A DNA stretch of 64,000 nucleotides, taken from the NCBI RefSeq assembly GCF_008629685.1, contig NZ_VWSF01000010.1:124001-188000 (forward strand). Reading direction: 5' to 3'. Positions 1 to 64,000 of this stretch are shown one piece after another (position 1 is the stretch's first letter; each line of letters starts with the position of its first letter). The position numbers were made by a program, and so were the translations under genes. Below the pieces are notes generated by a model. That model was not told the origin of the DNA and made no database searches. It saw only the letters and a list, made by a program, of their open reading frames with translations. The stretch is from Adhaeribacter rhizoryzae (GTDB taxonomy: Bacteria; Bacteroidota; Bacteroidia; Cytophagales; Hymenobacteraceae).

Positions 1-1
1 T

Positions 2-100
2 CTGAGCCAGGATATTATTACGGCTGATTTATCTGCCATCAGAAATACAAAAGTTTTAGCGACCTATCCTAACGGCGAAGTAGTTTATCAGCCGAAATAA
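2..100 (+). CDS. Amidohydrolase-like protein, C-terminal end (partial)
   Basis: The window opens inside a gene; 32 codons and a TAA stop at 98-100 are visible. The translated tail contains ITADLSAI, TKVLATYPNGEVVY and a final QPK. A segment of this form (residues listing what a site sets, then a V-L-x-T-x-x-x-G-x-V-V-Y strand) is usual at the C-terminus of metal-dependent amidohydrolases of the YtcJ type, where it closes the small beta domain. The catalytic part lies outside the window, so the family call is tentative. A hairpin with a T-run follows about 40 bases downstream. Confidence 0.5.
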   Translation: MSQDIITADLSAIRNTKVLATYPNGEVVYQPK

Positions 101-140
101 TGAATGTGAAACCCATCACCGAGATTTATAGGTGTGTTCC

Positions 141-183
141 GGCGGCTTAAAATTATTCTAGTTTTAAGCCGCCAATAATTTTT
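141..183. terminator. Bidirectional intrinsic terminator
   Basis: A perfect 12-bp stem (141-152 with 162-173) with a 9-base loop sits between the converging partial gene and the MFS gene. It is followed on the plus strand by AATAATTTTT. The stop codon of the minus-strand transporter gene lies inside the right arm. Confidence 0.75.
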
Positions 184-1480
184 CCTGGCTTTCGGTTTTT
201 TGTTCTTTAATGGTTAACAGGCAAATTAATCCCAGAATAAAGAATATCATTAAAGCCAGCACACTATTCCGCATCGAACCGGTTACCTGGGCAATAGCGC
301 CGTAAGAAAAAGTACCTAAAATAATGGCCAGCTTTTCGGTAATATCATAAAAACTGAAAAAAGAAGCTGTATCGGTTGTATGGGCCGGAATAAGCTTGCT
401 GTAAGTAGACCGTGACATAGATTGTATGCCACCCATTACTAAACCAACCACCGCTGCCAGCAAGTAAAAAGCATATTCGGTATAAACAAAATAAGCTCCC
501 AGGCATATACCCACCCAAATTACCACGGCTACCAATAAGGTTTTAAAATTGCCGATTTTACCGGAAAGCCGGGCAAAACCATAAGCCCCCGCAATGGCTA
601 CCAACTGCAAAATCAGAATAGTTAATATTAATTTACTTGCTTCCAGGTGCAGTTCTTTGTCGCCGAAAACGGTAGCCACGTACATAACGGTTTGTACACC
701 CATGCTGTAAAAGAAAAACGATAACAGAAACCGCTTTAAAAGCGCCATCTGCTGCACCTGTCCCAAAACATTCTTTAATTCTTTAAAACCGTTGAGCAAC
801 CAACTGCCCGTACGGGGCTTGCGATGGGTATATTTAGGTAAGTAATATAAAGTATAATGCGCAAAACCAAACCACCAGATGCCGGTAGTTAAAAAAGCAA
901 TGCGGGGCGGCAAACTCGTATTTGCGGGGTCTAGGCCAAACAAAGCCGGTTGCAATACCAAAGCAAGATTAAAAATTAATAAAAGCACGCTACCCAAATA
1001 ACCGATGGCAAAACCACGGGCACTTAACTTATCAAACTGGTCTTCGGTGGCAATATCGGGTAAGTAAGAGTTGTAAAAAACAATACTGCCGGTCCAGCCC
1101 ATCGCCGACAGCATAAACAAAAACATAGAAGTGGTAAAGGTTTCGCGGGTAAAGAAAAATAACCCGGCGCAAGAAATAGAACCCAGGTAACAGAATATTT
1201 GCAAAAACATTTTTTTGCGGCCACTATAGTCGGCGATAGCGGTTAACAACGGATTAATTAAAGCAATTACCAGGTACGAAAACGAAATACAATAAGAAAA
1301 AAGCACGGAAGAATCGAGGTGCCAGCCTAAAAAATTAACCATGTTGGTGCCATCGGGCTGCTGGGCTACTGCCCCGTAGTAAATCGGGAATATGGTAGAT
1401 ATAATTACCAGTGAATGAACCGAATTGGCCCAATCGTAGAAACACCAGGCACGTGTTATTTTAGGGTTATTCTTTTCCAT
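164..1480 (-). CDS. MFS transporter, UMF1 / Atg22-like family
   Basis: A 438-residue polytopic membrane protein with about 12 hydrophobic segments. The N-terminal YDWANSVHSLVI (about residues 15-26) is the hallmark of the UMF1/Atg22-like branch of the major facilitator superfamily, and SRSTYSKLIPAH (about 355-367) matches the conserved loop of the C-terminal half. Bacterial members are annotated as MFS transporters of unknown substrate; the yeast relative exports amino acids from the vacuole, which does not fix the substrate here. The ATG start directly precedes the family-typical N-terminus. No operon partner: the neighbour upstream is 260 bases away. Confidence 0.88.
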   Translation of the reverse strand: MEKNNPKITRAWCFYDWANSVHSLVIISTIFPIYYGAVAQQPDGTNMVNFLGWHLDSSVLFSYCISFSYLVIALINPLLTAIADYSGRKKMFLQIFCYLGSISCAGLFFFTRETFTTSMFLFMLSAMGWTGSIVFYNSYLPDIATEDQFDKLSARGFAIGYLGSVLLLIFNLALVLQPALFGLDPANTSLPPRIAFLTTGIWWFGFAHYTLYYLPKYTHRKPRTGSWLLNGFKELKNVLGQVQQMALLKRFLLSFFFYSMGVQTVMYVATVFGDKELHLEASKLILTILILQLVAIAGAYGFARLSGKIGNFKTLLVAVVIWVGICLGAYFVYTEYAFYLLAAVVGLVMGGIQSMSRSTYSKLIPAHTTDTASFFSFYDITEKLAIILGTFSYGAIAQVTGSMRNSVLALMIFFILGLICLLTIKEQKTESQEKLLAA

Positions 1481-1691
1481 GCATAATGGCTTTTTATTGC
1501 TTAAAGATATTCATAATAACGCGCTGCCCAAATTAATTTTATCAGCTTTCCGGAATAATTTCCAGCTATCAGCACTAAGCTAAAATCAGCTAACTGCTTC
1601 ATATTAATACATTTATAAACTGACAACACCTTTTTAAATAGTATATTTACCTTTAAGTATTTATAAAAATTATTGCAATACTTACTAAAAC

Positions 1692-1715
1692 AAAAAAACC
1701 GGGCAAACCCGGCCT
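1692..1715 (-). terminator. Intrinsic terminator of the isomerase-like gene
   Basis: Read on the minus strand, a CCGGG/CCCGG stem with a 4-base loop is followed by seven T residues, about 25 bases after the stop of the gene at 1741-2583. Confidence 0.8.
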
Positions 1716-1740
1716 TTATTAATATTCTATTTTCAGCTTT

Positions 1741-2583
1741 TTACGCCAGCATACGGAAAACACCTCTGGTATAACCAACCGATTCGGCGAGGCCTGGAAC
1801 TGGATCATTGGCATCTTTTTCGTACTCTAATCCCAAAACGCCCTGGTATTTTATTTTAACTAAAGTCCGGAGAAAACCCGGAATATCTATGACTCCGCGG
1901 CCTATCTCCAGCGGAGAATCTTTGCCAGTGTTGCCGGTTACATCTTTAAGGTGTACATCATACAACCTATCGGCGTATTTCTGGGCCATTTTAGCCGGGT
2001 CCTGGCCAATCCGCACGGTATGCCCAATATCGATGCATAACCCAATGCGCTTGTCAAAAGATTTTATGCGCTCGTACACAGTATCGGGGCTCGGGTAAAC
2101 TTTGTCGCCGGGACCATGATTATGAATAGCTAATTTAATGTTTTGCTCTTTTACCAACTTATCTACCAGGGGCAGCAATTCGTAATTAGGTACGCCAATA
2201 ATGGTTTGGATACCCATTAATTTTGCGTAGTTAAAAGCGCGCTTTACTTCTTCCTCCGATTTCATGTAAATTACCCCGGCCCCGTATAAATTTAAACCGG
2301 CGGCTTTTACTTTGGCAACCGCTTCGCTTATTTGTTCGGGCGTGCTGGTCAGGGGCAAATGCACATCTTTTAGCGCAATATGCGTCAGACCAATTCGCTT
2401 AGAATATTTTAAGGTATCATCGAGCGAAAACTTGTGCATGGTATAAGAGGCCAGCCCCAACGGAATAGGTAAATTTTTAGCCGGAGTTGCCTGGGCAAAA
2501 GCAGAAACAGTGGCAGCAGGTACCAGTCCGGCGGCTAAACCTAAGCCCGCTACTTTCATAAAATCTTTTCGGGAAAGAGACAT
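1741..2583 (-). CDS. Sugar phosphate isomerase/epimerase (AP endonuclease 2-like TIM barrel), exported
   Basis: 280 residues. The N-terminus MSLSRKDFMKVAGLGLAAG resembles a Tat-type signal (S-R-K-x-F with a single Arg), followed by an Ala-rich segment and a probable cleavage site near AFAQA (about residue 30). The rest is a xylose isomerase-like TIM barrel: metal-ligand type motifs IHNHGPGD (about 153-160), CIDIGHT (about 183-189) and DVHLKD (about 211-216), and a final LGLEYE. This family isomerises or epimerises sugars or inositols; the Bacteroidota periplasmic members usually have no known substrate. It stands alone, with its own terminator. Confidence 0.85.
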   Translation of the reverse strand: MSLSRKDFMKVAGLGLAAGLVPAATVSAFAQATPAKNLPIPLGLASYTMHKFSLDDTLKYSKRIGLTHIALKDVHLPLTSTPEQISEAVAKVKAAGLNLYGAGVIYMKSEEEVKRAFNYAKLMGIQTIIGVPNYELLPLVDKLVKEQNIKLAIHNHGPGDKVYPSPDTVYERIKSFDKRIGLCIDIGHTVRIGQDPAKMAQKYADRLYDVHLKDVTGNTGKDSPLEIGRGVIDIPGFLRTLVKIKYQGVLGLEYEKDANDPVPGLAESVGYTRGVFRMLA

Positions 2584-2953
2584 GTGTGCGATTTAAATTA
2601 TTTAGGTGGATAATATTAGTGTGATGTTAAACCGGCTGGATTAAGCTAGTAACCAACCGGTGTTAAACTTAATAAATTTTTGAATATATTAAATTAAATT
2701 GTGCAAGCACCTGAATAGTAGATTTAAGAATAAGTTAATAAAAGCTTTATTTTCTACAGATGTATATCGTCTTCCGTAGAAAACTATAAACCTGCGTTCG
2801 ATATATTAGCAGCTGTATAATTGGCTGGTATGCTTATTACAGTAAGAAATAGTTGGTCTTATAAGCAGGAAAGTATAAGCGATTTGGAAGGGAGCTAACT
2901 GAAAGAATTATCTTGGTTAACATAAACTTACTTATGCATCTGGTGAGTTGAGA
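2584..2953. other. Intergenic, nothing recognised
   Basis: About 370 bases of AT-rich DNA between two minus-strand genes. No open frame, hairpin or repeat of note was seen; it should hold the promoter of the isomerase-like gene. Confidence 0.5.
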
Positions 2954-4182
2954 TTAATTCAGTTGAATAAAAAAGCTAGTACCGGCATTTTCCTGACTTT
3001 CCACCCAGATTTTACCTTTATGTTTCTCTACAATCTGTTTTACAATGTAAAGCCCTAAACCTGTGGTGCTTTCTCCTGCTGTCCCCACGCGGTTCGCTTT
3101 GGTAAACTTTTGAAACATATTCTTCTGCAAATGCAGCGGAATCCCAATGCCTGTATCGCTCACTTGTAAAAGGGCCTTCTTATCTATATTCTTCACAGAT
3201 ATGGTTACTTGCCCGCCACTAGGGGTAAATTTTACAGCATTCGTCAGCAGGTTTTCCAAGAGACGGCTAAATTTAAGCGCAATGATGGCGGCATACACCG
3301 GTTCTGCTGAATGCTGGAAATTAATCTGTATCTTTTTCTTTTCAGCCTCTAAGCTGATGCTTTTGAGGTGCTCCGGAATATAAATATTCAGGTCTGTTTT
3401 TTCAAACGTTTCTTCAGCCGGTAAATCTAATCTCCCAATGAGCAGGATATCTTCTACCAAGGCATAAGCTTTAGCATAGTTATCGAATGATTTCCGAATA
3501 ATAGTAAGGTTCCCCTCCTTGTCTGGGGCGGGCAGATGGACCAGATTCTCTTGCAGCAACTCATTCAACAACTTAATATTTAACAAGTAGTTTTTCAAAT
3601 CATGGACTATCATATGCATGATAGTTTCCTGGTTATCATAGAGCTTTTGTAGTTTTTGTTCTAATCTTTTCCGCAGGTTAATATCTTCTACAATGGTGTA
3701 GCCAAGTTTGGTATTCTGGTCTAGGATAAGGATGGAGGTTACCTGGCACCACAGAACAGTACCGTCTTTTTTCAACAGGCAGGTTTCTATCTGAAAAGAA
3801 GGTATTTGTTTGTTCCACAGGCTTTCTTGTAACTCTTGCCAGTGGTGCACAAAATCAGGATGGGCATATTTCATAATTCTGGTCCCCACCATTTCCTGTT
3901 CGGTATAACCTAAAGTAAAAAGTAAGGCTGAATTGATTTGCAGAATCTTTAAATCTGGGCCAATGATTTTCTTGCCCAGTTTAGATTGATAAAAGATAGC
4001 CTGGAAGCGGGATTGGCTTTCTTGATATCTTTGTTCAATAATTTGCTGTTGTTGCAGTTTATCTAGGTCAGGTGTTTCTCGGCCCGCAATTGCTGATTCT
4101 CTTCGCCCAGCAAACGGTTTTCCGCTTCTAACTGCCGGATCTGGTCAGCATTAGTCTTGATTTTATCGTTTAGGTTTTCCAT
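2954..4182 (-). pseudogene. PAS-domain sensor histidine kinase, frame broken near its start
   Basis: From 3892 downwards an uninterrupted frame encodes the end of a PAS domain, a HisKA H-box (MIVHDLKNYLLN), an N-box (LLTNAVKFTPSGG), DTGIGIP and GLGLYIVKQIVEKH. The same frame stays open upstream to about 4145 and encodes the missing PAS start, but has no ATG. An ATG at 4182 in another frame starts a 39-residue coiled coil (ADQIRQLEAENRLL) that runs into TAG at 4065-4063. One lost base in the short A-run at 4075-4077 joins the two into K-T-P-D-L-D-K-L-Q. The intact protein would be about 409 residues: coiled coil, PAS, HisKA, HATPase. No signal peptide or membrane span, so probably cytoplasmic. 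It lies downstream of a lone receiver gene on the same strand. Whether the break is real or a sequencing error cannot be told from one sequence. Confidence 0.75.
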
Positions 4183-4495
4183 CGCAATTTGTTAGACCAA
4201 AATTAGAATATTTTAATTACTTGGATTTAAAAAGAGGAAGGTAATCAGATTAGCTATTCTTCCGTATTACCTTTACAGCTTTTCCTCCTTACAAGACATT
4301 TAACTTCCAGCAATAATACACCACCCCAAATTAGCTCAACTTCAAGAAAACATACAAACGCTGATTAAGAGAAGTCAAGCTTTACAGCAGTAAGCTTTCG
4401 CATTAAGAGCCCTCTTAAAAATCAATATGGTTGTTTTACGAACTTCTATTACGGCCTTGAAAGCGACGAACGATGAGAGCAAAAATTATCACCAA
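4183..4495. other. Intergenic, nothing recognised
   Basis: About 310 bases between the receiver gene and the kinase gene, both on the minus strand. No open frame or clear hairpin. The spacing argues against a tight operon. Confidence 0.45.
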
Positions 4496-4880
4496 CTACA
4501 AAAATCTGGCTAGCTTCTCTGGTGAAAGCGGTTTTTGGATAAAATCAACTATCGGATATTTGCTGGCTCGGGCTAAGTCAAGCTGATGCCTAGAGCTACT
4601 CAATAAAACAATATGGCAGGGAACACTCCTTAAATCAGCCGAATTCTGTAGTTCTTCTAAAAGTTCAAAACCATCCATAACTGGCATATTAATATCAAGT
4701 AAAATCAGTCCCAACTCCTGTCCGCTCTGACCTACCGCTTTAATAATATTTAGGGCCTCTTGTCCATCCCTGGCGATTAGAATCTCTGCTGCTAACTCCA
4801 ACTTTTTAAGTATTCTTTGGGCTAAATAGAGGCTTGTATTATTATCATCTACCAGTAATATTCTTTTTCCGCAATTCCAT
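4496..4880 (-). pseudogene. Stand-alone response-regulator receiver domain, single-base frame break at residue 5-6
   Basis: The long frame encodes a CheY-like receiver: LLVDDN at the start, LILLDINMPVMDGFELLEEL with the phospho-acceptor Asp, LLSSS and a final FIQKPLSPEKL (the conserved Lys). No output domain follows. This frame has no ATG; a TTG at 4801 would remove the acidic pocket and is not credible. An ATG at 4880 opens a different frame (MELRKK, then stop). Removing one base from the run of five T (plus strand 4864-4868) fuses MELRKR directly to ILLVDDN, giving about 127 residues, the normal receiver length. It probably works with the histidine kinase encoded downstream. Confidence 0.72.
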
Positions 4881-5241
4881 TGTCGTTCACTTACTCTATC
4901 CTGGTTTAAATGTAGGATAATAGAGGTAGTTTACGACGGGTCTATTCCCTTGTTACTTTAATAGTACCAAATCCGAAAACACACCTTTATTTAACATCAG
5001 TGCACCCATAGGAAGCATTCAGGCTTATATTTTCCAAATTATTTATTTTACTACCTAAAAGGTCTACCTTACCTAAAGAAATTCAGAATGATGCTGGAGA
5101 AATTGAAAGGTTTTATCAGGCGGGTTGCACCAGGAACGCTGTAATCCACTTGCAGGTTCATAATCGTGCTAATTCCTTCCCAGCAAGGATAGAATTTATA
5201 AATGCAAATTCTATAATTTAAATCAGTGCTATTGGAGGCTG
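4881..5241. other. Intergenic, nothing recognised
   Basis: About 360 bases upstream of the receiver gene, AT-rich, without a convincing open frame or hairpin on either strand. Confidence 0.4.
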
Positions 5242-5397
5242 CTATTTATTGCCCGACTGCAAGGCAGTAAAAAGCGTTTTAAGCTTTTCAAAGCGTTTAG
5301 CCTGTTGCTGCCTGGAAATTTCAGATTTATTTGGATCGTGAATAGAATAGTCCTGGTTAGGGTATTTTGTACTTTTTATTTTATTGGTTTTAGTCAT
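5242..5397 (-). CDS. Small basic hypothetical protein
   Basis: 51 residues from the ATG at 5397; the frame extends to 5445 only through a TTG. The product is basic and polar, with a helix-prone C-terminus (RQQQAKRFEKLKTLFTAL). No family recognised. It is included because the frame is complete and not antisense to a known gene, but at this length it could be chance. Confidence 0.3.
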   Translation of the reverse strand: MTKTNKIKSTKYPNQDYSIHDPNKSEISRQQQAKRFEKLKTLFTALQSGNK

Positions 5398-5602
5398 AGC
5401 CGCAAAAATCCGCCGGAGGTCTTTTAAGAAACTGGCTCTTTCCAAAGGATGGTTGTACCCTAGTCAATATTGTAGTCTAAATTTCAGGTACAATCTTTAG
5501 AACAGATTTGATGCAAAATAATAAATAAGCAGATAGTATTTCTCCTAAATATTATCTATAACAAAGCTTAACCGTAAAAAAAATTAGGATTAGCTTCCAT
5601 AT

Positions 5603-6070
5603 TTAACTTAATCGGAGCAGTGCCAGCGAGGCAGAAGCATTTGTTTTATTCAGGTCCGGAATAATCTGAAGTTCTAAGACTCTCATAGCCTTAAGGTCAA
5701 CGTTATAGGTTTCAACTTCTGCTATGGTATGCGGGGGACTAAAGTTATATTGCTGCCGGACAATCTCCTGGTAAGACTTAGCCCCGGCAGGTAACCAGCG
5801 CAACAAAAACTCCTGTGTACGGGCTTGCTCTTCTTCCCGAAAGAAAAGCTGAATTTGCTTAACATTTTGTGGTTCATCAAACAGAAATCGGATACGCTGC
5901 TCCCCAGGTCGGGATGCCCGCCAGCCTTCTCCTTCAATAGGGGTAAACGCTAATTCAATGGGATGGGCTTCATCTTCCGACGTAAGTTCCACCTGAGCCA
6001 GTTGTGCCAGGTCTAACCAGCTTTCCGGAGATACATTCAGAAGCTGCTGATGTATTAGTTGTTTTTCCAT
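5603..6070 (-). CDS. Hypothetical protein, probable beta-sandwich
   Basis: 155 residues from the ATG at 6070 (MEKQLIHQQ); a start at 6091 adds seven residues. No signal peptide. The sequence alternates short strands and has the look of a discoidin/XRCC1-N-like beta-sandwich: IRFLFDEPQNVKQIQLFF in the middle, then VETYNVDLKAMRVLELQIIPD near the end, a pattern usual in proteins that score ligand-induced strand pairing. This is a fold guess from strand pattern only. It is divergent from the radical SAM gene, 240 bases away. Confidence 0.55.
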   Translation of the reverse strand: MEKQLIHQQLLNVSPESWLDLAQLAQVELTSEDEAHPIELAFTPIEGEGWRASRPGEQRIRFLFDEPQNVKQIQLFFREEEQARTQEFLLRWLPAGAKSYQEIVRQQYNFSPPHTIAEVETYNVDLKAMRVLELQIIPDLNKTNASASLALLRLS

Positions 6071-6311
6071 AAACTTATCGCTCCAGTTCACTTTATATTT
6101 TAATTACATATTATTTAATTCCTTACCTTGGTGCGGCATGAACAGCTACATGTTTAACCTATCCTTTTCTGCTGTTGTTACGTTTTGTAGGAATATTTAT
6201 TTTACTAAGTAGCCTACTAAAAAACTTACTTTACCCTTTTGTTTTAGATGGAGCTTTTTACTTAAGTTTAAGGGATAATTTCTAGAACCCGAATCACCTA
6301 AAAAGTTAATA

Positions 6312-7850
6312 ATGGCAAAATTAAAGATTGGTATTATTGATTTGGTAAGTAAAGGCCCTACTAGTACTTTATGGGCCAGAGTAATGCATGCGAACCTGGC
6401 CAGCATTATGCCGCAGGTAGTAGCTACCTGGTGTGAGCAGGAAGGCCATGAAGTAACCTTGATTTGTTATACCGGTCAGGAAGACCTGCAAAAGGAGCTA
6501 CCCCAGGGAGTTGACCTGGTATTTATTTGTTCCTTCACCCAAGCGGCTTTACTAGCTTATGCCCTGAGCAACTATTTTCGCAGTCAAGGTACCGTTACAG
6601 TTTTGGGCGGGCCACATGCCCGTTGTTATCCGGATGATGCGGTTAAATACTTTGACTATGTGCTGGGCTTCACCCATAAAGCTACCATCACGGAAGTTCT
6701 GCAGAATTGTGGTCCGCAGCGGCCAGAAGGCAAACACCTTTCCGCAGGGAGGCAGCCAGTCACCTTACCGGGCGTAAAAGAACGGTGGAAGTTTATCCAG
6801 CCTACTTTAAAGAAAGCGCCCTTTCTTCAGATGGTGCCCATGCTGGGAAGTGTCGGTTGTCCTTATACCTGTTCCTTCTGCATTGATGCTACGGTAGATT
6901 ACCAGCCCCTGAATTTTGAGATAATAAAAGAGGACTTACGGTTTTTGTTGACTAAATTTAAGAAGCCCACTATTGGCTGGCATGACCCTAACTTTGGTGT
7001 ACGCTTTGAAGCTAATATGGACGCGATTGCATCTGCGGCCCCGCTAAAAAGCTTTCGCTTTTTTGCGGAAAGCAGCCTTTCCATTCTCACCGAAGAGCAC
7101 CTGAAGGTGATGCAACAGAACGGCTTTGATGCCTTGCTGCCGGGCATCGAATCCTGGCAGGAGTTGGGTAATAAATCCCGAACCTCCCGTATTGTTGGCG
7201 AAGAAAAGGTAAAGCGTATTTCGGAACATGTTAATATGATGTTCCGCTATGTGCCTTATGTACAGACTAACTTTGTCCTGGGGCTGGATAGTGATGCAGG
7301 AGACGAGCCCTTTGAACTAACCAAGCGTTTTGTCGATTTATCGCCAGCGGCTTTCCCCGGCTATTCGCTGTTAAGTGCTTTTGGGGAAGCCGCTCCGCTG
7401 AACCTGGAATACCAGCGGACCAATCGCGTGCTGCCTTTTCCTTTTCACTTTCTTAACAACCACTTGGCCATGAACCTAAAACCCAAAAACTACGAGTGGA
7501 TTGAATTTTATGATAAAGTAATTGATTTAACTGCTTACACCTTCTCTAAGAAAGCCATTTACCAGCGTTTTAAAGCTAATTCCACCACTGCCTCCAAGTG
7601 GATGAACCTGATGCGGGTGGTTTCCTCGGAAGGGTATGGGCGCTTGCGTTTTTACAAGCAGGTGCGTAAAAACCTGGCAGCGGATAAAACTTTCCGGCAA
7701 TACTTCGAAGGAGAATCGCAGCAATTGCCCGCTTTTTATAAAAGCATCATTCAAAAAGACTTAGGTATCTGGTGGCAGTGGCTTCCCGCTGGGGCTTTGG
7801 AACATAATCCGAATGCTTACCTGCTTAAAACTTCTCCTTCTTTGGTTTAA
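6312..7850 (+). CDS. Radical SAM protein with N-terminal B12-binding-like domain
   Basis: 512 residues. Residues about 1-140 form a cobalamin-binding-like Rossmann domain (GHEVTLICYTG, VFICSFTQAA, TVLGGPHARCYP). The lower-axial-ligand motif DxHxxG of true B12 binders is not visible. The SPASM-free radical SAM core follows, with the cluster motif GCPYTCSFC (CX3CX2C, about residues 185-193), which binds the 4Fe-4S cluster that cleaves S-adenosylmethionine. The C-terminal 150 residues are family-specific and unrecognised. Closest known architecture: the B12-type radical SAM enzymes (methyltransferases, ring-contracting enzymes, Elp3-less oxidoreductases). Substrate unknown; no biosynthetic neighbours give a hint. 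Confidence 0.83.
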   Translation: MAKLKIGIIDLVSKGPTSTLWARVMHANLASIMPQVVATWCEQEGHEVTLICYTGQEDLQKELPQGVDLVFICSFTQAALLAYALSNYFRSQGTVTVLGGPHARCYPDDAVKYFDYVLGFTHKATITEVLQNCGPQRPEGKHLSAGRQPVTLPGVKERWKFIQPTLKKAPFLQMVPMLGSVGCPYTCSFCIDATVDYQPLNFEIIKEDLRFLLTKFKKPTIGWHDPNFGVRFEANMDAIASAAPLKSFRFFAESSLSILTEEHLKVMQQNGFDALLPGIESWQELGNKSRTSRIVGEEKVKRISEHVNMMFRYVPYVQTNFVLGLDSDAGDEPFELTKRFVDLSPAAFPGYSLLSAFGEAAPLNLEYQRTNRVLPFPFHFLNNHLAMNLKPKNYEWIEFYDKVIDLTAYTFSKKAIYQRFKANSTTASKWMNLMRVVSSEGYGRLRFYKQVRKNLAADKTFRQYFEGESQQLPAFYKSIIQKDLGIWWQWLPAGALEHNPNAYLLKTSPSLV

Positions 7851-8077
7851 CTTGTTTCCTTAACTGGTTAACGGGTCTATAAAGGGGTAACATAGCAGAA
7901 GTGGGTAGTAGGAATGGAAAGTTCGTTTCTAAGGTGTTTTCGATTATAGTCAGTCCATTAATAAACCCGGCTTTTTAATCTGGGAAATTATAATTGTAAC
8001 CTTTTTAGCTTTTATTGTAAAAAAATGGAACGCTTATACCGGTTACTATGTAGTAGGTATATAATAAAGAACACCAT

Positions 8078-8269
8078 ATGAATAACGGAACAGTAAAATT
8101 TTTTAATGAACTGAAAGGTTTTGGGTTTATTAAAGAAGCAAATTCAGATCAGGACCACTTTGTCCATGTATCTGGCCTGATAGATGAAATCAGAGAAAAT
8201 GACCAGGTAACTTTTGACCTGCAAGAAGGAAGAAAAGGGCTAAACGCAGTTAACGTGAAACTCGCTTAG
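8078..8269 (+). CDS. Cold-shock domain protein (CspA family)
   Basis: 63 residues, the usual size of a single OB-fold cold-shock protein. RNP1 is KGFGFI (about 14-19) and RNP2 is DHFVHVS (about 27-33), both with the aromatic residues that stack on single-stranded nucleic acid. It acts as an RNA chaperone or antiterminator in the cytoplasm. A 200-base untranslated leader region precedes it and a strong terminator follows. Confidence 0.93.
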   Translation: MNNGTVKFFNELKGFGFIKEANSDQDHFVHVSGLIDEIRENDQVTFDLQEGRKGLNAVNVKLA

Positions 8270-8290
8270 TTTTAAGCTATACTTATTTTA

Positions 8291-8320
8291 TAAAAGCCTT
8301 ACTCCGGTAAGGCTTTTTTT
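8291..8320 (+). terminator. Intrinsic terminator of the cold-shock gene
   Basis: AAAAGCCTTA pairs with TAAGGCTTTT across a 4-6 base loop and runs into eight T residues, about 25 bases after the csp stop codon. Confidence 0.9.
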
Positions 8321-8392
8321 ATTGTCTAGACGGGCTAAAACTATCCGGCATGTCAGATTTAATATTTCATTTAATCATTTTTAATTAATCAG

Positions 8393-8620
8393 ATGAACCG
8401 AAAATACTTAGTTGATACGACCACCCATGAGTACCTATGTGTAGGATTAAAAAAAGGACAGGATTGGGTAGAGAATAACCAGAAATCTTTAAAAAGCTTT
8501 ATGAGCTCACGACCGGATAAGGACAAAGCAGACTTCCAACTGCTTGCCGGCGAATTTAATGATAATTCTTTTTTTGAAAAGTGGATACGCAATGGCACTA
8601 ATTTCCTGTTCCAGTACTAA
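8393..8620 (+). CDS. Small hypothetical protein
   Basis: 75 residues starting MNRKYLVDTTTHEYLCVGLKK. Charged, without signal peptide or membrane span, ending in aromatic residues (NFLFQY). No family recognised. It lies on the same strand as its neighbours just after the csp terminator, which favours this frame over the antisense frame of similar length. Confidence 0.5.
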   Translation: MNRKYLVDTTTHEYLCVGLKKGQDWVENNQKSLKSFMSSRPDKDKADFQLLAGEFNDNSFFEKWIRNGTNFLFQY

Positions 8621-8821
8621 CCCCCAACAGAAAGCCCGTTAATCAAAGAAAGAGTCCCGGTTCGGGCTAACACTAGACGTCCTATCGGAATGGTCACCGG
8701 TTTTCTTACTAGTCTATTAAGGAGGCGCTGAATAAGTGGCTTTTTTATCGCTAAGGTCTTTCAACCGTTACTCTCTGTATTTATAATTTAAGTCTTAAAG
8801 AAACCTGTTACTTAAAATAAT

Positions 8822-9082
8822 ATGGTAAAAGTAAAAGAAGTTGTATCCTTAGAGGATGTGAAGAAAGAAATGTTAGAATTCTGTTTACAGGCACAATGCC
8901 GGCCAGCCATTCTGGAACATATCTCGGCAGCTGGGACCTCGGTCCATTATACCAGGTTTATTGGGCAGTTACTAGCGCAACGATTTCTTAAAACTAACTT
9001 ACAAGAAAAACGAAGCGCCCGCCAGGAAAAATATATAACTACTCAAAAAGGCTTAAACTACTTAAAAGCTATTGCTTATTGA
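8822..9082 (+). CDS. Winged-helix transcriptional regulator-like protein
   Basis: 86 residues. After a short N-terminal helix the sequence reads as one winged helix: RPAILEHISAAG (helix 1), a recognition-type helix (HYTRFIGQLLAQRFL), a charged wing, then the end motif KYITTQKGLNYLKAIAY. The ITxKGxxYL ending is typical of ArnR/HTH_45-like single-domain regulators. No metal or ligand domain. It precedes a histidine-kinase gene by 190 bases; a hairpin between them suggests separate transcripts. Confidence 0.65.
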   Translation: MVKVKEVVSLEDVKKEMLEFCLQAQCRPAILEHISAAGTSVHYTRFIGQLLAQRFLKTNLQEKRSARQEKYITTQKGLNYLKAIAY

Positions 9083-9133
9083 ATAGGTGCTTCTTTTCTT
9101 GAAAATTATGCTAGCCTCTATCTAATTGTAATG

Positions 9134-9155
9134 GAGAGGCACAAGCCTCTCTTTT
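9134..9155 (+). terminator. Hairpin terminator after the winged-helix gene
   Basis: GAGAGGC and GCCTCTC pair around ACAA, followed by a short T-run. The run is interrupted, so termination may be partial. Confidence 0.55.
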
Positions 9156-9276
9156 ACATATATCCGAATTAATGGTAGACGCTAAATAATTAAAGTTAAT
9201 GATAATTTCTAATCCGGCATGTACCGGAGCTATAGATATCCTTAATAAATAGCTATTAATTTTTTAATTATTGCCC

Positions 9277-10395
9277 ATGAAGCCTGCCGAAAAAGAGAGT
9301 AAAGTACAAATTAAAGAACTCATCGAGCTGAATGAGGAGCTGGAAAATTATTTCTCCAACACCATCATTCCGCAACTCTTCGTTGATGCTGATTTAAACT
9401 TGCGCAAGTTTACCCCACCGGCTATGAAGCAATTCAGCCTTTTGCCGGAGCATATTGGCCGTCCCATGGCTGAGATGGTGGACCATATCCGCTATTCCAC
9501 CATTACCGAGAATATTCAGGCAGTAATTAACACCGGGGAAATTCTAGAGAAGGAAATTCAAACGACTGACCTGCGCTGGTTCCAAATGAACATTATTCCT
9601 TATTTGATTAAAAAGCAAAATAAAGCCAATGGGGTAATTATTACTTTCGTGGATATTACTGAGCGAATCAAAACCCTGCGGGAACTGGAGAAGCTCAATG
9701 CCTCCCACGAAACCTTTATTTATGCCGTTTCCCACGATTTAAAAGCACCCCTGGCTAATATTGAGGGGCTGGTGGCGCTTTTAATAGAAACTTCAGACGA
9801 GATAGTGGCTCGGGAAGGCGGAGATATAGAGGAACAAAAAATAGTGATGGGCTTGCTAAGTCAATCGGTTAAAAGCATGCGCAATATGATTGATGACCTT
9901 TCCGACATTGCCAAAATAGAAGGCAACTACCAGGAAACCGTAGAAAACATCCGTTTTGAAACAATTCTCCAGGAAGTGCAATGGACGCTTAAAGACAAAA
10001 TCAAAGAAAGCCAAGCGCAAATTTGTATTGATATTCAGGCGCCAGAGATAAAGTTTCCCCGCAAAAATCTGCGCAGTATTATTTATAACTTGTTGAGCAA
10101 TGCTTTAAAGTATACATCGCCGGGCAGGAATCCGGAGGTTTGGATAAAGACCATTAAGGAAAGTGAGATAGTGCAACTCTCGGTGAAAGATAATGGCCTA
10201 GGCATTACGCCCGAGCAACAAGAGCTTATCTTTGCGCAATATGCCCGGCTGAAAAAAGAGGGGGAAGGCACTGGAATAGGGCTCTACCTGGTTAAAAGGA
10301 TTCTGGATAATGCCGAGGGCAAGATTAAGGTGCAAAGCAAACCAGGCGAAGGTTCGGAGTTTATCGTTTACCTAAAAGCAGGAACGCTTGGTTAG
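9277..10395 (+). CDS. Soluble PAS-domain sensor histidine kinase
   Basis: 372 residues from the ATG at 9277; a TTG six bases upstream is possible but less likely. An N-terminal coiled coil (about 5-25) leads to a PAS domain (about 25-130, ending ITFVDITERIK). The H-box is YAVSHDLKAPL with His near residue 153; then NLLSNALKYT (N-box), VKDNGLGI (G1) and GTGIGLYLVKRI (G2). No transmembrane helix, so the sensor is cytoplasmic. No response regulator is adjacent; the partner lies elsewhere or is the lone receiver at 4.5 kb. Confidence 0.88.
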   Translation: MKPAEKESKVQIKELIELNEELENYFSNTIIPQLFVDADLNLRKFTPPAMKQFSLLPEHIGRPMAEMVDHIRYSTITENIQAVINTGEILEKEIQTTDLRWFQMNIIPYLIKKQNKANGVIITFVDITERIKTLRELEKLNASHETFIYAVSHDLKAPLANIEGLVALLIETSDEIVAREGGDIEEQKIVMGLLSQSVKSMRNMIDDLSDIAKIEGNYQETVENIRFETILQEVQWTLKDKIKESQAQICIDIQAPEIKFPRKNLRSIIYNLLSNALKYTSPGRNPEVWIKTIKESEIVQLSVKDNGLGITPEQQELIFAQYARLKKEGEGTGIGLYLVKRILDNAEGKIKVQSKPGEGSEFIVYLKAGTLG

Positions 10396-10754
10396 CTCCC
10401 AACTATTTTTGAAATAAATTATGTTTCAGTTAGGGCAAATTCAGTATTAAGCCCAAGATAGTCAAAAAGCGGTATACCAGGCATTGTTTCTAGTAAATTG
10501 AGCAGAACTTTTATTAAGCCTTTATTTAATACTCTTCCGCTAATAACCAATGCTGAAGGGTAACAAATTCACTCACAGACTGCAATAACTGTTCTGTTAG
10601 AAACTAAAATTATAACAGAATAATAAGCTTGCGAAAAAATAAAATTTATACTTATAAATTTCTATTACGATAGAAGTAATATTTGCCTTATGGTTTAACT
10701 ATTGGTAATAACTGGTAAACTCATTTAATATTTTCTGCGGTACTCATGTTTTTT
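10396..10754. other. Intergenic, nothing recognised
   Basis: About 360 bases between convergent genes, AT-rich. No frame or strong hairpin seen. Confidence 0.45.
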
Positions 10755-11897
10755 CTAACATGTTCTTAAGTTTAATTGCAATAAGTTGCCAATTTGCCAA
10801 GCCGTGCGAGTTAGATTTTCGGTGGTGTGGGCAAGGGCATCTTCCAGCGAAACGGGGCCGGTGCCTATCGGGAAAACCGCGTTAAAATATTCAAATAAAG
10901 CTAAATTTAGATTGGCGGGAATCTGGCCGGCTAAAGCTATTACCGGAATATTTTTTTCTTGCGCGTGTCGGGCTACGCCATAAGGGCCTTTGCCCGCGAG
11001 GGTTTGCTCATCTAAACCACCTTCGGCCGTTATTAATAAATCAGCGTTAGCGAGGGCTTCGTTAAAGCCGGTTAAATCAAGTAAATAATTTACGCCTGGT
11101 ACTAAGTCAGCGTTCAACACGGCGGCTAAAGTAGCGGCAGTACCACCGGCTGCCCCGCCATGTACCCAATCAGCCATATCTTTGTTTAAAGCAGCTTTTA
11201 ATACTTGGTTTAGCCGATTTAAACCTTGTTCCAGTAGCAAAACGGTTTCGGGATTGGCACCTTTCTGCGGCCCAAAAACCTGTGCCGCCCCTTTTGGCCC
11301 CAACAAAGGGTTTTCTACATCGCAGGCTACAGTTATATTACAGGTTAGCAGCCTTTCGTCTAAGGCTGTTAGATCGATGGATTGCAGGTTTAGTAAACCT
11401 TGCGCGCCTAATCCAATAGATTGCCCCTGATTATCTAAGAATTTTACGCCTAAGGCTTGCAATAGGCCTACACCCCCATCTACGGTAGCGCTATTACCCA
11501 AACCCATAATTATTTGCCGGCAGCCTAAATCCAACGCTTGTTTTATTAATTGGCCGGTGCCAAACGTAGACGCCTGCAATGGGTTTAGTTCGTGTTTTTG
11601 CAGCCACCGTAAACCCGAAGCCCGGGCTAGTTCCACAACTGCTACTTGGTCATCTTTAATCAACCCAAAGCTGGTGTTAATATTTCGGCCTAATGCATCT
11701 TGTACGGTGGCGGGTACCAATCGCCCGTTTAGTTGCTGCACCAGAATATCGGTTATGCCTTCGCCGCCATCAGCAATCGGAAACAAGGTGTACGTAGCCG
11801 CTAATTTGCTCTGTTGCAATCCGGTTTTAATGGCTTCGGCCACCGCAAAAGCCGATAAACTATGTTTAAAAGTATTAGGTGCAATGATAAGGTGCAT
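10755..11897 (-). CDS. glxK: Glycerate kinase (GlxK/GarK family)
   Basis: 380 residues, the family's normal length. Phosphorylates D-glycerate with ATP. Visible family marks: IIAPNTFKHSLSA at the start, PIADGGEGITDIL (about 42-54), GLGNSATVDGGVG (about 131-143), the glycine-rich HGGAAGGTAAT and ITAEGGLDEQTLAGKGP (about 290-306). It follows a 2-hydroxyacid dehydrogenase by 27 bases on the same strand, which fits a glyoxylate or hydroxypyruvate to phosphoglycerate route: the dehydrogenase makes glycerate and this kinase passes it to glycolysis. Whether it makes 2- or 3-phosphoglycerate cannot be read from the sequence. Confidence 0.92.
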   Translation of the reverse strand: MHLIIAPNTFKHSLSAFAVAEAIKTGLQQSKLAATYTLFPIADGGEGITDILVQQLNGRLVPATVQDALGRNINTSFGLIKDDQVAVVELARASGLRWLQKHELNPLQASTFGTGQLIKQALDLGCRQIIMGLGNSATVDGGVGLLQALGVKFLDNQGQSIGLGAQGLLNLQSIDLTALDERLLTCNITVACDVENPLLGPKGAAQVFGPQKGANPETVLLLEQGLNRLNQVLKAALNKDMADWVHGGAAGGTAATLAAVLNADLVPGVNYLLDLTGFNEALANADLLITAEGGLDEQTLAGKGPYGVARHAQEKNIPVIALAGQIPANLNLALFEYFNAVFPIGTGPVSLEDALAHTTENLTRTAWQIGNLLQLNLRTC

Positions 11898-11924
11898 CAG
11901 TTTGGTTATGATATCATTATCGGG

Positions 11925-12866
11925 CTACTTTCCTTCCTGTAAAAAGGTCTGAATATTTTGTGCTAATTTTTCAACCAGCAAAGTACGGGCTTCTACGCTG
12001 GCCCAGGCAATATGCGGGGTAAGTACCAACTTTTCTTTATGCTGAATATTTAAGAATGGGTTATTTGCTTCGATTGGTTCCTGTTCAAAAACATCCAGAC
12101 CAGCCGCTAAAAGCAAGTTTTCGTTTAAAGCCCGAACCAAATCAGCCTCGTTTACAATGCCGCCCCTACCCACATTTATTAAAATGGCCGATGGCTTCAG
12201 GAGTTGCAGTCGGTTGTAGTGGAGCAAATTTTGGGTATATTCGTTTAAAGGCTCGTGAATGGAAATAATATCCGAAGTGCGTAAAAATTCTTCCAGTTCC
12301 AGGCGCTGGTAGGGCTGATTAGTGTTGCCGCCCGAAGCTGAATAATAAACTACTTCGGCGCCAAAAGCTTCGGCAATACGGGCAACCTGCCGCCCAATAT
12401 TGCCTAAACCAATAATGCCAAACCTTTTGTTTTTAATTTCCCGGAACGGATGATTTAAGTGCGTAAAAATCTCGCTTTGGGCATATTCACCCTGTTTAAC
12501 ATAATTATCGAAATAAGGTAGCTTGTGCAATAAATGCAGGAGCATGGCAAAGGTTAATTGGGCTACGCTCGCCGACGAATAATCTACCACGTTTTTTACC
12601 ACAATGCCGCGTTCAGCGGCAGCTACTTTATCTATATTATTGGTACCGGTAGCAGCTACACAAATTAACTTTAAGTTGGTGGCCGCTTCCAGCGCCGGTT
12701 TATCCAGGTTTACTTTATTTACAATAATAATATCAGCCTCTTTTATCCGCGCGGGTACTTCGGCCGGCGTGGTTGTTTCGTAGTAAGTAACGTTGCCATG
12801 TTGTTCGAGTAAGTGCAAATTGGGCACCTCCCCCATGGTTTTCAGGTCCAGGAAAACAATTTTCAT
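11925..12866 (-). CDS. D-2-hydroxyacid dehydrogenase (glycerate dehydrogenase-like)
   Basis: 313 residues. NAD(P)-binding motif GIIGLGNIGRQVA (about 149-161) and the catalytic triad contexts of the D-isomer-specific family: NVGRGG with its Arg (about 229-234), DVFEQEP with its Glu (about 256-262) and TPHIAWAS with its His (about 283-290). Reduces 2-keto acids such as hydroxypyruvate or glyoxylate. The adjacent glycerate kinase makes hydroxypyruvate/glyoxylate reductase the best guess. It begins 40 bases downstream of the M3 peptidase gene, so the three may be co-transcribed. Confidence 0.9.
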   Translation of the reverse strand: MKIVFLDLKTMGEVPNLHLLEQHGNVTYYETTTPAEVPARIKEADIIIVNKVNLDKPALEAATNLKLICVAATGTNNIDKVAAAERGIVVKNVVDYSSASVAQLTFAMLLHLLHKLPYFDNYVKQGEYAQSEIFTHLNHPFREIKNKRFGIIGLGNIGRQVARIAEAFGAEVVYYSASGGNTNQPYQRLELEEFLRTSDIISIHEPLNEYTQNLLHYNRLQLLKPSAILINVGRGGIVNEADLVRALNENLLLAAGLDVFEQEPIEANNPFLNIQHKEKLVLTPHIAWASVEARTLLVEKLAQNIQTFLQEGK

Positions 12867-12906
12867 AGTATTGCGGGTATTATCTTATTTTTTTGCGACT
12901 TATACA

Positions 12907-14955
12907 TTAAGCCACCGATTGGACCGACAGCAAACCGGTGCGCCGCAGCAAAGCTTCCGGCGATGGCTCTTTGCCCCGAAATCTTTTGTATAATTCCATT
13001 GGCGGTTCGCTGCCGCCCGCCGATAAAATATGTTTTCGGAACAAGGTAGAAGTTTCGCGGTTAAATACGCCGTTTTCCTGGAAGAACTCAAAAGCATCGG
13101 CATCCAGCACTTCGGCCCACTTATAACTATAATAACCCGACGAATAACCGCCCTGAAATATATGCGAAAACGAACAACTAATATTGGTACCGGGCACCAA
13201 AGGTAATATTTCGGTTTCCTGCAGCACCTGGTTTTCAAAATTAATAACATCCGAAATGCTTTCGGGAGCAGCAGTGTGCCAGGCCATATCTAGCCGGGCT
13301 AACCCTATTTGCCGCACCGTTGCATAACCCGCCATAAAATTGGAGCTGTCTTTTATTTTTTGTACCAATTCTGCCGGAATCAGTTCGCCGGTTTCGTAAT
13401 GCCGCGAGAATAAATCCAGGCACTCTTTCTCGTAGGTCCAGTTTTCCATTACCTGCGAAGGCAGTTCTACAAAATCCCAGAAAACGTTGGTACCGGTTAA
13501 GCTGCCGTAGGTGCCGTTAGCCAGCAAACCATGCAAGGCGTGCCCGAATTCGTGGAATAAGGTTTTAACTTCATTAAAAGTAAGCAGCGATGGTTTGGTT
13601 GGCGTGGGTTGGGTAAAGTTGCAAACAATGGCAATGTGCGGCCGCTGGTCCTGGCCATTTTGCTTTTGCTGTCCGCGGAACGAAGTCATCCAGGCGCCGT
13701 TGCGTTTACCTGGCCGCGGAAAAAAATCAGCGTAAAATATACCCAGGTGCTCGCCCGATTCTTCGGTAACCTCGTAAACTTTAACATCGGGGTGGTAAGT
13801 ATCTACGGCAGTATTTTCTTTAAAACTCAGGCCGTACAATCGGTGTGCTACCTTAAATATTCCTTGAATTACGTTCTCCAGCTTAAAGTAAGGCTTCAGT
13901 ACTTCGTCGTCGATGGTAAATTTTTCTTTCTTTACTTTTTCGGAATAATAAGTAATATCCCAACGCTGCAAAGTTTCCGGGCCGTGGTTTAGGGCCGCAT
14001 AAGCGCTAATGGCTTCCAGTTCCTGACGGGCCGCCGGCTTTGCGTATTTTAACAGATTATCCAGAAAATCCATTACTTTACCCGGCGATTGCGCCATGCG
14101 TTCCTGCAACACGTAATCGGCGTGCGAGATAAAGCCCAGTAGCTTGGCGCGAGCATGCCGCAGTTTAACCAGTTCTAATATTATCTGGCGGTTATCGTTT
14201 TCGTTGGCTTTGCAGGCGCGGGTAGCATAAGCCTGGTATAATTTTTCGCGCAGCTCCCGGTTTTGCGCATACGTCATAAACGGCAAATAGCTGGGCGCTT
14301 GCAACGTAAAAACCCATTGTCCGGCTAATCCTTTTTCCTGTGCCGCCTGGGCAGCCGCCTCCACCACACTTTCGGGTAAGCCGGCTAAATCGGCAATATT
14401 CGTAACCGGCAGAAAATAATTATTTGTTTCGCTTAGTACATGCTCGCCAAATTCCAACGATAATTGCCCTAATTGCTGATCTATCTGGCGTAATTGCTTT
14501 TTTTCGTCTTCATCCAGGTTGGCGCCGTTCCGGATAAAACTTTTGTATAATTTATCTAATAAAGTTTTCTGTTCGGTGTTCAAATCCAGGGTTGCGCGCT
14601 GCTCGTAAACTACCCTTACCCGACTAAATAACTGCTGGTCTAAGGTTATGTCGTTGGCGTAGGCGGTAAGCAACGGCGATATTTCTTTGGCTAATTGCTG
14701 AATTTCCGGACTGGTTTCGGCGGCATTCAGATTAAAGAATATGCGGGAAATGCGGTCTACCAATTCGCCGCTACGCTCTAGTTTTTCGATGGTATTGTTA
14801 AAATCAGGCGCTGCCGGGTTGTTAATAATAGCGTTAATTTCCTGTTTTCCTACCTGTATAGCCTCTTTTAATGCCGGCAAAAAATCTTCGTTTTTAATTT
14901 GATGAAAGGGAACGGTATTAAAAGGAGTACCAAACTCTTCGAGTAATATATTCAT
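12907..14955 (-). CDS. M3 family oligopeptidase / peptidyl-dipeptidase
   Basis: 682 residues, the usual size of Dcp and oligopeptidase A. The zinc site is LFHEFGHALHGLL (HExxH, about residues 468-480), with the second conserved Glu in the downstream ENW region. No signal peptide, so a cytoplasmic enzyme that degrades short peptides. Dcp versus OpdA specificity cannot be assigned with confidence from the sequence. It may be the first gene of a unit with the dehydrogenase and kinase. Confidence 0.92.
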   Translation of the reverse strand: MNILLEEFGTPFNTVPFHQIKNEDFLPALKEAIQVGKQEINAIINNPAAPDFNNTIEKLERSGELVDRISRIFFNLNAAETSPEIQQLAKEISPLLTAYANDITLDQQLFSRVRVVYEQRATLDLNTEQKTLLDKLYKSFIRNGANLDEDEKKQLRQIDQQLGQLSLEFGEHVLSETNNYFLPVTNIADLAGLPESVVEAAAQAAQEKGLAGQWVFTLQAPSYLPFMTYAQNRELREKLYQAYATRACKANENDNRQIILELVKLRHARAKLLGFISHADYVLQERMAQSPGKVMDFLDNLLKYAKPAARQELEAISAYAALNHGPETLQRWDITYYSEKVKKEKFTIDDEVLKPYFKLENVIQGIFKVAHRLYGLSFKENTAVDTYHPDVKVYEVTEESGEHLGIFYADFFPRPGKRNGAWMTSFRGQQKQNGQDQRPHIAIVCNFTQPTPTKPSLLTFNEVKTLFHEFGHALHGLLANGTYGSLTGTNVFWDFVELPSQVMENWTYEKECLDLFSRHYETGELIPAELVQKIKDSSNFMAGYATVRQIGLARLDMAWHTAAPESISDVINFENQVLQETEILPLVPGTNISCSFSHIFQGGYSSGYYSYKWAEVLDADAFEFFQENGVFNRETSTLFRKHILSAGGSEPPMELYKRFRGKEPSPEALLRRTGLLSVQSVA

Positions 14956-15863
14956 CTAAGTTTTAAAGCTTTCTAGTTAATAATTTTATTTCTACGCAAG
15001 CAGCAGGCCACACAGGTATAAATATTTTCTAAAAATAGCGACAAAACTCCTAAATCAAGGTTGCAGGACAAAAAATTATTAGACAAATACCTTATTTATA
15101 AGGATTCTGCGCTTCTGATTTGAGCCGGAACAAACCAACTACAAGCAATCTGCTACTAAACCTCAAGCAAACCGATTAATGGCGGTAGCCTTTGGGTGTT
15201 AGCTGTTAATATTTGGGGAATAAATATTTCCAATATTTGGAAAGAAAGGCAGAATTTTACCATTTTGCCCGGTAAAATATTGACAGGGTTATTTTTAAAT
15301 TTTTCCATATTCTGGAAAACTTACTTATATAAAGAAAGTAGCATACCAACTCCATTTATTCTGGCCCTAATTTTGAGTAGATATTTAGATAATGCAGGTT
15401 ACCTGTTTTATAAACAAATGCACTAGTCTAATTATAAAACAATAGTTAAGGTAGTTCGGGCTTAACCTATTTAATTTAAAAATATTAAGATAAGGTTGAT
15501 TTTTTAAAAGATAAAACCTTGATTTTTACACCTTTTACGTACATATAAAACATCATATATATATTATCATTATTTCTGCGGAAAATATTTGGATATTCAA
15601 ATTTAACTATTTAAAATTGCATAGAAATTATAATTTATTAAACGGCATAAACCAGTAGTTAAAAATAATTCTAATTAACTTTAAAGAAGTAACTGGTTAA
15701 ATAGTTTAAAATCATTATATAATTTATATATTTAAATATTATTACATATTAATTAATATTAGCTTTAATAAACTTTATTAACCTGTAAAAGCAAAACCTG
15801 ATTAATTTTTTACCGTTAATTTATCCTAAACCGCACCTGATAACATTAAATAAATATTCATTT
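14956..15863. other. Long AT-rich intergenic region with three palindromes
   Basis: About 900 bases upstream of two divergent genes. A 76-codon frame at 15196-15426 has no family features and is probably chance. Three short palindromes cluster in 93 bases: TTTCCAA/TTGGAAA (15227-15243), ATTTTACC/GGTAAAAT (15254-15278) and TTTTCCA/TGGAAAA (15301-15319). The rest is very AT-rich with no evident gene. Confidence 0.55.
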
Positions 15864-16253
15864 ATGAAAAAGACTTTACTTTCCTTACTGTTTTTATCTT
15901 TCTTCGCTTACCAAGCTAATGCCCAGCAAATCTCCGAATCGGCTGAAAAACGAATTGCTTTAATTACCCGGGTTATGGCAGCAGAACTGGGATTAAACGA
16001 ATCGGAGTACATCCGCTTAAAATCTTTAAACCGCGAAAGAATTGTAAAAGGCGATGAAATTTCGGAGTTCTATAACAACAACCCCGATTTAAAAACCAGG
16101 AAGCTAATGGAACTGGAAGCCAGCTTCGATAAAAAATTTAAGGCCATGTTAAACCCCATTCAACTAGCTGCTTACGCTGCTTACAAACACGACCCGGAGT
16201 CGGATTTGGCTTTAAAAGAAAAAGACAAAACGGCTAATACCACGCAGAAGTAG
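15864..16253 (+). CDS. Small secreted protein, Spy/CpxP-like helical
   Basis: 129 residues with a clear signal peptide (MKKTLLSLLFLSFFAYQANA, cleavage near residue 20-21). The mature part is helical: a LITRVMAAELGLNESEY segment and KFKAMLNPIQLAAYAAYK, which echo the LTxxQ helices of periplasmic Spy/CpxP-like proteins common in Bacteroidota. Likely periplasmic; function unknown. A strong terminator follows, so it is its own unit despite the redox operon downstream. Confidence 0.7.
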   Translation: MKKTLLSLLFLSFFAYQANAQQISESAEKRIALITRVMAAELGLNESEYIRLKSLNRERIVKGDEISEFYNNNPDLKTRKLMELEASFDKKFKAMLNPIQLAAYAAYKHDPESDLALKEKDKTANTTQK

Positions 16254-16270
16254 CGTTATAAAAAACTAGT

Positions 16271-16306
16271 AAAAAAAAGCAGCTTGTATCCAGGCTGCTT
16301 TTTTCA
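16271..16306 (+). terminator. Intrinsic terminator
   Basis: AAAAGCAGC pairs with GCTGCTTTT around a short loop, followed by a T-run, 20 bases after the stop of the secreted-protein gene. Confidence 0.85.
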
Positions 16307-16419
16307 TTTTATCCGGAACATACCGTTATTATTTTTATTAAGTCTGGCCCGATAAACAAAACCATTATTAGGTTGTTTGGGTTTTTAGGTACCTTTACAG
16401 CGAATAAAATTATAAAAGT

Positions 16420-17712
16420 ATGCGGGTAATTATTATTGGCAATGGCGTTACGGGGGTTACCGCAGCCACTACTATCCGCAAACTCGACCCTACGGCCCAC
16501 ATAACTATTATATCAGCGGAGTCGGAACATTTTTTTTCGCGTACCGCGCTTATGTACTTGTACATGGGCCACATGCAGTACCGGCATATAAAGCCTTACG
16601 AAGATTGGTTCTGGCCCGAAAGAAATATTAATTTACTTCACGCGGCGGTTCAATCTGTTGATTTTAATGCCAAGCAGGTTATACTGGAAAACCACACCAG
16701 AATAGACTATGATAAACTGTTACTGGCTACCGGCTCCTTGCCCCGCACGTTGGGTATACCCGGCGAAAACCTGGCTGGTGTACAAGGATTTTACAGTCTG
16801 CACGATTTAGCGCAACTAGAACAATATTCTGCTAATATACCCCGGGCGGTAATTGTGGGCGGTGGCCTGATTGGCATAGAATTGGCAGAAATGTTTTATA
16901 CCCGCTGCATACCCGTAACTTTTCTGGTGCGCGAACCATATTACTGGGGAAATATATTGCCGGAGGCGGAAGGTACGTTAATTCAGGAGCACATTCGGGC
17001 ACACGGCATAGATTTAAGGTTAAATACAACTGTAAGCGAAATTACCGGAGATGCAGAAGGCCGGGTTAAAAGCATTATAACCAACAAAGGCGAAGAAATT
17101 GCCGCTAATTTGGTGGGTGTAGCCGTTGGGGTTAAACCCAATGTCAGCTTTTTAGAAAACAGCGATTTAAAAATAAACCGGGGCGTATTGGTGAATCAAT
17201 ATTTGGAAACCAACCTGCCTGATGTTTACGCCGCCGGCGATTGCGCCGAAATTCTGCCGGAACCAGAAAACAAGCCTGTGGTAGAACAATTGTGGTATAC
17301 CGGCCGCATGCAAGGCGAAACCGTAGCCCATTCTATCTGCAACCGCCGTACGGTTTATAACCGGGGCATTTGGTTTAACTCGGCCAAGTTTTTTGATATT
17401 GAATACCAAACCTACGGCCAGGTACCGGCCGTGCCCGCGCCCGAAACAGATTCGTTGCTGTGGCAACATCCGAAAGAAAAAAAATTAGTCCGGATTAATT
17501 ATCACCAGCCTTCCGGTAAAGTACTTGGTTTTAACTTATTGGGTATTCGTTACAGGCACGAAGTGTGCGAAAAATGGCTTAAAGAAGAAAAGCCTATCTC
17601 CTACGTGTTAAAACACTTGCGCGAAGCCAACTTCGACCCGGAGTTTTACCGCCGCCACGAAAAAGAAATAATCCGCACATTTAGTCGGCAGCTTTCGGCC
17701 GTACTCTCGTAA
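16420..17712 (+). CDS. FAD/NAD(P)-dependent oxidoreductase (nitrite reductase large subunit-like N-terminal fold)
   Basis: 430 residues of the Pyr_redox_2 type. The first dinucleotide motif is IIGNGVTGVTAA at the N-terminus (FAD), the second is VIVGGGLIGIELAEMF (about 143-158, NAD(P)), and VYAAGDCAE (about 269-277) contacts the flavin. A C-terminal 130-residue region is divergent and lacks the redox Cys pair and siroheme/ferredoxin domains of true NirB. It starts a three-gene unit with a small His-tailed membrane protein and a polyferredoxin, so it probably passes NAD(P)H electrons to, or takes them from, the membrane iron-sulphur protein. Confidence 0.85.
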   Translation: MRVIIIGNGVTGVTAATTIRKLDPTAHITIISAESEHFFSRTALMYLYMGHMQYRHIKPYEDWFWPERNINLLHAAVQSVDFNAKQVILENHTRIDYDKLLLATGSLPRTLGIPGENLAGVQGFYSLHDLAQLEQYSANIPRAVIVGGGLIGIELAEMFYTRCIPVTFLVREPYYWGNILPEAEGTLIQEHIRAHGIDLRLNTTVSEITGDAEGRVKSIITNKGEEIAANLVGVAVGVKPNVSFLENSDLKINRGVLVNQYLETNLPDVYAAGDCAEILPEPENKPVVEQLWYTGRMQGETVAHSICNRRTVYNRGIWFNSAKFFDIEYQTYGQVPAVPAPETDSLLWQHPKEKKLVRINYHQPSGKVLGFNLLGIRYRHEVCEKWLKEEKPISYVLKHLREANFDPEFYRRHEKEIIRTFSRQLSAVLS

Positions 17713-17752
17713 AAGAAAAAGCGCAAAATGGCTTTTACTAAAAGTTGTAAAA

Positions 17753-17983
17753 ATGAAATGGTCTAAAATATATAGTTTTAAAGAAATGAACTCCTACCAG
17801 TATATTGCCGTGGTAGGGTTAATTATGACGCTAGCGGCGCACCTGATTTTATGGCTGCAGCAGAAAGAAGTTCAAACTTTTTGGGCTTTATACGTTTGCT
17901 GGGCCGTATTATTTATTCTGGGCAGCATCGCCAACATTAATAGCAAACCCGGCGAAGGGCATCACCATCACCACCATCATTAA
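17753..17983 (+). CDS. Small membrane protein with natural seven-histidine C-terminus
   Basis: 76 residues from this ATG; an internal ATG at 17786 would give 65. Two membrane spans (YIAVVGLIMTLAAHLILWL and FWALYVCWAVLFILG) are joined by a short polar loop, and the chain ends GEGHHHHHHH. The His codons are mixed CAT/CAC, so this is natural sequence and a likely metal-binding tail. It sits 40 bases after the FAD oxidoreductase and 7 bases before the polyferredoxin, so it is part of that operon. No family name recognised; perhaps an assembly or metal-handling factor of the complex. Confidence 0.72.
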   Translation: MKWSKIYSFKEMNSYQYIAVVGLIMTLAAHLILWLQQKEVQTFWALYVCWAVLFILGSIANINSKPGEGHHHHHHH

Positions 17984-17990
17984 ACCATAT

Positions 17991-19346
17991 ATGCCAACCT
18001 CCGATCAAAGCCTGGCCATTGGCTATAACTACCACGATCAAACAGATACTTTGCAAAAGGTAGGCTTAACCATTTTTACGTTGGGTTTGCTGCTGTTATT
18101 CCTGCCTTCCTTACCCGTAAGTTCTGTTTTGGGCCAGGGCTTATTCTGGAGCGGTATCGGACTTTCCTTGCTGGGTTTAGTATTATATTTAATTCAAACG
18201 TACCAGAAGAGTCATCCTGGGGTCAGAAACAATGGCGTTTGGCTAAGGGGCTCTACCTCCCGCGGCAATATTGCCTGGGTAACCGCCGTAGGCCTCACTG
18301 GTTTCTATATTATATTATATTGGTTTCCGTTTCTAATAGAGCCCCAAATTCGCGCGCTCGATTCATTTAGCCAGTGGCTGCGGAATAAGCCAGCCGACCA
18401 TTGGCTGCTGTACGGCACTTTTTACACAATTGCCATATTAATTATGGGGTTGCGCGCGCTTCTAAAATACCGCCACAGCCCTTACCAAATAATCCGGACA
18501 CTTTCGGTTATGTTTTTCCAACTGGGCTTAGCTTATCTTATTCCTTATACCCTGCAAAAACTGAACGAACCGGAATTTTATTTTAGTTATTTCTGGCCCT
18601 TGAAATACGATTATTTATTTCCGGGTACGGTCGGTTATTTGGTAAACGAGCCGGGTGCGTTGGGTGTATTCATGGTTTTTTGGTCGGCGGTTATTTCGCT
18701 GGTAGGCGTGCCCATATTAACTTATTTTTTCGGGAAACGCTGGTATTGCAGTTGGGTTTGCGGGTGCGGCGGCTTAGCCGAAACCGCCGGCGATCCTTAC
18801 CGGCAACTTTCCGATAAATCGCGGGCGGCCTGGCAGTGGGAAGTAGCCATTATTTACCCCGTTCTGGGCTTTATTGTAATTACCACTTTATTACTTTGGA
18901 TAAATTCTTTCATGAGCGGCGGCTTACTGGGTTCTTTGTCTGATGGCTTTGCCCAAACGTATGGCTTTTTTGTTGGGTCTATTTTTTCGGGGGTTATTGG
19001 CGTAGGTTTTTACCCGATTATGGGCAGCCGGGTATGGTGCCGGTTTGGTTGCCCCATGGCTGCTTATTTAGGTCTTTTACAAAAGCATTTTTCCCGTTTC
19101 CGGATTACTACCAACGGCGGACAGTGTATTTCTTGCGGTAATTGTTCTACTTATTGCGAAATGGGCATAGATGTGCGTTGGTACGCGCAACAAGGCCAGC
19201 CTATTATCCGGTCGTCGTGTGTGGGTTGCGGTATGTGCGCTACGGTTTGTCCCCGGGGTGTACTTAACCTGGAAAATGGCCCACGGGAAGGCCGCTACCA
19301 ACCAACAACGCTCATCTCACCAGAGAACCTCCGCATTTTAAGTTAG
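17991..19346 (+). CDS. Membrane-bound 4Fe-4S polyferredoxin (NapH/NosR/CcoG-like)
   Basis: 451 residues with about six to seven membrane spans. A cysteine motif WYCSWVCGCGGLAET (about 251-265) and CRFGCPM (about 350) resemble the two CxxxCP loops of NosR/NapH-type proteins. The C-terminus holds two 4Fe-4S clusters, CISCGNCSTYC (about 377-387) and CVGCGMCATVCP (about 405-416). Such proteins carry electrons between quinol or flavoprotein and a periplasmic or cytoplasmic acceptor. Its operon partners are an FAD oxidoreductase and the His-tailed protein, which points to a membrane redox complex. The terminal acceptor is not encoded nearby. Confidence 0.87.
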   Translation: MPTSDQSLAIGYNYHDQTDTLQKVGLTIFTLGLLLLFLPSLPVSSVLGQGLFWSGIGLSLLGLVLYLIQTYQKSHPGVRNNGVWLRGSTSRGNIAWVTAVGLTGFYIILYWFPFLIEPQIRALDSFSQWLRNKPADHWLLYGTFYTIAILIMGLRALLKYRHSPYQIIRTLSVMFFQLGLAYLIPYTLQKLNEPEFYFSYFWPLKYDYLFPGTVGYLVNEPGALGVFMVFWSAVISLVGVPILTYFFGKRWYCSWVCGCGGLAETAGDPYRQLSDKSRAAWQWEVAIIYPVLGFIVITTLLLWINSFMSGGLLGSLSDGFAQTYGFFVGSIFSGVIGVGFYPIMGSRVWCRFGCPMAAYLGLLQKHFSRFRITTNGGQCISCGNCSTYCEMGIDVRWYAQQGQPIIRSSCVGCGMCATVCPRGVLNLENGPREGRYQPTTLISPENLRILS

Positions 19347-19399
19347 TATTTTAGAATAATTTAAAGATAACACCGGAGCAGTACTTATAAACTTTTTCT

Positions 19400-20416
19400 T
19401 TACTTCAGAAAAGGGAGCAAAGCTTTGTGAAAAGCTTCTGTTGCTTCCAGATGCGGAATGTGGCCCACTTTGGGCATTTCTATCAGTTTTGCATTTTTGA
19501 TAGCAGCGGCTGTTTTCTTGCCTAAAGTTGGATAATGGCCCGCTTTCGCCAGCACGTCTTTATCTTTAATTAATGCTTTTCCTACCACCGTCCGGTCTTC
19601 CTGACCAATAATCACCAAAGTCGGTGCTTTTACATCCGGAAATTCATATACTACCGGCTGCTGGTAAATCATCTCGTAAGTCTGGGCCGAAACCAGCGCA
19701 AGCGTAGGATAATCGGCACTCCTGGTTTGGGCACCCGGCACTTGTACCCATTCGTCAAAAGCAGGTTGCCAGGAAACGTAATAAGTCTGGTGGTATTTGC
19801 GGGTAGATTCTTCGGTGGTTTTTAACTCTTGCTGGTAAGTTTGGGAAAAGGTTCGGTAAGGTACTAGCCGCCGGTAATCTTCCAGGCCGATGGGGTTTTC
19901 AAGCACCAGTTTAGCCGTTGTTTCGGGGTATAGCAGCGCGAAGCGGGTAGCCAGCATCCCTCCCATCGAATGCCCCACAACTGCAGCTTTCTTAATATCC
20001 AACGTATCGAGCAGCTTTTTTGTGTTATAAGCTAACTGATGAAAACTGTAATGCAGGGGTGTCTTGCTCGATTTGCCAAACCCTACCTGGTCGGGCACAA
20101 TTACCCGAAAGTTATTTTGCGTTAGAAATCGAATGGTTTGTACCCAATAAGCACCAAAAAAATTCTTCCCGTGCAACAACATCACCACCGGCGCATTTAC
20201 CATTTTATTTGCCGGCGGCACATCCATGTAAGCCATCCGAACTTCCTTATCTTCTACCTTCAGATTTAAATATTTAACCGGGTAAGGATAGTTGTATTGG
20301 CTCAGAACTGCATCGTATACCGGCTTTTCTGTAGCCGGCTTATGTTGGGCATTTACATATTCCGATAAAGTGGAAAATATTAAAAGAAGCAAAAAGGAAT
20401 ATTTAGTTAAACCCAT
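19400..20416 (-). CDS. Secreted alpha/beta hydrolase
   Basis: 338 residues with a signal peptide ending near EYVNAQ (about 18-23). Alpha/beta-hydrolase marks: oxyanion region LLHGKNFFGAYW, nucleophile elbow GHSMGG (about residue 148), acidic residue in IIGQEDRTV and the catalytic His in KVGHIPHLE near the end. Likely a periplasmic esterase, haloalkane dehalogenase-like or epoxide hydrolase-like enzyme; substrate unknown. It converges with the polyferredoxin gene. Confidence 0.88.
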   Translation of the reverse strand: MGLTKYSFLLLLIFSTLSEYVNAQHKPATEKPVYDAVLSQYNYPYPVKYLNLKVEDKEVRMAYMDVPPANKMVNAPVVMLLHGKNFFGAYWVQTIRFLTQNNFRVIVPDQVGFGKSSKTPLHYSFHQLAYNTKKLLDTLDIKKAAVVGHSMGGMLATRFALLYPETTAKLVLENPIGLEDYRRLVPYRTFSQTYQQELKTTEESTRKYHQTYYVSWQPAFDEWVQVPGAQTRSADYPTLALVSAQTYEMIYQQPVVYEFPDVKAPTLVIIGQEDRTVVGKALIKDKDVLAKAGHYPTLGKKTAAAIKNAKLIEMPKVGHIPHLEATEAFHKALLPFLK

Positions 20417-20541
20417 AACCTTGGTAGTTTATACAATAATTCTTCTTGTATACGCTGTTCGCGGAGCGGGTTAATTAAATTTTATTACAAGTAGCTAGGT
20501 TCCTGATAAATATTTATCTTAACCAACTCTAATCTTTTCAG

Positions 20542-21207
20542 ATGAAAGCAAACCTGGCATTAAGCGTATTATATTTTCTGTTTTTCAGTTTACCCATACT
20601 TGCACAGGCGCAGGTAAAACAAAATAAGGTACCGCCAAAGCAGGCGGTTGCGGTTCCTACTGATTCTTTAAAAACTGCCCTGGAAATAATTCTACAGGAA
20701 GATCAGGGTGTGAGAAAGAAACTGAGCACAACGCCACCATCAGAAAGAATGCAGCTTTTCCGGGAAATGCGGCAGGTCGACTCAGCAAACCAGGTAAAAG
20801 TTAAAGCTATTCTAAACCGTTATGGCTGGTTGCCCCAAAGCAAAGTAGGTGAGAAAGCGGCCGATGCTATATTTTTTGTGGTGCAGCATGCCGATACCTA
20901 CCTGATGGAGAAATATTTACCGGAGTTGCAACGCTGGGCCCAACTGGGCGAAGCCAGAAAAACGCACGCTGCCATGATGGAAGACCGTATTTTGATGAAC
21001 CAGCGCAAGAAACAAATATATGGTACCCAAGCCTTTAGTAATCAGTTAACGCAAGGCCGGTTTTTAATTTGGCCTATCGCCGATTACCCCAATGTAAACA
21101 AACGCCGGCAAGAAGCCGGCTTTGATACAACGGTTGAAGAAAATGCCAAGCGGCTTAACTCCATTTACAATCCTTCCGAAATAATTCCGGGTTTACTGGC
21201 AGAATAA
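20542..21207 (+). CDS. Secreted DUF6624-like protein
   Basis: 221 residues with a signal peptide (LSVLYFLFFSLPILAQAQ). The mature part has DQGVRKKL, VDSANQVKVKAIL, GWLPQSKVGEKAADAIFFV and QHADTYLMEKYLPELQRWA, which match the DUF6624 pattern. No catalytic function is known for the family. Divergent from the hydrolase gene upstream. Confidence 0.75.
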   Translation: MKANLALSVLYFLFFSLPILAQAQVKQNKVPPKQAVAVPTDSLKTALEIILQEDQGVRKKLSTTPPSERMQLFREMRQVDSANQVKVKAILNRYGWLPQSKVGEKAADAIFFVVQHADTYLMEKYLPELQRWAQLGEARKTHAAMMEDRILMNQRKKQIYGTQAFSNQLTQGRFLIWPIADYPNVNKRRQEAGFDTTVEENAKRLNSIYNPSEIIPGLLAE

Positions 21208-21246
21208 ACTTACTGCTGCATATTTATAAGCGGCAATATTGGCAAC

Positions 21247-21699
21247 TTAGGCCAAAGTCTTTAAAATTTCCAGAGTACCGCTAACGTGTTCCAGCGGCTT
21301 TAGCTGCGAGTTAAAAGCGTACCGTACTATTCCGGCTTTATCAATTAAATAAGTTACACGGCCCGGCACAATGCCAAAAGTGCGCGGCACGCGGTAAAGC
21401 TTCCGGACTTCGCCTTTGGCGTCGCTGAGCAAGGTAAAAGGCAGCCGGTGTTTTGCCGAAAACTGTTGATGCGATTCGGCATCGTCTGAACTTACACCCA
21501 CCACTTCGGCATTACTTTCCCGGAAAATTTCGTATTGGTCGCGGAACGAACAAGCCTGGGCTGTACAGCCCCGGGTATCGTCTTTGGGGTAAAAATATAA
21601 AACCACATTACTTTCCCGGAGCACTTCACTTAACCGGAATATTTCGCCGGTGGCCGTTTGTAAACTAAAATCAGGAGCGCTATCGCCAACTTTTAACAT
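21247..21699 (-). CDS. bcp: Peroxiredoxin, BCP/PrxQ subfamily
   Basis: 150 residues. The peroxidatic Cys is in DTRGCTAQACSFRD (about residue 45), with a second Cys five residues later as in the atypical 2-Cys PrxQ enzymes. It reduces hydroperoxides using thioredoxin in the cytoplasm. A single gene between DUF6624 and the glycosyltransferase operon. Confidence 0.93.
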   Translation of the reverse strand: MLKVGDSAPDFSLQTATGEIFRLSEVLRESNVVLYFYPKDDTRGCTAQACSFRDQYEIFRESNAEVVGVSSDDAESHQQFSAKHRLPFTLLSDAKGEVRKLYRVPRTFGIVPGRVTYLIDKAGIVRYAFNSQLKPLEHVSGTLEILKTLA

Positions 21700-21964
21700 A
21701 TAAATTAATTATTTTATCTCTTTAACTATTTTGGGACCTCCTTGTTTTACTTCCGCTTTCGAATTGTAATTGTAGCCGTTTACCCCAAGCAATATTTCTA
21801 AAGAACCAAAGGTAAACATTTCGGTAAAGATTAATGCTTATATAGATTTACTGGTCAGTTAGATTAAATAAATTTATCTATATATTAATGAATAAATTAA
21901 CGGAGGCGAAGCACCTGTTAAGCTTAATTAAATTGCGCATCTTTGCCGAACCAAAAAATATTAC

Positions 21965-22657
21965 ATGCCCCTGATTAATGTTATAATACCTGCTTACAAC
22001 GAAGAAAAATCCATTGCGAAAGTTATCCGGGATATACCAGTAGGTTTAATTAATGATATTATTGTGGTAGATAATAATTCGGAAGACAACACTTTTGCGA
22101 CAGCGCAAGCAACTGGCGCTACCGTTTTAAAAGAACCCCGGCAGGGCTACGGGCAGGCTTGCCTCACCGGAATTGCTTATGCCCTAAATAAACCGGCCCA
22201 TCTGCGGCCCGAAATTATTGTTTTTATAGACGGCGATTACTCCGACTATCCCGAAGAAATGCCCAAAGTGCTGCAACCAATTCTGGAAGATAAAGCCGAT
22301 ATGGTAATTGGCTCCCGCGCCCTGGGTAACCGCCAAAAAGGCGCCATGACACCGCAGCAGCTATTCGGCAATTGGCTCGCCACATCTTTATTAAAATTTC
22401 TGTACAACGCGCAGTTTACCGATTTAGGACCATTCCGCGCCATCCGGACCGACAACTTAGTACAGTTAGGCATGCAAGACCAGAACTACGGCTGGACAGT
22501 AGAAATGCAGGTAAAGGCGGCCAAGCAAAAACTCCGGTTTACCGAAGTGCCCGTAACTTACCGCAAACGAATTGGATTTTCTAAGATTTCGGGTACGGTA
22601 AAAGGCACGGTTATGGCGGGCTATAAAATTATCCTGACTATTTTCAGATATTTGTAG
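21965..22657 (+). CDS. Glycosyltransferase family 2, DPM1/DolP-mannosyltransferase-like
   Basis: 230 residues. VIIPAYNEEKSIAKVI at the N-terminus, then IIVVDNNSEDNT and VFIDGDYSDYP with the acidic metal site of GT-A enzymes. The ending is TEVPVTYRKRIGFSKISG. This type transfers a sugar from a nucleotide sugar to a polyprenyl phosphate on the inner membrane face. First gene of a tight operon with a membrane GT2 (14 bases apart) and a GT-C enzyme, suggesting that it supplies the lipid-linked sugar used by the last one. Confidence 0.85.
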   Translation: MPLINVIIPAYNEEKSIAKVIRDIPVGLINDIIVVDNNSEDNTFATAQATGATVLKEPRQGYGQACLTGIAYALNKPAHLRPEIIVFIDGDYSDYPEEMPKVLQPILEDKADMVIGSRALGNRQKGAMTPQQLFGNWLATSLLKFLYNAQFTDLGPFRAIRTDNLVQLGMQDQNYGWTVEMQVKAAKQKLRFTEVPVTYRKRIGFSKISGTVKGTVMAGYKIILTIFRYL

Positions 22658-22670
22658 TTTATAGCCTGCC

Positions 22671-24143
22671 ATGAAGAGCCTGGAAATATTTGTTTTTGTG
22701 GTTTACAGCCTGTGCCTGACTTTTATATTTTTATATAGTCTGGTGCAACTGCAACTGGCGTGGCTTTATTTCCGGTCAAAAAAAAACAAAGCAGTTACCC
22801 CTGCTCCTGCTTTACCCACCAATTGGCCCTTGGTTACGGTACAATTGCCTTTGTACAACGAAATTTATGTTACCGAACGATTGCTGGACTGTATAATGGC
22901 GCTGGACTACCCGCCGGAAAAATTACAAGTGCAGGTGCTGGATGATTCTACGGATAACACAACGGCGCTGGTAGCAGCAAAAGTAGCTGCCTACCAGGCA
23001 GCCGGCCGCAATATTACCCACGTGCGCCGCCCTAACCGGACCGGCTACAAAGCCGGCGCTTTACAATACGGGTTAGCTTCAGCCACCGGCGAGTTTATTG
23101 CCGTATTCGATGCCGATTTTTTACCCAAGCCCGATTTCCTGCAGCAAACGATTCCGGCTTTTGATGCACCACATATTGGCGTGGTGCAAACCCGTTGGGG
23201 ACACCTGAACCAGGATTACTCCATATTAACCCAATTGCAGGCTTTTGGCTTAAATGCGCATTTTACCGTGGAGCAAACGGGTAGGTCGGTGGGCGGGCAT
23301 TTTATTAATTTTAACGGCACGGCCGGAATTTGGCGTAAAAGCTGTATTCTGGATGCTGGTGGCTGGCAACCCGATACCTTAACCGAAGATTTGGACCTGA
23401 GTTATCGCGCCCAACTTAAGAACTGGCGGCTGCGTTACCTCGAAAACGTAGAAGCTCCGGCCGAACTGCCCGCCGCCATGAACGCCATTAAATCGCAGCA
23501 ATTCCGCTGGACCAAAGGCGCCGCCGAAACGGCCCGCAAACACCTGAAAGAGGTTTTATTTTCGAACCTTACTTGGGGCACTAAAGTAAATGCCTTGTTT
23601 CATTTGCTCAACAGCAGTGTTTTTGTGGCCTTGTTAATTGCCGCCATTTTAAGTGTGCCGGTAATATTTTTTATCCGGGATATTTCAGTCTATAATCCGT
23701 TGTTTTCCATTCGCGGGCTTTACCTGATTAGCTTGGTGGCCTTAATTTTATTTTACTGGCTATCTTACCAGCAACTTAACGCTTACCGGCCTAAAAGCAT
23801 TTTATCTTTTATATCTAAATTATTCTTTTTTCTGGTTTTTTCAATGGGTTTATCGCTACACAACAGCATTGCCGTAATAGAAGGCTTTCTCGGAAAAAAA
23901 ACCCCGTTTATCCGTACACCCAAATTTAATATCAGGTCGGTGCAGGACCGCTGGCAGAACAGCCGCTACGCGGTAAAGAATATTTCGGTTTTAGCTTTTC
24001 TGGAAGGTTTGCTGTGTTTGTATTTTTTATTTGGAGTTTACCTCGATTTCCGGTTGCAGAGCTACGGCACTTTACCGTTCCACGTTATGCTTAGTCTGGG
24101 TTTCGGGTCAGTTTTTTATTATTCCCTTAAACATAGCCAGTAA
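22671..24143 (+). CDS. Membrane glycosyltransferase family 2, cellulose synthase-like
   Basis: 490 residues. An N-terminal membrane helix, then a GT-A domain with VQVLDDSTDNT, VFDADFLP (DxD), LTEDLDLSYR (catalytic TED) and the processive-type QQFRWTKG (QxxRW), then four or more membrane spans. This architecture fits inner-membrane synthases of beta-glycans or glycolipids. The start lies 14 bases after the upstream GT2 stop. Product unknown. Confidence 0.88.
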   Translation: MKSLEIFVFVVYSLCLTFIFLYSLVQLQLAWLYFRSKKNKAVTPAPALPTNWPLVTVQLPLYNEIYVTERLLDCIMALDYPPEKLQVQVLDDSTDNTTALVAAKVAAYQAAGRNITHVRRPNRTGYKAGALQYGLASATGEFIAVFDADFLPKPDFLQQTIPAFDAPHIGVVQTRWGHLNQDYSILTQLQAFGLNAHFTVEQTGRSVGGHFINFNGTAGIWRKSCILDAGGWQPDTLTEDLDLSYRAQLKNWRLRYLENVEAPAELPAAMNAIKSQQFRWTKGAAETARKHLKEVLFSNLTWGTKVNALFHLLNSSVFVALLIAAILSVPVIFFIRDISVYNPLFSIRGLYLISLVALILFYWLSYQQLNAYRPKSILSFISKLFFFLVFSMGLSLHNSIAVIEGFLGKKTPFIRTPKFNIRSVQDRWQNSRYAVKNISVLAFLEGLLCLYFLFGVYLDFRLQSYGTLPFHVMLSLGFGSVFYYSLKHSQ

Positions 24144-24150
24144 AATCCGG

Positions 24151-25491
24151 ATGCAGCCAAAAAGCAAATGGTTTGTGGGATTGGTGGTATTCTTTTCGGC
24201 GCTGGCTTATATTGGCCTGGCTTATTTTACCCCACGCACCGCTTTTTGGCAACTATTAAGTTTATTGGTAATAGCCTTTGCGGGTTATTACTTTTTATTA
24301 CGTAGTCAATTACCGGTAAAAGCTGGTTTGCTCATTGCTATTGGTTTCCGGCTAATTTTTTTATTCGCTTATCCCCGCCTTTCCGATGATTATTTCCGGT
24401 TTATTTGGGACGGCACGTTGCTTACCCACGGCGAAAACCCATACCTGCACCTCCCCAGCTATTACCGCCAACCCGAAAATATTATCTTAATTCCGGAACT
24501 TACCCACAGTTTTTTCCAGCGCCTCAATTCGCCGCAATATTACTCGGTGTACCCGCCGGTTTGCCAGGCATTTTACGGATTAGCTAATTATATAGGTGGT
24601 ACCAGCTTCTGGTTAAACTGTTTGGTTTTGCGTTTATTTATTTTGCTCGCCGAACTAGGTTCTTTTTTTTGCTTATCCCGGATATTGCGTTTTTTACGTC
24701 TGCCGCAACGGCAAATTGGGTGGTACGCGCTCAACCCGCTAATTATTTTAGAACTTACCGGTAACCTGCACCCGGAGGCCTGGTTAATAGTTGCCCTGTT
24801 GGCTAGTTTTTACCTGCTTTTGCTTAAGCGCAATATTTTATCGGCTATATTGTTTGGGTTAGCGGTTGGGGTAAAATTATGGCCCTTGTTGTTTTTGCCC
24901 TTAGTGTGGCAACGGCTGGGCTTCAAAAATTTTCTGGTTTATGGTGTTTTGGTAATGCTGGTAGTGGCAGCTTTATTTCTGCCGTTTGTTTCCCCGGCGT
25001 TAATTCAGAATATTTTTAACAGTGTAAACCTGTATTTTCAGAAATTTGAATTTAATGCCAGTTGGTATTATCTGCTAAGGTGGGTAGGGTTTCGCTTATT
25101 TGGGTACAACGATATTGCGCGGATTGGCCCTTTTCTTTCGCTGCTCACTTTTGCCGGAATATTGTACCTGGCTTTGAAGAAAAATATACCAGTAAAGCAA
25201 TCGCCCCGCGTTTGGTGGAATCTACTAATATTTGCGTTTACCTTATATTTGGCCTTGGCTACTGTGGTGCATCCGTGGTATATTACTACCCTGGTAGCTT
25301 TGGCAACTTGCAGCAACTGGCGCTACCCAATTGTTTGGTCGGCGGTAAGCTTTTTATCTTATGCTACCTACCGCACCAACGCTTATTCCGAAAACCTCTG
25401 GTTTACCGCGCTGGAATACGTGGTTGTTTATGGTTATATTATCTATGAATTTCGTACCAGGCACTTGCTATCAAACACAACCCAAGAGTAA
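24151..25491 (+). CDS. GT-C fold integral membrane glycosyltransferase (mannosyltransferase-like)
   Basis: 446 residues from the ATG at 24151, seven bases after the previous stop; the same frame also opens earlier inside the upstream gene but there is no reason to start there. At least ten membrane spans. An acidic first-loop motif (FAYPRLSDDYFRFIWDG) of the GT-C superfamily and VHPWYITTLVALAT near the end match bacterial DUF2029/GT87-like mannosyltransferases, which use polyprenyl-phosphate sugars. It completes a three-gene glycosylation operon. Confidence 0.83.
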   Translation: MQPKSKWFVGLVVFFSALAYIGLAYFTPRTAFWQLLSLLVIAFAGYYFLLRSQLPVKAGLLIAIGFRLIFLFAYPRLSDDYFRFIWDGTLLTHGENPYLHLPSYYRQPENIILIPELTHSFFQRLNSPQYYSVYPPVCQAFYGLANYIGGTSFWLNCLVLRLFILLAELGSFFCLSRILRFLRLPQRQIGWYALNPLIILELTGNLHPEAWLIVALLASFYLLLLKRNILSAILFGLAVGVKLWPLLFLPLVWQRLGFKNFLVYGVLVMLVVAALFLPFVSPALIQNIFNSVNLYFQKFEFNASWYYLLRWVGFRLFGYNDIARIGPFLSLLTFAGILYLALKKNIPVKQSPRVWWNLLIFAFTLYLALATVVHPWYITTLVALATCSNWRYPIVWSAVSFLSYATYRTNAYSENLWFTALEYVVVYGYIIYEFRTRHLLSNTTQE

Positions 25492-25547
25492 GGCTAATTA
25501 TTTTTGCCTGTTGCTCAAAATTTAATAGATGAGGTTCAAGCAATCCA

Positions 25548-25614
25548 CACTTGTTATTCAGGAAGAACCTATTTAGCAGATAACCAAATAGTTTCCTCCT
25601 GAATGACAAATGTG
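25548..25614. repeat. Intergenic hairpin element, copy A
   Basis: Imperfect inverted repeat: the left arm has ATTCAGGAAGAACCTATTT and the right arm is its near-complement (AAATAGTTTCCTCCTGAAT). It shares arm and loop sequence, in reversed orientation, with the copy at 53.76 kb. It lies between convergent genes. Confidence 0.8.
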
Positions 25615-25698
25615 CACACCATAGCCTTATAAACAAAATACGAGCAAATATTGCGTAAAATCGCTTATAAGTGCGGGCAATAATTAATTATTACCTTA

Positions 25699-26391
25699 TC
25701 AGCTATTTTCCGGCGCGGAGATTTCGAGTAAAGGGCGCATCAAAAATTCTTTAAAAGGCTTGGCCTGTTGCATGGCTTGCAGTACTACTTCTAAAGCATT
25801 ATTTGAGGTTAAAAGCGCATCGGGAAGCGCATGGGAAACCATCCAGCTTTTATGCCGCAGGTACGGCAAAGCCGGGTTATCTTTCTCGTAACCTTTGGGG
25901 TTGGTTTTTAACGTTTCGCCTTCTACTCCTTTAAAATATTTTTTAAACGCCGGAGCTGCCAATAATTCCTGAAACTCGGCTAAATTATAATCTATTTCCT
26001 GCCGTACGGCTTTCAAAAATTCGGCGGGCGGCATCCACAAGCCACAGGCAATAAACGAATTATTATGTGGGCTCAGATGCAGGTAATAACCCGGCAAAAT
26101 AGATTTACGGCCGCCTTCGGCCAGGTAAGCGCCGTAATGATCTTTGTAAGGATTTTTATTTTTAGAAAAACGCACATCGCGGTAAATTCGGAAAACCAAG
26201 TCTTTGGCTTGCTGCCCCATAGCCAAAGGTTCAAAAGCCGCCGCGCCAGCCAGCATTCCTTCTAAAAACTGAAAAAAATCTGTCCGGCTGGCTTCGTACC
26301 GGTTTTTATTTTCGGCGAACCACTCGCGGGTATTATTTTGCTGTAAATCCGAAATAAAATGGAGCGTGGCCTTATCTATATTATTTTTCAT
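25699..26391 (-). CDS. DUF2461 (TIGR02453) domain protein
   Basis: 230 residues. The N-terminal LHFISDLQQNNTREWFAENK, then IYRDVRFSKNKNPYKDH (about 68-84), GGRKSILPGYYLHLSPHNN and a C-terminal GYEKDNPALPYLRHKS match the whole DUF2461 family. Cytoplasmic, no signal peptide. The family is widely distributed in bacteria; no biochemical role is established. Confidence 0.88.
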   Translation of the reverse strand: MKNNIDKATLHFISDLQQNNTREWFAENKNRYEASRTDFFQFLEGMLAGAAAFEPLAMGQQAKDLVFRIYRDVRFSKNKNPYKDHYGAYLAEGGRKSILPGYYLHLSPHNNSFIACGLWMPPAEFLKAVRQEIDYNLAEFQELLAAPAFKKYFKGVEGETLKTNPKGYEKDNPALPYLRHKSWMVSHALPDALLTSNNALEVVLQAMQQAKPFKEFLMRPLLEISAPENS

Positions 26392-26462
26392 GTACTATTT
26401 TAGTCTTTAATTTTTCATTACTCCGGCCGCAAGCACTTAAATATTCACCAAAGCACTTTTAT

Positions 26463-27341
26463 TTATTTTTGCCAGTAAGCATAACGCTTCACTTCCTTTA
26501 ATTGCAGGGTGCGGCCGTCCCAGGTTTGCTGCTTCACTAAAATATTCGGGTATTCTTTCCGGAACCAGTATATATTTTCTTTATCAGGGGCAAGCTTAAC
26601 CTTAACCCGCCACAAATTATCGTTAGCCCCGGTATTATCCGAAATAATAAAAAAAGAAGCCTGGTAAACGGTGGGCTTATTTGCTTTATTGGTTTGTAAT
26701 AGCTCGGCGATACTGACCATACCGGTTAAGCCTTCTTTAAACCGCAGGCTGCGCAAGGTGTACGGCAGTTGATCTTCAAATAAAATATCCTGGGGTAATT
26801 CTGCTTGTCCGGTGCCTTGTTCGTCCCAGTAAGAGTTAAAATTATAACTAAAATTATTGCCGGTATTAGTAATGGCTTTAAACGTATTGCCGCACCACTC
26901 CTGCGACGAACTGGTAATTTTGTGTACGGTTACCGGGTTCTCGCGCCGAAAAAACAACGAAGTAAGGTAATGGTAAGGATAATTTTCGGTGGGTATGCGG
27001 CAAAACTGATTGACCTTCAAGACCGGAAATAAATCGGAGCGGTTATAATCGTCGGTTTTTACGTTGTGGGCCTGGTTAAAATCTTCTTTAACCGTAATTA
27101 AAGTATATTCAAAAGCGCGGGGCTGCTTGTACACTACCCTTTCGGCCTGGTAAATTGCCACTTCGGCCAAGCCATCGTCCCAGAATTTATTTTGCGCCCA
27201 ATCCGGGTTAAAGTAAGCTTGCTGCGCCTCCGAAAGATTATTTGGTTCCAGCCGGCCCACACAACTGCTTATGCCCAAGCAAGTAACACAAAACCAATAT
27301 AAGCTTGACCAGGAAATAAAAGAACCAACTTGCTGCTTCAT
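26463..27341 (-). CDS. Hypothetical lipoprotein
   Basis: 292 residues. The N-terminus has a hydrophobic segment ending LGISSC, a lipobox with Cys near residue 26, so an outer- or inner-membrane lipoprotein is likely. The mature part is rich in aromatic strands and ends near KEVKRYAYWQK; no named domain recognised. It resembles a Bacteroidota-specific cell-surface protein in composition only. Confidence 0.6.
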   Translation of the reverse strand: MKQQVGSFISWSSLYWFCVTCLGISSCVGRLEPNNLSEAQQAYFNPDWAQNKFWDDGLAEVAIYQAERVVYKQPRAFEYTLITVKEDFNQAHNVKTDDYNRSDLFPVLKVNQFCRIPTENYPYHYLTSLFFRRENPVTVHKITSSSQEWCGNTFKAITNTGNNFSYNFNSYWDEQGTGQAELPQDILFEDQLPYTLRSLRFKEGLTGMVSIAELLQTNKANKPTVYQASFFIISDNTGANDNLWRVKVKLAPDKENIYWFRKEYPNILVKQQTWDGRTLQLKEVKRYAYWQK

Positions 27342-27514
27342 TATGCTATACCAACAGGATATTATATAAATAATTTTAAACGGCGACAGAACTTGCCGGA
27401 AATTAATCTAAGAAAAACAACCACCCCTACCCCTCCTAAACTTAGGCGGGGAACTAAGTTACCTTTTTCGGCAATATTTAATCCCGATAAATTGAGATGT
27501 TATCTATACAAAGG

Positions 27515-27550
27515 TAAAAAAGGGCTATAGATTTTCATCTAAAGCCCTTC
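27515..27550 (-). terminator. Intrinsic terminator of the sigma/anti-sigma operon
   Basis: On the minus strand AAGGGCTTTAGAT pairs with ATCTATAGCCCTT (two unpaired bases inside), followed by six T residues, about 30 bases after the anti-sigma stop codon. Confidence 0.75.
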
Positions 27551-27581
27551 GGGATAATATCAGATAAATTAATCGTAAACG

Positions 27582-28445
27582 CTATATTTTGCCCATTACG
27601 TACATTTCTGCCAGCGTAGGATTAATACTGCCGCCTTTAGGTTCCAGGGTAATGGCAAATGCCTGGGCCTGTTGCACATCTTTCATGTGGTGCAGGTCTG
27701 TAGCAATATTGGGGCCGCTTACCAAACCCGCATCTAAAGGTTTGCCATCTACCAAAGCCCACAACTGGTATTGCTTATTGGCAGGTGGGGTAGGCAAATT
27801 ATCTACGTTTAAGTAAACATCTTTGGTGAGCCGGTGCCAGTAAACCGTTACCCGCGCATCCGGCGATTTTTCTACGCCCTTTAATTCAACGCGCAACGTA
27901 TTGGCATCGCTCATTAAAGTTAGTACCTTTTGGTTTTGCGCTAGTTTTTGCTGAACCTGCTGAATATTCTGGGCATATTGCTGTTGAGTATTTAAAGCAA
28001 TCTGCAAGCTTTCATCTGCTTTTTTCCAGTTCTGGTAAAAGTAAATGCTCAGGGCATTGCTCAATACTAATAAAACAAGCGCCGCCGCAACTACCCACTT
28101 AAACGCCATACTGGCGGCGGCCTGATTAGCCGACCGGCCAAATGGAATTATTTTGGCGTCCGGTTCCGGTCCGGTAATTGTTTCGGCCTGGTAATTATTA
28201 TTTACTGCCTGCTTAGCTTCGGGTTGAAAAACGGCTTGCAGTACTTTATTTTTTAAAGCCGGCGGTGGCGTTACCGCGTGCATTTCGGCATATCGGTCCA
28301 GGGTGCGGGTAATTAAGGCTAACTCCTGCTTAACTGCCGGGTATTGCGCCGCCACCTGCTCTACTTCGGCCCTTTCGGCCGCCGTAAGCACTCCGGCAGC
28401 ATACAACTCCAGCACTCCAGACGATATGTATTCTTCTATATTCAA
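27582..28445 (-). CDS. RskA-like membrane anti-sigma factor
   Basis: 287 residues. A helical N-terminal sigma-binding region (GVLELYAAGVLTAAERAEVE) without the zinc-binding HxxxCxxC, one membrane helix (WVVAAALVLLVLSNALSIYF, about 111-130) and a C-terminal RskA domain (YWHRLTKDVYLNVDNLP and YQLWALVDGKPLDAG). It holds the sigma factor encoded just upstream at the membrane. The two genes are two bases apart. Confidence 0.88.
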   Translation of the reverse strand: MNIEEYISSGVLELYAAGVLTAAERAEVEQVAAQYPAVKQELALITRTLDRYAEMHAVTPPPALKNKVLQAVFQPEAKQAVNNNYQAETITGPEPDAKIIPFGRSANQAAASMAFKWVVAAALVLLVLSNALSIYFYQNWKKADESLQIALNTQQQYAQNIQQVQQKLAQNQKVLTLMSDANTLRVELKGVEKSPDARVTVYWHRLTKDVYLNVDNLPTPPANKQYQLWALVDGKPLDAGLVSGPNIATDLHHMKDVQQAQAFAITLEPKGGSINPTLAEMYVMGKI

Positions 28446-28447
28446 TT

Positions 28448-28996
28448 TTAACTTAATAATTTAATCAGGAATTTCATGGCAGCCCGTGTCCTGGTTTTAA
28501 CGGTTCCCAACGGAATAGCCAGCTCCTCGGCCACTTCGCTTTGGGTATATCCGTCAAAATACATCATATCAATAATTTTTCTTTGGTCCGGGTTTAGCTT
28601 GCCAACCAAATCTTTAATGCCTATATCATCGGGCCGCACCTCATAACCCGAATGTAGCTGGTTTACCGGACTAACATCTATCGACCTTTCTTTAGAACCT
28701 ACGCGGAATTCTTTCGACCGGATTTTATCAATGGCCGCATGACGCGCAATATTTATTATCCAGGTAAAAAGACGCCCCTTTTCTTTGTTATACTGCCCAA
28801 TAGAAGACCATATTTTCACAAAAGTTTCCTGCATAACATCTTCGGCCACCACTTCCGATTTTACAATCCGGAGAATAATGCCGTACAGCGCCGCCGAGTA
28901 TTTATCGTACAAGATAGTCATGGCGGCCTCTTCGTGGAGTTGCAACCGTTGAACCAGTTCTTCTTCAGAAACAGATATATTTTCTTGGGGAGACAA
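28448..28996 (-). CDS. ECF-type RNA polymerase sigma factor
   Basis: 182 residues. Region 2: LYDKYSAALYGIILRIV, VAEDVMQETFVKIW and FTWIINIARHAAID. Region 4: LNPDQRKIIDMMYFDGYTQ and VAEELAIPLGTVKTRTRAA, the recognition helix. A companion RskA-type anti-sigma follows. The promoters it recognises were not identified here; the divergent aldehyde dehydrogenase gene 175 bases away is one candidate target. Confidence 0.92.
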   Translation of the reverse strand: MSPQENISVSEEELVQRLQLHEEAAMTILYDKYSAALYGIILRIVKSEVVAEDVMQETFVKIWSSIGQYNKEKGRLFTWIINIARHAAIDKIRSKEFRVGSKERSIDVSPVNQLHSGYEVRPDDIGIKDLVGKLNPDQRKIIDMMYFDGYTQSEVAEELAIPLGTVKTRTRAAMKFLIKLLS

Positions 28997-29171
28997 AAGC
29001 TTTATTTTATGTGCGAATATAAAGATTATTTGGTAACCTGAACGTAACAGATGAGTAACATAATCCCAATAACCAAAAAGCGCATAGTTTGTTTACTATT
29101 CTTAAGCATATAACTATAGATTTTTATAAATGGTTATATATGCTTTAGGCTGATTAAAATTAGAGCACCTT

Positions 29172-30536
29172 ATGAAAATTAGATCAATAAATCCGGCAGA
29201 TAATACTGTTCTGAAAACTTACGATTACCTGACCGATGCCCAACTGGAAAATGCCCTGGCCAAAGCCGATTCAACTTTTAAAAACTGGCGGCAAACTTCT
29301 TTTGCCGAGCGCTCCCAATTAATGCTTAAATGCGCCGATTTACTGGAACAGGATAGCCGCCACTACGCTGAGCTCATGACGCTGGAGATGGGCAAACCCA
29401 TTAAGCAGGCCATTGGCGAAGTAAATAAATGCGCTGCCGTTTGCCGGTACTACGCCCATCACGCCGAAGGCTTCCTGCAGGACGAAATAATGGAAGCCGA
29501 AGCTTCTAAGTGTTTTGTATCGTACGAGCCCCTGGGCGCGGTGCTGGCCATTATGCCCTGGAATTTTCCGTACTGGCAGGTATTCCGGTTTGCGGCACCG
29601 GCTCTTATGGCGGGTAACGTTGGTATTTTAAAACACGCCTCCAACGTACCCCAGTGCGCGCTGGCCATCGAAGAAGTTTTTTTAAGAGCAGGTTTTCCCG
29701 AAGGTGCATTTACCACCTTGCTGGTACCTACAAATAAAATAGAACAAATTATTAAAGACGACCGGGTAAAAGCCGTTACCTTAACCGGCAGCGAAGGCGC
29801 CGGCTCCAGCGTAGCCCAACTGGCCGGCCGCGAAATAAAGAAAACGGTTCTGGAACTGGGCGGCAGCGATCCTTTTATTATTCTGGCCGATGCCGACCTG
29901 GAAAAAGCAGCCGAAACCGCCGTGAACTCCCGTATGATTAACACCGGCCAAAGTTGCATTGCCGCCAAACGCTTTATGGTAGAAGCCCCTATAGCCGATG
30001 CTTTTCTGCAAAAAATGAAAACTTTGATGCAGGCTAAAAAAACCGGTAACCCGCTGGATGATGACTGTGATTTTGGCCCGATGGCCCGGCACGATTTAGC
30101 CCGCGAATTGCAGAAACAAGTAGATGTATCGGTGGCGAACGGCGCTACAATATTTTTAGATGGTGGCCACCAAAACCCCGACACCGCCTATTTCTACCCC
30201 ATGATTTTAACAAATATTAAACCCGGTATGCCCGCATACGAAGACGAATTGTTTGGCCCGGTAGCCTTGGTATTTGTGGTACCAGACGCACAGGAAGCCA
30301 TCCGGATTGCCAACGACCACCGCTACGGGTTAGGCGCTACCATTTTTACCCAGGATGTAACCAAAGGCGAAAAATTAGCCCGGCAAATTGAATCGGGTAA
30401 TGTATTTATTAATGCCATGATGCAATCTTCGCCGGGCATTCCGTTCGGGGGCATTAAAAAATCAGGTTACGGCCGTGAACTTTCCTTTGTCGGCATCCGC
30501 GAATTTGTAAACCAAAAAACCATCTGGGTTGGTTAA
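29172..30536 (+). CDS. gabD: NAD(P)-dependent succinate-semialdehyde dehydrogenase
   Basis: 454 residues, the usual size. Aldehyde-dehydrogenase marks: PWNFPYWQVFRFAAPALMAG (nucleotide and substrate site), LELGGSDPFI with the general-base Glu (about 231), NTGQSCIAAKRF with catalytic Cys (about 265) and a C-terminal PFGGIKKSGYGRE. It converts succinate semialdehyde to succinate; other short aldehydes are possible. The family is split by small sequence differences that cannot be resolved by eye. Confidence 0.88.
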   Translation: MKIRSINPADNTVLKTYDYLTDAQLENALAKADSTFKNWRQTSFAERSQLMLKCADLLEQDSRHYAELMTLEMGKPIKQAIGEVNKCAAVCRYYAHHAEGFLQDEIMEAEASKCFVSYEPLGAVLAIMPWNFPYWQVFRFAAPALMAGNVGILKHASNVPQCALAIEEVFLRAGFPEGAFTTLLVPTNKIEQIIKDDRVKAVTLTGSEGAGSSVAQLAGREIKKTVLELGGSDPFIILADADLEKAAETAVNSRMINTGQSCIAAKRFMVEAPIADAFLQKMKTLMQAKKTGNPLDDDCDFGPMARHDLARELQKQVDVSVANGATIFLDGGHQNPDTAYFYPMILTNIKPGMPAYEDELFGPVALVFVVPDAQEAIRIANDHRYGLGATIFTQDVTKGEKLARQIESGNVFINAMMQSSPGIPFGGIKKSGYGRELSFVGIREFVNQKTIWVG

Positions 30537-30624
30537 ATCAGACCAAGAAACCAAAATATCATTAATATTAAAGATAATACTTAATTAATACTTTTATCAA
30601 GTAGGTAATGCGCCATCTACAGGC

Positions 30625-30701
30625 GTCATCCTGAGCTTGTCGAAGGATCTAAATTTAACTTTATAATACTGTTATAGATCCTTCGACAAGCTCAGGATGA
30701 C
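30625..30701. repeat. Perfect 26-bp inverted repeat (hairpin element)
   Basis: Arms 30625-30650 and 30676-30701 are exact complements (core TCATCCTGAGCTTGTCGAAG), with a 25-base AT-rich loop. The arm sequence is of the TCATCCTGAG type found as dispersed repeats in many Bacteroidota genomes (family knowledge, not checked here). A very strong structure placed between genes. Confidence 0.92.
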
Positions 30702-30796
30702 TAATAATGTACCCTTAAGTGCAGGTTTGGTTTTTTAATGGTATAATTAATTAAGGTTAACCATTATTTGCTTGTATAATTTATTAGTCTTTGAAG

Positions 30797-30869
30797 TCCT
30801 CAGTTGTTTTGCAGGAAGAAGTATTGTAGCCGGTAGCAAAATAGTTTACTTCTGAATAACAACTGTGGG
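30797..30869. repeat. Degenerate hairpin element, copy B
   Basis: Imperfect inverted repeat: the left arm CAGTTGTTTTGCAGGAAG pairs with the right arm CTTCTGAATAACAACTG apart from mismatches. In reverse complement it aligns loosely with the arms of the copies at 25.5 and 53.8 kb. Confidence 0.6.
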
Positions 30870-31439
30870 GTACTTAAACCTTTTTTTAATATTTGCCTGA
30901 AGCCAGAAATATATATTGTTACTTCTTCTACCTTCCGGGATTAAAAATATCACCTAATACCTTTATCTGTTAAGCATATACAGGTATTTGCTCAGATAAA
31001 TAAATGTTACTCATCTGCAGTAATATTTTACCTGATTACCGGGTTAGCCTTTAAGCAATAAAAGAAAAACAGCACCTACTGGGCAGCAGAACGCACGGCA
31101 TTCCCGGTTTTTACCTTTAGCGGGGCCGCGGCCAAAATATTACACAACTGCGTACTAGCCAGTGCAGAATTTTCCGGCGCAATATTTAAAGCGCCAAACA
31201 AAGTGAGCCCTAAACAGTTCTTGCGCTGGTACTTACCGGTAAACGTGCTAACCCGTGCCCCAAGCTTGCTCAAAATATTAGCTTATGTTGCTGCTTTTTT
31301 AAATGCTTAAATACAAAAGCCTTGACAGAACAGAATAATAATATTTGAAAAAATCGCGGCGAAATGTTAAATTTAGAAGAAATGCACGCAGTAATTCCGC
31401 TCAAATAAATATAACACCAAATATTAAAACCAAACCATT

Positions 31440-32729
31440 ATGAGTACGGGCAGCCTGCATATTCTATCCCGATTAGTAACTCATAGTCAGTTTTGGGTTT
31501 TGTGCTGCCTTGCTTTTATGGGCTTTCTGCTGCTGTTTTCGGTACCCGGTCAGGCCCAGGAATATTTTAAGTTCGATAAGCCCCGCAAAAAGCTAACGGT
31601 TAAGTTTACCCTGCACCGCAACTTAATTATTGTGCCGGTTTACCTGAATGATGAAGGTCCCTTTAATTTTGTGCTGGATACGGGCGTAGGTAACGGCATT
31701 ATTACTGACCCTAGTTTGCTGCAAACCCTGGCGCTTAAAAAAGGAAAAGAAATTAAAATTACCGGGGCCGGCAGCGACCAGGCCGATCTGAAAGCTTATA
31801 TTATCTCGAATATTAAAGTTAAAATATCGGATGTATCGGCGCCCAACCTGGCCCTAACTATTCTGTCGGAAGATGTGTTTAACCTTTCTTCTTACGTGGG
31901 CATGCCCATTTACGGCATTTTAGGGTACCAGTTTTTCAACAGCTTTGTGGTACGGGTAAATTTTAACGAAACCCATTTAACCCTTTATCCGCCCCAAAAT
32001 TTTACCTACAAAAAGCGGGATGGCGTGCGCATACCTTTTGAGCTCGACGACCAAAAGCCCTATATCTACGCCCAGGTTACCATGAACGACTTTAGCCGGG
32101 TAAATGCCCGTATGATTGTGGATACCGGCGCCGGACACGCTATTTCGCTGGAACAAGGCTCGCACCCCGCCATACAATTACCCGAGCCGGCGCTCCGTAC
32201 CCAATTGGGTACCGGCTTAAGTGGCGCCATTAGAGGTTATTTGGGGCGGGTCCGCAGTTTCGAAATAAATAAATATAAAATGAACAATGTGCTTACTTCT
32301 TTTCCGGACCACCTGGATGTAGGCGCGAAAGTAGTAACTAAAATTGAGCGCAACGGCAACGTGGGCAACGAAATATTAAAGCGTTTTAACGTAATTATAG
32401 ATTATTACCGCAGTTCGCTTACCTTAAAACCCAACAATTTTTACCGCGATCCCTTTGAGCACGACATGTGCGGCATTGAAATAATGGCCATAGGCGAAAG
32501 TTATAACCGCTACATAATTAGTAAAGTAGAACCGGGCTCGCCGGCCGCCGAGGCCGATTTAAAAGTTAACGACGAATTATTATTTATTAATTCAGCCTCA
32601 GCCCACGCCTTAACCATCTCGCAGATAGACAAGCTGCTGCATACCCGCGATAACTTTCGCCTGCTGATTATTTTACGCCGCGAAGGAAATTTAATTTACC
32701 GGTTTGTAACGCTAAAAAAGCGGATTTAA
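31440..32729 (+). CDS. Secreted retropepsin-like aspartyl protease with PDZ domain
   Basis: 429 residues. A long N-terminal hydrophobic segment ends near GQAQ (about residue 39), a probable signal. Two copies of an aspartyl-protease lobe follow: FVLDTGVGNGI (about 77-87) and MIVDTGAGHAISL (about 226-238), so the chain carries both D-T-G motifs by itself, unlike dimeric retropepsins. A PDZ-like domain (EPGSPAAEADLKVNDELLFI, about 363-382) closes the protein. Such Bacteroidota proteins are presumed periplasmic or surface proteases. Confidence 0.85.
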   Translation: MSTGSLHILSRLVTHSQFWVLCCLAFMGFLLLFSVPGQAQEYFKFDKPRKKLTVKFTLHRNLIIVPVYLNDEGPFNFVLDTGVGNGIITDPSLLQTLALKKGKEIKITGAGSDQADLKAYIISNIKVKISDVSAPNLALTILSEDVFNLSSYVGMPIYGILGYQFFNSFVVRVNFNETHLTLYPPQNFTYKKRDGVRIPFELDDQKPYIYAQVTMNDFSRVNARMIVDTGAGHAISLEQGSHPAIQLPEPALRTQLGTGLSGAIRGYLGRVRSFEINKYKMNNVLTSFPDHLDVGAKVVTKIERNGNVGNEILKRFNVIIDYYRSSLTLKPNNFYRDPFEHDMCGIEIMAIGESYNRYIISKVEPGSPAAEADLKVNDELLFINSASAHALTISQIDKLLHTRDNFRLLIILRREGNLIYRFVTLKKRI

Positions 32730-33170
32730 AGATTTATTTCGGTTTATTTATAATAATGGCTTCCGGGATTTATCAAAGAGGAATTTCAATTTTAAGCTAA
32801 TATAAAATTCGTCCCTGATTACTGAGTAATTTTTTACTGCTCATACGCTGCCCATGGAAACGGATTGGTGGTACAATCAACCATAGCCAGGTATAAGGCC
32901 GGTAGAACCAACAAAATATACCCCATATTACCCAGCCGTGATTGGAGAGAATAATTAGTCTCTTGAATAGTTTAAATATCTAGAAATTATAATATGTTTA
33001 TAACTACTTAAATTAAATTTATAAAAACGCACCTGGTAGAATAAACGCACCACAGGAGATAAAATATAAGGTATTTATAACCAATATTTTAACCATAAAC
33101 TACCACCTGTTGTTAAAGGCGATATAAACGCCAGTGGTGCGTTTACATAATAGTTATAAGCTATTTTAAA
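32730..33170. other. Intergenic region with a 12-bp inverted repeat
   Basis: About 440 bases. An exact 12-bp repeat TAAACGCACCAC (33042-33053) and its complement (33134-33145) bracket about 80 bases that hold further AAACGC copies. It marks the start of the AT-rich accessory stretch. No gene seen. Confidence 0.5.
33042..33145. repeat. Inverted repeat upstream of decayed gene
   Basis: TAAACGCACCAC at 33042-33053 and its exact complement at 33134-33145, with a degenerate AAAACGCACCTGG copy at about 33023-33036. Possible mobile-element edge or secondary-structure element. Confidence 0.7.
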
Positions 33171-33368
33171 ATGACACCAAGAAATCTAAACTAAATAATT
33201 CAAGAATGTGAAGATGGGAAACTAAAATTTAATTTAGGTGAAGTTAGAGCATTGTAGGGAAGAATTAAAGATGTCAGTTTTACTAACCACTTGCATATTA
33301 TATCCGCTAACAATAAGCTAATTGAGACGAATAAATTAGCTCAGATAATTTTAAATTCAACTAATTAA
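33171..33368 (+). pseudogene. Decayed small gene with two in-frame stops
   Basis: One frame from ATG (33171) to TAA (33366-33368) has 65 codons but is interrupted by TAA at 33192-33194 and TAG at 33255-33257. Between the stops the translation is protein-like (IIQECEDGKLKFNLGEVRAL, then a charged DVSFTNHLHIISANNK). Each stop is one substitution from a sense codon. Six bases separate it from the next gene, so the two were probably once a pair. No family recognised. Confidence 0.55.
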
Positions 33369-33373
33369 ACTTT

Positions 33374-33694
33374 ATGAGACATCCAGTAAAATTTACTTTT
33401 CTAGGCTTTTATTTTAATTCGCTAGTTGATTCTGGCGAATTTTTAGATATAAAAGAAACACACAGCAAAATACAAAACAAAGAATTATTTAATTGGCTAA
33501 AGGCAAAGTATTCTGACAGATTAGATATTAGCCTTTTTAACAAAGAACAGTTAAACGAAATTGAAGACTTTTTTGAAAGTTTATCTATTGCAACAGATGA
33601 AAAGAGAAAAATGGGTATTGAGAAAAATGGTCTATGCCTTTTAGTTGCTTACTGCATTGAAGCTGCGCAACGTGAAGAAAAAGACTTAAGATAA
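33374..33694 (+). CDS. Hypothetical protein
   Basis: 106 residues, starting MRHPVKFTFLGFYFNSLVDSG. Highly charged, no signal peptide or membrane span. Codon use is AT-rich (many AGA, ATA, TTA), unlike the flanking core genes. No family recognised. It sits just after the decayed gene and before the nuclease-like gene, in an accessory stretch. Confidence 0.62.
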   Translation: MRHPVKFTFLGFYFNSLVDSGEFLDIKETHSKIQNKELFNWLKAKYSDRLDISLFNKEQLNEIEDFFESLSIATDEKRKMGIEKNGLCLLVAYCIEAAQREEKDLR

Positions 33695-33868
33695 AACATC
33701 TAATAACCACCGCTAATCGCCATTTCACGGTAAAATGAAACACCATTTTCCATAACTTCGTTTTGGTTCGGCAGAGAGATTTCTCTCCGGAAGGCCGCGA
33801 CGACGTTTAGCGGCCTCACGTTAGCACAAACTATAAATTATTCCAATACTAATTAAATTTCGAAAGAT

Positions 33869-34555
33869 ATGGACGAATTGGAAGATTCAGAATTAAGATA
33901 TAAGAAGTTTAAAGAATATGGAAGGAATCAGTTCATTAAGAACGAGTTTAATGAATTGGAAAAAATAACAGATAAATGGGGTTTCATAAGACAGATGTAT
34001 ATGGAAATGATTCCTCAAATAATGGAAAAAGCTCAACTTGATATTTCCGTACCTATAAGTCCATACTTTCTTGATTGGGGTACTCATTTTTCTCCAATAG
34101 AATTTAATGCATGGATATCTATAAGAGCTATAAGAATAGCACTATATCCTCAGTTTCCACTTTTTAACTATTTCATAGATTTTGCTAACCCATACTTACG
34201 AATTGGTTTGGAGCTTGATGGGAAAGATTATCATGATGAGGAAAAGGATAAAATAAGAGATGAATTACTTTACAAGTTTGGATGGAAAATATTTAGAGTT
34301 AAAGGTAAAGAGACCAATACAGAGTTTAAGGACATTTATGAGATTGAGACTGATTTCTCTGACTTCCAAGACGAGGAACAAAGATATGAAAGTCTCTCTA
34401 ACTGGCTATTAAATAGCTGTGATGGAGTAATTAACGCATTAAGGATCGTATATTTTGAGAAAGAGCATAGAGATGAAACAATATGGTCCTTAGCAATACA
34501 AACATTACAAAGCCATAATTTGGTAGGTTTCTCAATAATTGATAATGAAGAATAG
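33869..34555 (+). CDS. Predicted PD-(D/E)XK nuclease, DUF559/VSR-like C-terminal domain
   Basis: 228 residues. The N-terminal 90 residues are helical and charged. From about residue 108 the motif order YFIDFANP, then IGLELDGKDYH, then KIRDELLYKFGWKIFRVKG matches DUF559/MTES-type endonuclease-like domains, where D-x(n)-E-x-D and the downstream GW-x-x-x-R complete the fold. AT-rich codon use. Its role could be in defence, DNA mobility or repair. Neighbours are unknown or decayed genes. Confidence 0.7.
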   Translation: MDELEDSELRYKKFKEYGRNQFIKNEFNELEKITDKWGFIRQMYMEMIPQIMEKAQLDISVPISPYFLDWGTHFSPIEFNAWISIRAIRIALYPQFPLFNYFIDFANPYLRIGLELDGKDYHDEEKDKIRDELLYKFGWKIFRVKGKETNTEFKDIYEIETDFSDFQDEEQRYESLSNWLLNSCDGVINALRIVYFEKEHRDETIWSLAIQTLQSHNLVGFSIIDNEE

Positions 34556-34652
34556 CATGTGCTTACCAGGTATATACTTTATGCTTCGGCTGAAAGCCTT
34601 GCACATCGTATATACCAGCTCATAGGCTGCAAGCTGAAAAAACTAATTACCA

Positions 34653-35525
34653 GTGAGAACAATAAAATTTCATAAAACAGATTGCGGCGTAGACTTTTTG
34701 CTAAATGTATTGCCATCAGATGAAGTCAGGGCAAGTTACCTGACTGATGAAACCTTTAATACAGATTATTTTGAAATTGTATTTATTAAATCGGCAAGCG
34801 GTTCCGTTACTATCAATCAACAAAACTTTACAGTTAAAGACAATTCCATTGTTTTCATTTCTCCCTTTCAAAAAAGAAGATGGAATTTAAGTGAGAAGGG
34901 TTTAGCGTTCACACTCCTTGTTTTTCAGGAAGATTTTCTTAACGATTTTTTTGCTGATAAACTTTTCACCTATCGCCTTTTATATTTTTACCAATTAGAG
35001 TATTCATTATTAATGGAGATCGATAAAAATTCAATAGAAAGGTATTGTGACCAACTAACCGAAATTAAAACAGAACTTACAACTACAAAACCAGACAGCG
35101 TCCATATTATTCGCTCTCTATTATATTACCTGTTACAAAAATTAAATCGCCAGTACACGCAAAACCACAATTTATCCATAGAAAGCACCGGCAACAATTA
35201 TGCTTTTCAATTTAAAAAGCTGCTTGAGCTACATATAAAAGAAAAACAACGCATTAAAGATTATGCAGATTTACTAAACATCAGCCGAATTACATTAAAT
35301 AAAGCGGTGAAGGCTCAATTTAACGTTACTGCGAATAATATTTTAAAGCAGCGTTTGTTATTTGAAATCAAAAATTTACTAATTCACTCAAACCAGTCAA
35401 TAAGTGAAATAGCCTATTTTTTAAACTTTTCTGAACCTAACCATTTAATGCGGTTTTTCAAGTCTCAAACCGGAAAAACAACCAGAGAATTTTTGGACGA
35501 TTATCAAAATGGTATCACTACATAA
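34653..35525 (+). CDS. AraC family transcriptional regulator
   Basis: 290 residues from a GTG at 34653. The N-terminal region (about 1-120) is a cupin-like ligand domain; the C-terminus is the double helix-turn-helix (DYADLLNISRITLNKAVKAQ and ISEIAYFLNFSEPNHLMRFF). It lies 66 bases before a cysteine hydrolase gene on the same strand, a usual pairing in which the regulator controls the hydrolase. Confidence 0.88.
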   Translation: MRTIKFHKTDCGVDFLLNVLPSDEVRASYLTDETFNTDYFEIVFIKSASGSVTINQQNFTVKDNSIVFISPFQKRRWNLSEKGLAFTLLVFQEDFLNDFFADKLFTYRLLYFYQLEYSLLMEIDKNSIERYCDQLTEIKTELTTTKPDSVHIIRSLLYYLLQKLNRQYTQNHNLSIESTGNNYAFQFKKLLELHIKEKQRIKDYADLLNISRITLNKAVKAQFNVTANNILKQRLLFEIKNLLIHSNQSISEIAYFLNFSEPNHLMRFFKSQTGKTTREFLDDYQNGITT

Positions 35526-35590
35526 CAAGTTGGTATCCTAATTTCAACGCTTTCTCCTGACCTTTGTATCAAACATTAAAATTCAAAATT

Positions 35591-36136
35591 ATGAGTAAAG
35601 CATTAATTATAATCGATATTCAAAAGGATTATTTCAAAGGTGGAGCAATGGAGCTGCATAATCCGGTTGAGGCAAGTGAAAATGCAAAACAGGTACTGGA
35701 AAAATTCAGAAATAATAATGAGATAGTAATCCACATCCAACACCTTGCAGCAGCCCCGGAAATTGGCTTTTTCTTACCAAACACACAAGGCGCTGAAATT
35801 CATGAAAATGTAAAGCCAAAAGAAGGCGAAAAGGTTATAACTAAATACACGCCAAACGCTTTTCTAAACACCGATCTTTTGGAATACTTGCAAGCCAATA
35901 ATATTACTGAATTAATATTTACAGGAATGATGACTCAAATGTGTATTGATGCAACAGTAAGAGCTGCAAAAGATTATGGTTTTGAATGTACAGTAATTGG
36001 AGACGCCTGTGCCACAAGAGATTTGAAGATAAATGGAAACCAGATAAAAGCAAAGGATGTGCACAACGCATTTTTAGCTGGTTTGAGCTTTTACTATGCC
36101 CAAATTAAAAGCACTAACGAATATCTTGCAGCGTAA
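35591..36136 (+). CDS. Isochorismatase-like cysteine hydrolase
   Basis: 181 residues from the ATG at 35591; an earlier in-frame ATG at 35564 adds nine residues of doubtful relevance. The triad contexts are IIDIQKDYF (Asp), ITKYTPNAF (Lys) and MTQMCIDATVRAA (Cys). The family includes isochorismatases, nicotinamidases and carbamoyl hydrolases; the actual substrate is not clear. Preceded by an AraC-type regulator that probably controls it. Confidence 0.88.
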   Translation: MSKALIIIDIQKDYFKGGAMELHNPVEASENAKQVLEKFRNNNEIVIHIQHLAAAPEIGFFLPNTQGAEIHENVKPKEGEKVITKYTPNAFLNTDLLEYLQANNITELIFTGMMTQMCIDATVRAAKDYGFECTVIGDACATRDLKINGNQIKAKDVHNAFLAGLSFYYAQIKSTNEYLAA

Positions 36137-36165
36137 TAGAATAAAGCCAACAGCTAACAACGCAT

Positions 36166-36213
36166 AAAGGCAATAGCGGTTTAAGTAAAAACTTGAACCG
36201 CTATTGCTTTTTC
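36166..36213 (+). terminator. Terminator after the cysteine hydrolase
   Basis: CAATAGCGGTTTAAGT and ACTTGAACCGCTATTG pair (one mismatch), followed by CTTTTTC. The arm is preceded by AGCTAACAACGC, which resembles the left end of an integron attC site (see findings). Confidence 0.7.
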
Positions 36214-36392
36214 GTCTGTATCTTACCACCTGAAAATTTCGGCCAACAAAATCCGGTATTGCATTTATAATAAATGTTAGGTTGCATTTAAGAAAACAAA
36301 AGAGAAACTTGATTAACCTTCCGTTTATAGTCGGCGATAAACAGATTGGCTGGGAAAAATGCATCTGCCACAAACCTGGTGCAAATAAAAGT

Positions 36393-36599
36393 TTATTTCT
36401 TAAGCAGGTGTTTAATTTTATAATACACATCGGGTAAGGCATAAATTTTAGTCAACTCCTCCCAGGTGCGGCCCTGGCCTTCGTGGGCATCTATGAGTAC
36501 CTCGCTTTCCTGAATATACAACAGCATTTCTTCTAATATTCCTTTGTTTACCAGTATTTGCTCTTCCAAAGAAGCATCTTCTTCTAAATGTTCTGCCAT
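36393..36599 (-). CDS. Small acidic hypothetical protein
   Basis: 68 residues from the ATG at 36599 (MAEHLEEDASLEEQ); an ATG at 36611 adds four. Mostly helical and acidic, ending KIKHLLKK. No family recognised. Its stop precedes the hydrolase gene's 3' end region with no overlap. The larger frame antisense to it is not protein-like. Confidence 0.5.
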   Translation of the reverse strand: MAEHLEEDASLEEQILVNKGILEEMLLYIQESEVLIDAHEGQGRTWEELTKIYALPDVYYKIKHLLKK

Positions 36600-36686
36600 G
36601 TATGTTACCAAGCTTTAGTAAATGCCTTTTATTAAATTATTTTATGGGTGTAGTTAACTTACGTAGTTGCTTTCGGCACCAATATT

Positions 36687-37547
36687 TTACGCTTCGCCCA
36701 TCATTAAGCCTTCTATGGAGTGAGCCTGAAATATGGGTTCCAGTTCATCAACCAAGCGGTAAGTTAGGTGCTGCTGCAAACTTTGGGGCAGTTTCTCGAA
36801 ATAAGCCCGCGTAATTTGCAAGTCGTGCCGCTCGGCATTGTTAGCGCCCGGTGCATCTACGCCCAGCACCAAAGTTGGCCGCATTTTATCTGAATAATTG
36901 GCCGTACCCCGGTGAATGGTCAGCGCCGACCGCGCGGAAATATCGCCTATTCTGGGCATTTTACGTTGCGCCCGTTCTTCATATCGGGGGTAGCTTTCTT
37001 TAGGCGGAAACATTTCGTGTTCGAAACCAACCGGTAAATCCCACTGCGTACCGGGAGCCACTTCAAAAGGCCCCATGTCTTCATAAACATCTACGGTAGT
37101 AAGGTTAAAAGCCAGGGAATTTAACCGGCGGCCGGTAATGGTATCTGCGGGAGCGGGAAAATCGCGGTGCCAGGGCTGATGGACGGCCCCCGGATTGGGA
37201 ATATCGAAACCTATTTCTACAATTTTATAAGCTGGGCCCAGTACAGCTTCGCAAACGGCCGTTACCCACGGGTGGGTGGCCAAATCTACAAACCCCCTAA
37301 TATCTTCCGGATGAATTTCTACATAATGCCGCTTGGGTCCCCGCCCTACCGCCCCACCCGGCCGGTTCAAAGCTTCCTGGTACAAAAGCCGGATATCTTC
37401 ATCGAGTTGCTGCACCCATTCGGGGCTGAAAGCGCCTTTCAGGCCAATAATTCCATCGCCGTACAAACCGCCCATTATTGTTGCTACATCGTAAGTAGTG
37501 GCTTGGCTGGTTCTGTTTACTTCTGCTTCAATCATGCTGCTAAACAT
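36687..37547 (-). CDS. Phytanoyl-CoA dioxygenase (PhyH) family protein
   Basis: 286 residues; the ATG at 37535 is a close alternative. The Fe(II)/2-oxoglutarate site is visible as HQPWHRDFPAP (HxD, about 133-143) and a distal IHRGTANYSDKMRP (His plus Arg, about 213-227). The family hydroxylates small molecules or lipids using 2-oxoglutarate. Substrate unknown. Codon use here resembles core genes rather than the AT-rich neighbours. Confidence 0.87.
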   Translation of the reverse strand: MFSSMIEAEVNRTSQATTYDVATIMGGLYGDGIIGLKGAFSPEWVQQLDEDIRLLYQEALNRPGGAVGRGPKRHYVEIHPEDIRGFVDLATHPWVTAVCEAVLGPAYKIVEIGFDIPNPGAVHQPWHRDFPAPADTITGRRLNSLAFNLTTVDVYEDMGPFEVAPGTQWDLPVGFEHEMFPPKESYPRYEERAQRKMPRIGDISARSALTIHRGTANYSDKMRPTLVLGVDAPGANNAERHDLQITRAYFEKLPQSLQQHLTYRLVDELEPIFQAHSIEGLMMGEA

Positions 37548-37745
37548 TCTGTTAACTGGCTATTTAAATATAAGCTACGCTTAACTATAAGGTTAAAAGC
37601 TACCATATGCTATTTTTAACGCGGTTGGTAACCTTATGTTGCGGCGGGCAAGCCTTGCCACTAACCTTAAACAAACGTAAATACGCTTCTTTTTGCTTAT
37701 AATAGCCGCACAATTATTAGTTGGCATTAATGTTAAACAGGCATC

Positions 37746-38180
37746 ATGAACACAAAATCACTACCAGGTTGGACAACTAAAGTTGAGGAAGTTGCAAATG
37801 GTGTCTTTAAAATTAAGCTTACTAAAAATTTTGGGCGAAAAGCCGAAATAGTTGATAATGCAACAGACGAAACAATTGACAAGACCTTAAGTTATGCGTT
37901 TGACATAGAAAGAAGTGTTTCAAGCAATTGGAATAAATTTCTTTTCGAATTTTGTTTATTACGACTAACAGGCAAAACGATTACAAAAGAATCTTACTAC
38001 GACAAGGATTTTGATTCATGGCTTATAGAAGTTGGAAACAAACGACTTTTATATCTTGGTAAAGAATCTTGGTTGGTATCACAGACCCAAGATGACAATG
38101 AATGGTTTGACAACTATATAATCAAGGATAGTGAAATAACTTACGAAACTGTTTCACTGTTTCTCAAACACATGACATAA
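37746..38180 (+). CDS. Hypothetical protein
   Basis: 144 residues starting MNTKSLPGWTTKVEEV. No signal peptide or membrane span; charged, with an aromatic-rich C-terminus (WLVSQTQDDNEWFDNY). Composition is AT-rich, like the genes at 33.3-36.1 kb. It could be an immunity-type protein, but no motif supports that. A GTTAAAC string lies 10 bases before the start, which is the reason it is mentioned under cassettes. Confidence 0.6.
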   Translation: MNTKSLPGWTTKVEEVANGVFKIKLTKNFGRKAEIVDNATDETIDKTLSYAFDIERSVSSNWNKFLFEFCLLRLTGKTITKESYYDKDFDSWLIEVGNKRLLYLGKESWLVSQTQDDNEWFDNYIIKDSEITYETVSLFLKHMT

Positions 38181-38239
38181 ATACTATCGCTTTTCCGTAA
38201 TAACAAACAAATAAAAATAAAACCCGCCCACCTTACTTT

Positions 38240-38269
38240 CCGGTTAGCCGCCGAATAATCTTACTTTTG
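38240..38269 (+). promoter_or_regulatory. Candidate Bacteroidota promoter
   Basis: TACTTTTG at 38262-38269 fits the TAnnTTTG box, with TTTC about 21 bases upstream as a weak -33 element. It lies 37 bases before the DUF2279 start. Confidence 0.4.
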
Positions 38270-38306
38270 TATAATTTGTATAACCATCTGTTGCTGCTTA
38301 TTTATC

Positions 38307-39275
38307 TTGAAAAAACTATTACTATTCATTTTTCTAATTTACCTGGTTCGTTATGTATCGGCCCAAACGGTGGCGCCAACCGCTATCATTACCGATTCTG
38401 TAACCCATAAACAAAACAGTTGGGAAAGCCAACCAGGCAACGGCCATAAATGGCTCGCGGGCGGACTAGCGCTGGCCGGCATGAGCGGTTCTTTGTTGTA
38501 CTTAACGCATACAACAAATTACCAATATGGCAGTAATTTTAAAACAGTAAACGATGCGGCGAATTGGTTGCAGTTGGATAAAGCTGAACACGTATTTATG
38601 GCTTACCGCACCGCCCGGCTTTTAACCAGTTTAGGAACAAGGGCCGGTATTACGCCCCAAAAAGCGGTAATGATGGGCAGCGCCGGCAGTTTACTGTTTG
38701 TAACCACCAAAGAATTCTTAGATGGGCGCAATGCTATTCCGGGCGTAGGCTGGAGTTGGCTGGATATGGGCGCCAATGCTACGGGTATAATATTCTTTGC
38801 TGCGCAGGAATTAACCTGGCAGGACCAAAAAGTAAAAATTAAGTTTTCGGCCCTGCCCACCCAGTACGAGTCTGCTTTAAATACCAGAGCCGATATTTTG
38901 TTTGGCGAAAGCATGCCCGAACGTATTATGAAGGACCATAATGCCCAAACTTACTGGCTTAGTTTTAACCTAAATGCCTTTGGCGCTCCCTCCCAAATAC
39001 CGCCCTGGCTTAATCTGGCCGTAGGGTACGGCGCCAATAACATGTTTGGCCCGGTTAATAATGTAGCATACGCCAACGGGCAAGTAGTTTTTGACCGGAC
39101 CGACCTACAGCGCTACCGGCAATGGTATATTTCGCCGGATATTGATTTGAAAAAAATTAAAACCAACAGCCCGGTCCTTAAAACGCTATTAACTGCTTTA
39201 AATATTATTAAAGTACCCTTGCCCACTTTAGAATACGCCAACCAAAAATTAAAAGGACACTGGCTGCATTTTTAA
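38307..39275 (+). CDS. Secreted DUF2279 family protein
   Basis: 322 residues from a TTG at 38307, followed by a typical signal peptide (LLLFIFLIYLVRYVSA). The mature part contains KWLAGGLALAGMSGSLL, LDKAEHVFMAYRTARL and GSAGSLLFVTTKEFLDG, which match DUF2279, and a long C-terminal region (about 150-320). Periplasmic or outer-membrane associated. Function unknown. Confidence 0.8.
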   Translation: MKKLLLFIFLIYLVRYVSAQTVAPTAIITDSVTHKQNSWESQPGNGHKWLAGGLALAGMSGSLLYLTHTTNYQYGSNFKTVNDAANWLQLDKAEHVFMAYRTARLLTSLGTRAGITPQKAVMMGSAGSLLFVTTKEFLDGRNAIPGVGWSWLDMGANATGIIFFAAQELTWQDQKVKIKFSALPTQYESALNTRADILFGESMPERIMKDHNAQTYWLSFNLNAFGAPSQIPPWLNLAVGYGANNMFGPVNNVAYANGQVVFDRTDLQRYRQWYISPDIDLKKIKTNSPVLKTLLTALNIIKVPLPTLEYANQKLKGHWLHF

Positions 39276-39401
39276 ACGCAGTAGCATAATTTATTTTAAC
39301 TGAATGCTAAGTACCAAAAATACTAACCAACTTAAACAAAGCCCGGCTATTTACGTATAATTTTAGCAGAAATCTAAATTATTTAGCAAATAGAAAATAT
39401 T

Positions 39402-39770
39402 ATGAAAGTTAAAATAAATGAAAAGCCTTTTTTACCAGATGGCAGGTACGTGGTAGAAATTACCGAAGTTGAAGAAGGTAAAAGCGAAAATAAAGACATT
39501 CCGTTTATTAACCTGCGCCTCGAAAACGAAGAAGGCTTTATAAACCAACGGTTTTATTTAAGCGAGCCGGGGCAACCCATTCTGGCGGGTTTCCTGAAAG
39601 CCGTTGGCATATCCGGCAACGAATTTGATACCAAGGAATTAAAAGGTAGATTTTTATCGGTGGAAGTAGAAGAACGGACGTACGAAGATGCCGAAGGTAA
39701 AGAAAAAACCATTAAGCAGGCCACCGGGTTTCAGCCGGCTGGCAAAGCCCAAACCTCTGACCGATTTTAA
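39402..39770 (+). CDS. Small DUF669-like protein
   Basis: 122 residues beginning MKVKINEKPFLPDGRYVVEITEV. The pattern (LPDGRYxVxIxExE, then FINLRLENEEG and GFLKAVGISG, with a C-terminal VEVEERTYEDAEGK) recalls DUF669 and phage single-strand binding-like proteins. No phage genes around it. Followed by a strong terminator. Confidence 0.55.
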   Translation: MKVKINEKPFLPDGRYVVEITEVEEGKSENKDIPFINLRLENEEGFINQRFYLSEPGQPILAGFLKAVGISGNEFDTKELKGRFLSVEVEERTYEDAEGKEKTIKQATGFQPAGKAQTSDRF

Positions 39771-39786
39771 ATAATTATAAAAAACA

Positions 39787-39812
39787 AAAAAGGAGCATTT
39801 GCTCCTTTTTAT
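39787..39812 (+). terminator. Intrinsic terminator
   Basis: AAAGGAGCA pairs with TGCTCCTTT around a two- to three-base loop, followed by TTATTTTTTT, 16 bases after the DUF669-like gene stop. Confidence 0.85.
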
Positions 39813-39909
39813 TTTTTTCAGCCGCTTAATATTCTTCAGGGTAAAGGTAATTGGCTATAAAAAAACCAGGCTTTCTGAATTATGTAAGTTTTTAATAAGA
39901 TTTTATAAC

Positions 39910-39937
39910 TTGATTAAATCAGAATACCATATTTTTG
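39910..39937 (+). promoter_or_regulatory. Candidate Bacteroidota promoter of the metal cluster
   Basis: TTG at 39910-39912 and TATTTTTG at 39930-39937, 17 bases apart, fit the -33/-7 pair of Bacteroidota (TTTG, TAnnTTTG). The first gene of the cluster starts 87 bases downstream. Confidence 0.45.
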
Positions 39938-40023
39938 TATCGTAAATATTAAGTAATATATTTTCGTAAAATTAAAACGGTTCTTACCGGACTAAAATAA
40001 AACCTTAGTCGTTATTATAGGCA

Positions 40024-40428
40024 ATGAAGGCATTTCAAAAATTTATTCAACTAAGCTTAATTCTGGTCATTACCCTGACCACGATGGGCTTTCGGGTAAA
40101 TACAGAAGAATGCCGCGGCCACGCAACCAAAACCATTACTTTCTTTGGAGAACCTGGCTGCTGCTGCGAAAATGAAAGTAAAACAGCTCAACCTAAAGAA
40201 AATACCTGCAACGAACTAACCTGTGTTGTTCAGGCCAGCTTACAAAGTCAGCTAAATCTTAATTCAGCCACTCAAAGTGCCGCTAAAGCTTTAAAGGCAG
40301 TTCCGGTTTACCCAACTTTTACCCAAGTTATTCGCCCTGTTCTTCAGGAAAAAACACCTTATTTTACTCTGCCTCCTCCCCGTTCGGGTAAAACTATCGG
40401 CATTTTATACCAAACATTCCTTATTTAA
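40024..40428 (+). CDS. Secreted Cys-rich protein (HYC_CC_PP-like)
   Basis: 134 residues. Signal peptide at the N-terminus (LSLILVITLTTMG). Cys clusters ECRGH and GCCCEN, a further NELTCV, and a C-terminal LPPPRSG match the CC and PP marks of the HYC_CC_PP family; the HYC motif itself is replaced here. Family members occur next to copper genes in Bacteroidota, as here. Probably periplasmic. Confidence 0.62.
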   Translation: MKAFQKFIQLSLILVITLTTMGFRVNTEECRGHATKTITFFGEPGCCCENESKTAQPKENTCNELTCVVQASLQSQLNLNSATQSAAKALKAVPVYPTFTQVIRPVLQEKTPYFTLPPPRSGKTIGILYQTFLI

Positions 40429-40759
40429 TTTTTTTTCTTCTTTTACAGCAAGCCCCATCTGTGGCATTGCGCCCCAAGCCTATTTTCTGGTTCTATTAAA
40501 TTATTAGCAATAGCTTACCTGCTGCTGCCTTTACCGGTTATTTATTTAAATATATTTCCGGTAATATTTACCTGATTGTGCCCAACAGGTTCAGCTATTA
40601 GCATCACAGAAATTCCGGCTGCGGTTACCTTAACACAATTATTTATTATGCTGTTGCCAGAAAATAGCTGGACTCCGGTATGCCGCTTGCTGGCGCAGTT
40701 TATACCGGCTAGTTAACTCATTATTTAAATATTTTAAAAATATATAAACACGTAAATTC
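40429..40759. other. Intergenic, nothing recognised
   Basis: About 330 bases before the metal-binding lipoprotein. No frame or hairpin stands out; it probably contains that gene's promoter. Confidence 0.4.
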
Positions 40760-41011
40760 ATGAAAACTAATTTATTATATTCGGCCATCTTCGCTTTTGG
40801 TTTAACAATTTTTACCTCTTGCGGAATCGAACAAAAAGAAACAACCGAAACGACCAACACCGAAGTAAACCAGGAACAAGCTGCCCTTTACACCTGCCCC
40901 ATGCACCCCGAGGTAACCAGCGATAAGCCCGGCAAATGCCCCGAATGCAAAATGAACCTGGAAAAAGTAGCCGATGCCGGCCACACAGATCACGAAGGTC
41001 ACTCGCATTAA
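40760..41011 (+). CDS. Small heavy-metal-binding lipoprotein (HMBD)
   Basis: 83 residues. The signal ends in a lipobox (IFTSCGIE, Cys near residue 21). The mature part is one heavy-metal-binding domain: YTCPMHPEVTSDKPGKCPEC, with CPMHP and CPEC, then a C-terminal HTDHEGHSH. Likely a copper or silver scavenger in the periplasm. First gene of a same-strand run into the RND pump, 68 bases upstream of it. Confidence 0.82.
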   Translation: MKTNLLYSAIFAFGLTIFTSCGIEQKETTETTNTEVNQEQAALYTCPMHPEVTSDKPGKCPECKMNLEKVADAGHTDHEGHSH

Positions 41012-41079
41012 TTTACATCAAGCTTGCCATTGCTGTCCCTGCCAAAACCGGCAGGGACAACTAAAAATCTAAGCAAATA

Positions 41080-42357
41080 ATGATTAGAAAATTAATTTCT
41101 ATATCGCTCCGAAACCGGGTAATTGTATTACTCATCGCCGCTGCGTTGTTTGGCTGGGGAATATATTCGGTTAGTACCAATAAAGTAGATGCCATACCGG
41201 ACCTTTCGGAGAACCAGGTAATTGTGTTTACGGAGTGGATGGGCCGGAGCCCGCAGATTATTGAAGACCAGGTAACTTACCCCTTGGTAACCAATTTGCA
41301 GGGCATGCCGCAGGTAAAATATGTACGCGGTACCTCTATGTTCGGGATGAGCTTTATTTACGTAATATTCGAGGACGACACCGATGTTTACTGGGCCCGC
41401 GAACGGGTACTGGAACGCCTGAACTACGCCAACCGCTTGTTACCCGAAGGGGCCATTCCTACTTTGGGCCCCGATGGCACCGGCGTTGGGCATATATTAT
41501 GGTATACCCTGGAGGCACCGGGCATGGATTTGGGCGAACAACGCGCTATTCAGGATTGGTACGTAAAATTTTCGTTGCAAAATGTAAAAGGTGTTAGCGA
41601 AATCGCGTCTTTCGGCGGCTTCCAGAAACAATACCAGATTACCCTCGACCCTAATAAATTAACTTATTTTAACCTGTCGGTGCCGCAAATAATTAATTCG
41701 GTGCGCAGCAATAACAACGAGAGCGGCGGCCGCAAGTTTGAGCTAAGCGATATTGGCTATATTATTAAAACCACCGGCTACTTAAAATCTACTGCTGAAA
41801 TAGAAAATATTCCGGTAGTTACGCAAAACACCATTCCGATCCGGATTAAAGATGTGGCTACTGTGCAAATGACCGGTGAAAGCCGCCTGGGAATATTTGA
41901 CTTAAACGGCGAAGGGGAAGCGGTGGGCGGCATTGTAGTGATGCGCTACGGCGAAAATGCCGCTGAAGTAATCCAAAACGTGAAAACCAAAATGGAGGAA
42001 GTTTCGGCTGGCTTGCCCAAAGGCGTAAAGTTTAATATTGTCTACGACCGCAGTGGCCTGATTAAAGAATCAGTGGATTCGGTGCAAACTACTTTGGTAG
42101 AAGAAATGGTAGTGGCATCGGTGGTAGTATTTATTTTCCTGTTTCACTGGCGCAGCGCCTTGGTTATTATTATTCAGTTACCGCTATCGGTTTGCATCGG
42201 CTTTATTCTACTTAATGCCTTCGATATTTCCTCAAATATTATGTCTTTAACCGGTATTGCCCTGTCCGTGGGGGTAATTGTAGACGACGCCATTGTAATG
42301 GTAGAAAATGCCTACCGCCATTTAGCAGATGCCCAAAATACCGCTAGCCATGAATAA
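41080..42357 (+). CDS. CusA/CzcA-type heavy-metal RND pump, N-terminal part (split frame)
   Basis: 425 residues: first membrane helix, the pore region and TM2-TM4, ending VIVDDAIVMVENAYRHLADA, the proton-relay helix of this family. The chain stops at TAA (42355-42357) where the family runs on for 600 residues; the continuation is in the next frame (42329-44242). Deleting one A of the A4 run at 42335-42338 rejoins the frames. Alternatively the second half starts at ATG 42350, overlapping this stop as ATGAATAA. Exports copper, silver or other heavy metals together with TolC and CusB. Confidence 0.85.
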   Translation: MIRKLISISLRNRVIVLLIAAALFGWGIYSVSTNKVDAIPDLSENQVIVFTEWMGRSPQIIEDQVTYPLVTNLQGMPQVKYVRGTSMFGMSFIYVIFEDDTDVYWARERVLERLNYANRLLPEGAIPTLGPDGTGVGHILWYTLEAPGMDLGEQRAIQDWYVKFSLQNVKGVSEIASFGGFQKQYQITLDPNKLTYFNLSVPQIINSVRSNNNESGGRKFELSDIGYIIKTTGYLKSTAEIENIPVVTQNTIPIRIKDVATVQMTGESRLGIFDLNGEGEAVGGIVVMRYGENAAEVIQNVKTKMEEVSAGLPKGVKFNIVYDRSGLIKESVDSVQTTLVEEMVVASVVVFIFLFHWRSALVIIIQLPLSVCIGFILLNAFDISSNIMSLTGIALSVGVIVDDAIVMVENAYRHLADAQNTASHE

Positions 42358-44242
42358 AGAACAACGCTTAAACATTATTGAAAAAGCGGCGAACCAGGTT
42401 GGCCCGAGTGTGTTCTGGAGCACCATTATTGTTATTACGTCTTTCTTGCCGGTGTTTTTGTTGTCCGGCCAGGAAGGCCGTTTGTTTAGCCCCTTGGCCT
42501 GGACCAAAACATTTATATTAATAGTAGACGCGTTGGTGGCCATAACCTTAACGCCGGTATTAATTTCGTTTTTTATTAAAGGCAAGCTTAAACCCGAAAG
42601 CAGCAACCCTTTAAACCGGGGCTTGGAACGGGTGTACGGACCGTTGCTGCGGACCTGCCTGAAATGGCGCAAAACAACTATTGGATTGAATATTTTGGCT
42701 TTGGCTATTAGTATTCCGATGCTTTTACGGATGGGAACCGAGTTTATGCCGCCACTGGACGAAAGCTCTATCTTATTTATGCCTATTACTTTGCCCGATA
42801 TTTCCAATGCCGAAGCCAAACGCATTTTACAGGTGCAGGATAAAATAATTATGTCGGTGCCCGAAGTAGCGCAGGTTTTGGGCAAAGCCGGTAGGGCCAG
42901 TACCGCCACCGATAACTCGCCCATCAGCATGATCGAAACCATTATTTTGCTGAAGCCTGAATCAGAATGGCGGGCCGGCCTGACCAAAGCCGGTATAATC
43001 CAGGAATTGGATGGCAAGCTGCAGATTCCGGGCGTGATTAACGGCTGGACTCAACCCATTATTAACCGCATTAATATGCTGGCTACGGGCATCCGGACCG
43101 ATGTAGGCGTGAAAGTATACGGGCAGCAACTCGACACCATTGCAGCCGTTTCGGAAAAAGTTAGAGCCGCTTTGGGTAATGTGCCCGGCGTAAACGACTT
43201 GTATATTGAGCCGGTAACCGGCGGACGTTACTTAGAAATAGATACCCGAAGAGAAGATTTAGGACGTTACGGACTTTCTATAAACGATGTAAACGCCATT
43301 GTAGAATCGGCGCTGGGCGGTACCCCTATTGGCAACACCATCGAAGGGCGGCAACGTTTTTCGATTAATGTACGCCTGGCCCAGGAATACCGCAACAGCT
43401 TGGATCGCATCCGGCGCATTCCTATTGCTACGGGCACCGCCGGTACTATTCCGCTTTCGGCGGTAGCTAATGTACAGTTTGTAGATGGCCCCCCCATGAT
43501 TACTTCCGAAAATGCCCAGTTGCGCGGAGCCGTGTTATTTAATGTCCGGGACCGGGATTTGGGCAGCACCGTGCAGGAAGCTATTCAGAAGCTAAATTCT
43601 ACTTTAACCGACTTACCGAACGGGTACCGCCTGGAGTGGAGCGGCCAATGGGAAAACCAGGTACGCGCCAATCAAACGCTTAAAATTATTATTCCGCTGG
43701 TACTAATCATTATTTTTCTGATTCTGTATTTCTCTTTCGGTTCGTTTAAAGAGGCGCTGCTAAATTTAATAACCATTCCGTTTGCTTTGGTGGGCGGAGT
43801 ATTTATTGTGTACTTCTACGGCATTAATTTATCGGTAGCGGTAGCCGTGGGCTTTATTGCTTTGTTTGGTTTGGCGGTAGAAACAGCCATGGTAATGGTA
43901 GTTTACCTGAACGAAGCTATGAGCGATTTAGTCCGGCAAAAAGGAAACTCACGCGAAACCATCAGCAAAGCCGATATTCGGGAATATGTTTTTAGAGGGG
44001 CTGTAAAACGGCTGCGGCCCAAAATCATGACGGTTTCGGTTTCACTATTCGGGCTAATTCCGGTGCTGTGGGCAACCGGTGTGGGTACCGATGTAATGCT
44101 CCCGATTGTTTTGCCCATGATTGGCGGGGTATTTACTTCGTCTATCCACATTTTACTCGTAACCCCGGTAATTTTTGAAATGACCAAAGAATACGAGTTA
44201 AAAAAACACGGTAAACTCGATATCTATGATGTTAAGCACTAA
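42329..44242 (+). CDS. CusA/CzcA-type heavy-metal RND pump, C-terminal part (split frame)
   Basis: 637 residues in a frame shifted by one from the first part. The likely start, if any, is the ATG at 42350 (MNKEQRL). Contains the remaining RND helices and the second pore loops: VGPSVFWSTIIVITSFLPVFL, GQEGRLFSPLAWTKTFIL, TPVLISFF and, near the end, KRLRPKIMTVSVSLFGLIPVLW and LPMIGGVFTSSIHILLVTP. Total span with the first part is about 1054 codons, as for CusA. Overlaps the next gene (TolC) by 17 bases. Confidence 0.85.
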   Translation: MPKIPLAMNKEQRLNIIEKAANQVGPSVFWSTIIVITSFLPVFLLSGQEGRLFSPLAWTKTFILIVDALVAITLTPVLISFFIKGKLKPESSNPLNRGLERVYGPLLRTCLKWRKTTIGLNILALAISIPMLLRMGTEFMPPLDESSILFMPITLPDISNAEAKRILQVQDKIIMSVPEVAQVLGKAGRASTATDNSPISMIETIILLKPESEWRAGLTKAGIIQELDGKLQIPGVINGWTQPIINRINMLATGIRTDVGVKVYGQQLDTIAAVSEKVRAALGNVPGVNDLYIEPVTGGRYLEIDTRREDLGRYGLSINDVNAIVESALGGTPIGNTIEGRQRFSINVRLAQEYRNSLDRIRRIPIATGTAGTIPLSAVANVQFVDGPPMITSENAQLRGAVLFNVRDRDLGSTVQEAIQKLNSTLTDLPNGYRLEWSGQWENQVRANQTLKIIIPLVLIIIFLILYFSFGSFKEALLNLITIPFALVGGVFIVYFYGINLSVAVAVGFIALFGLAVETAMVMVVYLNEAMSDLVRQKGNSRETISKADIREYVFRGAVKRLRPKIMTVSVSLFGLIPVLWATGVGTDVMLPIVLPMIGGVFTSSIHILLVTPVIFEMTKEYELKKHGKLDIYDVKH

Positions 44243-45587
44243 AGTTAAATACTCCGAAAATATTGCCAAACACCTTAATAGCACCTTTCAGGGAGGACGA
44301 GGCAGCCTTACAATAATAAATAACAGCTTATCGAAAGTCTTCTATTTATTAATTCTTCTTGGCCTGGGTTCAGGATTTCAAGTGCAGGCCCAAACCCAAA
44401 CCAAGCCCCGGGTTTTAACCCTCGATAGCGTGTTGCTCTACATTCATCATTACAATTTAATGCTGCAGGAGCACGATTTAGAAACGCTGGCAACTAAAAC
44501 TTATGCCGAAGGTGCTAAAAGCTGGATGGCTCCCATGGTAGGCGGCGGCGTTTTTATGGCACCATATCCGGGTCAAAACGTAATGGATAGCCGCGATAAA
44601 GGTTCTGTTATGTTTTCGGCCCAACAAGATATTCCGAACCCGGCTAAGTTAAAGGCAAAAGAAAAATACCTGCAATCGAAAGCGGCCATTGAAGAAGAAT
44701 CGCATGAGGTTATGTATAACCAGTTTCGGGCGCAAGCCAAAGCCGCTTATTACGGGTGGGTGGTGCAGGAAAAGAAAAAAGCCGTGCTGCAAGAAAACCG
44801 CCGCATTATGGAATTTATGCTGAAACTGGCCAAAGTACGCTATCCGCTTAACCAGGGCAGTCTGGGCAATATTTACAAAGCCGAAGCCCGCTTGCACGAA
44901 GTAGAAAACATGTTGCTGATGGCCGAGAACGAAATCCAGATGAAAAATATTCAGTTAAACATGCTGATGAGCTTTCCGCCAACTACCCGCTTTGTTATTG
45001 ACACGCTGGTAAAAATGCCGGAAGCGGCCCTGTTGCCTGATACAGCTACGCTAACCACCTTCCGCAGCGACGTACGGCAACTGGATCGCACCATAGAATC
45101 GATGCGCCTGAACTTAAAACTGGAAAACCTGGAGCGTAAGCCGGATTTTAGTTTGCGTTTCGATCACATGACACCGCGGGCAGGCATGATGCCCCAGCAG
45201 TTTACCGCCATGGGCATGATTTCCATCCCGATTGCGCCCTGGTCGGCTAGAATGTACAAGGCCAACAGCAAAGCCATGAACCTGGAAATACAAGCCATGC
45301 AACGCGGCCGGCTTAACTTGCTGAACGAAGCCCAAAGTATGCTAAGCAACATGGCCCTGGAACTAAATACCAAAAGAACCCAGGTTACGAATTACCAAAG
45401 CAAAATATTACCGGCCCTCAAAAAAAATTACCAGACCACGCTATTGCGCTACGAGCAAAATACGGCCCAGTTGCCCGAAGTGGTAGATGCCTGGGAAGCC
45501 CTGAACATGGCCCAAATGGAATTCCTGAACAACCTGGAGCAACTCTACCTGATTGGTGTTAATTATGAAAAAGAACTTGAGAAATAA
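44226..45587 (+). CDS. TolC-family outer membrane efflux protein
   Basis: 453 residues. A hydrophobic segment (KVFYLLILLGLGSGFQVQA, about residues 38-57) precedes the mature part; the first ~37 residues before it look like an over-extended start, but no better ATG lies close. The mature part starts VLTLDSVLLYIHHYNLMLQ and has two helical repeats (LETLATKTYAEGAKSWM and NEIQMKNIQLNMLMSF). Outer-membrane channel of the metal efflux system. Overlaps both neighbours, so the operon is tight. Confidence 0.85.
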   Translation: MMLSTKVKYSENIAKHLNSTFQGGRGSLTIINNSLSKVFYLLILLGLGSGFQVQAQTQTKPRVLTLDSVLLYIHHYNLMLQEHDLETLATKTYAEGAKSWMAPMVGGGVFMAPYPGQNVMDSRDKGSVMFSAQQDIPNPAKLKAKEKYLQSKAAIEEESHEVMYNQFRAQAKAAYYGWVVQEKKKAVLQENRRIMEFMLKLAKVRYPLNQGSLGNIYKAEARLHEVENMLLMAENEIQMKNIQLNMLMSFPPTTRFVIDTLVKMPEAALLPDTATLTTFRSDVRQLDRTIESMRLNLKLENLERKPDFSLRFDHMTPRAGMMPQQFTAMGMISIPIAPWSARMYKANSKAMNLEIQAMQRGRLNLLNEAQSMLSNMALELNTKRTQVTNYQSKILPALKKNYQTTLLRYEQNTAQLPEVVDAWEALNMAQMEFLNNLEQLYLIGVNYEKELEK

Positions 45588-46911
45588 AATATTACTGTTG
45601 CTGGTTTTATGGCTGCCGCTCTTTTTTACGGGTTGCCAGAATAACCACAACCATACGGCTGCCGAAGCTGGTACCACTTATACCTGCCCCATGCATCCGC
45701 AAATTATTAAGAACGAACCGGGCTCCTGCCCTATTTGCAACATGGATTTGGTTCCAATACAGCCGCATGATACCAAAGCCGTTCCGATTGCCACCGACTT
45801 AAAGTATTTGCTTCAGCCTACAAACCAAACCATTATTGCAAATATTAAAACCGTAACGCCCATTACCAAAGCTGTAGAAAGCGAGATAACCTTACCGGGC
45901 ATAATTACTTACGATACCCGTCGGCAATATTCAATTCCGGCCCGGTTTGGCGGCCGCATCGAGCGATTGCTGGTGCAATATAATTACCAGCCGGTGCGTA
46001 AAGGCCAGAAGCTTTTCGAAATTTACAGTCCGGAGTTGGTAACGGCCCAGCAGGAGTTAATTTACCTTTTGCAAAACGATGCCCAAAACACCGAATTAAT
46101 CCGGGGGGCTAAGCAAAAATTAAAATACCTGGGCGTTACCGATTCCCAAATAAATCAAATCAGCAAACAGCAAAAAGCCAGTTATACTTTCCCGGTTTAC
46201 AGCCCTTATAATGGTTACGTGGTAGATCCTGCAATAACCGCAGCACCAACCGCAGTTGCACCCGCTACCAGTACCGGCTCAGGTACTGGCGGCAGCAATA
46301 TGGACGGGATGGGCAGCGGCGTAGCGGGCAATTCCACAACTTCCGCTACAGTCAATCCGGCGGCTACGCCGGCTGCGGGTTTTTCTATTCGGGAAGGCAT
46401 GTACGTAAATACCGGCCAGACTTTATTAAGCGTAATAAACGCCGAAGAAGTTTGGGCTGAATTTAATGTGGGTTCTACAGAAGCTGCTAACCTGAAAAAA
46501 GGAACCCCAATAACGCTTATATTTAACCAAACTGCGGCTAAGCCCATTAATACACAGGTACACTTAATACAGCCCTTTTATGCCGCCGGCGAAAGTTTTG
46601 CCAAAGTACGTGCATTGTTGCCCGGTGCCAATAAAGCCGCTTTGGTGGGCCAATTAATTACGGGTAAAATAGCTTACGCGACCGGAACTGCCCTGTGGGT
46701 TCCCAAAGCGGCAGTTCTGGATTTAGGAAATACTGCCGTTGTTTTCCGGAAGATAGATGGCGCTTTTCAGCCTACCAGTATTACCGTAGGCCAGCGCACC
46801 GATGATTTAATAGAGGTGCAAACCGGCCTGGAAGCCACCACCCAAATTGCCGGAAACGCCCAGTTCCTGGTTGATAGCGAAAGCTTTATTCGGGTAGCCG
46901 AAAACCAATAA
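45565..46911 (+). CDS. RND periplasmic adaptor (CusB-like) with N-terminal heavy-metal-binding domain
   Basis: 448 residues from the ATG at 45565. Lipobox FFTGC near residue 24. Heavy-metal-binding domain YTCPMHPQIIKNEP...CPICNMDLVP (about 35-60), then the hairpin/barrel-sandwich (FGGRIERLLVQYNYQPVRKG) and C-terminal beta-barrel (YVNTGQTLLSVINAEEVWAE). Between the sandwich strands there is an unusual Ala/Thr/Gly/Ser insertion with NMDGMG (about 225-265). Links CusA to TolC and may pass copper. Confidence 0.87.
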   Translation: MKKNLRNKILLLLVLWLPLFFTGCQNNHNHTAAEAGTTYTCPMHPQIIKNEPGSCPICNMDLVPIQPHDTKAVPIATDLKYLLQPTNQTIIANIKTVTPITKAVESEITLPGIITYDTRRQYSIPARFGGRIERLLVQYNYQPVRKGQKLFEIYSPELVTAQQELIYLLQNDAQNTELIRGAKQKLKYLGVTDSQINQISKQQKASYTFPVYSPYNGYVVDPAITAAPTAVAPATSTGSGTGGSNMDGMGSGVAGNSTTSATVNPAATPAAGFSIREGMYVNTGQTLLSVINAEEVWAEFNVGSTEAANLKKGTPITLIFNQTAAKPINTQVHLIQPFYAAGESFAKVRALLPGANKAALVGQLITGKIAYATGTALWVPKAAVLDLGNTAVVFRKIDGAFQPTSITVGQRTDDLIEVQTGLEATTQIAGNAQFLVDSESFIRVAENQ

Positions 46912-46946
46912 TATTTGTTTTAAAGAGGCTTTTACTTAAAACTTAA

Positions 46947-48149
46947 ATGAAATATTTAATTTATATTTTTCTGGCTTTAACCTTTCTTTTCACATCCGTA
47001 TCGTGCCAGGAAAACCACCAGCATGCGGTTACTGCAAACGGTACCACTTATACCTGCCCCATGCATCCGCAAATAATTAAAAACGAGCCGGGTTCCTGCC
47101 CTGTTTGCAACATGGATCTGGTACCGGTTAGTCAATCAAAAGCATCGGCCAGCGAAGCAGCCTTAATGTTAAGCGATAACCAGATTTTATTGGGCAATAT
47201 TACCACCCAACCGGTTCAAACCGGGCAAGCAGCCCGCAATATTGTACTTACTGGTCGGTTGGTTCCCGACGAAACCCAGGTAGATTTAATCAGCAGCCGG
47301 GCTGCCGGCCGCATCGAAAAGTTGTATGTAAAAGAAACCGGGGTGCCCATCCGGAAAGGCCAGCCACTATACGATTTGTACAGCGAAAACTTATTAACCC
47401 TGGAACAGGAATATTTACTAACGCTGGAACAAAACAAAGCACTTGGGCAGGAAGAAACCCGCTATGCCTCCTTTTTAGAAGCTGCCCGAAAGAAATTATT
47501 ACTTTTTGGTTTAACGGAATCGCAAATCCAAAATTTATCCCGGGCCGGGCGGCCGGATGCCCGTATTACTTTTCTGGCTCCCCGCTCGGGCATTGTTACC
47601 GAAATAGCTGCTGCCGAAGGCATTTACGTGCCCGAAGGCGGTTTGCTTTACCGGTTAACCAACCTGAACAAAATCTGGGTAGAAGCCGAATTGTATGCCG
47701 GAGAAGCCGCCACCGTAAAACCCGGCGATTTAATCCAAATTTCGGTAGCAGGCGTTGCGCCGGTAAAAGCGCGGGTAGCCTTTGTAAACCCGGAGTTTCG
47801 GCAAAACAGCCAGGTGGTATTATTACGGGCCGAAATGCTTAATACCCAAGGAAATTTATTACCCGGTATGCCAGCCACCGTTTCGTTACTTAATACTTCT
47901 GAAAAACAGCTTTTATTACCGCAAGAAGCTATTATCCGGACCCAGGAAGGCGCACACGTTTGGGTAAAAACCGGCAAAAACACGTTTAGCCCGCGCCTGG
48001 TTAGCACCGGCGAATCCGGAACCAATAATATTGCCATCAAAAGCGGATTGAGTGCCGGCGATACGGTGGTGGTAACCGGGGCTTATTTACTTTACAGCGA
48101 ATACGTTCTAAAAAACGGCAATGTTCTTATGGCTTCGCACCAACACTAA
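46947..48149 (+). CDS. Second RND periplasmic adaptor with N-terminal heavy-metal-binding domain
   Basis: 400 residues. Lipobox SVSC near residue 20, then the same heavy-metal-binding domain (TCPMHPQIIKNEPGSCPVCN), then a HlyD-type body (AAGRIEKLYVKETGVPIRKG, LFGLTESQIQNL, GIYVPEGGLLYRLTNLNKIW). It lacks the long insertion of the upstream adaptor. The two adaptors share near-identical DNA over the metal-binding domain but not elsewhere. Fifth gene of the metal operon, 35 bases after the previous stop. Confidence 0.85.
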   Translation: MKYLIYIFLALTFLFTSVSCQENHQHAVTANGTTYTCPMHPQIIKNEPGSCPVCNMDLVPVSQSKASASEAALMLSDNQILLGNITTQPVQTGQAARNIVLTGRLVPDETQVDLISSRAAGRIEKLYVKETGVPIRKGQPLYDLYSENLLTLEQEYLLTLEQNKALGQEETRYASFLEAARKKLLLFGLTESQIQNLSRAGRPDARITFLAPRSGIVTEIAAAEGIYVPEGGLLYRLTNLNKIWVEAELYAGEAATVKPGDLIQISVAGVAPVKARVAFVNPEFRQNSQVVLLRAEMLNTQGNLLPGMPATVSLLNTSEKQLLLPQEAIIRTQEGAHVWVKTGKNTFSPRLVSTGESGTNNIAIKSGLSAGDTVVVTGAYLLYSEYVLKNGNVLMASHQH

Positions 48150-48418
48150 AAGCTTAAATCCGTAATTGTTGCCGGTTGGCTTGTTCTTCTGTATAAATAC
48201 GCTACGTATTTACCACATATATTTTAGCTAAGCTGGTAAAGAACTAGCTTATGTAAATATTATTCTGAATATATTAGGCGGACTAACCCCGCGGGAAAGA
48301 AATATCAGGTTTGCTGAGGCGAAAGGCCAGTAATACCAAAAAATATTTTTAGCCGGGATAAATATTACTTTAAATTATTTTAAAGCAGGTTTTAATATTC
48401 TAAAACAATCGTCTTTTT

Positions 48419-50071
48419 ATGTCAGAATACAACAAATGGTATCATCCTTATGGTATAAACCCCAAGTACACCGAACGCGTGGCTTACTTTAGCATGGAAT
48501 TCGGGATTCACCAGGCCCTGAAAATATACTCCGGCGGCTTGGGTTACCTGGCGGGTTCGCACATGCGCAGTGCCTACGATTTGCGCCAGAACATGATTGG
48601 CATAGGTATGCTCTGGAAATTTGGTTATTACGACCAGGTACGCAACGACGACCAAACCATGCGGGCTCAGTTTTCCGATAAATATTATACCTTCCTGGAA
48701 GATCCCGGCATTACGGTGTCAATAATTATTCATGGCAATACGGTTTGGGTAAAAGCCTTTGTATTAAAGCCCGAAACCTTTGGCACGGTACCGGTATATT
48801 TACTTACCACCGATATTCCGGAAAACGATTACCTGAGCCAAACCATTTCGCACATGCTCTACGACCACGATACCGCTGCGCGTATTGCGCAAAGTATGGT
48901 ACTGGGCCTTGGCGGGGCCAAAGTAGTGGAAGCCCTGGGCGGCGCGGCCCGTTACCACATGAACGAGGCCCACGCCCTGCCGCTGGCTTTTCATTTGTAC
49001 GAAAAAAACCACAACCTCGAAGAAGTTAAAGAGCGCCTGGTATTTACCACGCATACGCCCGAAAAAGCCGGTAACGAGGAGCACGACATTATGCTGTTAA
49101 ATAAAATGACCTTTTTTAACGGCTTACACCTGGATGAAGTAAGATTTATTACCGGCATGCACGACCAGATGTTTAGCCATACTTTAGCGGCTTTGCGCTT
49201 GGCGCGCGTGGCAAACGGTGTGTCGCAATTACACGGCGAAGTAGCGCGGGAAATGTGGAGCGAAAACGAAGGTATTTGCGAAATAAAAGCCATAACCAAT
49301 GCCCAAAATGTGCCATTCTGGCGCGATGACGCGTTGTATAGTGCCTTTGAACAAAACAACGACGAAGCATTGGTGCAGCGCAAATCCGAAATGAAGAAAC
49401 CGCTCTTTGAGGTAGTGGCCGACCAAACCGGTAAATTATTCCGGACCGATGTACTAACCATTGTGTGGGCCCGCCGGTTTGCCGCTTACAAACGCGCCGA
49501 TTTACTGCTCCGGGACCTGCACCATTTCTTTAACTTAATAAACCGTGAAGGGCAACCCGTGCAAGTAATCTGGGCTGGCAAACCTTATCCATTCGATCAA
49601 GGTGCAATTGAGGTGTTTAATAAACTTGTAAAACTATCATACAAAATAAATAACTTCGCGGTGTTAACCGGCTACGAAATAGAGCTTTCGCGCAAATTAA
49701 AACACGGTGCCGATATCTGGCTAAATACGCCCCGCCGGCCCCGCGAAGCATCGGGTACCAGCGGCATGACCGCCGCTATGAACGGCGCCATAAATTTTAC
49801 GGTACAAGACGGCTGGATTCCGGAATTTGGCCGCCACGGCGAAAACAGCTTCCTATTCCCGATTGTAGATACTTCATTACCCGATTACGAGCAGGACGAG
49901 CAGGATTATACCAACATGATGCGCATTCTGGAAGAAGAAATTATTCCGGCTTACTACCAGGATCGCAAAAAATGGGTAAAAATAATGAAGCAGAGCATGC
50001 AAGATGTAACCCCTATGTTTGGTGCCGACCGCATGGCCGACGAATATTACAAGCAGCTTTACCAGGAATAA
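48419..50071 (+). CDS. Alpha-glucan phosphorylase homologue (GT35), PLP lysine replaced
   Basis: 550 residues. Family marks: VAYFSMEFGIHQALKIYSGG, YHMNEAHALPLAFHLYEK, FTTHTPEKAGNEEHD, VWARRFAAYKRADLL, VIWAGKPYP, then GADIWLNTPRRPREASGTSG. The next residues are MTAAMNG, where glycogen and maltodextrin phosphorylases have MK, the Lys that binds pyridoxal phosphate. The codon is ACC. This may make the enzyme a non-phosphorolytic transferase, or it may mark a subfamily. No glycogen genes adjacent. Confidence 0.83.
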   Translation: MSEYNKWYHPYGINPKYTERVAYFSMEFGIHQALKIYSGGLGYLAGSHMRSAYDLRQNMIGIGMLWKFGYYDQVRNDDQTMRAQFSDKYYTFLEDPGITVSIIIHGNTVWVKAFVLKPETFGTVPVYLLTTDIPENDYLSQTISHMLYDHDTAARIAQSMVLGLGGAKVVEALGGAARYHMNEAHALPLAFHLYEKNHNLEEVKERLVFTTHTPEKAGNEEHDIMLLNKMTFFNGLHLDEVRFITGMHDQMFSHTLAALRLARVANGVSQLHGEVAREMWSENEGICEIKAITNAQNVPFWRDDALYSAFEQNNDEALVQRKSEMKKPLFEVVADQTGKLFRTDVLTIVWARRFAAYKRADLLLRDLHHFFNLINREGQPVQVIWAGKPYPFDQGAIEVFNKLVKLSYKINNFAVLTGYEIELSRKLKHGADIWLNTPRRPREASGTSGMTAAMNGAINFTVQDGWIPEFGRHGENSFLFPIVDTSLPDYEQDEQDYTNMMRILEEEIIPAYYQDRKKWVKIMKQSMQDVTPMFGADRMADEYYKQLYQE

Positions 50072-50110
50072 TTTGCTTTGGTTTAACCCAGGAAATTATT
50101 AATTAAAGAT

Positions 50111-50168
50111 TTACCCTAACAATTTTGCAAAGTATAAGTGGCTTTGATTTTTGTTAGGGTAATTTTTT
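50111..50168. terminator. Bidirectional terminator between convergent genes
   Basis: TTACCCTAACAA (50111-50122) and TTGTTAGGGTAA (50151-50162) pair exactly. On the plus strand a T-run follows. The inner loop can pair further (GCAAAG with CTTTG). Confidence 0.82.
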
Positions 50169-50255
50169 GGTATACCAGTTTGCCGGGAGTCTCCTGTATT
50201 CTGTAATATTTGTAAGGGTTTAATTAAGATATTCCTGAATATTTCATAACAAAAT

Positions 50256-52247
50256 TTATTCCCGAATCAGGTTACCAAAGCAGCTAATGTCGGGGGGGCT
50301 GCCGGCTACGTACACCACATCGCCGCGTTCTAAAGTGGTATCGGCATCTATGTTATGAATTATTTGTCCGTCGCGGTAAATACCAACGATGGTAATATTA
50401 AAACGCCGCCGAATATTTGCTTCCCGCAAAGGCAAATTAATTATGCCATCGTCTCGGGAAAAAATTTTATAACTAGCTACTTCAAAATCGGGCAGGTCAA
50501 TTTCAAAGTTTCCGAAGGGGTGATTGCGGTTGGCGCGGGTGCGGAGCATCTGGTAATTACTGGCCCGAATGCTGTTGGTAAACGCTTCTATCTGGTCGCG
50601 GGGCATCAGGTACTTAGCCAATACCCGGGTAAATATTTCGATAGAGGTTTCAAATTCTTCCGGCACCACTTCGTCAGCGCCTAAGCGGTAATTTTCTTCC
50701 ATTTCCAACACAAAAAGGGTACGCACAATTACATGCACTTTATCGGTTAGCTGCCTGACGCTAATTATAATTCGCTTAGTGGCTACGGGATCAGAAACCG
50801 CAACTACCACCACCCGGGCTTTGTGAATATTTACGTGGTGCAAAATCATACTGTGCACGGCATCGCCGTAAACAATGGGCTCCCCTAATTGCCTTTCCCG
50901 TCTCACCGTAGTAGCATCCAGCTCCACAATGGCGTAAGGTATGCCGGCATACTTGGCCGCTTTAGCTACGTAACGCCCGTTAATGCCAAACCCAATAATT
51001 ACAACGTGGTCACTCAGGTGGTGCAGCGGATCGTTATCGCCATCATGGTCAGGCGTATGCTGGTTCAGGTGCGGCCGGGCACCAAGTAACTGGCTTATGC
51101 CGGAGGCAAGTGGCTGGTATTTATTAATAACAAAAGGTGTGAAAGCCATAGTTAACAACGATACCGATAAAAAGTACTGGTAAACTTCCGGACTCAGCAA
51201 ACCATTATTTATACCGGTTTTAGATAAAATAAAAGCAAATTCCCCTACCTGAAAAATAGCTAACCCTACCATAAGCGAAGTTCGCAAAGGGTACTGCAAT
51301 ATTTTGGCGGCAATGGTAGCCACCGCCGCTTTTACCAACATAATTAATAAGGTTAGCCCCAGAATATACGGTAGATGCTGCATCATAAAAGTGGCATCCA
51401 GCAGCATGCCAATCGACACGAAGAAAAAGCTGCTGAAAATTTCCCGGAACGGAATAATATTGCTGGTAGCCTGGTGGCTATACTCCGATTCCGAAATAAT
51501 TAGGCCGGCCATAAAAGCACCCAGCGCCAGAGATAAACCTAACCTGGACGTGAGCCAGGCTACTGCAAAGCAAATAACCACTACGCTTAAAATAAATAAT
51601 TCCCGGCTTTTGGTTTGGGCCACTTGGTAAAGCAACCAGGGTACAAGGTATCGGGCACTCAGTAATACAAAAACAATTACAAAAGCGCCTTTAACTAACA
51701 TAAACAGCAGCGCCTGGGCAATATTTTGGGAACCACCAGCCATTAGTGGCGTTACCAGCATCATAGGCACAACAATAATGTCCTGAAAAATTAAAATTGC
51801 CAGCACAGTTTTACCGTGCGGGCTATTAATCTCACCTTTATCTTGCAGCAGTTTTAACACAATGGCAGTGCTGCTTAACGAAAACAAAAAACCAATAAAT
51901 ACGGCCTGCGGCAAAGCCATACCCGCCAGATTCAGCAGCAATGCCACTAAAATAATGGTCAGGAAAACCTGTACGGCGCCGCCCAGAAAAACCGTTCGTT
52001 TTATTAACGACAGGCTCTTGAGCGAGAACTCCATACCAATAATAAACAGCAGCAGTATTACCCCAATTTCGGCTAAAACTTCAATTTGGTGCGTATCCGG
52101 AACAATGCGAAAACCATGCGGACCCGTTATAACCCCGGTTGCCAGAAAACCCAGAATCGTTGGAAACCGGAACCGCTGAAACAGCATAATTACAACAACC
52201 GCCAGTCCTAATATAATGACTACATCGGTAAGCATGGGAATTTCCAT
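50256..52247 (-). CDS. CPA2 cation:proton antiporter with TrkA-N/TrkA-C domains (KefB/YbaL-like)
   Basis: 663 residues. About 12-13 membrane spans (residues about 7-380) of the Na+/H+ exchanger fold with VIILGLAVVVIMLFQRF, GVILLLFIIGMEFSL and SIGMLLDATF. Then a Rossmann TrkA-N domain (HVVIIGFGINGRYVAKAA, about 412-430) and a TrkA-C domain near the end (VGIYRDGQIIHN). Glutathione- or K+-gated efflux or pH control is usual. No ancillary KefF/KefG gene nearby. Confidence 0.9.
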   Translation of the reverse strand: MEIPMLTDVVIILGLAVVVIMLFQRFRFPTILGFLATGVITGPHGFRIVPDTHQIEVLAEIGVILLLFIIGMEFSLKSLSLIKRTVFLGGAVQVFLTIILVALLLNLAGMALPQAVFIGFLFSLSSTAIVLKLLQDKGEINSPHGKTVLAILIFQDIIVVPMMLVTPLMAGGSQNIAQALLFMLVKGAFVIVFVLLSARYLVPWLLYQVAQTKSRELFILSVVVICFAVAWLTSRLGLSLALGAFMAGLIISESEYSHQATSNIIPFREIFSSFFFVSIGMLLDATFMMQHLPYILGLTLLIMLVKAAVATIAAKILQYPLRTSLMVGLAIFQVGEFAFILSKTGINNGLLSPEVYQYFLSVSLLTMAFTPFVINKYQPLASGISQLLGARPHLNQHTPDHDGDNDPLHHLSDHVVIIGFGINGRYVAKAAKYAGIPYAIVELDATTVRRERQLGEPIVYGDAVHSMILHHVNIHKARVVVVAVSDPVATKRIIISVRQLTDKVHVIVRTLFVLEMEENYRLGADEVVPEEFETSIEIFTRVLAKYLMPRDQIEAFTNSIRASNYQMLRTRANRNHPFGNFEIDLPDFEVASYKIFSRDDGIINLPLREANIRRRFNITIVGIYRDGQIIHNIDADTTLERGDVVYVAGSPPDISCFGNLIRE

Positions 52248-52798
52248 TTGCCGGGAATATTTTTATAATTACCTATAAACTAGCACTTAATCAAAAATAC
52301 TTAAACCATTAATTCCTATTCCGGAATTGGTAATATTATACCGGACCCATCAGGAAAGAAAAGATTGTAATTAGTTGAAAAGCGAGAAATATTGCTTGCT
52401 GTTTTCTCCGGAATAACCGAAGTTGGCGGCAGCAATTAACAATGAATAAAATATTGCCAATAATTAATTAAATACCGAAATAACAGTACCAAAACACCTT
52501 AAAACTGCTTGCAGGAATATTTAAATGTATACTTTTTCCCGGTAGCTTATTTCGGTTATACTTAATAAATATTGGCCTAAAAACCCGAAGGTTAAGGGTA
52601 CAAAAACTGCTGGTAAAGAAAGCATTAAATTTTATTATTTGTATTTAACGCTGCATTATTTCGATAATTAAAAACAAATAAAATCGCATTAATAAACTAG
52701 CCAGCGATAAATATATTTACCCGAAGCCGGCAACTTGCAACCAGTTGGCCCGGAAATTACTCTATCTAAAAAATTGTAACTGATAGCCACAATATTTC
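52248..52798. other. Intergenic, nothing recognised
   Basis: About 550 AT-rich bases between divergent genes. No open frame of note and no strong hairpin. It should contain two promoters. Confidence 0.45.
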
Positions 52799-53380
52799 AT
52801 GAACGACAAAGTAAAAATTAGTAAAACCGAAATTCTTTCGGATAATTGGTATACGCTCCGGAAAGTAACTTTTGATTATTTACAAAAAGATGGTTCGTGG
52901 CAAACCCAGAGTCGCGAAGCTTACGACCGGGGCAATGGTGCCACCATTTTGCTTTACAACAAAGCCCAGAAAACAATAATCTTAACCCGCCAATTCCGGT
53001 TACCTACTTTTGTAAACGGCAACCCCACGGGCATGCTGATAGAAGCTTGTGCGGGTTTGCTGGATAAAAACAACCCGGAGGATTGCATTAAAAAAGAAAC
53101 CGAAGAAGAAACCGGTTATAAAATATCGCATGTGCAAAAAATATATGAAGCGTACATGTCGCCGGGTTCGGTAACCGAGATTGTATATTTTTTTGTAGCC
53201 GAATATTCCAAAGAAATGCAGGTAAACAGCGGTGGCGGCTTAGCCGAAGAACAGGAAAATATTGAAGTGCTGGAACTGGATTTTGAAACAGCTTATCACC
53301 AAATTTCAACCGGCGAGATTAAAGACGGCAAAACCATTATGCTGCTGCAATATGCCAAAATCAATAATTTATTATGCTAA
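52799..53380 (+). CDS. nudK: NUDIX hydrolase, NudK-like (GDP-mannose/ADP-sugar pyrophosphatase)
   Basis: 193 residues. N-terminal extension with VTFDYLQKDGSWQTQSREAYDR, then RQFRLPTFVNGN and the Nudix box GLLDKNNPEDCIKKETEEETGY (here written to its end; EEETGY carries the metal-binding Glu residues). The long N-terminal strand-rich lead and the YMSPGSVTEIVYFFVAEY motif are typical of NudK/ADP-ribose pyrophosphatases. The next gene overlaps its stop. Confidence 0.85.
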   Translation: MNDKVKISKTEILSDNWYTLRKVTFDYLQKDGSWQTQSREAYDRGNGATILLYNKAQKTIILTRQFRLPTFVNGNPTGMLIEACAGLLDKNNPEDCIKKETEEETGYKISHVQKIYEAYMSPGSVTEIVYFFVAEYSKEMQVNSGGGLAEEQENIEVLELDFETAYHQISTGEIKDGKTIMLLQYAKINNLLC

Positions 53381-53739
53381 CCGAAAATAATCCTTTGCTT
53401 ATTCTGGTAGCCGGTCCTTACCGTTCCGGCACCAACGATGATCCGATCTTAATTCAGCGGAACGTAGATTTAATGCACGAAACCGCTTTAGCTGTTTACC
53501 GGGCCGGTCATTTGCCGGTTCTGGGCGAGTGGTTTGCCTTGCCGCTCATTCATACGGCTGGTTCTCAAGTAATGGGCGACTCTATCTGGAACGAATTATT
53601 TCATCCGGTTGCCATCCGGTTAATACATAAATGTGATGCTATTTTACGGGTAGGTGGCCCCTCGGGCGGCGCCGACGAAATGGTAAGAATTGGTAAGGAA
53701 AAAGGCAAAAGAATATTATACAACCTCAGCGAGATTTAA
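53374..53739 (+). CDS. DUF4406 nucleoside deoxyribosyltransferase-like protein
   Basis: 121 residues. Starts MLTENNPLLILVAGPYRSGT and has GHLPVLGEWFALPL, AIRLIHKCDAILRVGG and GGADEMVRIGKEKGKRI, as in DUF4406 (a Rossmann-like nucleoside deoxyribosyltransferase relative). The ATG overlaps the NudK stop by seven bases, so the two are translationally coupled and may act on the same nucleotide pathway. Confidence 0.78.
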   Translation: MLTENNPLLILVAGPYRSGTNDDPILIQRNVDLMHETALAVYRAGHLPVLGEWFALPLIHTAGSQVMGDSIWNELFHPVAIRLIHKCDAILRVGGPSGGADEMVRIGKEKGKRILYNLSEI

Positions 53740-53761
53740 AGTTAGTTCAAGGTACTCACAC

Positions 53762-53817
53762 TTGTCATTCAGGAGGAACCTATTTGGTTACTTGTTAAAT
53801 AGGTTCCTCCTGAATGA
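53762..53817. repeat. Intergenic hairpin element, copy C
   Basis: TCATTCAGGAGGAACCTATTT (53765-53785) pairs exactly with AAATAGGTTCCTCCTGAATGA (53797-53817), loop GGTTACTTGTT. Shares arms with copy A at 25.5 kb. Confidence 0.88.
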
Positions 53818-53889
53818 TAAGAATGGGCTTCTTAGACCAAAAAAACTGTTTACAAAGAAGTTTTGCGTAACAGCAGTTTGCAATATTTT

Positions 53890-54618
53890 TTAATTAGTTA
53901 ATTTAGTAATAGGTGTCAGCATTACTTTCCGAAATTCAACTTCGGCACCTTCGGCTTGTAGGGCAATTTGTCCCTGGCTTACGGTAGCGTCGTAACCATG
54001 ATTCACCATATCGTTGTTTACCCAAACTTTAACGGCGTTGCCCAGGCAATCGATGGTCATAGAATTCCACTCGCCCAGCGGTTTTTCCGAGCCATCGGTT
54101 AAGTTGGGAATGCGACGCAGCTTGTCGCCGTTAACGCCCCATTTTTCTTTCGGACCGCGGCGTTTTTCCATATCCGGTACTACAATATCTTCCTGAATAC
54201 ACCAAAAATCGCCGGCATTCTGGTGCATCATTTGTACTTCTATCGATTTCGGAAACATCTCGTACAAAGCCCGGGGTGTAGAAGCATGCACCAGTGCCCC
54301 ACAGTTGCCCGGTTTACCCGCAAAGCGATATTCTATTTCGAGGCGATAATTCTGGTAACTGGCATCGGTAATTAAATGGCCGCCCGGCGTACCCAAACTT
54401 ACCAACATACCATTGCGCACCAGAAAAGGGCTTTTTACTTCTGGGTTGTTATCCATTCTGGGCACATCGGCATGCCAGCCGGTTAAATCTTTGCCGTTAA
54501 AAAGGCTTTTGGCTTTTGATTTCTGCAATACAGGCAAAGCCGTTGGATTTACACGCGTAGAACCCCAAAACGACAGCAAACCGGCAGTCAGGCAAAACAG
54601 AAAAGTAAGTTTATACAT
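53890..54618 (-). CDS. Secreted DUF1080 (3-keto-disaccharide hydrolase-like) protein
   Basis: 242 residues with a signal peptide. The mature part is a concanavalin-like domain: SLFNGKDLTGWHADV, YQNYRLEIEYRFAGKPGNCG, ALVHASTP, GEWNSMTIDCLGNAVKVWVN and GQIALQAEGAEVEFRKV. Family members are found in Bacteroidota and Planctomycetota and some cleave 3-keto-glycosides. Single gene, converging with DUF4406. Confidence 0.88.
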   Translation of the reverse strand: MYKLTFLFCLTAGLLSFWGSTRVNPTALPVLQKSKAKSLFNGKDLTGWHADVPRMDNNPEVKSPFLVRNGMLVSLGTPGGHLITDASYQNYRLEIEYRFAGKPGNCGALVHASTPRALYEMFPKSIEVQMMHQNAGDFWCIQEDIVVPDMEKRRGPKEKWGVNGDKLRRIPNLTDGSEKPLGEWNSMTIDCLGNAVKVWVNNDMVNHGYDATVSQGQIALQAEGAEVEFRKVMLTPITKLTN

Positions 54619-54707
54619 AAATATTAACCTTGAGTTATTTAATTAAATGAAAGCTGTTTTGAACTTATACTCCTAAATATTAGAAGCAAATCTGTGCTGC
54701 TGGCCGC

Positions 54708-54785
54708 TTACTTTTTCTTCTTTATGCGCGAACGCATTACCAATAAAAAAATAAGAATCAGCGCAATAATAATAGCTGGTTTCAT
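54708..54785 (-). CDS. 25-residue single-span membrane peptide
   Basis: ATG at 54785 to TAA at 54708. The translation is MKPAIIIALILIFLLVMRSR then IKKKK: one hydrophobic helix followed by a basic tail, the positive-inside pattern. Too short for most gene callers. Real expression is not shown; it lies 90 bases upstream of the DUF1080 gene on the same strand and could form a unit with it. Confidence 0.42.
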   Translation of the reverse strand: MKPAIIIALILIFLLVMRSRIKKKK

Positions 54786-55035
54786 CCGAAATAAATTAAA
54801 AAGTTAACGCACCCACTGGCAGAATTACCAAGGTAAAAGAAATTTACTGCATAAGGTAATAAAATATTACTACACTCCTATTTCAGGCAAAAATAAAGGC
54901 AGGTAAAAAATAAATTTTAATTCCGAACCAACCAATCGGCCACACCATCCGACTTGGTGTTGAGCTCGCCTAACAAATCCCCCGGTTTTAAACTGATTTA
55001 TCTAAATCTAAAAAATTCACCTAGCCCTTAAAATT

Positions 55036-55905
55036 ATGAAACAGTTATTTCGCAACAGTTTAAGATTACTGTTACCCGTCCTCCTGCTTTTTACTTGGGT
55101 TGCAGCGACGACGATGATGATAACCCCGGTACTACCGAAGAGATTAAGCTGAAAAACAGCTCTACCTTGGGCCAATACCTGGTAGATAAAGATGGGCGCA
55201 CCCTATATTATTTCTCGAACGATTTTAACGGACAGAATAATTGTGTGGTCAACTGCGAAGCGCTCTGGCCCTACTTTAATGTAGATAATTTAACCGCCGA
55301 CCAACTGGGCACTGGCCTGGAACTAACCGATTTTGCCACCATTACGGCCGCCAACGGTAAAAAGCAGCTTACCTATAAAACCTGGCCGCTCTATTATTAT
55401 GCGCCGGCCGTAAATGGCGTAAATACCCTGGAAGCGCCCGGACAAACTACCGGAGAGGGTTTTGATGGTATTTGGTTTGTGGCCAAACCCAATTATTCTA
55501 TTATGCTGGTAAATGCCCAACTGGTGGGCCACGATGGTAAAACTATAAATCGGATTACACCGAGGCACCGGCAAAACCCTTTACTTTACCGATGGCATGG
55601 GTAAAACCTTATATGGTTTTAAAAACGATAAGTTCAATAAAAACAATTATACCAACCAAAATGCCGCCCACGATGCGGTATGGCCCATTTACGAAACCGA
55701 CCAGATTGTGGTACCTTCTACCCTCGATAAAAATAATTTTGGCAGTATTACCTTATTTGGCAAAAAGCAATTAACCTACAAAGGCTGGCCTTTATATTAT
55801 TTCGATCAGGATGGCAATACCAGGGGCGCTAACAAAGGCATTAGTTTCCCAAGAGCCGGGGTTTGGCCGGTAGTTAACAAAGATATTGCAGCAGCCCCGC
55901 AATAA
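55036..55905 (+). pseudogene. Secreted lipoprotein repeat protein, broken by three single-base shifts
   Basis: Two matching COG4315-like repeats. The first frame from ATG 55036 carries the signal peptide (MKQLFRNSLRLLLPVLLLF) but misses the lipobox by one base; the next frame (TTG at 55095) has LGCSDDDDD and the first repeat (TLGQYLVDKDGRTLYYFSND ... KKQLTYKTWPLYYYAP). The frame then changes twice near 55540-55565 before the second repeat (GKTLYGFKND ... KKQLTYKGWPLYYFDQDG). The three losses fit T-run near 55091-55096, A-run 55539-55542 and G-run 55564-55565. Restored, it would be a roughly 290-residue lipoprotein. Confidence 0.7.
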
Positions 55906-55983
55906 TTAGTTAGATTTAAGAAAAGCTAATTTTTAAAATGAAATAATTACTGTGCTTTAAATAAAATAAAAAAATATCTCCAC

Positions 55984-56052
55984 CAACCCGGTCATTCCGA
56001 AAGAATCTTATTGGCTACTTGCTGGTAAGATTCTTTCGGAATGACCGGGTTG
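55984..56052. repeat. Intergenic hairpin element, copy D (27-bp perfect arms)
   Basis: Arms 55984-56010 and 56026-56052 are exact complements (core GGTCATTCCGAAAGAATC), loop TTGGCTACTTGCTGG. The loop resembles the loop of copy C (GGTTACTTGTT). Located just after the broken lipoprotein gene. Confidence 0.9.
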
Positions 56053-56132
56053 TGTAGGGATTCCTTAGAGAATAATAATAAAAAAGCTAAGGCACAATTT
56101 CAATTTAGTAGTGGTATGAGTAAATCAAATAA

Positions 56133-57083
56133 TTAAAACTGAATAAAGGTATGCGGCAGTTCTTTTTGAATCCGGTCTTTTTCGGTGGCCGATATAGGAT
56201 TGCCGGCCAGCAACAAAGTTCGTAAACGCTTCAGTTTTTTTAATTTAATTGGCAAGTTAGATATCTGATTGTGGCTTAAATCCAGGAGTTCCAGATTTTC
56301 GAGTTTTGTTAATTCGGCAGGTAATACTTTTAGCTGATTATTCCCCAGCAGCAAGGTTTGCAAAGATTTTGCCTGACCAAGCTGCCGGGGTAAAGCAGTT
56401 AGCTGGTTAAAATCTAAAGCCAACGTTTTTAAATGCGATAGTTTAAAAAGGCTGCCCGGCACCTGACGCAATTGGTTCTGCGATACCGCTAAATCCTTTA
56501 AGGCGGCGCTATGGCCTATTTCGGTTGGTAACATTTCTAAATGATTATAACTTAAATTCAGGGTTTCCAATGCATGCATCTGGGCTATTTGGGGCGCTAC
56601 CGCTCTTATTTTATTGTAATGGAGTTGCAAAACCCGCAACCGGCTTAGTTGTCCGAAACCGCGGGCAAATTCGGTCAATTGGTTGTGGCTAAAGTCGGCT
56701 TGTTCCAATTGCTGGAGGGTAAAAAATGAAGGTGGTAAATCCCGGATTTCGTTTTCGCTAAAATTTATTTCCCGCAAATACTGTAGCTTACCAATTTCGG
56801 GCGCAATGTCAGCTATTTTGTTTTTCATGGCATTCACAAACTCCAGCTTGGTTAATTGGCAAATATCTGGGGTGAAGCTATAATATTGTTGCTGCCGGAT
56901 ATTCAGGTGATAAACTTCTTCTTTGTGGGCTAAGGCTTCCTGTACCTGGTAAAAAGTTTTAGTTGGCGTAGACTCTATTGCTTGGGCATTAACAAGGTTT
57001 ATTATGCCGCCGGTTAAAATAAAAAGGCAGGCTACTAATTTCTGAATTAAACTAACCGGTATTTTGCGTATAATTATCTGCAT
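56133..57083 (-). CDS. Secreted leucine-rich repeat protein
   Basis: 316 residues. A signal-like N-terminus (LVACLFILTGGIINLVNA), then about nine to ten 23-residue LRR units such as LQYLREINFSENEIRDLPP and LENLELLDLSHNQISNLP. Extracellular or periplasmic solenoid; binding partner unknown. No catalytic domain. Confidence 0.87.
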   Translation of the reverse strand: MQIIIRKIPVSLIQKLVACLFILTGGIINLVNAQAIESTPTKTFYQVQEALAHKEEVYHLNIRQQQYYSFTPDICQLTKLEFVNAMKNKIADIAPEIGKLQYLREINFSENEIRDLPPSFFTLQQLEQADFSHNQLTEFARGFGQLSRLRVLQLHYNKIRAVAPQIAQMHALETLNLSYNHLEMLPTEIGHSAALKDLAVSQNQLRQVPGSLFKLSHLKTLALDFNQLTALPRQLGQAKSLQTLLLGNNQLKVLPAELTKLENLELLDLSHNQISNLPIKLKKLKRLRTLLLAGNPISATEKDRIQKELPHTFIQF

Positions 57084-57234
57084 TATTAATTAATAAAATT
57101 CTCTCTTAGCTGAAGGAATAAATCCATCAATATTTTTTAACCATTTTAAATTATTCAAACAGCCTATTATTATTAGCTGATTACCAAAATTTATAATCCG
57201 TTAAAATTTTTTATTTAATGGATTTATAAAATTC

Positions 57235-57269
57235 AGAAAGGCTACAAAGCCATCGTCTGTAGCCTTTCT
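57235..57269 (-). terminator. Hairpin after the PhoX-like gene
   Basis: AGAAAGGCTACA (57235-57246) and TGTAGCCTTTCT (57258-57269) are exact complements with an 11-base loop, 16 bases after the minus-strand stop. The following T-run is weak. Confidence 0.65.
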
Positions 57270-57285
57270 AATTATTTAAGGTATA

Positions 57286-58941
57286 TTAATTTTCGGCTCT
57301 GATAATTCTTGTTGAAATTTCCTGACCCGCTACTTTCAGGCGTACCAGGTAAATAATATCGTTGGCCGTGGTGCCAGGATTAAAGCTAAAAGTATGCTCA
57401 CCTTTTTTAAGCAGACCTTGGGCTAAAGTGGCAACTTTTAAACCTTTCATATTGTAAACTTCCAGCACCGCGTCGGCATCTGTGGGCATATTAACTTTTA
57501 CCTGGCTGTTGTTTACAAAGGGGTTCGGATAAGCAGTAAGGTTGGCTGATACCTGTGATTTTGGACCTTTACCATTTTTACCTAAAAACTGATTTCTGGC
57601 AAAAACAATGGTAGTGGCGGTGTTAAATACCACCTCATTACCAGCCGCATCTAGGGTTACAGTTGCATTGGCACTGCTGGCGTTTTGCAGCGAAATAAAA
57701 CCATATTTAAAATCGGGCGAGAAAGTAAGGCCGGTAGGTTCAGAACCCGCCGGGGTAGTCATAAATAATTCTACCTTCGGGTTTTCCGGGGTGTGGTCCG
57801 GCCGTATTACCCAAACATTGTCGTTTCCACCATCTTGTAAGGCCCATAAATTTCCTTCGCCGTCGAAAGTAAGGTTATCGATACCGGTATTCCAGTCTTC
57901 TTTTTGCGTCCCGCCGTTATAGGTAATTTCGTATTCCTGGCGAGTTACCCAGGCTTCAATTTCTGATACGGTAGCGCCATTATCTTTAAAGCGCCAGATA
58001 TCGCCGGTACCTTTGGTAGTAAAATACATTTTGCCATCGGGGCCAAATTCAATGTCTTCAGGGTTACGCCAGTTAGTACCAAGCGACCGGCCAATTACAT
58101 ACGTATTGTTGCGGTCGGCTTTGGTTGTGTTTGGCACCTGTACCCAGGTACCAGTAGTGGCGGTTTCACTATCACGCTTCAGCACGTAAAGTTTGCCTTC
58201 CGATAAATTACCTTCTTCATCGGCCACAAATTTGTAGACACCGTTAGAACCGCCGTCCTCGGCTTGATAAATGGTTCTGCGATCCTGACTAATGGCAATA
58301 TTTTCGTGGCTCATGCGGCCCATGGCCCACAGTTTATCGGGTTTGCCATCGCCGTCATAATCCATTATTTTACCCGATACCGGGTCAATTTCTACCTGCC
58401 AGCCTACATCCTCGTAACCGTCGCCATTTAAATCGGCGCGGGTAGTAGTTTCTTCGGAAGTAATAACGGTACCCCAGGGCGTAATACCCCCAGAACAGTT
58501 ACGGGTAGTTTGCACCAGCGGTGAAAAATCAACTTTTCGTACGGCATCTACTACCCAATTATTCTGAGCTTCATCCAGATGCAAATCCAGGATAGATACC
58601 CCACCCGGTGTATTTTCGTGGTTGATGGATAAATAGCCTTCTTTGCTGCTGCCATTTTTACCTACAAAGGCAGTAAAATCGTTGCCAATAGGCATTAACG
58701 AACCATCGGGGTAAGTTGTTAAGCGAGATTTGGCCAGCAATTGAAAGCTATGGGTTTCAAAAGGAATTACCGTGGTACTGGTTTGCCCGGTTGGTTGTAC
58801 CGAAATAAAACTACCAATTTTGTTTTTTGCAGGTACGCCGGCTTCGGCGTTCTTTTTTGTCTGGGCAACTGCCTGCTGGCTGCAAATAGCACCTGCCGTT
58901 ACCATCGCTGTTACAAACAGACCTTCGTAAAATTTGTTCAT
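57286..58941 (-). CDS. PhoX-like (DUF839) calcium-dependent phosphatase with type IX secretion tail
   Basis: 551 residues from the ATG at 58941 (MNKFYEGL); an upstream ATG at 58980 would add 13 residues and hide the signal peptide. The body has the DUF839 blades: EGYLSINHENTPGG, CSGGITPWGTVITSEETT, MSHENIAISQDRRTIYQAED and NTGIDNLTFDGEGNLWALQD. Calcium-binding-like DLNGDGYEDV and DYDGDGKPDK are present. The last 80 residues (LTAYPNPFVNNSQVKVNM ... IIYLVRLKVAG) are a type A T9SS sorting domain, so the protein is exported to the surface. Probably Pho-regulated: see the 11-bp repeats upstream. Confidence 0.87.
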   Translation of the reverse strand: MNKFYEGLFVTAMVTAGAICSQQAVAQTKKNAEAGVPAKNKIGSFISVQPTGQTSTTVIPFETHSFQLLAKSRLTTYPDGSLMPIGNDFTAFVGKNGSSKEGYLSINHENTPGGVSILDLHLDEAQNNWVVDAVRKVDFSPLVQTTRNCSGGITPWGTVITSEETTTRADLNGDGYEDVGWQVEIDPVSGKIMDYDGDGKPDKLWAMGRMSHENIAISQDRRTIYQAEDGGSNGVYKFVADEEGNLSEGKLYVLKRDSETATTGTWVQVPNTTKADRNNTYVIGRSLGTNWRNPEDIEFGPDGKMYFTTKGTGDIWRFKDNGATVSEIEAWVTRQEYEITYNGGTQKEDWNTGIDNLTFDGEGNLWALQDGGNDNVWVIRPDHTPENPKVELFMTTPAGSEPTGLTFSPDFKYGFISLQNASSANATVTLDAAGNEVVFNTATTIVFARNQFLGKNGKGPKSQVSANLTAYPNPFVNNSQVKVNMPTDADAVLEVYNMKGLKVATLAQGLLKKGEHTFSFNPGTTANDIIYLVRLKVAGQEISTRIIRAEN

Positions 58942-58996
58942 AGTTAATTTGGGTTTTGCATAAAATGATTCAACGCCCAAAACAACTAAGGGTACT

Positions 58997-59040
58997 TTAA
59001 CCTAAAGTTAGCCTAATATTATTCTATTGTTATTAAACCA
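58997..59040. promoter_or_regulatory. Four TTA(A/G/T) repeats at 11-bp spacing (PhoB-type box, PhoX side)
   Basis: TTAAC 58997, TTAGC 59008, TTATT 59019 and TTATT 59030, each 11 bases apart; TTAGC 59044 and TTAGT 59055 add a second pair. Direct repeats at 11 bp are the layout of OmpR/PhoB-type operators. Confidence 0.5.
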
Positions 59041-59086
59041 GAATTAGCCTAAAATTAGTTGGTTAAGAAATAACTTCTTTGGCTTA

Positions 59087-59124
59087 TTAACAAAAACTTA
59101 ACCTATCCTTAAAATTAAGCTAAC
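59087..59124. promoter_or_regulatory. Four (T/C)TAA(C/A) repeats at 11-bp spacing (PhoB-type box, peroxidase side)
   Basis: TTAAC 59087, TTAAC 59098, TTAAA 59109 and CTAAC 59120. The last ends 10 bases before TTTCTTTG (59135-59142), a fair match to the -7 box TAnnTTTG, and 57 bases before the peroxidase ATG. The position, at the place of a -33 element, is what a PhoB-type activator would use. Confidence 0.55.
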
Positions 59125-59181
59125 AACCCGCTACTTTCTTTGTAGAGCATCCTTCTTGTAACAACTTACTCTTTATACCAA

Positions 59182-61176
59182 ATGATATTTAGTTTCTTGC
59201 CAAGAATTACTAAACCGTTGCGTTCGCTGCTATTAATTATTAGTACAACCTTGTTTCTGAGTGTGCTGCTTACCTCTTTTACTTCTGAACCGCAAAACCA
59301 GGAAGTAATCATAATAAAACAAACTTTTGAGCAAGATATAGCCGCGCTTCAACAACAGGCAAAGAACTTCACCAAAAAGATTAATTTATTAAAAGAAAAT
59401 AAAAGTTCTTTAGCGGAGTCGCGACAAGCGTTTTACAAGGTTAAAATTGCTTATAAACAAGTGGAATACCTGCTTGAATATTTAGACCCTGAATTAGCCA
59501 AAAGCCTGAACGGCGCGCCACTGCCCAAAGTATTAATTGAAGAAGCGAATTACCTAACCGTTCCATTTGCCAAACCAAGCTTCCGGACCTTTCCTCCCCA
59601 GGGTTTACAGGTGCTGGAAGAACTATTATTCGCCGAGGATGTTTCGCCGGAAAACACGAAGGAAGCCATTGTACTGGCCTATGCCTTGGAATCAAAATTA
59701 GGTTTATTTCAGAATAGCCTCCCCAACCAATCGCTTACCACCAAGCAGCTACTCGAAAGCTTACGGGAAGAGTTGGTGCGGGTTATGACCTTGGGCATTA
59801 CGGGTTTTGATGCGCCGGCGGCCGGCCACGAATTAACTAATTGTGCTGTAGCCCTGCAACCAATACTAACAGCTGTTAAATTATTTAATAAAGACGCATC
59901 TGGTGCAGGAGCAAACTATAGCCAACTAGCCGCACAAAAGCTGGAAGCAGCCATTCGATATTTAAACAAACACCCGGATTTTGACACGTTCGATCGGCTT
60001 TACTTTATCCGGGAAATATTAGATCCGGCTTATGGCGCTTTAACCAATTTGCAGGAACAAGTTTTACCCGAATCAGTTTCTACCTTAAAACCAGTTAACA
60101 ATAAAGCCATTAGTTTATTTAGCCCTAATTTTCTGGAAGCCGGTTATTACGCCAAACAGGACCGGCAGGACCAAAAGCCTGAACTAATTCAGTTAGGAAA
60201 AACCTTATTTTTCGACCCGCTCTTATCCGATAATAATAAACGTTCGTGTGCCAGTTGCCATGCCCCTAATAAAGCATTTGCCGATGGTTTAACCCGAAGC
60301 CTGGCTTTTGATTTTAAAGGCACGGTAAAACGTAACTCTCCTACCCTGCTCAATGCGGTATTTAGTACTGCTTATTTCTGGGACAGCCGGGCGCAATATT
60401 TACAAGACCAGGTGCCGGATGTGGTAGTAAAAAACGATGAACTGCATGGTAATTACGAAGAAGTGGTTCGAAAATTGCAGCGAAGCCCGGCTTACAAAAA
60501 AATGTTCAAAAACGCTTTTCCGGAAGAATCAGGTAAAAGTTTAAACACCAATACCATTAACCGGGCCGTGGCTGCGTATGTCCAAAATTTAGTGGCTCTT
60601 AATTCGCCTTTCGACCAGTACATGCGCCGCGAAACCACCCAGTTTGACGAAGCGGCTAAACGGGGTTTTAATTTATTTATGGGAAAAGCCGCTTGTGGCA
60701 CTTGTCATTTTGCCCCCATTTTCAACGGCACCGTTCCGCCCCGGTTTCTGGAAAGCGAATCCGAAATATTGGGCGTACCCGCTATGGCAGACTTAAATAA
60801 CCCAACCTTAGATAATGACATTGGAAAAGCGGGCGTAATTCCGGCCGAAGTTTTTGAATATTCTTTTAAAACGCCAACCATACGCAATGCTGCCGTAACC
60901 GCGCCTTACATGCACAACGGTGTTTTTACTACCCTGCCCGAAGTAGTTGAATTTTACGACCGAGGCGGCGGTGCAGGGTTAGGCATGGCCGTTCCTCACC
61001 AAACCTTGCCCAGCAATGCATTAAACCTATCTGAAACCGAAAAGCAAGATTTAGTGGCTTTTATGCATTCTTTAACGGATACCACAAGCACCCAAATAAT
61101 TGCCGCGCCTAAAAATTTACCTCGCCTAATGCTGCACCGAAAATTAAATAAGCGGCCGGTGGGTGGTGTTTATTAA
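59182..61176 (+). CDS. Di-heme cytochrome c peroxidase fused to an imelysin-like N-terminal domain
   Basis: 664 residues. A signal or anchor (LLLIISTTLFLSVLLTSF), then about 300 residues of helical imelysin-like region (AIVLAYALESKLGLF, AGHELTNCAVAL, where the GxHxxE motif is not clean), then the peroxidase: CASCHAPNKAFADG (heme 1, about residue 352), CGTCHFAPIFNG (heme 2, about 513), FKTPTIRNAAVTAPYMHNG and LSETEKQDLVAFMHSL. It reduces hydrogen peroxide in the periplasm. It shares an 11-bp-repeat control region with phoX. Confidence 0.85.
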   Translation: MIFSFLPRITKPLRSLLLIISTTLFLSVLLTSFTSEPQNQEVIIIKQTFEQDIAALQQQAKNFTKKINLLKENKSSLAESRQAFYKVKIAYKQVEYLLEYLDPELAKSLNGAPLPKVLIEEANYLTVPFAKPSFRTFPPQGLQVLEELLFAEDVSPENTKEAIVLAYALESKLGLFQNSLPNQSLTTKQLLESLREELVRVMTLGITGFDAPAAGHELTNCAVALQPILTAVKLFNKDASGAGANYSQLAAQKLEAAIRYLNKHPDFDTFDRLYFIREILDPAYGALTNLQEQVLPESVSTLKPVNNKAISLFSPNFLEAGYYAKQDRQDQKPELIQLGKTLFFDPLLSDNNKRSCASCHAPNKAFADGLTRSLAFDFKGTVKRNSPTLLNAVFSTAYFWDSRAQYLQDQVPDVVVKNDELHGNYEEVVRKLQRSPAYKKMFKNAFPEESGKSLNTNTINRAVAAYVQNLVALNSPFDQYMRRETTQFDEAAKRGFNLFMGKAACGTCHFAPIFNGTVPPRFLESESEILGVPAMADLNNPTLDNDIGKAGVIPAEVFEYSFKTPTIRNAAVTAPYMHNGVFTTLPEVVEFYDRGGGAGLGMAVPHQTLPSNALNLSETEKQDLVAFMHSLTDTTSTQIIAAPKNLPRLMLHRKLNKRPVGGVY

Positions 61177-61222
61177 CACGCTTTAAGACTAATTAATTTT
61201 CTGTTCTTAGCTCCTTTAAAAT

Positions 61223-61453
61223 TTAGCTAATATTTTCCGTCTCTAACCAGAACTGGCGCAAAGCATCTATTTCTTCAAAATTAAGGCCTTCTTCTACTTC
61301 GGTTTTGCTTCTGCCGTCGTCTATGTAGGTAAATTCATGCGATGGGCCATTCTCCGGGTTTAAGGTAAATGCATAAGTGTGGTTGGCGGTATTATTTACT
61401 ACCACGTGGGTACCGTTTTCTAAAGTAAATTTAAGTGGAAAGGTGTTTGCCAT
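61223..61453 (-). CDS. Small hypothetical protein
   Basis: 76 residues: a beta-rich N-terminus (FPLKFTLENGTHVVVNN), a charged middle and an acidic helical end (EEIDALRQFWLETENIS). No signal peptide. Compact and complete, with its own start and stop; no family recognised. Confidence 0.6.
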   Translation of the reverse strand: MANTFPLKFTLENGTHVVVNNTANHTYAFTLNPENGPSHEFTYIDDGRSKTEVEEGLNFEEIDALRQFWLETENIS

Positions 61454-61680
61454 AATTTTATTTTTTTGTAAATAAGTATACCGTTGCTTTTAAAGTCTTG
61501 GTTGATGTTTTTATGTATTTCTACGTATTATACCCATAGCAACGTTTAGCCAACCTCTGGCATTATTAAATTAGTTTTTCAAAATGACTTTAAACATTAA
61601 ACTCACATGAGAAAAACTTTTGGCTGCCAAAAATTTCCGCTTGGGAGTAATAGAATATTGAGTAGTAAAAGATATAGTTA

Positions 61681-62133
61681 TTAAGTTAAAGCCATACTCA
61701 AAATGGGGTAAGGCTTGCCCAAACTATCTAATGCCGAGCGGTTAATTACTTTAAACCCCAAATGCTGATAAAACCCTACAGCTTGGTGGTTTTGCTCATT
61801 AACATCTACTTTAGAAACACCTAAATTATTGATGGCAAATTGGGTTAAAAGTTTACCTATCCCTTTTCCCTGGACTGCCGGATTTATAAAGAGCATTTCT
61901 ATTTTGTCCTCTGAAATCCCGATGAAACCTTCTATAAAACCCTTCTCATTTCTGACACAATACAAGGTTACTGCTTTTAGGTATTGGTTGCGGATTAACG
62001 GTTTAAAATAAAGGATATCTTCTTCTTTTAAAAATAGATGCGTTGCCCGCACTGAAGCCTCCCAAATATTAACCATTTCGTCGTAATCTTTTGCTTGGGC
62101 ACTTTCGACTTTAATATTTGTAATTTCAGACAT
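61681..62133 (-). CDS. GNAT family N-acetyltransferase
   Basis: 150 residues. MSEITNIKVESAQAKDYDEM, then IEMLFINPAVQGKGIGKLL with the acetyl-CoA loop (Q/R-x-x-G-x-G/A) near residue 93, and VDVNEQNHQAVGFYQHLGF near 120. The C-terminus matches YPILSMAL. Acetyl acceptor unknown. Confidence 0.88.
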   Translation of the reverse strand: MSEITNIKVESAQAKDYDEMVNIWEASVRATHLFLKEEDILYFKPLIRNQYLKAVTLYCVRNEKGFIEGFIGISEDKIEMLFINPAVQGKGIGKLLTQFAINNLGVSKVDVNEQNHQAVGFYQHLGFKVINRSALDSLGKPYPILSMALT

Positions 62134-62728
62134 GTATTCTTAAAAGCTTTTATCAAATATTTAAAATATACCTTGTTTTTCTTTATAGTGCCTTATTTTC
62201 TTGTACTTAACTCAGGAAGAAACAGCACAAACATGCTATAACGCTCTTTCAATATTTAATAAGTAAAACACTTTTTCCATTTTCATTATAGTTATTCATA
62301 AATCCATTTTTAAGCTTTGCCTATAAAATAAAGCAATGCATTTTCCTCTTTTAATTTTTATTACAACTTAGAATTTATCAGCTATTAGAATTAAAGATTA
62401 GTTTTTCCATTTAGCTAATCGGCAAAAGTCTTTATAATGGATTTTTAAATTAACTATATAAATAATTATCTATATATTTATATTTCGAAAAAAGCTGGAG
62501 CAAATAAAGGCTGGTAGCCAAGCATAATATTTCAACTTAAGGCCAAAATTATCGTAACTAAATAATTTGTTCCATTCTAAATAACGAAATTCGGTAAGTA
62601 ATTGAGGAAAAATCTTTTAAGTTATATTCAAAATCTCTTTAAATATTAATTTATACAATTAATTATCTTTCCTAGCTTTTAAGGCTTCAGTTTTCTTAAA
62701 ATTTATTAAAATATTAATTCTTCCCAAC
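62134..62728. other. Intergenic, AT-rich, nothing recognised
   Basis: About 600 very AT-rich bases between divergent genes. No credible open frame or hairpin was seen; probably holds promoters of the acetyltransferase and of the PAS sensor. Confidence 0.45.
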
Positions 62729-64000
62729 ATGAGTTCAGCGGTGCAGGTTAGTTCTAATGTAAGTTTCCCCGGTACCTCAGAAGATAGATATAGGCTTTTA
62801 ATCGAAAATATCACTGATTACGCTATATTTTTATTAGATGCTACCGGCCACGTAGCCACCTGGAATGCCGGCGCCCAGCGCATTAAACAATATGAAGCAG
62901 TCGAAATTATTGGCAGGCATTTTTCAACGTTTTATACCACCGCCGATAAAGATCGCGATTATCCGGCCTTTGAATTAAAGGAAGCGCAGGCAAAAGGCAG
63001 GTACGAAGACGAAGGCTGGCGTGTCCGGAAAGATGGAACGGTGTTTTGGGCCAACGTTATTATTTCGCCGGTCTATAACCAGGAGCGCGCGTTAATTGGA
63101 TTTTCTAAAATTACCCGCGATTTATCTGAAAGAAAAAGGGCCGAAGACAACTTATTTAAAGCGTACGAAGAGTTAAAAGACAGCGAAGAAAAATACCGCT
63201 TACTAATTGGCGGCGTAACCGATTATGCCATTTTTATGCTGGACCCGGCTGGCCACGTAGCCACCTGGAACGAAGGCGCGAAAAGAATTAAAGGTTACGA
63301 ACCCCACGAAATTATTGGCAAATATTTTTCTAAATTTTACAGCCGCGACGCCGTTTTGCAAGGTTACCCCGATTACGTATTAAAACAGGCCCGGGCTGTA
63401 GGCCGGTACGAAGACGAAGGCTGGCGTTACCGGAAAGATGGTTCGGCGTTTTGGGCCAATGTGGTTATTACGGCTATTTATAACCCCAAAAAAGAATTAA
63501 TTGGCTTTTCTAAAATTACCCGCGACCTTACCGATAAAAAACAACTCGAAGAAAAATTATTCCGGATAAACGAAGAGTTAAAAGAAAGCGAAGAAAAATA
63601 CCGGTTGTTAATAAACAGTGTGCAGGATTATGCTATTCTGATGCTGAACCCCGAAGGCCTGATTACCTCCTGGAATGTGGGCGCTGAGCGCATTAACGGT
63701 TATCAGGCAAACGAAATAATTGGCAAGCATATTTCTGTTTTTTACCCGCGCGAAGCCATTGAAAACGGGTACCCGCAATTTGAGCTGGCGCAGGCTATAG
63801 AAAATGGCCGGTTCGAAGACGAAGGTTGGCGCCTCCGGAAAGATGGTACTGCCTTCTGGGCCAACGTAATATTAACGCCGGTTTATAATACAGATAAGCG
63901 CTTGCTGGGCTTTGCCAAAATTACCCGCGACTTAACCGAACGCCGCCGCAACGAAGAACTGATGCGGAAAAACTTAGAATTGGTGCGGATTAATAACGAC
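62729..64000 (+). CDS. Multi-PAS sensor protein, three near-identical PAS domains (partial)
   Basis: Starts at ATG 62729 and runs off the window after 424 codons without a stop. Three PAS domains follow one another with a period of about 135 residues, each with a RLLI....DYAI start, a HVATWN or LITSWN strand, a GWR-x-RKDG-x-x-FWANV block and an ending GF(S/A)KITRDL. Repeats 1 and 2 begin near 62785 and 63190, repeat 3 near 63595. No signal peptide. The output module (kinase or other) is outside the window. Confidence 0.9.
   Translation, partial: MSSAVQVSSNVSFPGTSEDRYRLLIENITDYAIFLLDATGHVATWNAGAQRIKQYEAVEIIGRHFSTFYTTADKDRDYPAFELKEAQAKGRYEDEGWRVRKDGTVFWANVIISPVYNQERALIGFSKITRDLSERKRAEDNLFKAYEELKDSEEKYRLLIGGVTDYAIFMLDPAGHVATWNEGAKRIKGYEPHEIIGKYFSKFYSRDAVLQGYPDYVLKQARAVGRYEDEGWRYRKDGSAFWANVVITAIYNPKKELIGFSKITRDLTDKKQLEEKLFRINEELKESEEKYRLLINSVQDYAILMLNPEGLITSWNVGAERINGYQANEIIGKHISVFYPREAIENGYPQFELAQAIENGRFEDEGWRLRKDGTAFWANVILTPVYNTDKRLLGFAKITRDLTERRRNEELMRKNLELVRINND

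Follow-up and report, generated by a model that had tools for sequence, protein, structure and literature searches.

The window analyzed here, a 64,000-nucleotide stretch of a contig of Adhaeribacter rhizoryzae, contains a phoX gene and the gene of a MauG-like di-haem enzyme, which lie divergently on either side of an intergenic region of 239–240 bp. TAA-centred half-sites recur in this region with a period of 11 bp. The features of the locus, as read in this analysis, are as follows.

56133..57083, minus strand: exported leucine-rich-repeat protein encoded after phoX, a conserved member of this gene neighbourhood
57286..58941, minus strand: phoX, PhoX-family alkaline phosphatase (PF05787, 1.1e-35) with a signal peptide
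58978..58985, minus strand: -7 element TTGTTTTG of phoX, 10 bp past the last half-site and facing phoX
58996..59033, minus strand: putative Pho-box-type operator of phoX, with half-sites ATAAC (59033-59029), ATAAT (59022-59018), CTAAC (59011-59007), and TTAAA (59000-58996)
59032..59058, minus strand: extra half-sites CTAAT, CTAAT, and TTAAT, 11 bp apart, which correspond to the second array of the original prediction
59087..59124, plus strand: putative Pho-box-type operator of the MauG-like gene, with half-sites TTAAC (59087), TTAAC (59098), TTAAA (59109), and CTAAC (59120), period 11 bp
59135..59142, plus strand: -7 element TTTCTTTG of the MauG-like gene, of the TAnnTTTG type, from comparison with pst promoters and the published -7 consensus (PMC9723704)
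59182..61176, plus strand: MauG/MbnH-like di-haem enzyme with an N-terminal imelysin/EfeO-fold domain (CCP_MauG, 9.6e-46; fold matches), starting at ATG 59182

The phoX start was placed at ATG 58941; the one given in the open-reading-frame list, TTG at 58980, was not adopted, as it would run into the -7 element. The PhoX domain of its product scored above the curated cut-off (124.2 vs. 24 bits), and the protein carries a T9SS type A C-terminal tail (TIGR04183, 2e-7). The order phoX-lrr was found in five genomes, and the order phoX-lrr-mauG in locus L170. Two overlapping reading frames at 55095-55905 seem to belong to a single secreted repeat lipoprotein and may be separated by a frameshift.

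The original prediction described ten TTA(A/G)C half-sites recurring every 11 bases. All ten coordinates exist and the 11-bp period is real, but only five of the sites (58997, 59008, 59044, 59087, and 59098) conform to TTA[AG]C, while the others read TTATT, TTATT, TTAGT, TTAAA, and CTAAC. The best four-site TTARC score of the intergenic region at period 11 was 18 of 20, which none of 500 shuffles reached; periods of 9, 10, and 12–14 were unremarkable, and the score at period 8 was reached by 2.8% of shuffles. As judged from the sequence, a better reading of the repeats is that phoX and the MauG-like gene have an operator each, the two pointing in divergent directions. Either operator consists of four half-sites NTAA[C/T/A] spaced 11 bp apart and followed after 10 bp by a Bacteroidota -7 element. 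The first two of the three arrays originally proposed are better read on the minus strand, mainly as the operator of phoX, which together with its -7 element spans 58978-59033; the extra half-sites at 59032-59058 are 3 bp out of register with this core operator. The operator of the MauG-like gene and its -7 element span 59087-59142 on the plus strand. TTTCTTTG had been taken for a -33 element, an assignment that was ruled out by its position 10 bp past the last plus-strand half-site, which fits instead the -7 element TAnnTTTG, located at -12 to -5 in Flavobacterium psychrophilum (PMC9723704). Transcription of the MauG-like gene would start near 59147 on the plus strand. On the phoX side, TTGTTTTG or TTATTTTG was present at the matching place in the loci of four relatives (L071-L074). 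Inspection of the phoX and MauG-like promoters by eye revealed no separate -33 element.

The layout had been ascribed to operators of the PhoB/OmpR type, a view supported by the match to pst promoters of relatives and of the same genome. A. rhizoryzae possesses a porin-pstS-pstC-pstA-pstB-phoU operon, before which the repeat was sought and found as TTAAC-N6-CTAAC-N10-TAGTTTTG; no more than two half-sites of this promoter are in register, and its score with the four-site matrix described below was 4.2. Clear 11-bp-spaced TAA half-sites were observed in most of the 14 porin-pst promoters of relatives examined, many of which also showed the exact register, the 10-bp gap, and the -7 element. The repeats, whose absence before the pst genes of relatives had been named as the result that would speak against the prediction, were thus found there: in many related genomes, three or four half-sites with equal register and gap precede the porin-pst operon, as in L106 (ATAAC-N6-TTAAC-N6-TTAAC-N6-GCAAT-N10-TACTTTTG). 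When a matrix was trained on the pst promoters of seven relatives, to which neither the window nor the rest of its genome contributed, the operator of the MauG-like gene was the top plus-strand match in the 64-kb window (18.2 bits; 0/300 shuffles). The phoX operator scored 13.4 bits with the same matrix, second on the minus strand of the window behind an unrelated match of 16.6, and again none of 300 shuffles scored as high. The phoX operator is conserved in four relatives, in which the plus-strand operator also keeps its layout and register. In all five orthologous divergent regions (the window and L071-L074; 57–67% identity among the haem-enzyme proteins), both directions scored higher than all 300 shuffles. 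Several half-sites are degenerate, and the pattern might be a chance periodicity of A+T-rich intergenic DNA; we give this explanation a practically negligible probability, as it is contradicted by the shuffles (0/500 and 0/300), by the conservation in five genomes, and by the sharp peak at a single period and gap described below. The region displays three characteristics of a Pho box: 11-bp tandem direct repeats; an array that stops some 10 bp short of the -7 element, in the place of a -35/-33 element; and a motif that also precedes pst and phosphatase genes, both in this genome and in related ones.

The strict motif, three TTARC at 11 bp, had no exact match in the genome, and it was therefore relaxed to TAA combined with the gap and the -7 element. 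The resulting 17-base layout pattern (TAA four times at 11 bp, a 10-bp gap, and T---TTTG) had six perfect matches in 6.5 Mb, two of which are the operators of phoX and the MauG-like gene, and it was much commoner than its reversed control in genus genomes. A pattern of two half-sites with three mismatches was uninformative (651 matches vs. 527 for the reversed control). One further perfect match precedes a TonB receptor, and matches with one mismatch precede a TonB receptor plus phosphodiesterase and a metallophosphatase. TonB-dependent receptors with a Pho-type operator were observed at G000:C14:101445 in the same genome and at L291, L294-L297, L313, and L314; those with the box are closely similar across genus genomes, making the receptor a candidate outer-membrane transporter of the phosphate regulon. 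The receptor on contig C14 is followed by a lipoprotein without a Pfam match. A second, more typical PhoX gene of this genome lies at G000:C14:63.5-64.9 kb (L037), and no clear Pho-type operator was seen by eye for it.

Three perfect matches of the A. rhizoryzae genome (G000:C5:8507-8561, G000:C1:730902-730956, and G000:C5:129714-129768) contain TTTAAT-like half-sites. Operators of this type, which occur at loci L290-L312 of the genus, also have the 11-bp period, the 10-bp gap, and the -7 element, and they precede a SulP-type transporter beside a CopR-like regulator, a TolC-like protein, and a small exported protein. They were dropped as Pho sites on account of these half-sites and neighbouring genes, and they seem to form a different OmpR-family regulon, one that is conserved across the genus. 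Because they share the geometry near a CopR-like regulator, geometry alone is not specific to PhoB. The arrays between phoX and the MauG-like gene might likewise be operators of a different OmpR-family regulator, of the CopR type (copper/heavy metal) or other, with both genes answering its signal, and the genome encodes six full-length OmpR/PhoB-type regulators. We consider this improbable, since the half-sites match those of the pst promoters and are found by the pst-trained matrix, since other Pho-type matches precede phosphoesterases, and since homologous operons of Flavobacterium are induced by Pi depletion, according to the expression data given in PMC8115612. As for control by a PhoB-type regulator, a PhoB-like regulator gene with an adjacent PhoR-like kinase gene at G000:C1:572-573.7 kb is likely the phoB-phoR pair of this genome, the PhoB candidate scoring below the NCBIfam equivalog cut-offs.

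The linkage of the two genes was analyzed in a sample of 80 haem-enzyme homologues from Bacteroidota and a few genomes of neighbouring phyla. A PhoX-family gene adjoins the MauG-like gene in 72 of the 80 loci, in most cases immediately upstream and in the same orientation; the divergent arrangement was confined in this sample to Adhaeribacter and close relatives. A grid scan over periods of 8–14 and gaps of 6–13 peaked sharply at period 11 and gap 10 in three promoter sets, among them the 59 phoX-first operons. Scores of at least 14 of 17 were reached by 40 of these 59 phoX-mauG operons vs. 2 of 110 other promoters of the same loci (P = 9e-17, indicative only since the sequences are related). 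Of the Flavobacterium operons, 13 of 14 reached 14. In a thinned set of 41 operons whose proteins are less than 60% identical, 26 reached a score of 14 and the peak of period and gap persisted. Thinning was done by protein identity, promoter identity being unsuitable, which probably reflects the similarity that gapped alignment lends to A+T-rich promoters. PstS promoters from the whole class also gave a grid peak at 11 and 10, albeit a weaker one. No operators were found before distant MauG-like homologues when their own upstream regions alone were scanned (L075-L084), because most of these genes lie inside the phoX operon, and scanning upstream of phoX instead recovered the operator signal. 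Very long PhoX-family proteins are encoded beside the MauG-like gene at L171:8764-13146, L161:9315-13796, and L226:90-3836, the first of which joins a phytase-like esterase domain to PhoX.

As the divergent promoters share 239–240 bp, one cluster of regulator molecules could serve a single gene; only phoX would then be phosphate-regulated. The plus-strand array would be either a relic or an upstream extension of the phoX operator, with constitutive expression of the MauG-like gene. This is very improbable in our judgement, because the plus-strand operator has a 10-bp gap and a -7 element of its own and keeps its register in four relatives, and because in other loci the MauG-like gene lies in the phoX operon. 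A phoX-mauG operon is described for all Flavobacterium genomes in PMC8812569, and the MauG-like protein of this operon is strongly induced on Pi depletion (PMC8115612, PMC8812569), with a log2 fold change of 9.58 listed in PMC8115612 for Fjoh_2477 of Flavobacterium johnsoniae. The proposal that the haem-enzyme gene belongs to the phosphate regulon is backed by this induction of the homologue and by the pst-like operators.

Considering all of the above, it is highly probable that the intergenic region comprises two divergent, activator-dependent phosphate-regulon promoters under PhoB-type control, and the haem enzyme is very probably part of the response to phosphate starvation. Its place in the phosphate regulon has good support and had in part been known already from the sister lineage Flavobacterium. 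We infer that PhoB binds these operators and that both genes are induced by low phosphate in A. rhizoryzae. Under phosphate starvation, the phosphorylated PhoB-type regulator would bind as two tandem dimers to each array of four half-sites. The bound regulator, with the array ending 10 bp before the -7 element, would take the place of a -33 element and would recruit the Bacteroidota housekeeping sigma factor to phoX and, on the opposite strand, to the MauG-like gene, so that PhoB~P would activate both divergent promoters.

MauG and BthA have a Tyr where cytochrome c peroxidases have an axial Met. The haem motifs C356/H360 and C505/H509 and residue Y592 of the enzyme encoded here were invariant in 40 homologues; Tyr592 aligns with the axial Met of cytochrome c peroxidases, and PDB titles naming Y294 and Y463 variants agree with a Tyr in MauG and BthA. 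The label "peroxidase", under which the protein had first been described, therefore gives way to MauG/MbnH-like on account of the conserved Tyr592, and as judged by this residue the haem enzyme is not a classic peroxidase. Fold comparison gave Z scores of 22.7 to MbnH-like 6e1c, 18.7 to MauG, and 15.9 to BthA, with matches to peroxidases as well. The NCBIfam equivalog cut-offs for MauG and MbnH were missed (189 vs. 443.85 and 204.9 vs. 362.85 bits, respectively). The likeness to MauG, MbnH, and BthA thus comprises the two CxxCH haems, the Tyr at the axial-ligand position, and the fold, whereas the extra N-terminal domain is particular to the protein described here. This domain (residues 34-307) has the EfeO/imelysin fold, with Z of about 21–22 to EfeO, EfeM, Algp7, and an imelysin-like protein, and the imelysin/EfeO (Peptidase_M75) domain was also matched by profile. 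Its presumed metal motif, placed by eye, is G141-x-Q143-x-x-E146 (GxQxxE vs. GxHxxE), in which G141 and Q143 are conserved. This fusion of an EfeO-like domain with a haem enzyme is reminiscent of EfeO and EfeB, which form a pair in iron uptake.

The haem enzyme may serve the PhoX phosphatase. PhoX-family enzymes use iron (PMC5454538). PMC8812569 reports that PhoX of Flavobacterium showed no activity when Pseudomonas produced it by itself, and proposes that this PhoX may depend on a cofactor which the MauG-like protein makes. More speculatively, we hypothesize that PhoX, produced alongside the MauG-like/imelysin protein, is matured by it or receives a cofactor from it; the MauG-like/imelysin protein might modify PhoX, handle iron for it, or remove peroxide. 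The shared control and the near-constant linkage strengthen the published idea that PhoX of Bacteroidota needs its MauG-like neighbour, and such a need could explain the inactivity seen in Pseudomonas (PMC8812569). A broader and rather doubtful extension would be that a Bacteroidota-wide Pho box (four NTAAY at 11 bp, 10 bp, TAnnTTTG) maps phosphate regulons and that the co-controlled MauG-like/EfeO-fold protein is a dedicated PhoX maturation factor, installing a protein-derived cofactor or supplying metal. Bacteroidota are major mineralisers of organic phosphorus. The operator consensus offers a testable handle on phosphate regulons across the phylum, and the link of the MauG-like/EfeO-fold protein to PhoX across the phylum is the more interesting part.

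No description of a Bacteroidota operator consensus was found in the open-licence PubMed Central papers searched. In Flavobacterium, phoX and the MauG-like gene (Fjoh_2477) also lie together, in one operon instead of divergently; an operator sequence for this operon was not found in the passages of PMC8115612 and PMC8812569 searched. Riemerella anatipestifer PhoP is likewise a PhoB/OmpR-type regulator of Bacteroidota, with TTTAACA as its most conserved nucleotides, and the passages of PMC9603813 on it report the motif for hundreds of genes and tie it to virulence; those passages do not describe an 11-bp tandem array, pst genes, or a Pi regulon. In one class of PhoB promoters, 11-bp repeats are bound head to tail, with some 10 bp between the end of the repeats and the -10 element (PMC4415409, PMC1906773). 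The operators described here resemble this E. coli pho box in the 11-bp head-to-tail repeats, the distance of about 10 bp to the promoter element, and the array in the place of the -35 element; they differ from it in the half-site (NTAAC/T, not CTGTCAT), the -7 element TAnnTTTG, and the usual number of four half-sites. The Pho box of cyanobacterial SphR, CTTAACCT (8 bp plus a 3-bp linker), has a near-identical core, TTAAC, and likewise repeats every 11 bp (PMC1906773). It comprises at least three repeats and belongs to a different phylum, whereas the 10-bp gap to a Bacteroidota-type -7 element is specific to the operators described here.
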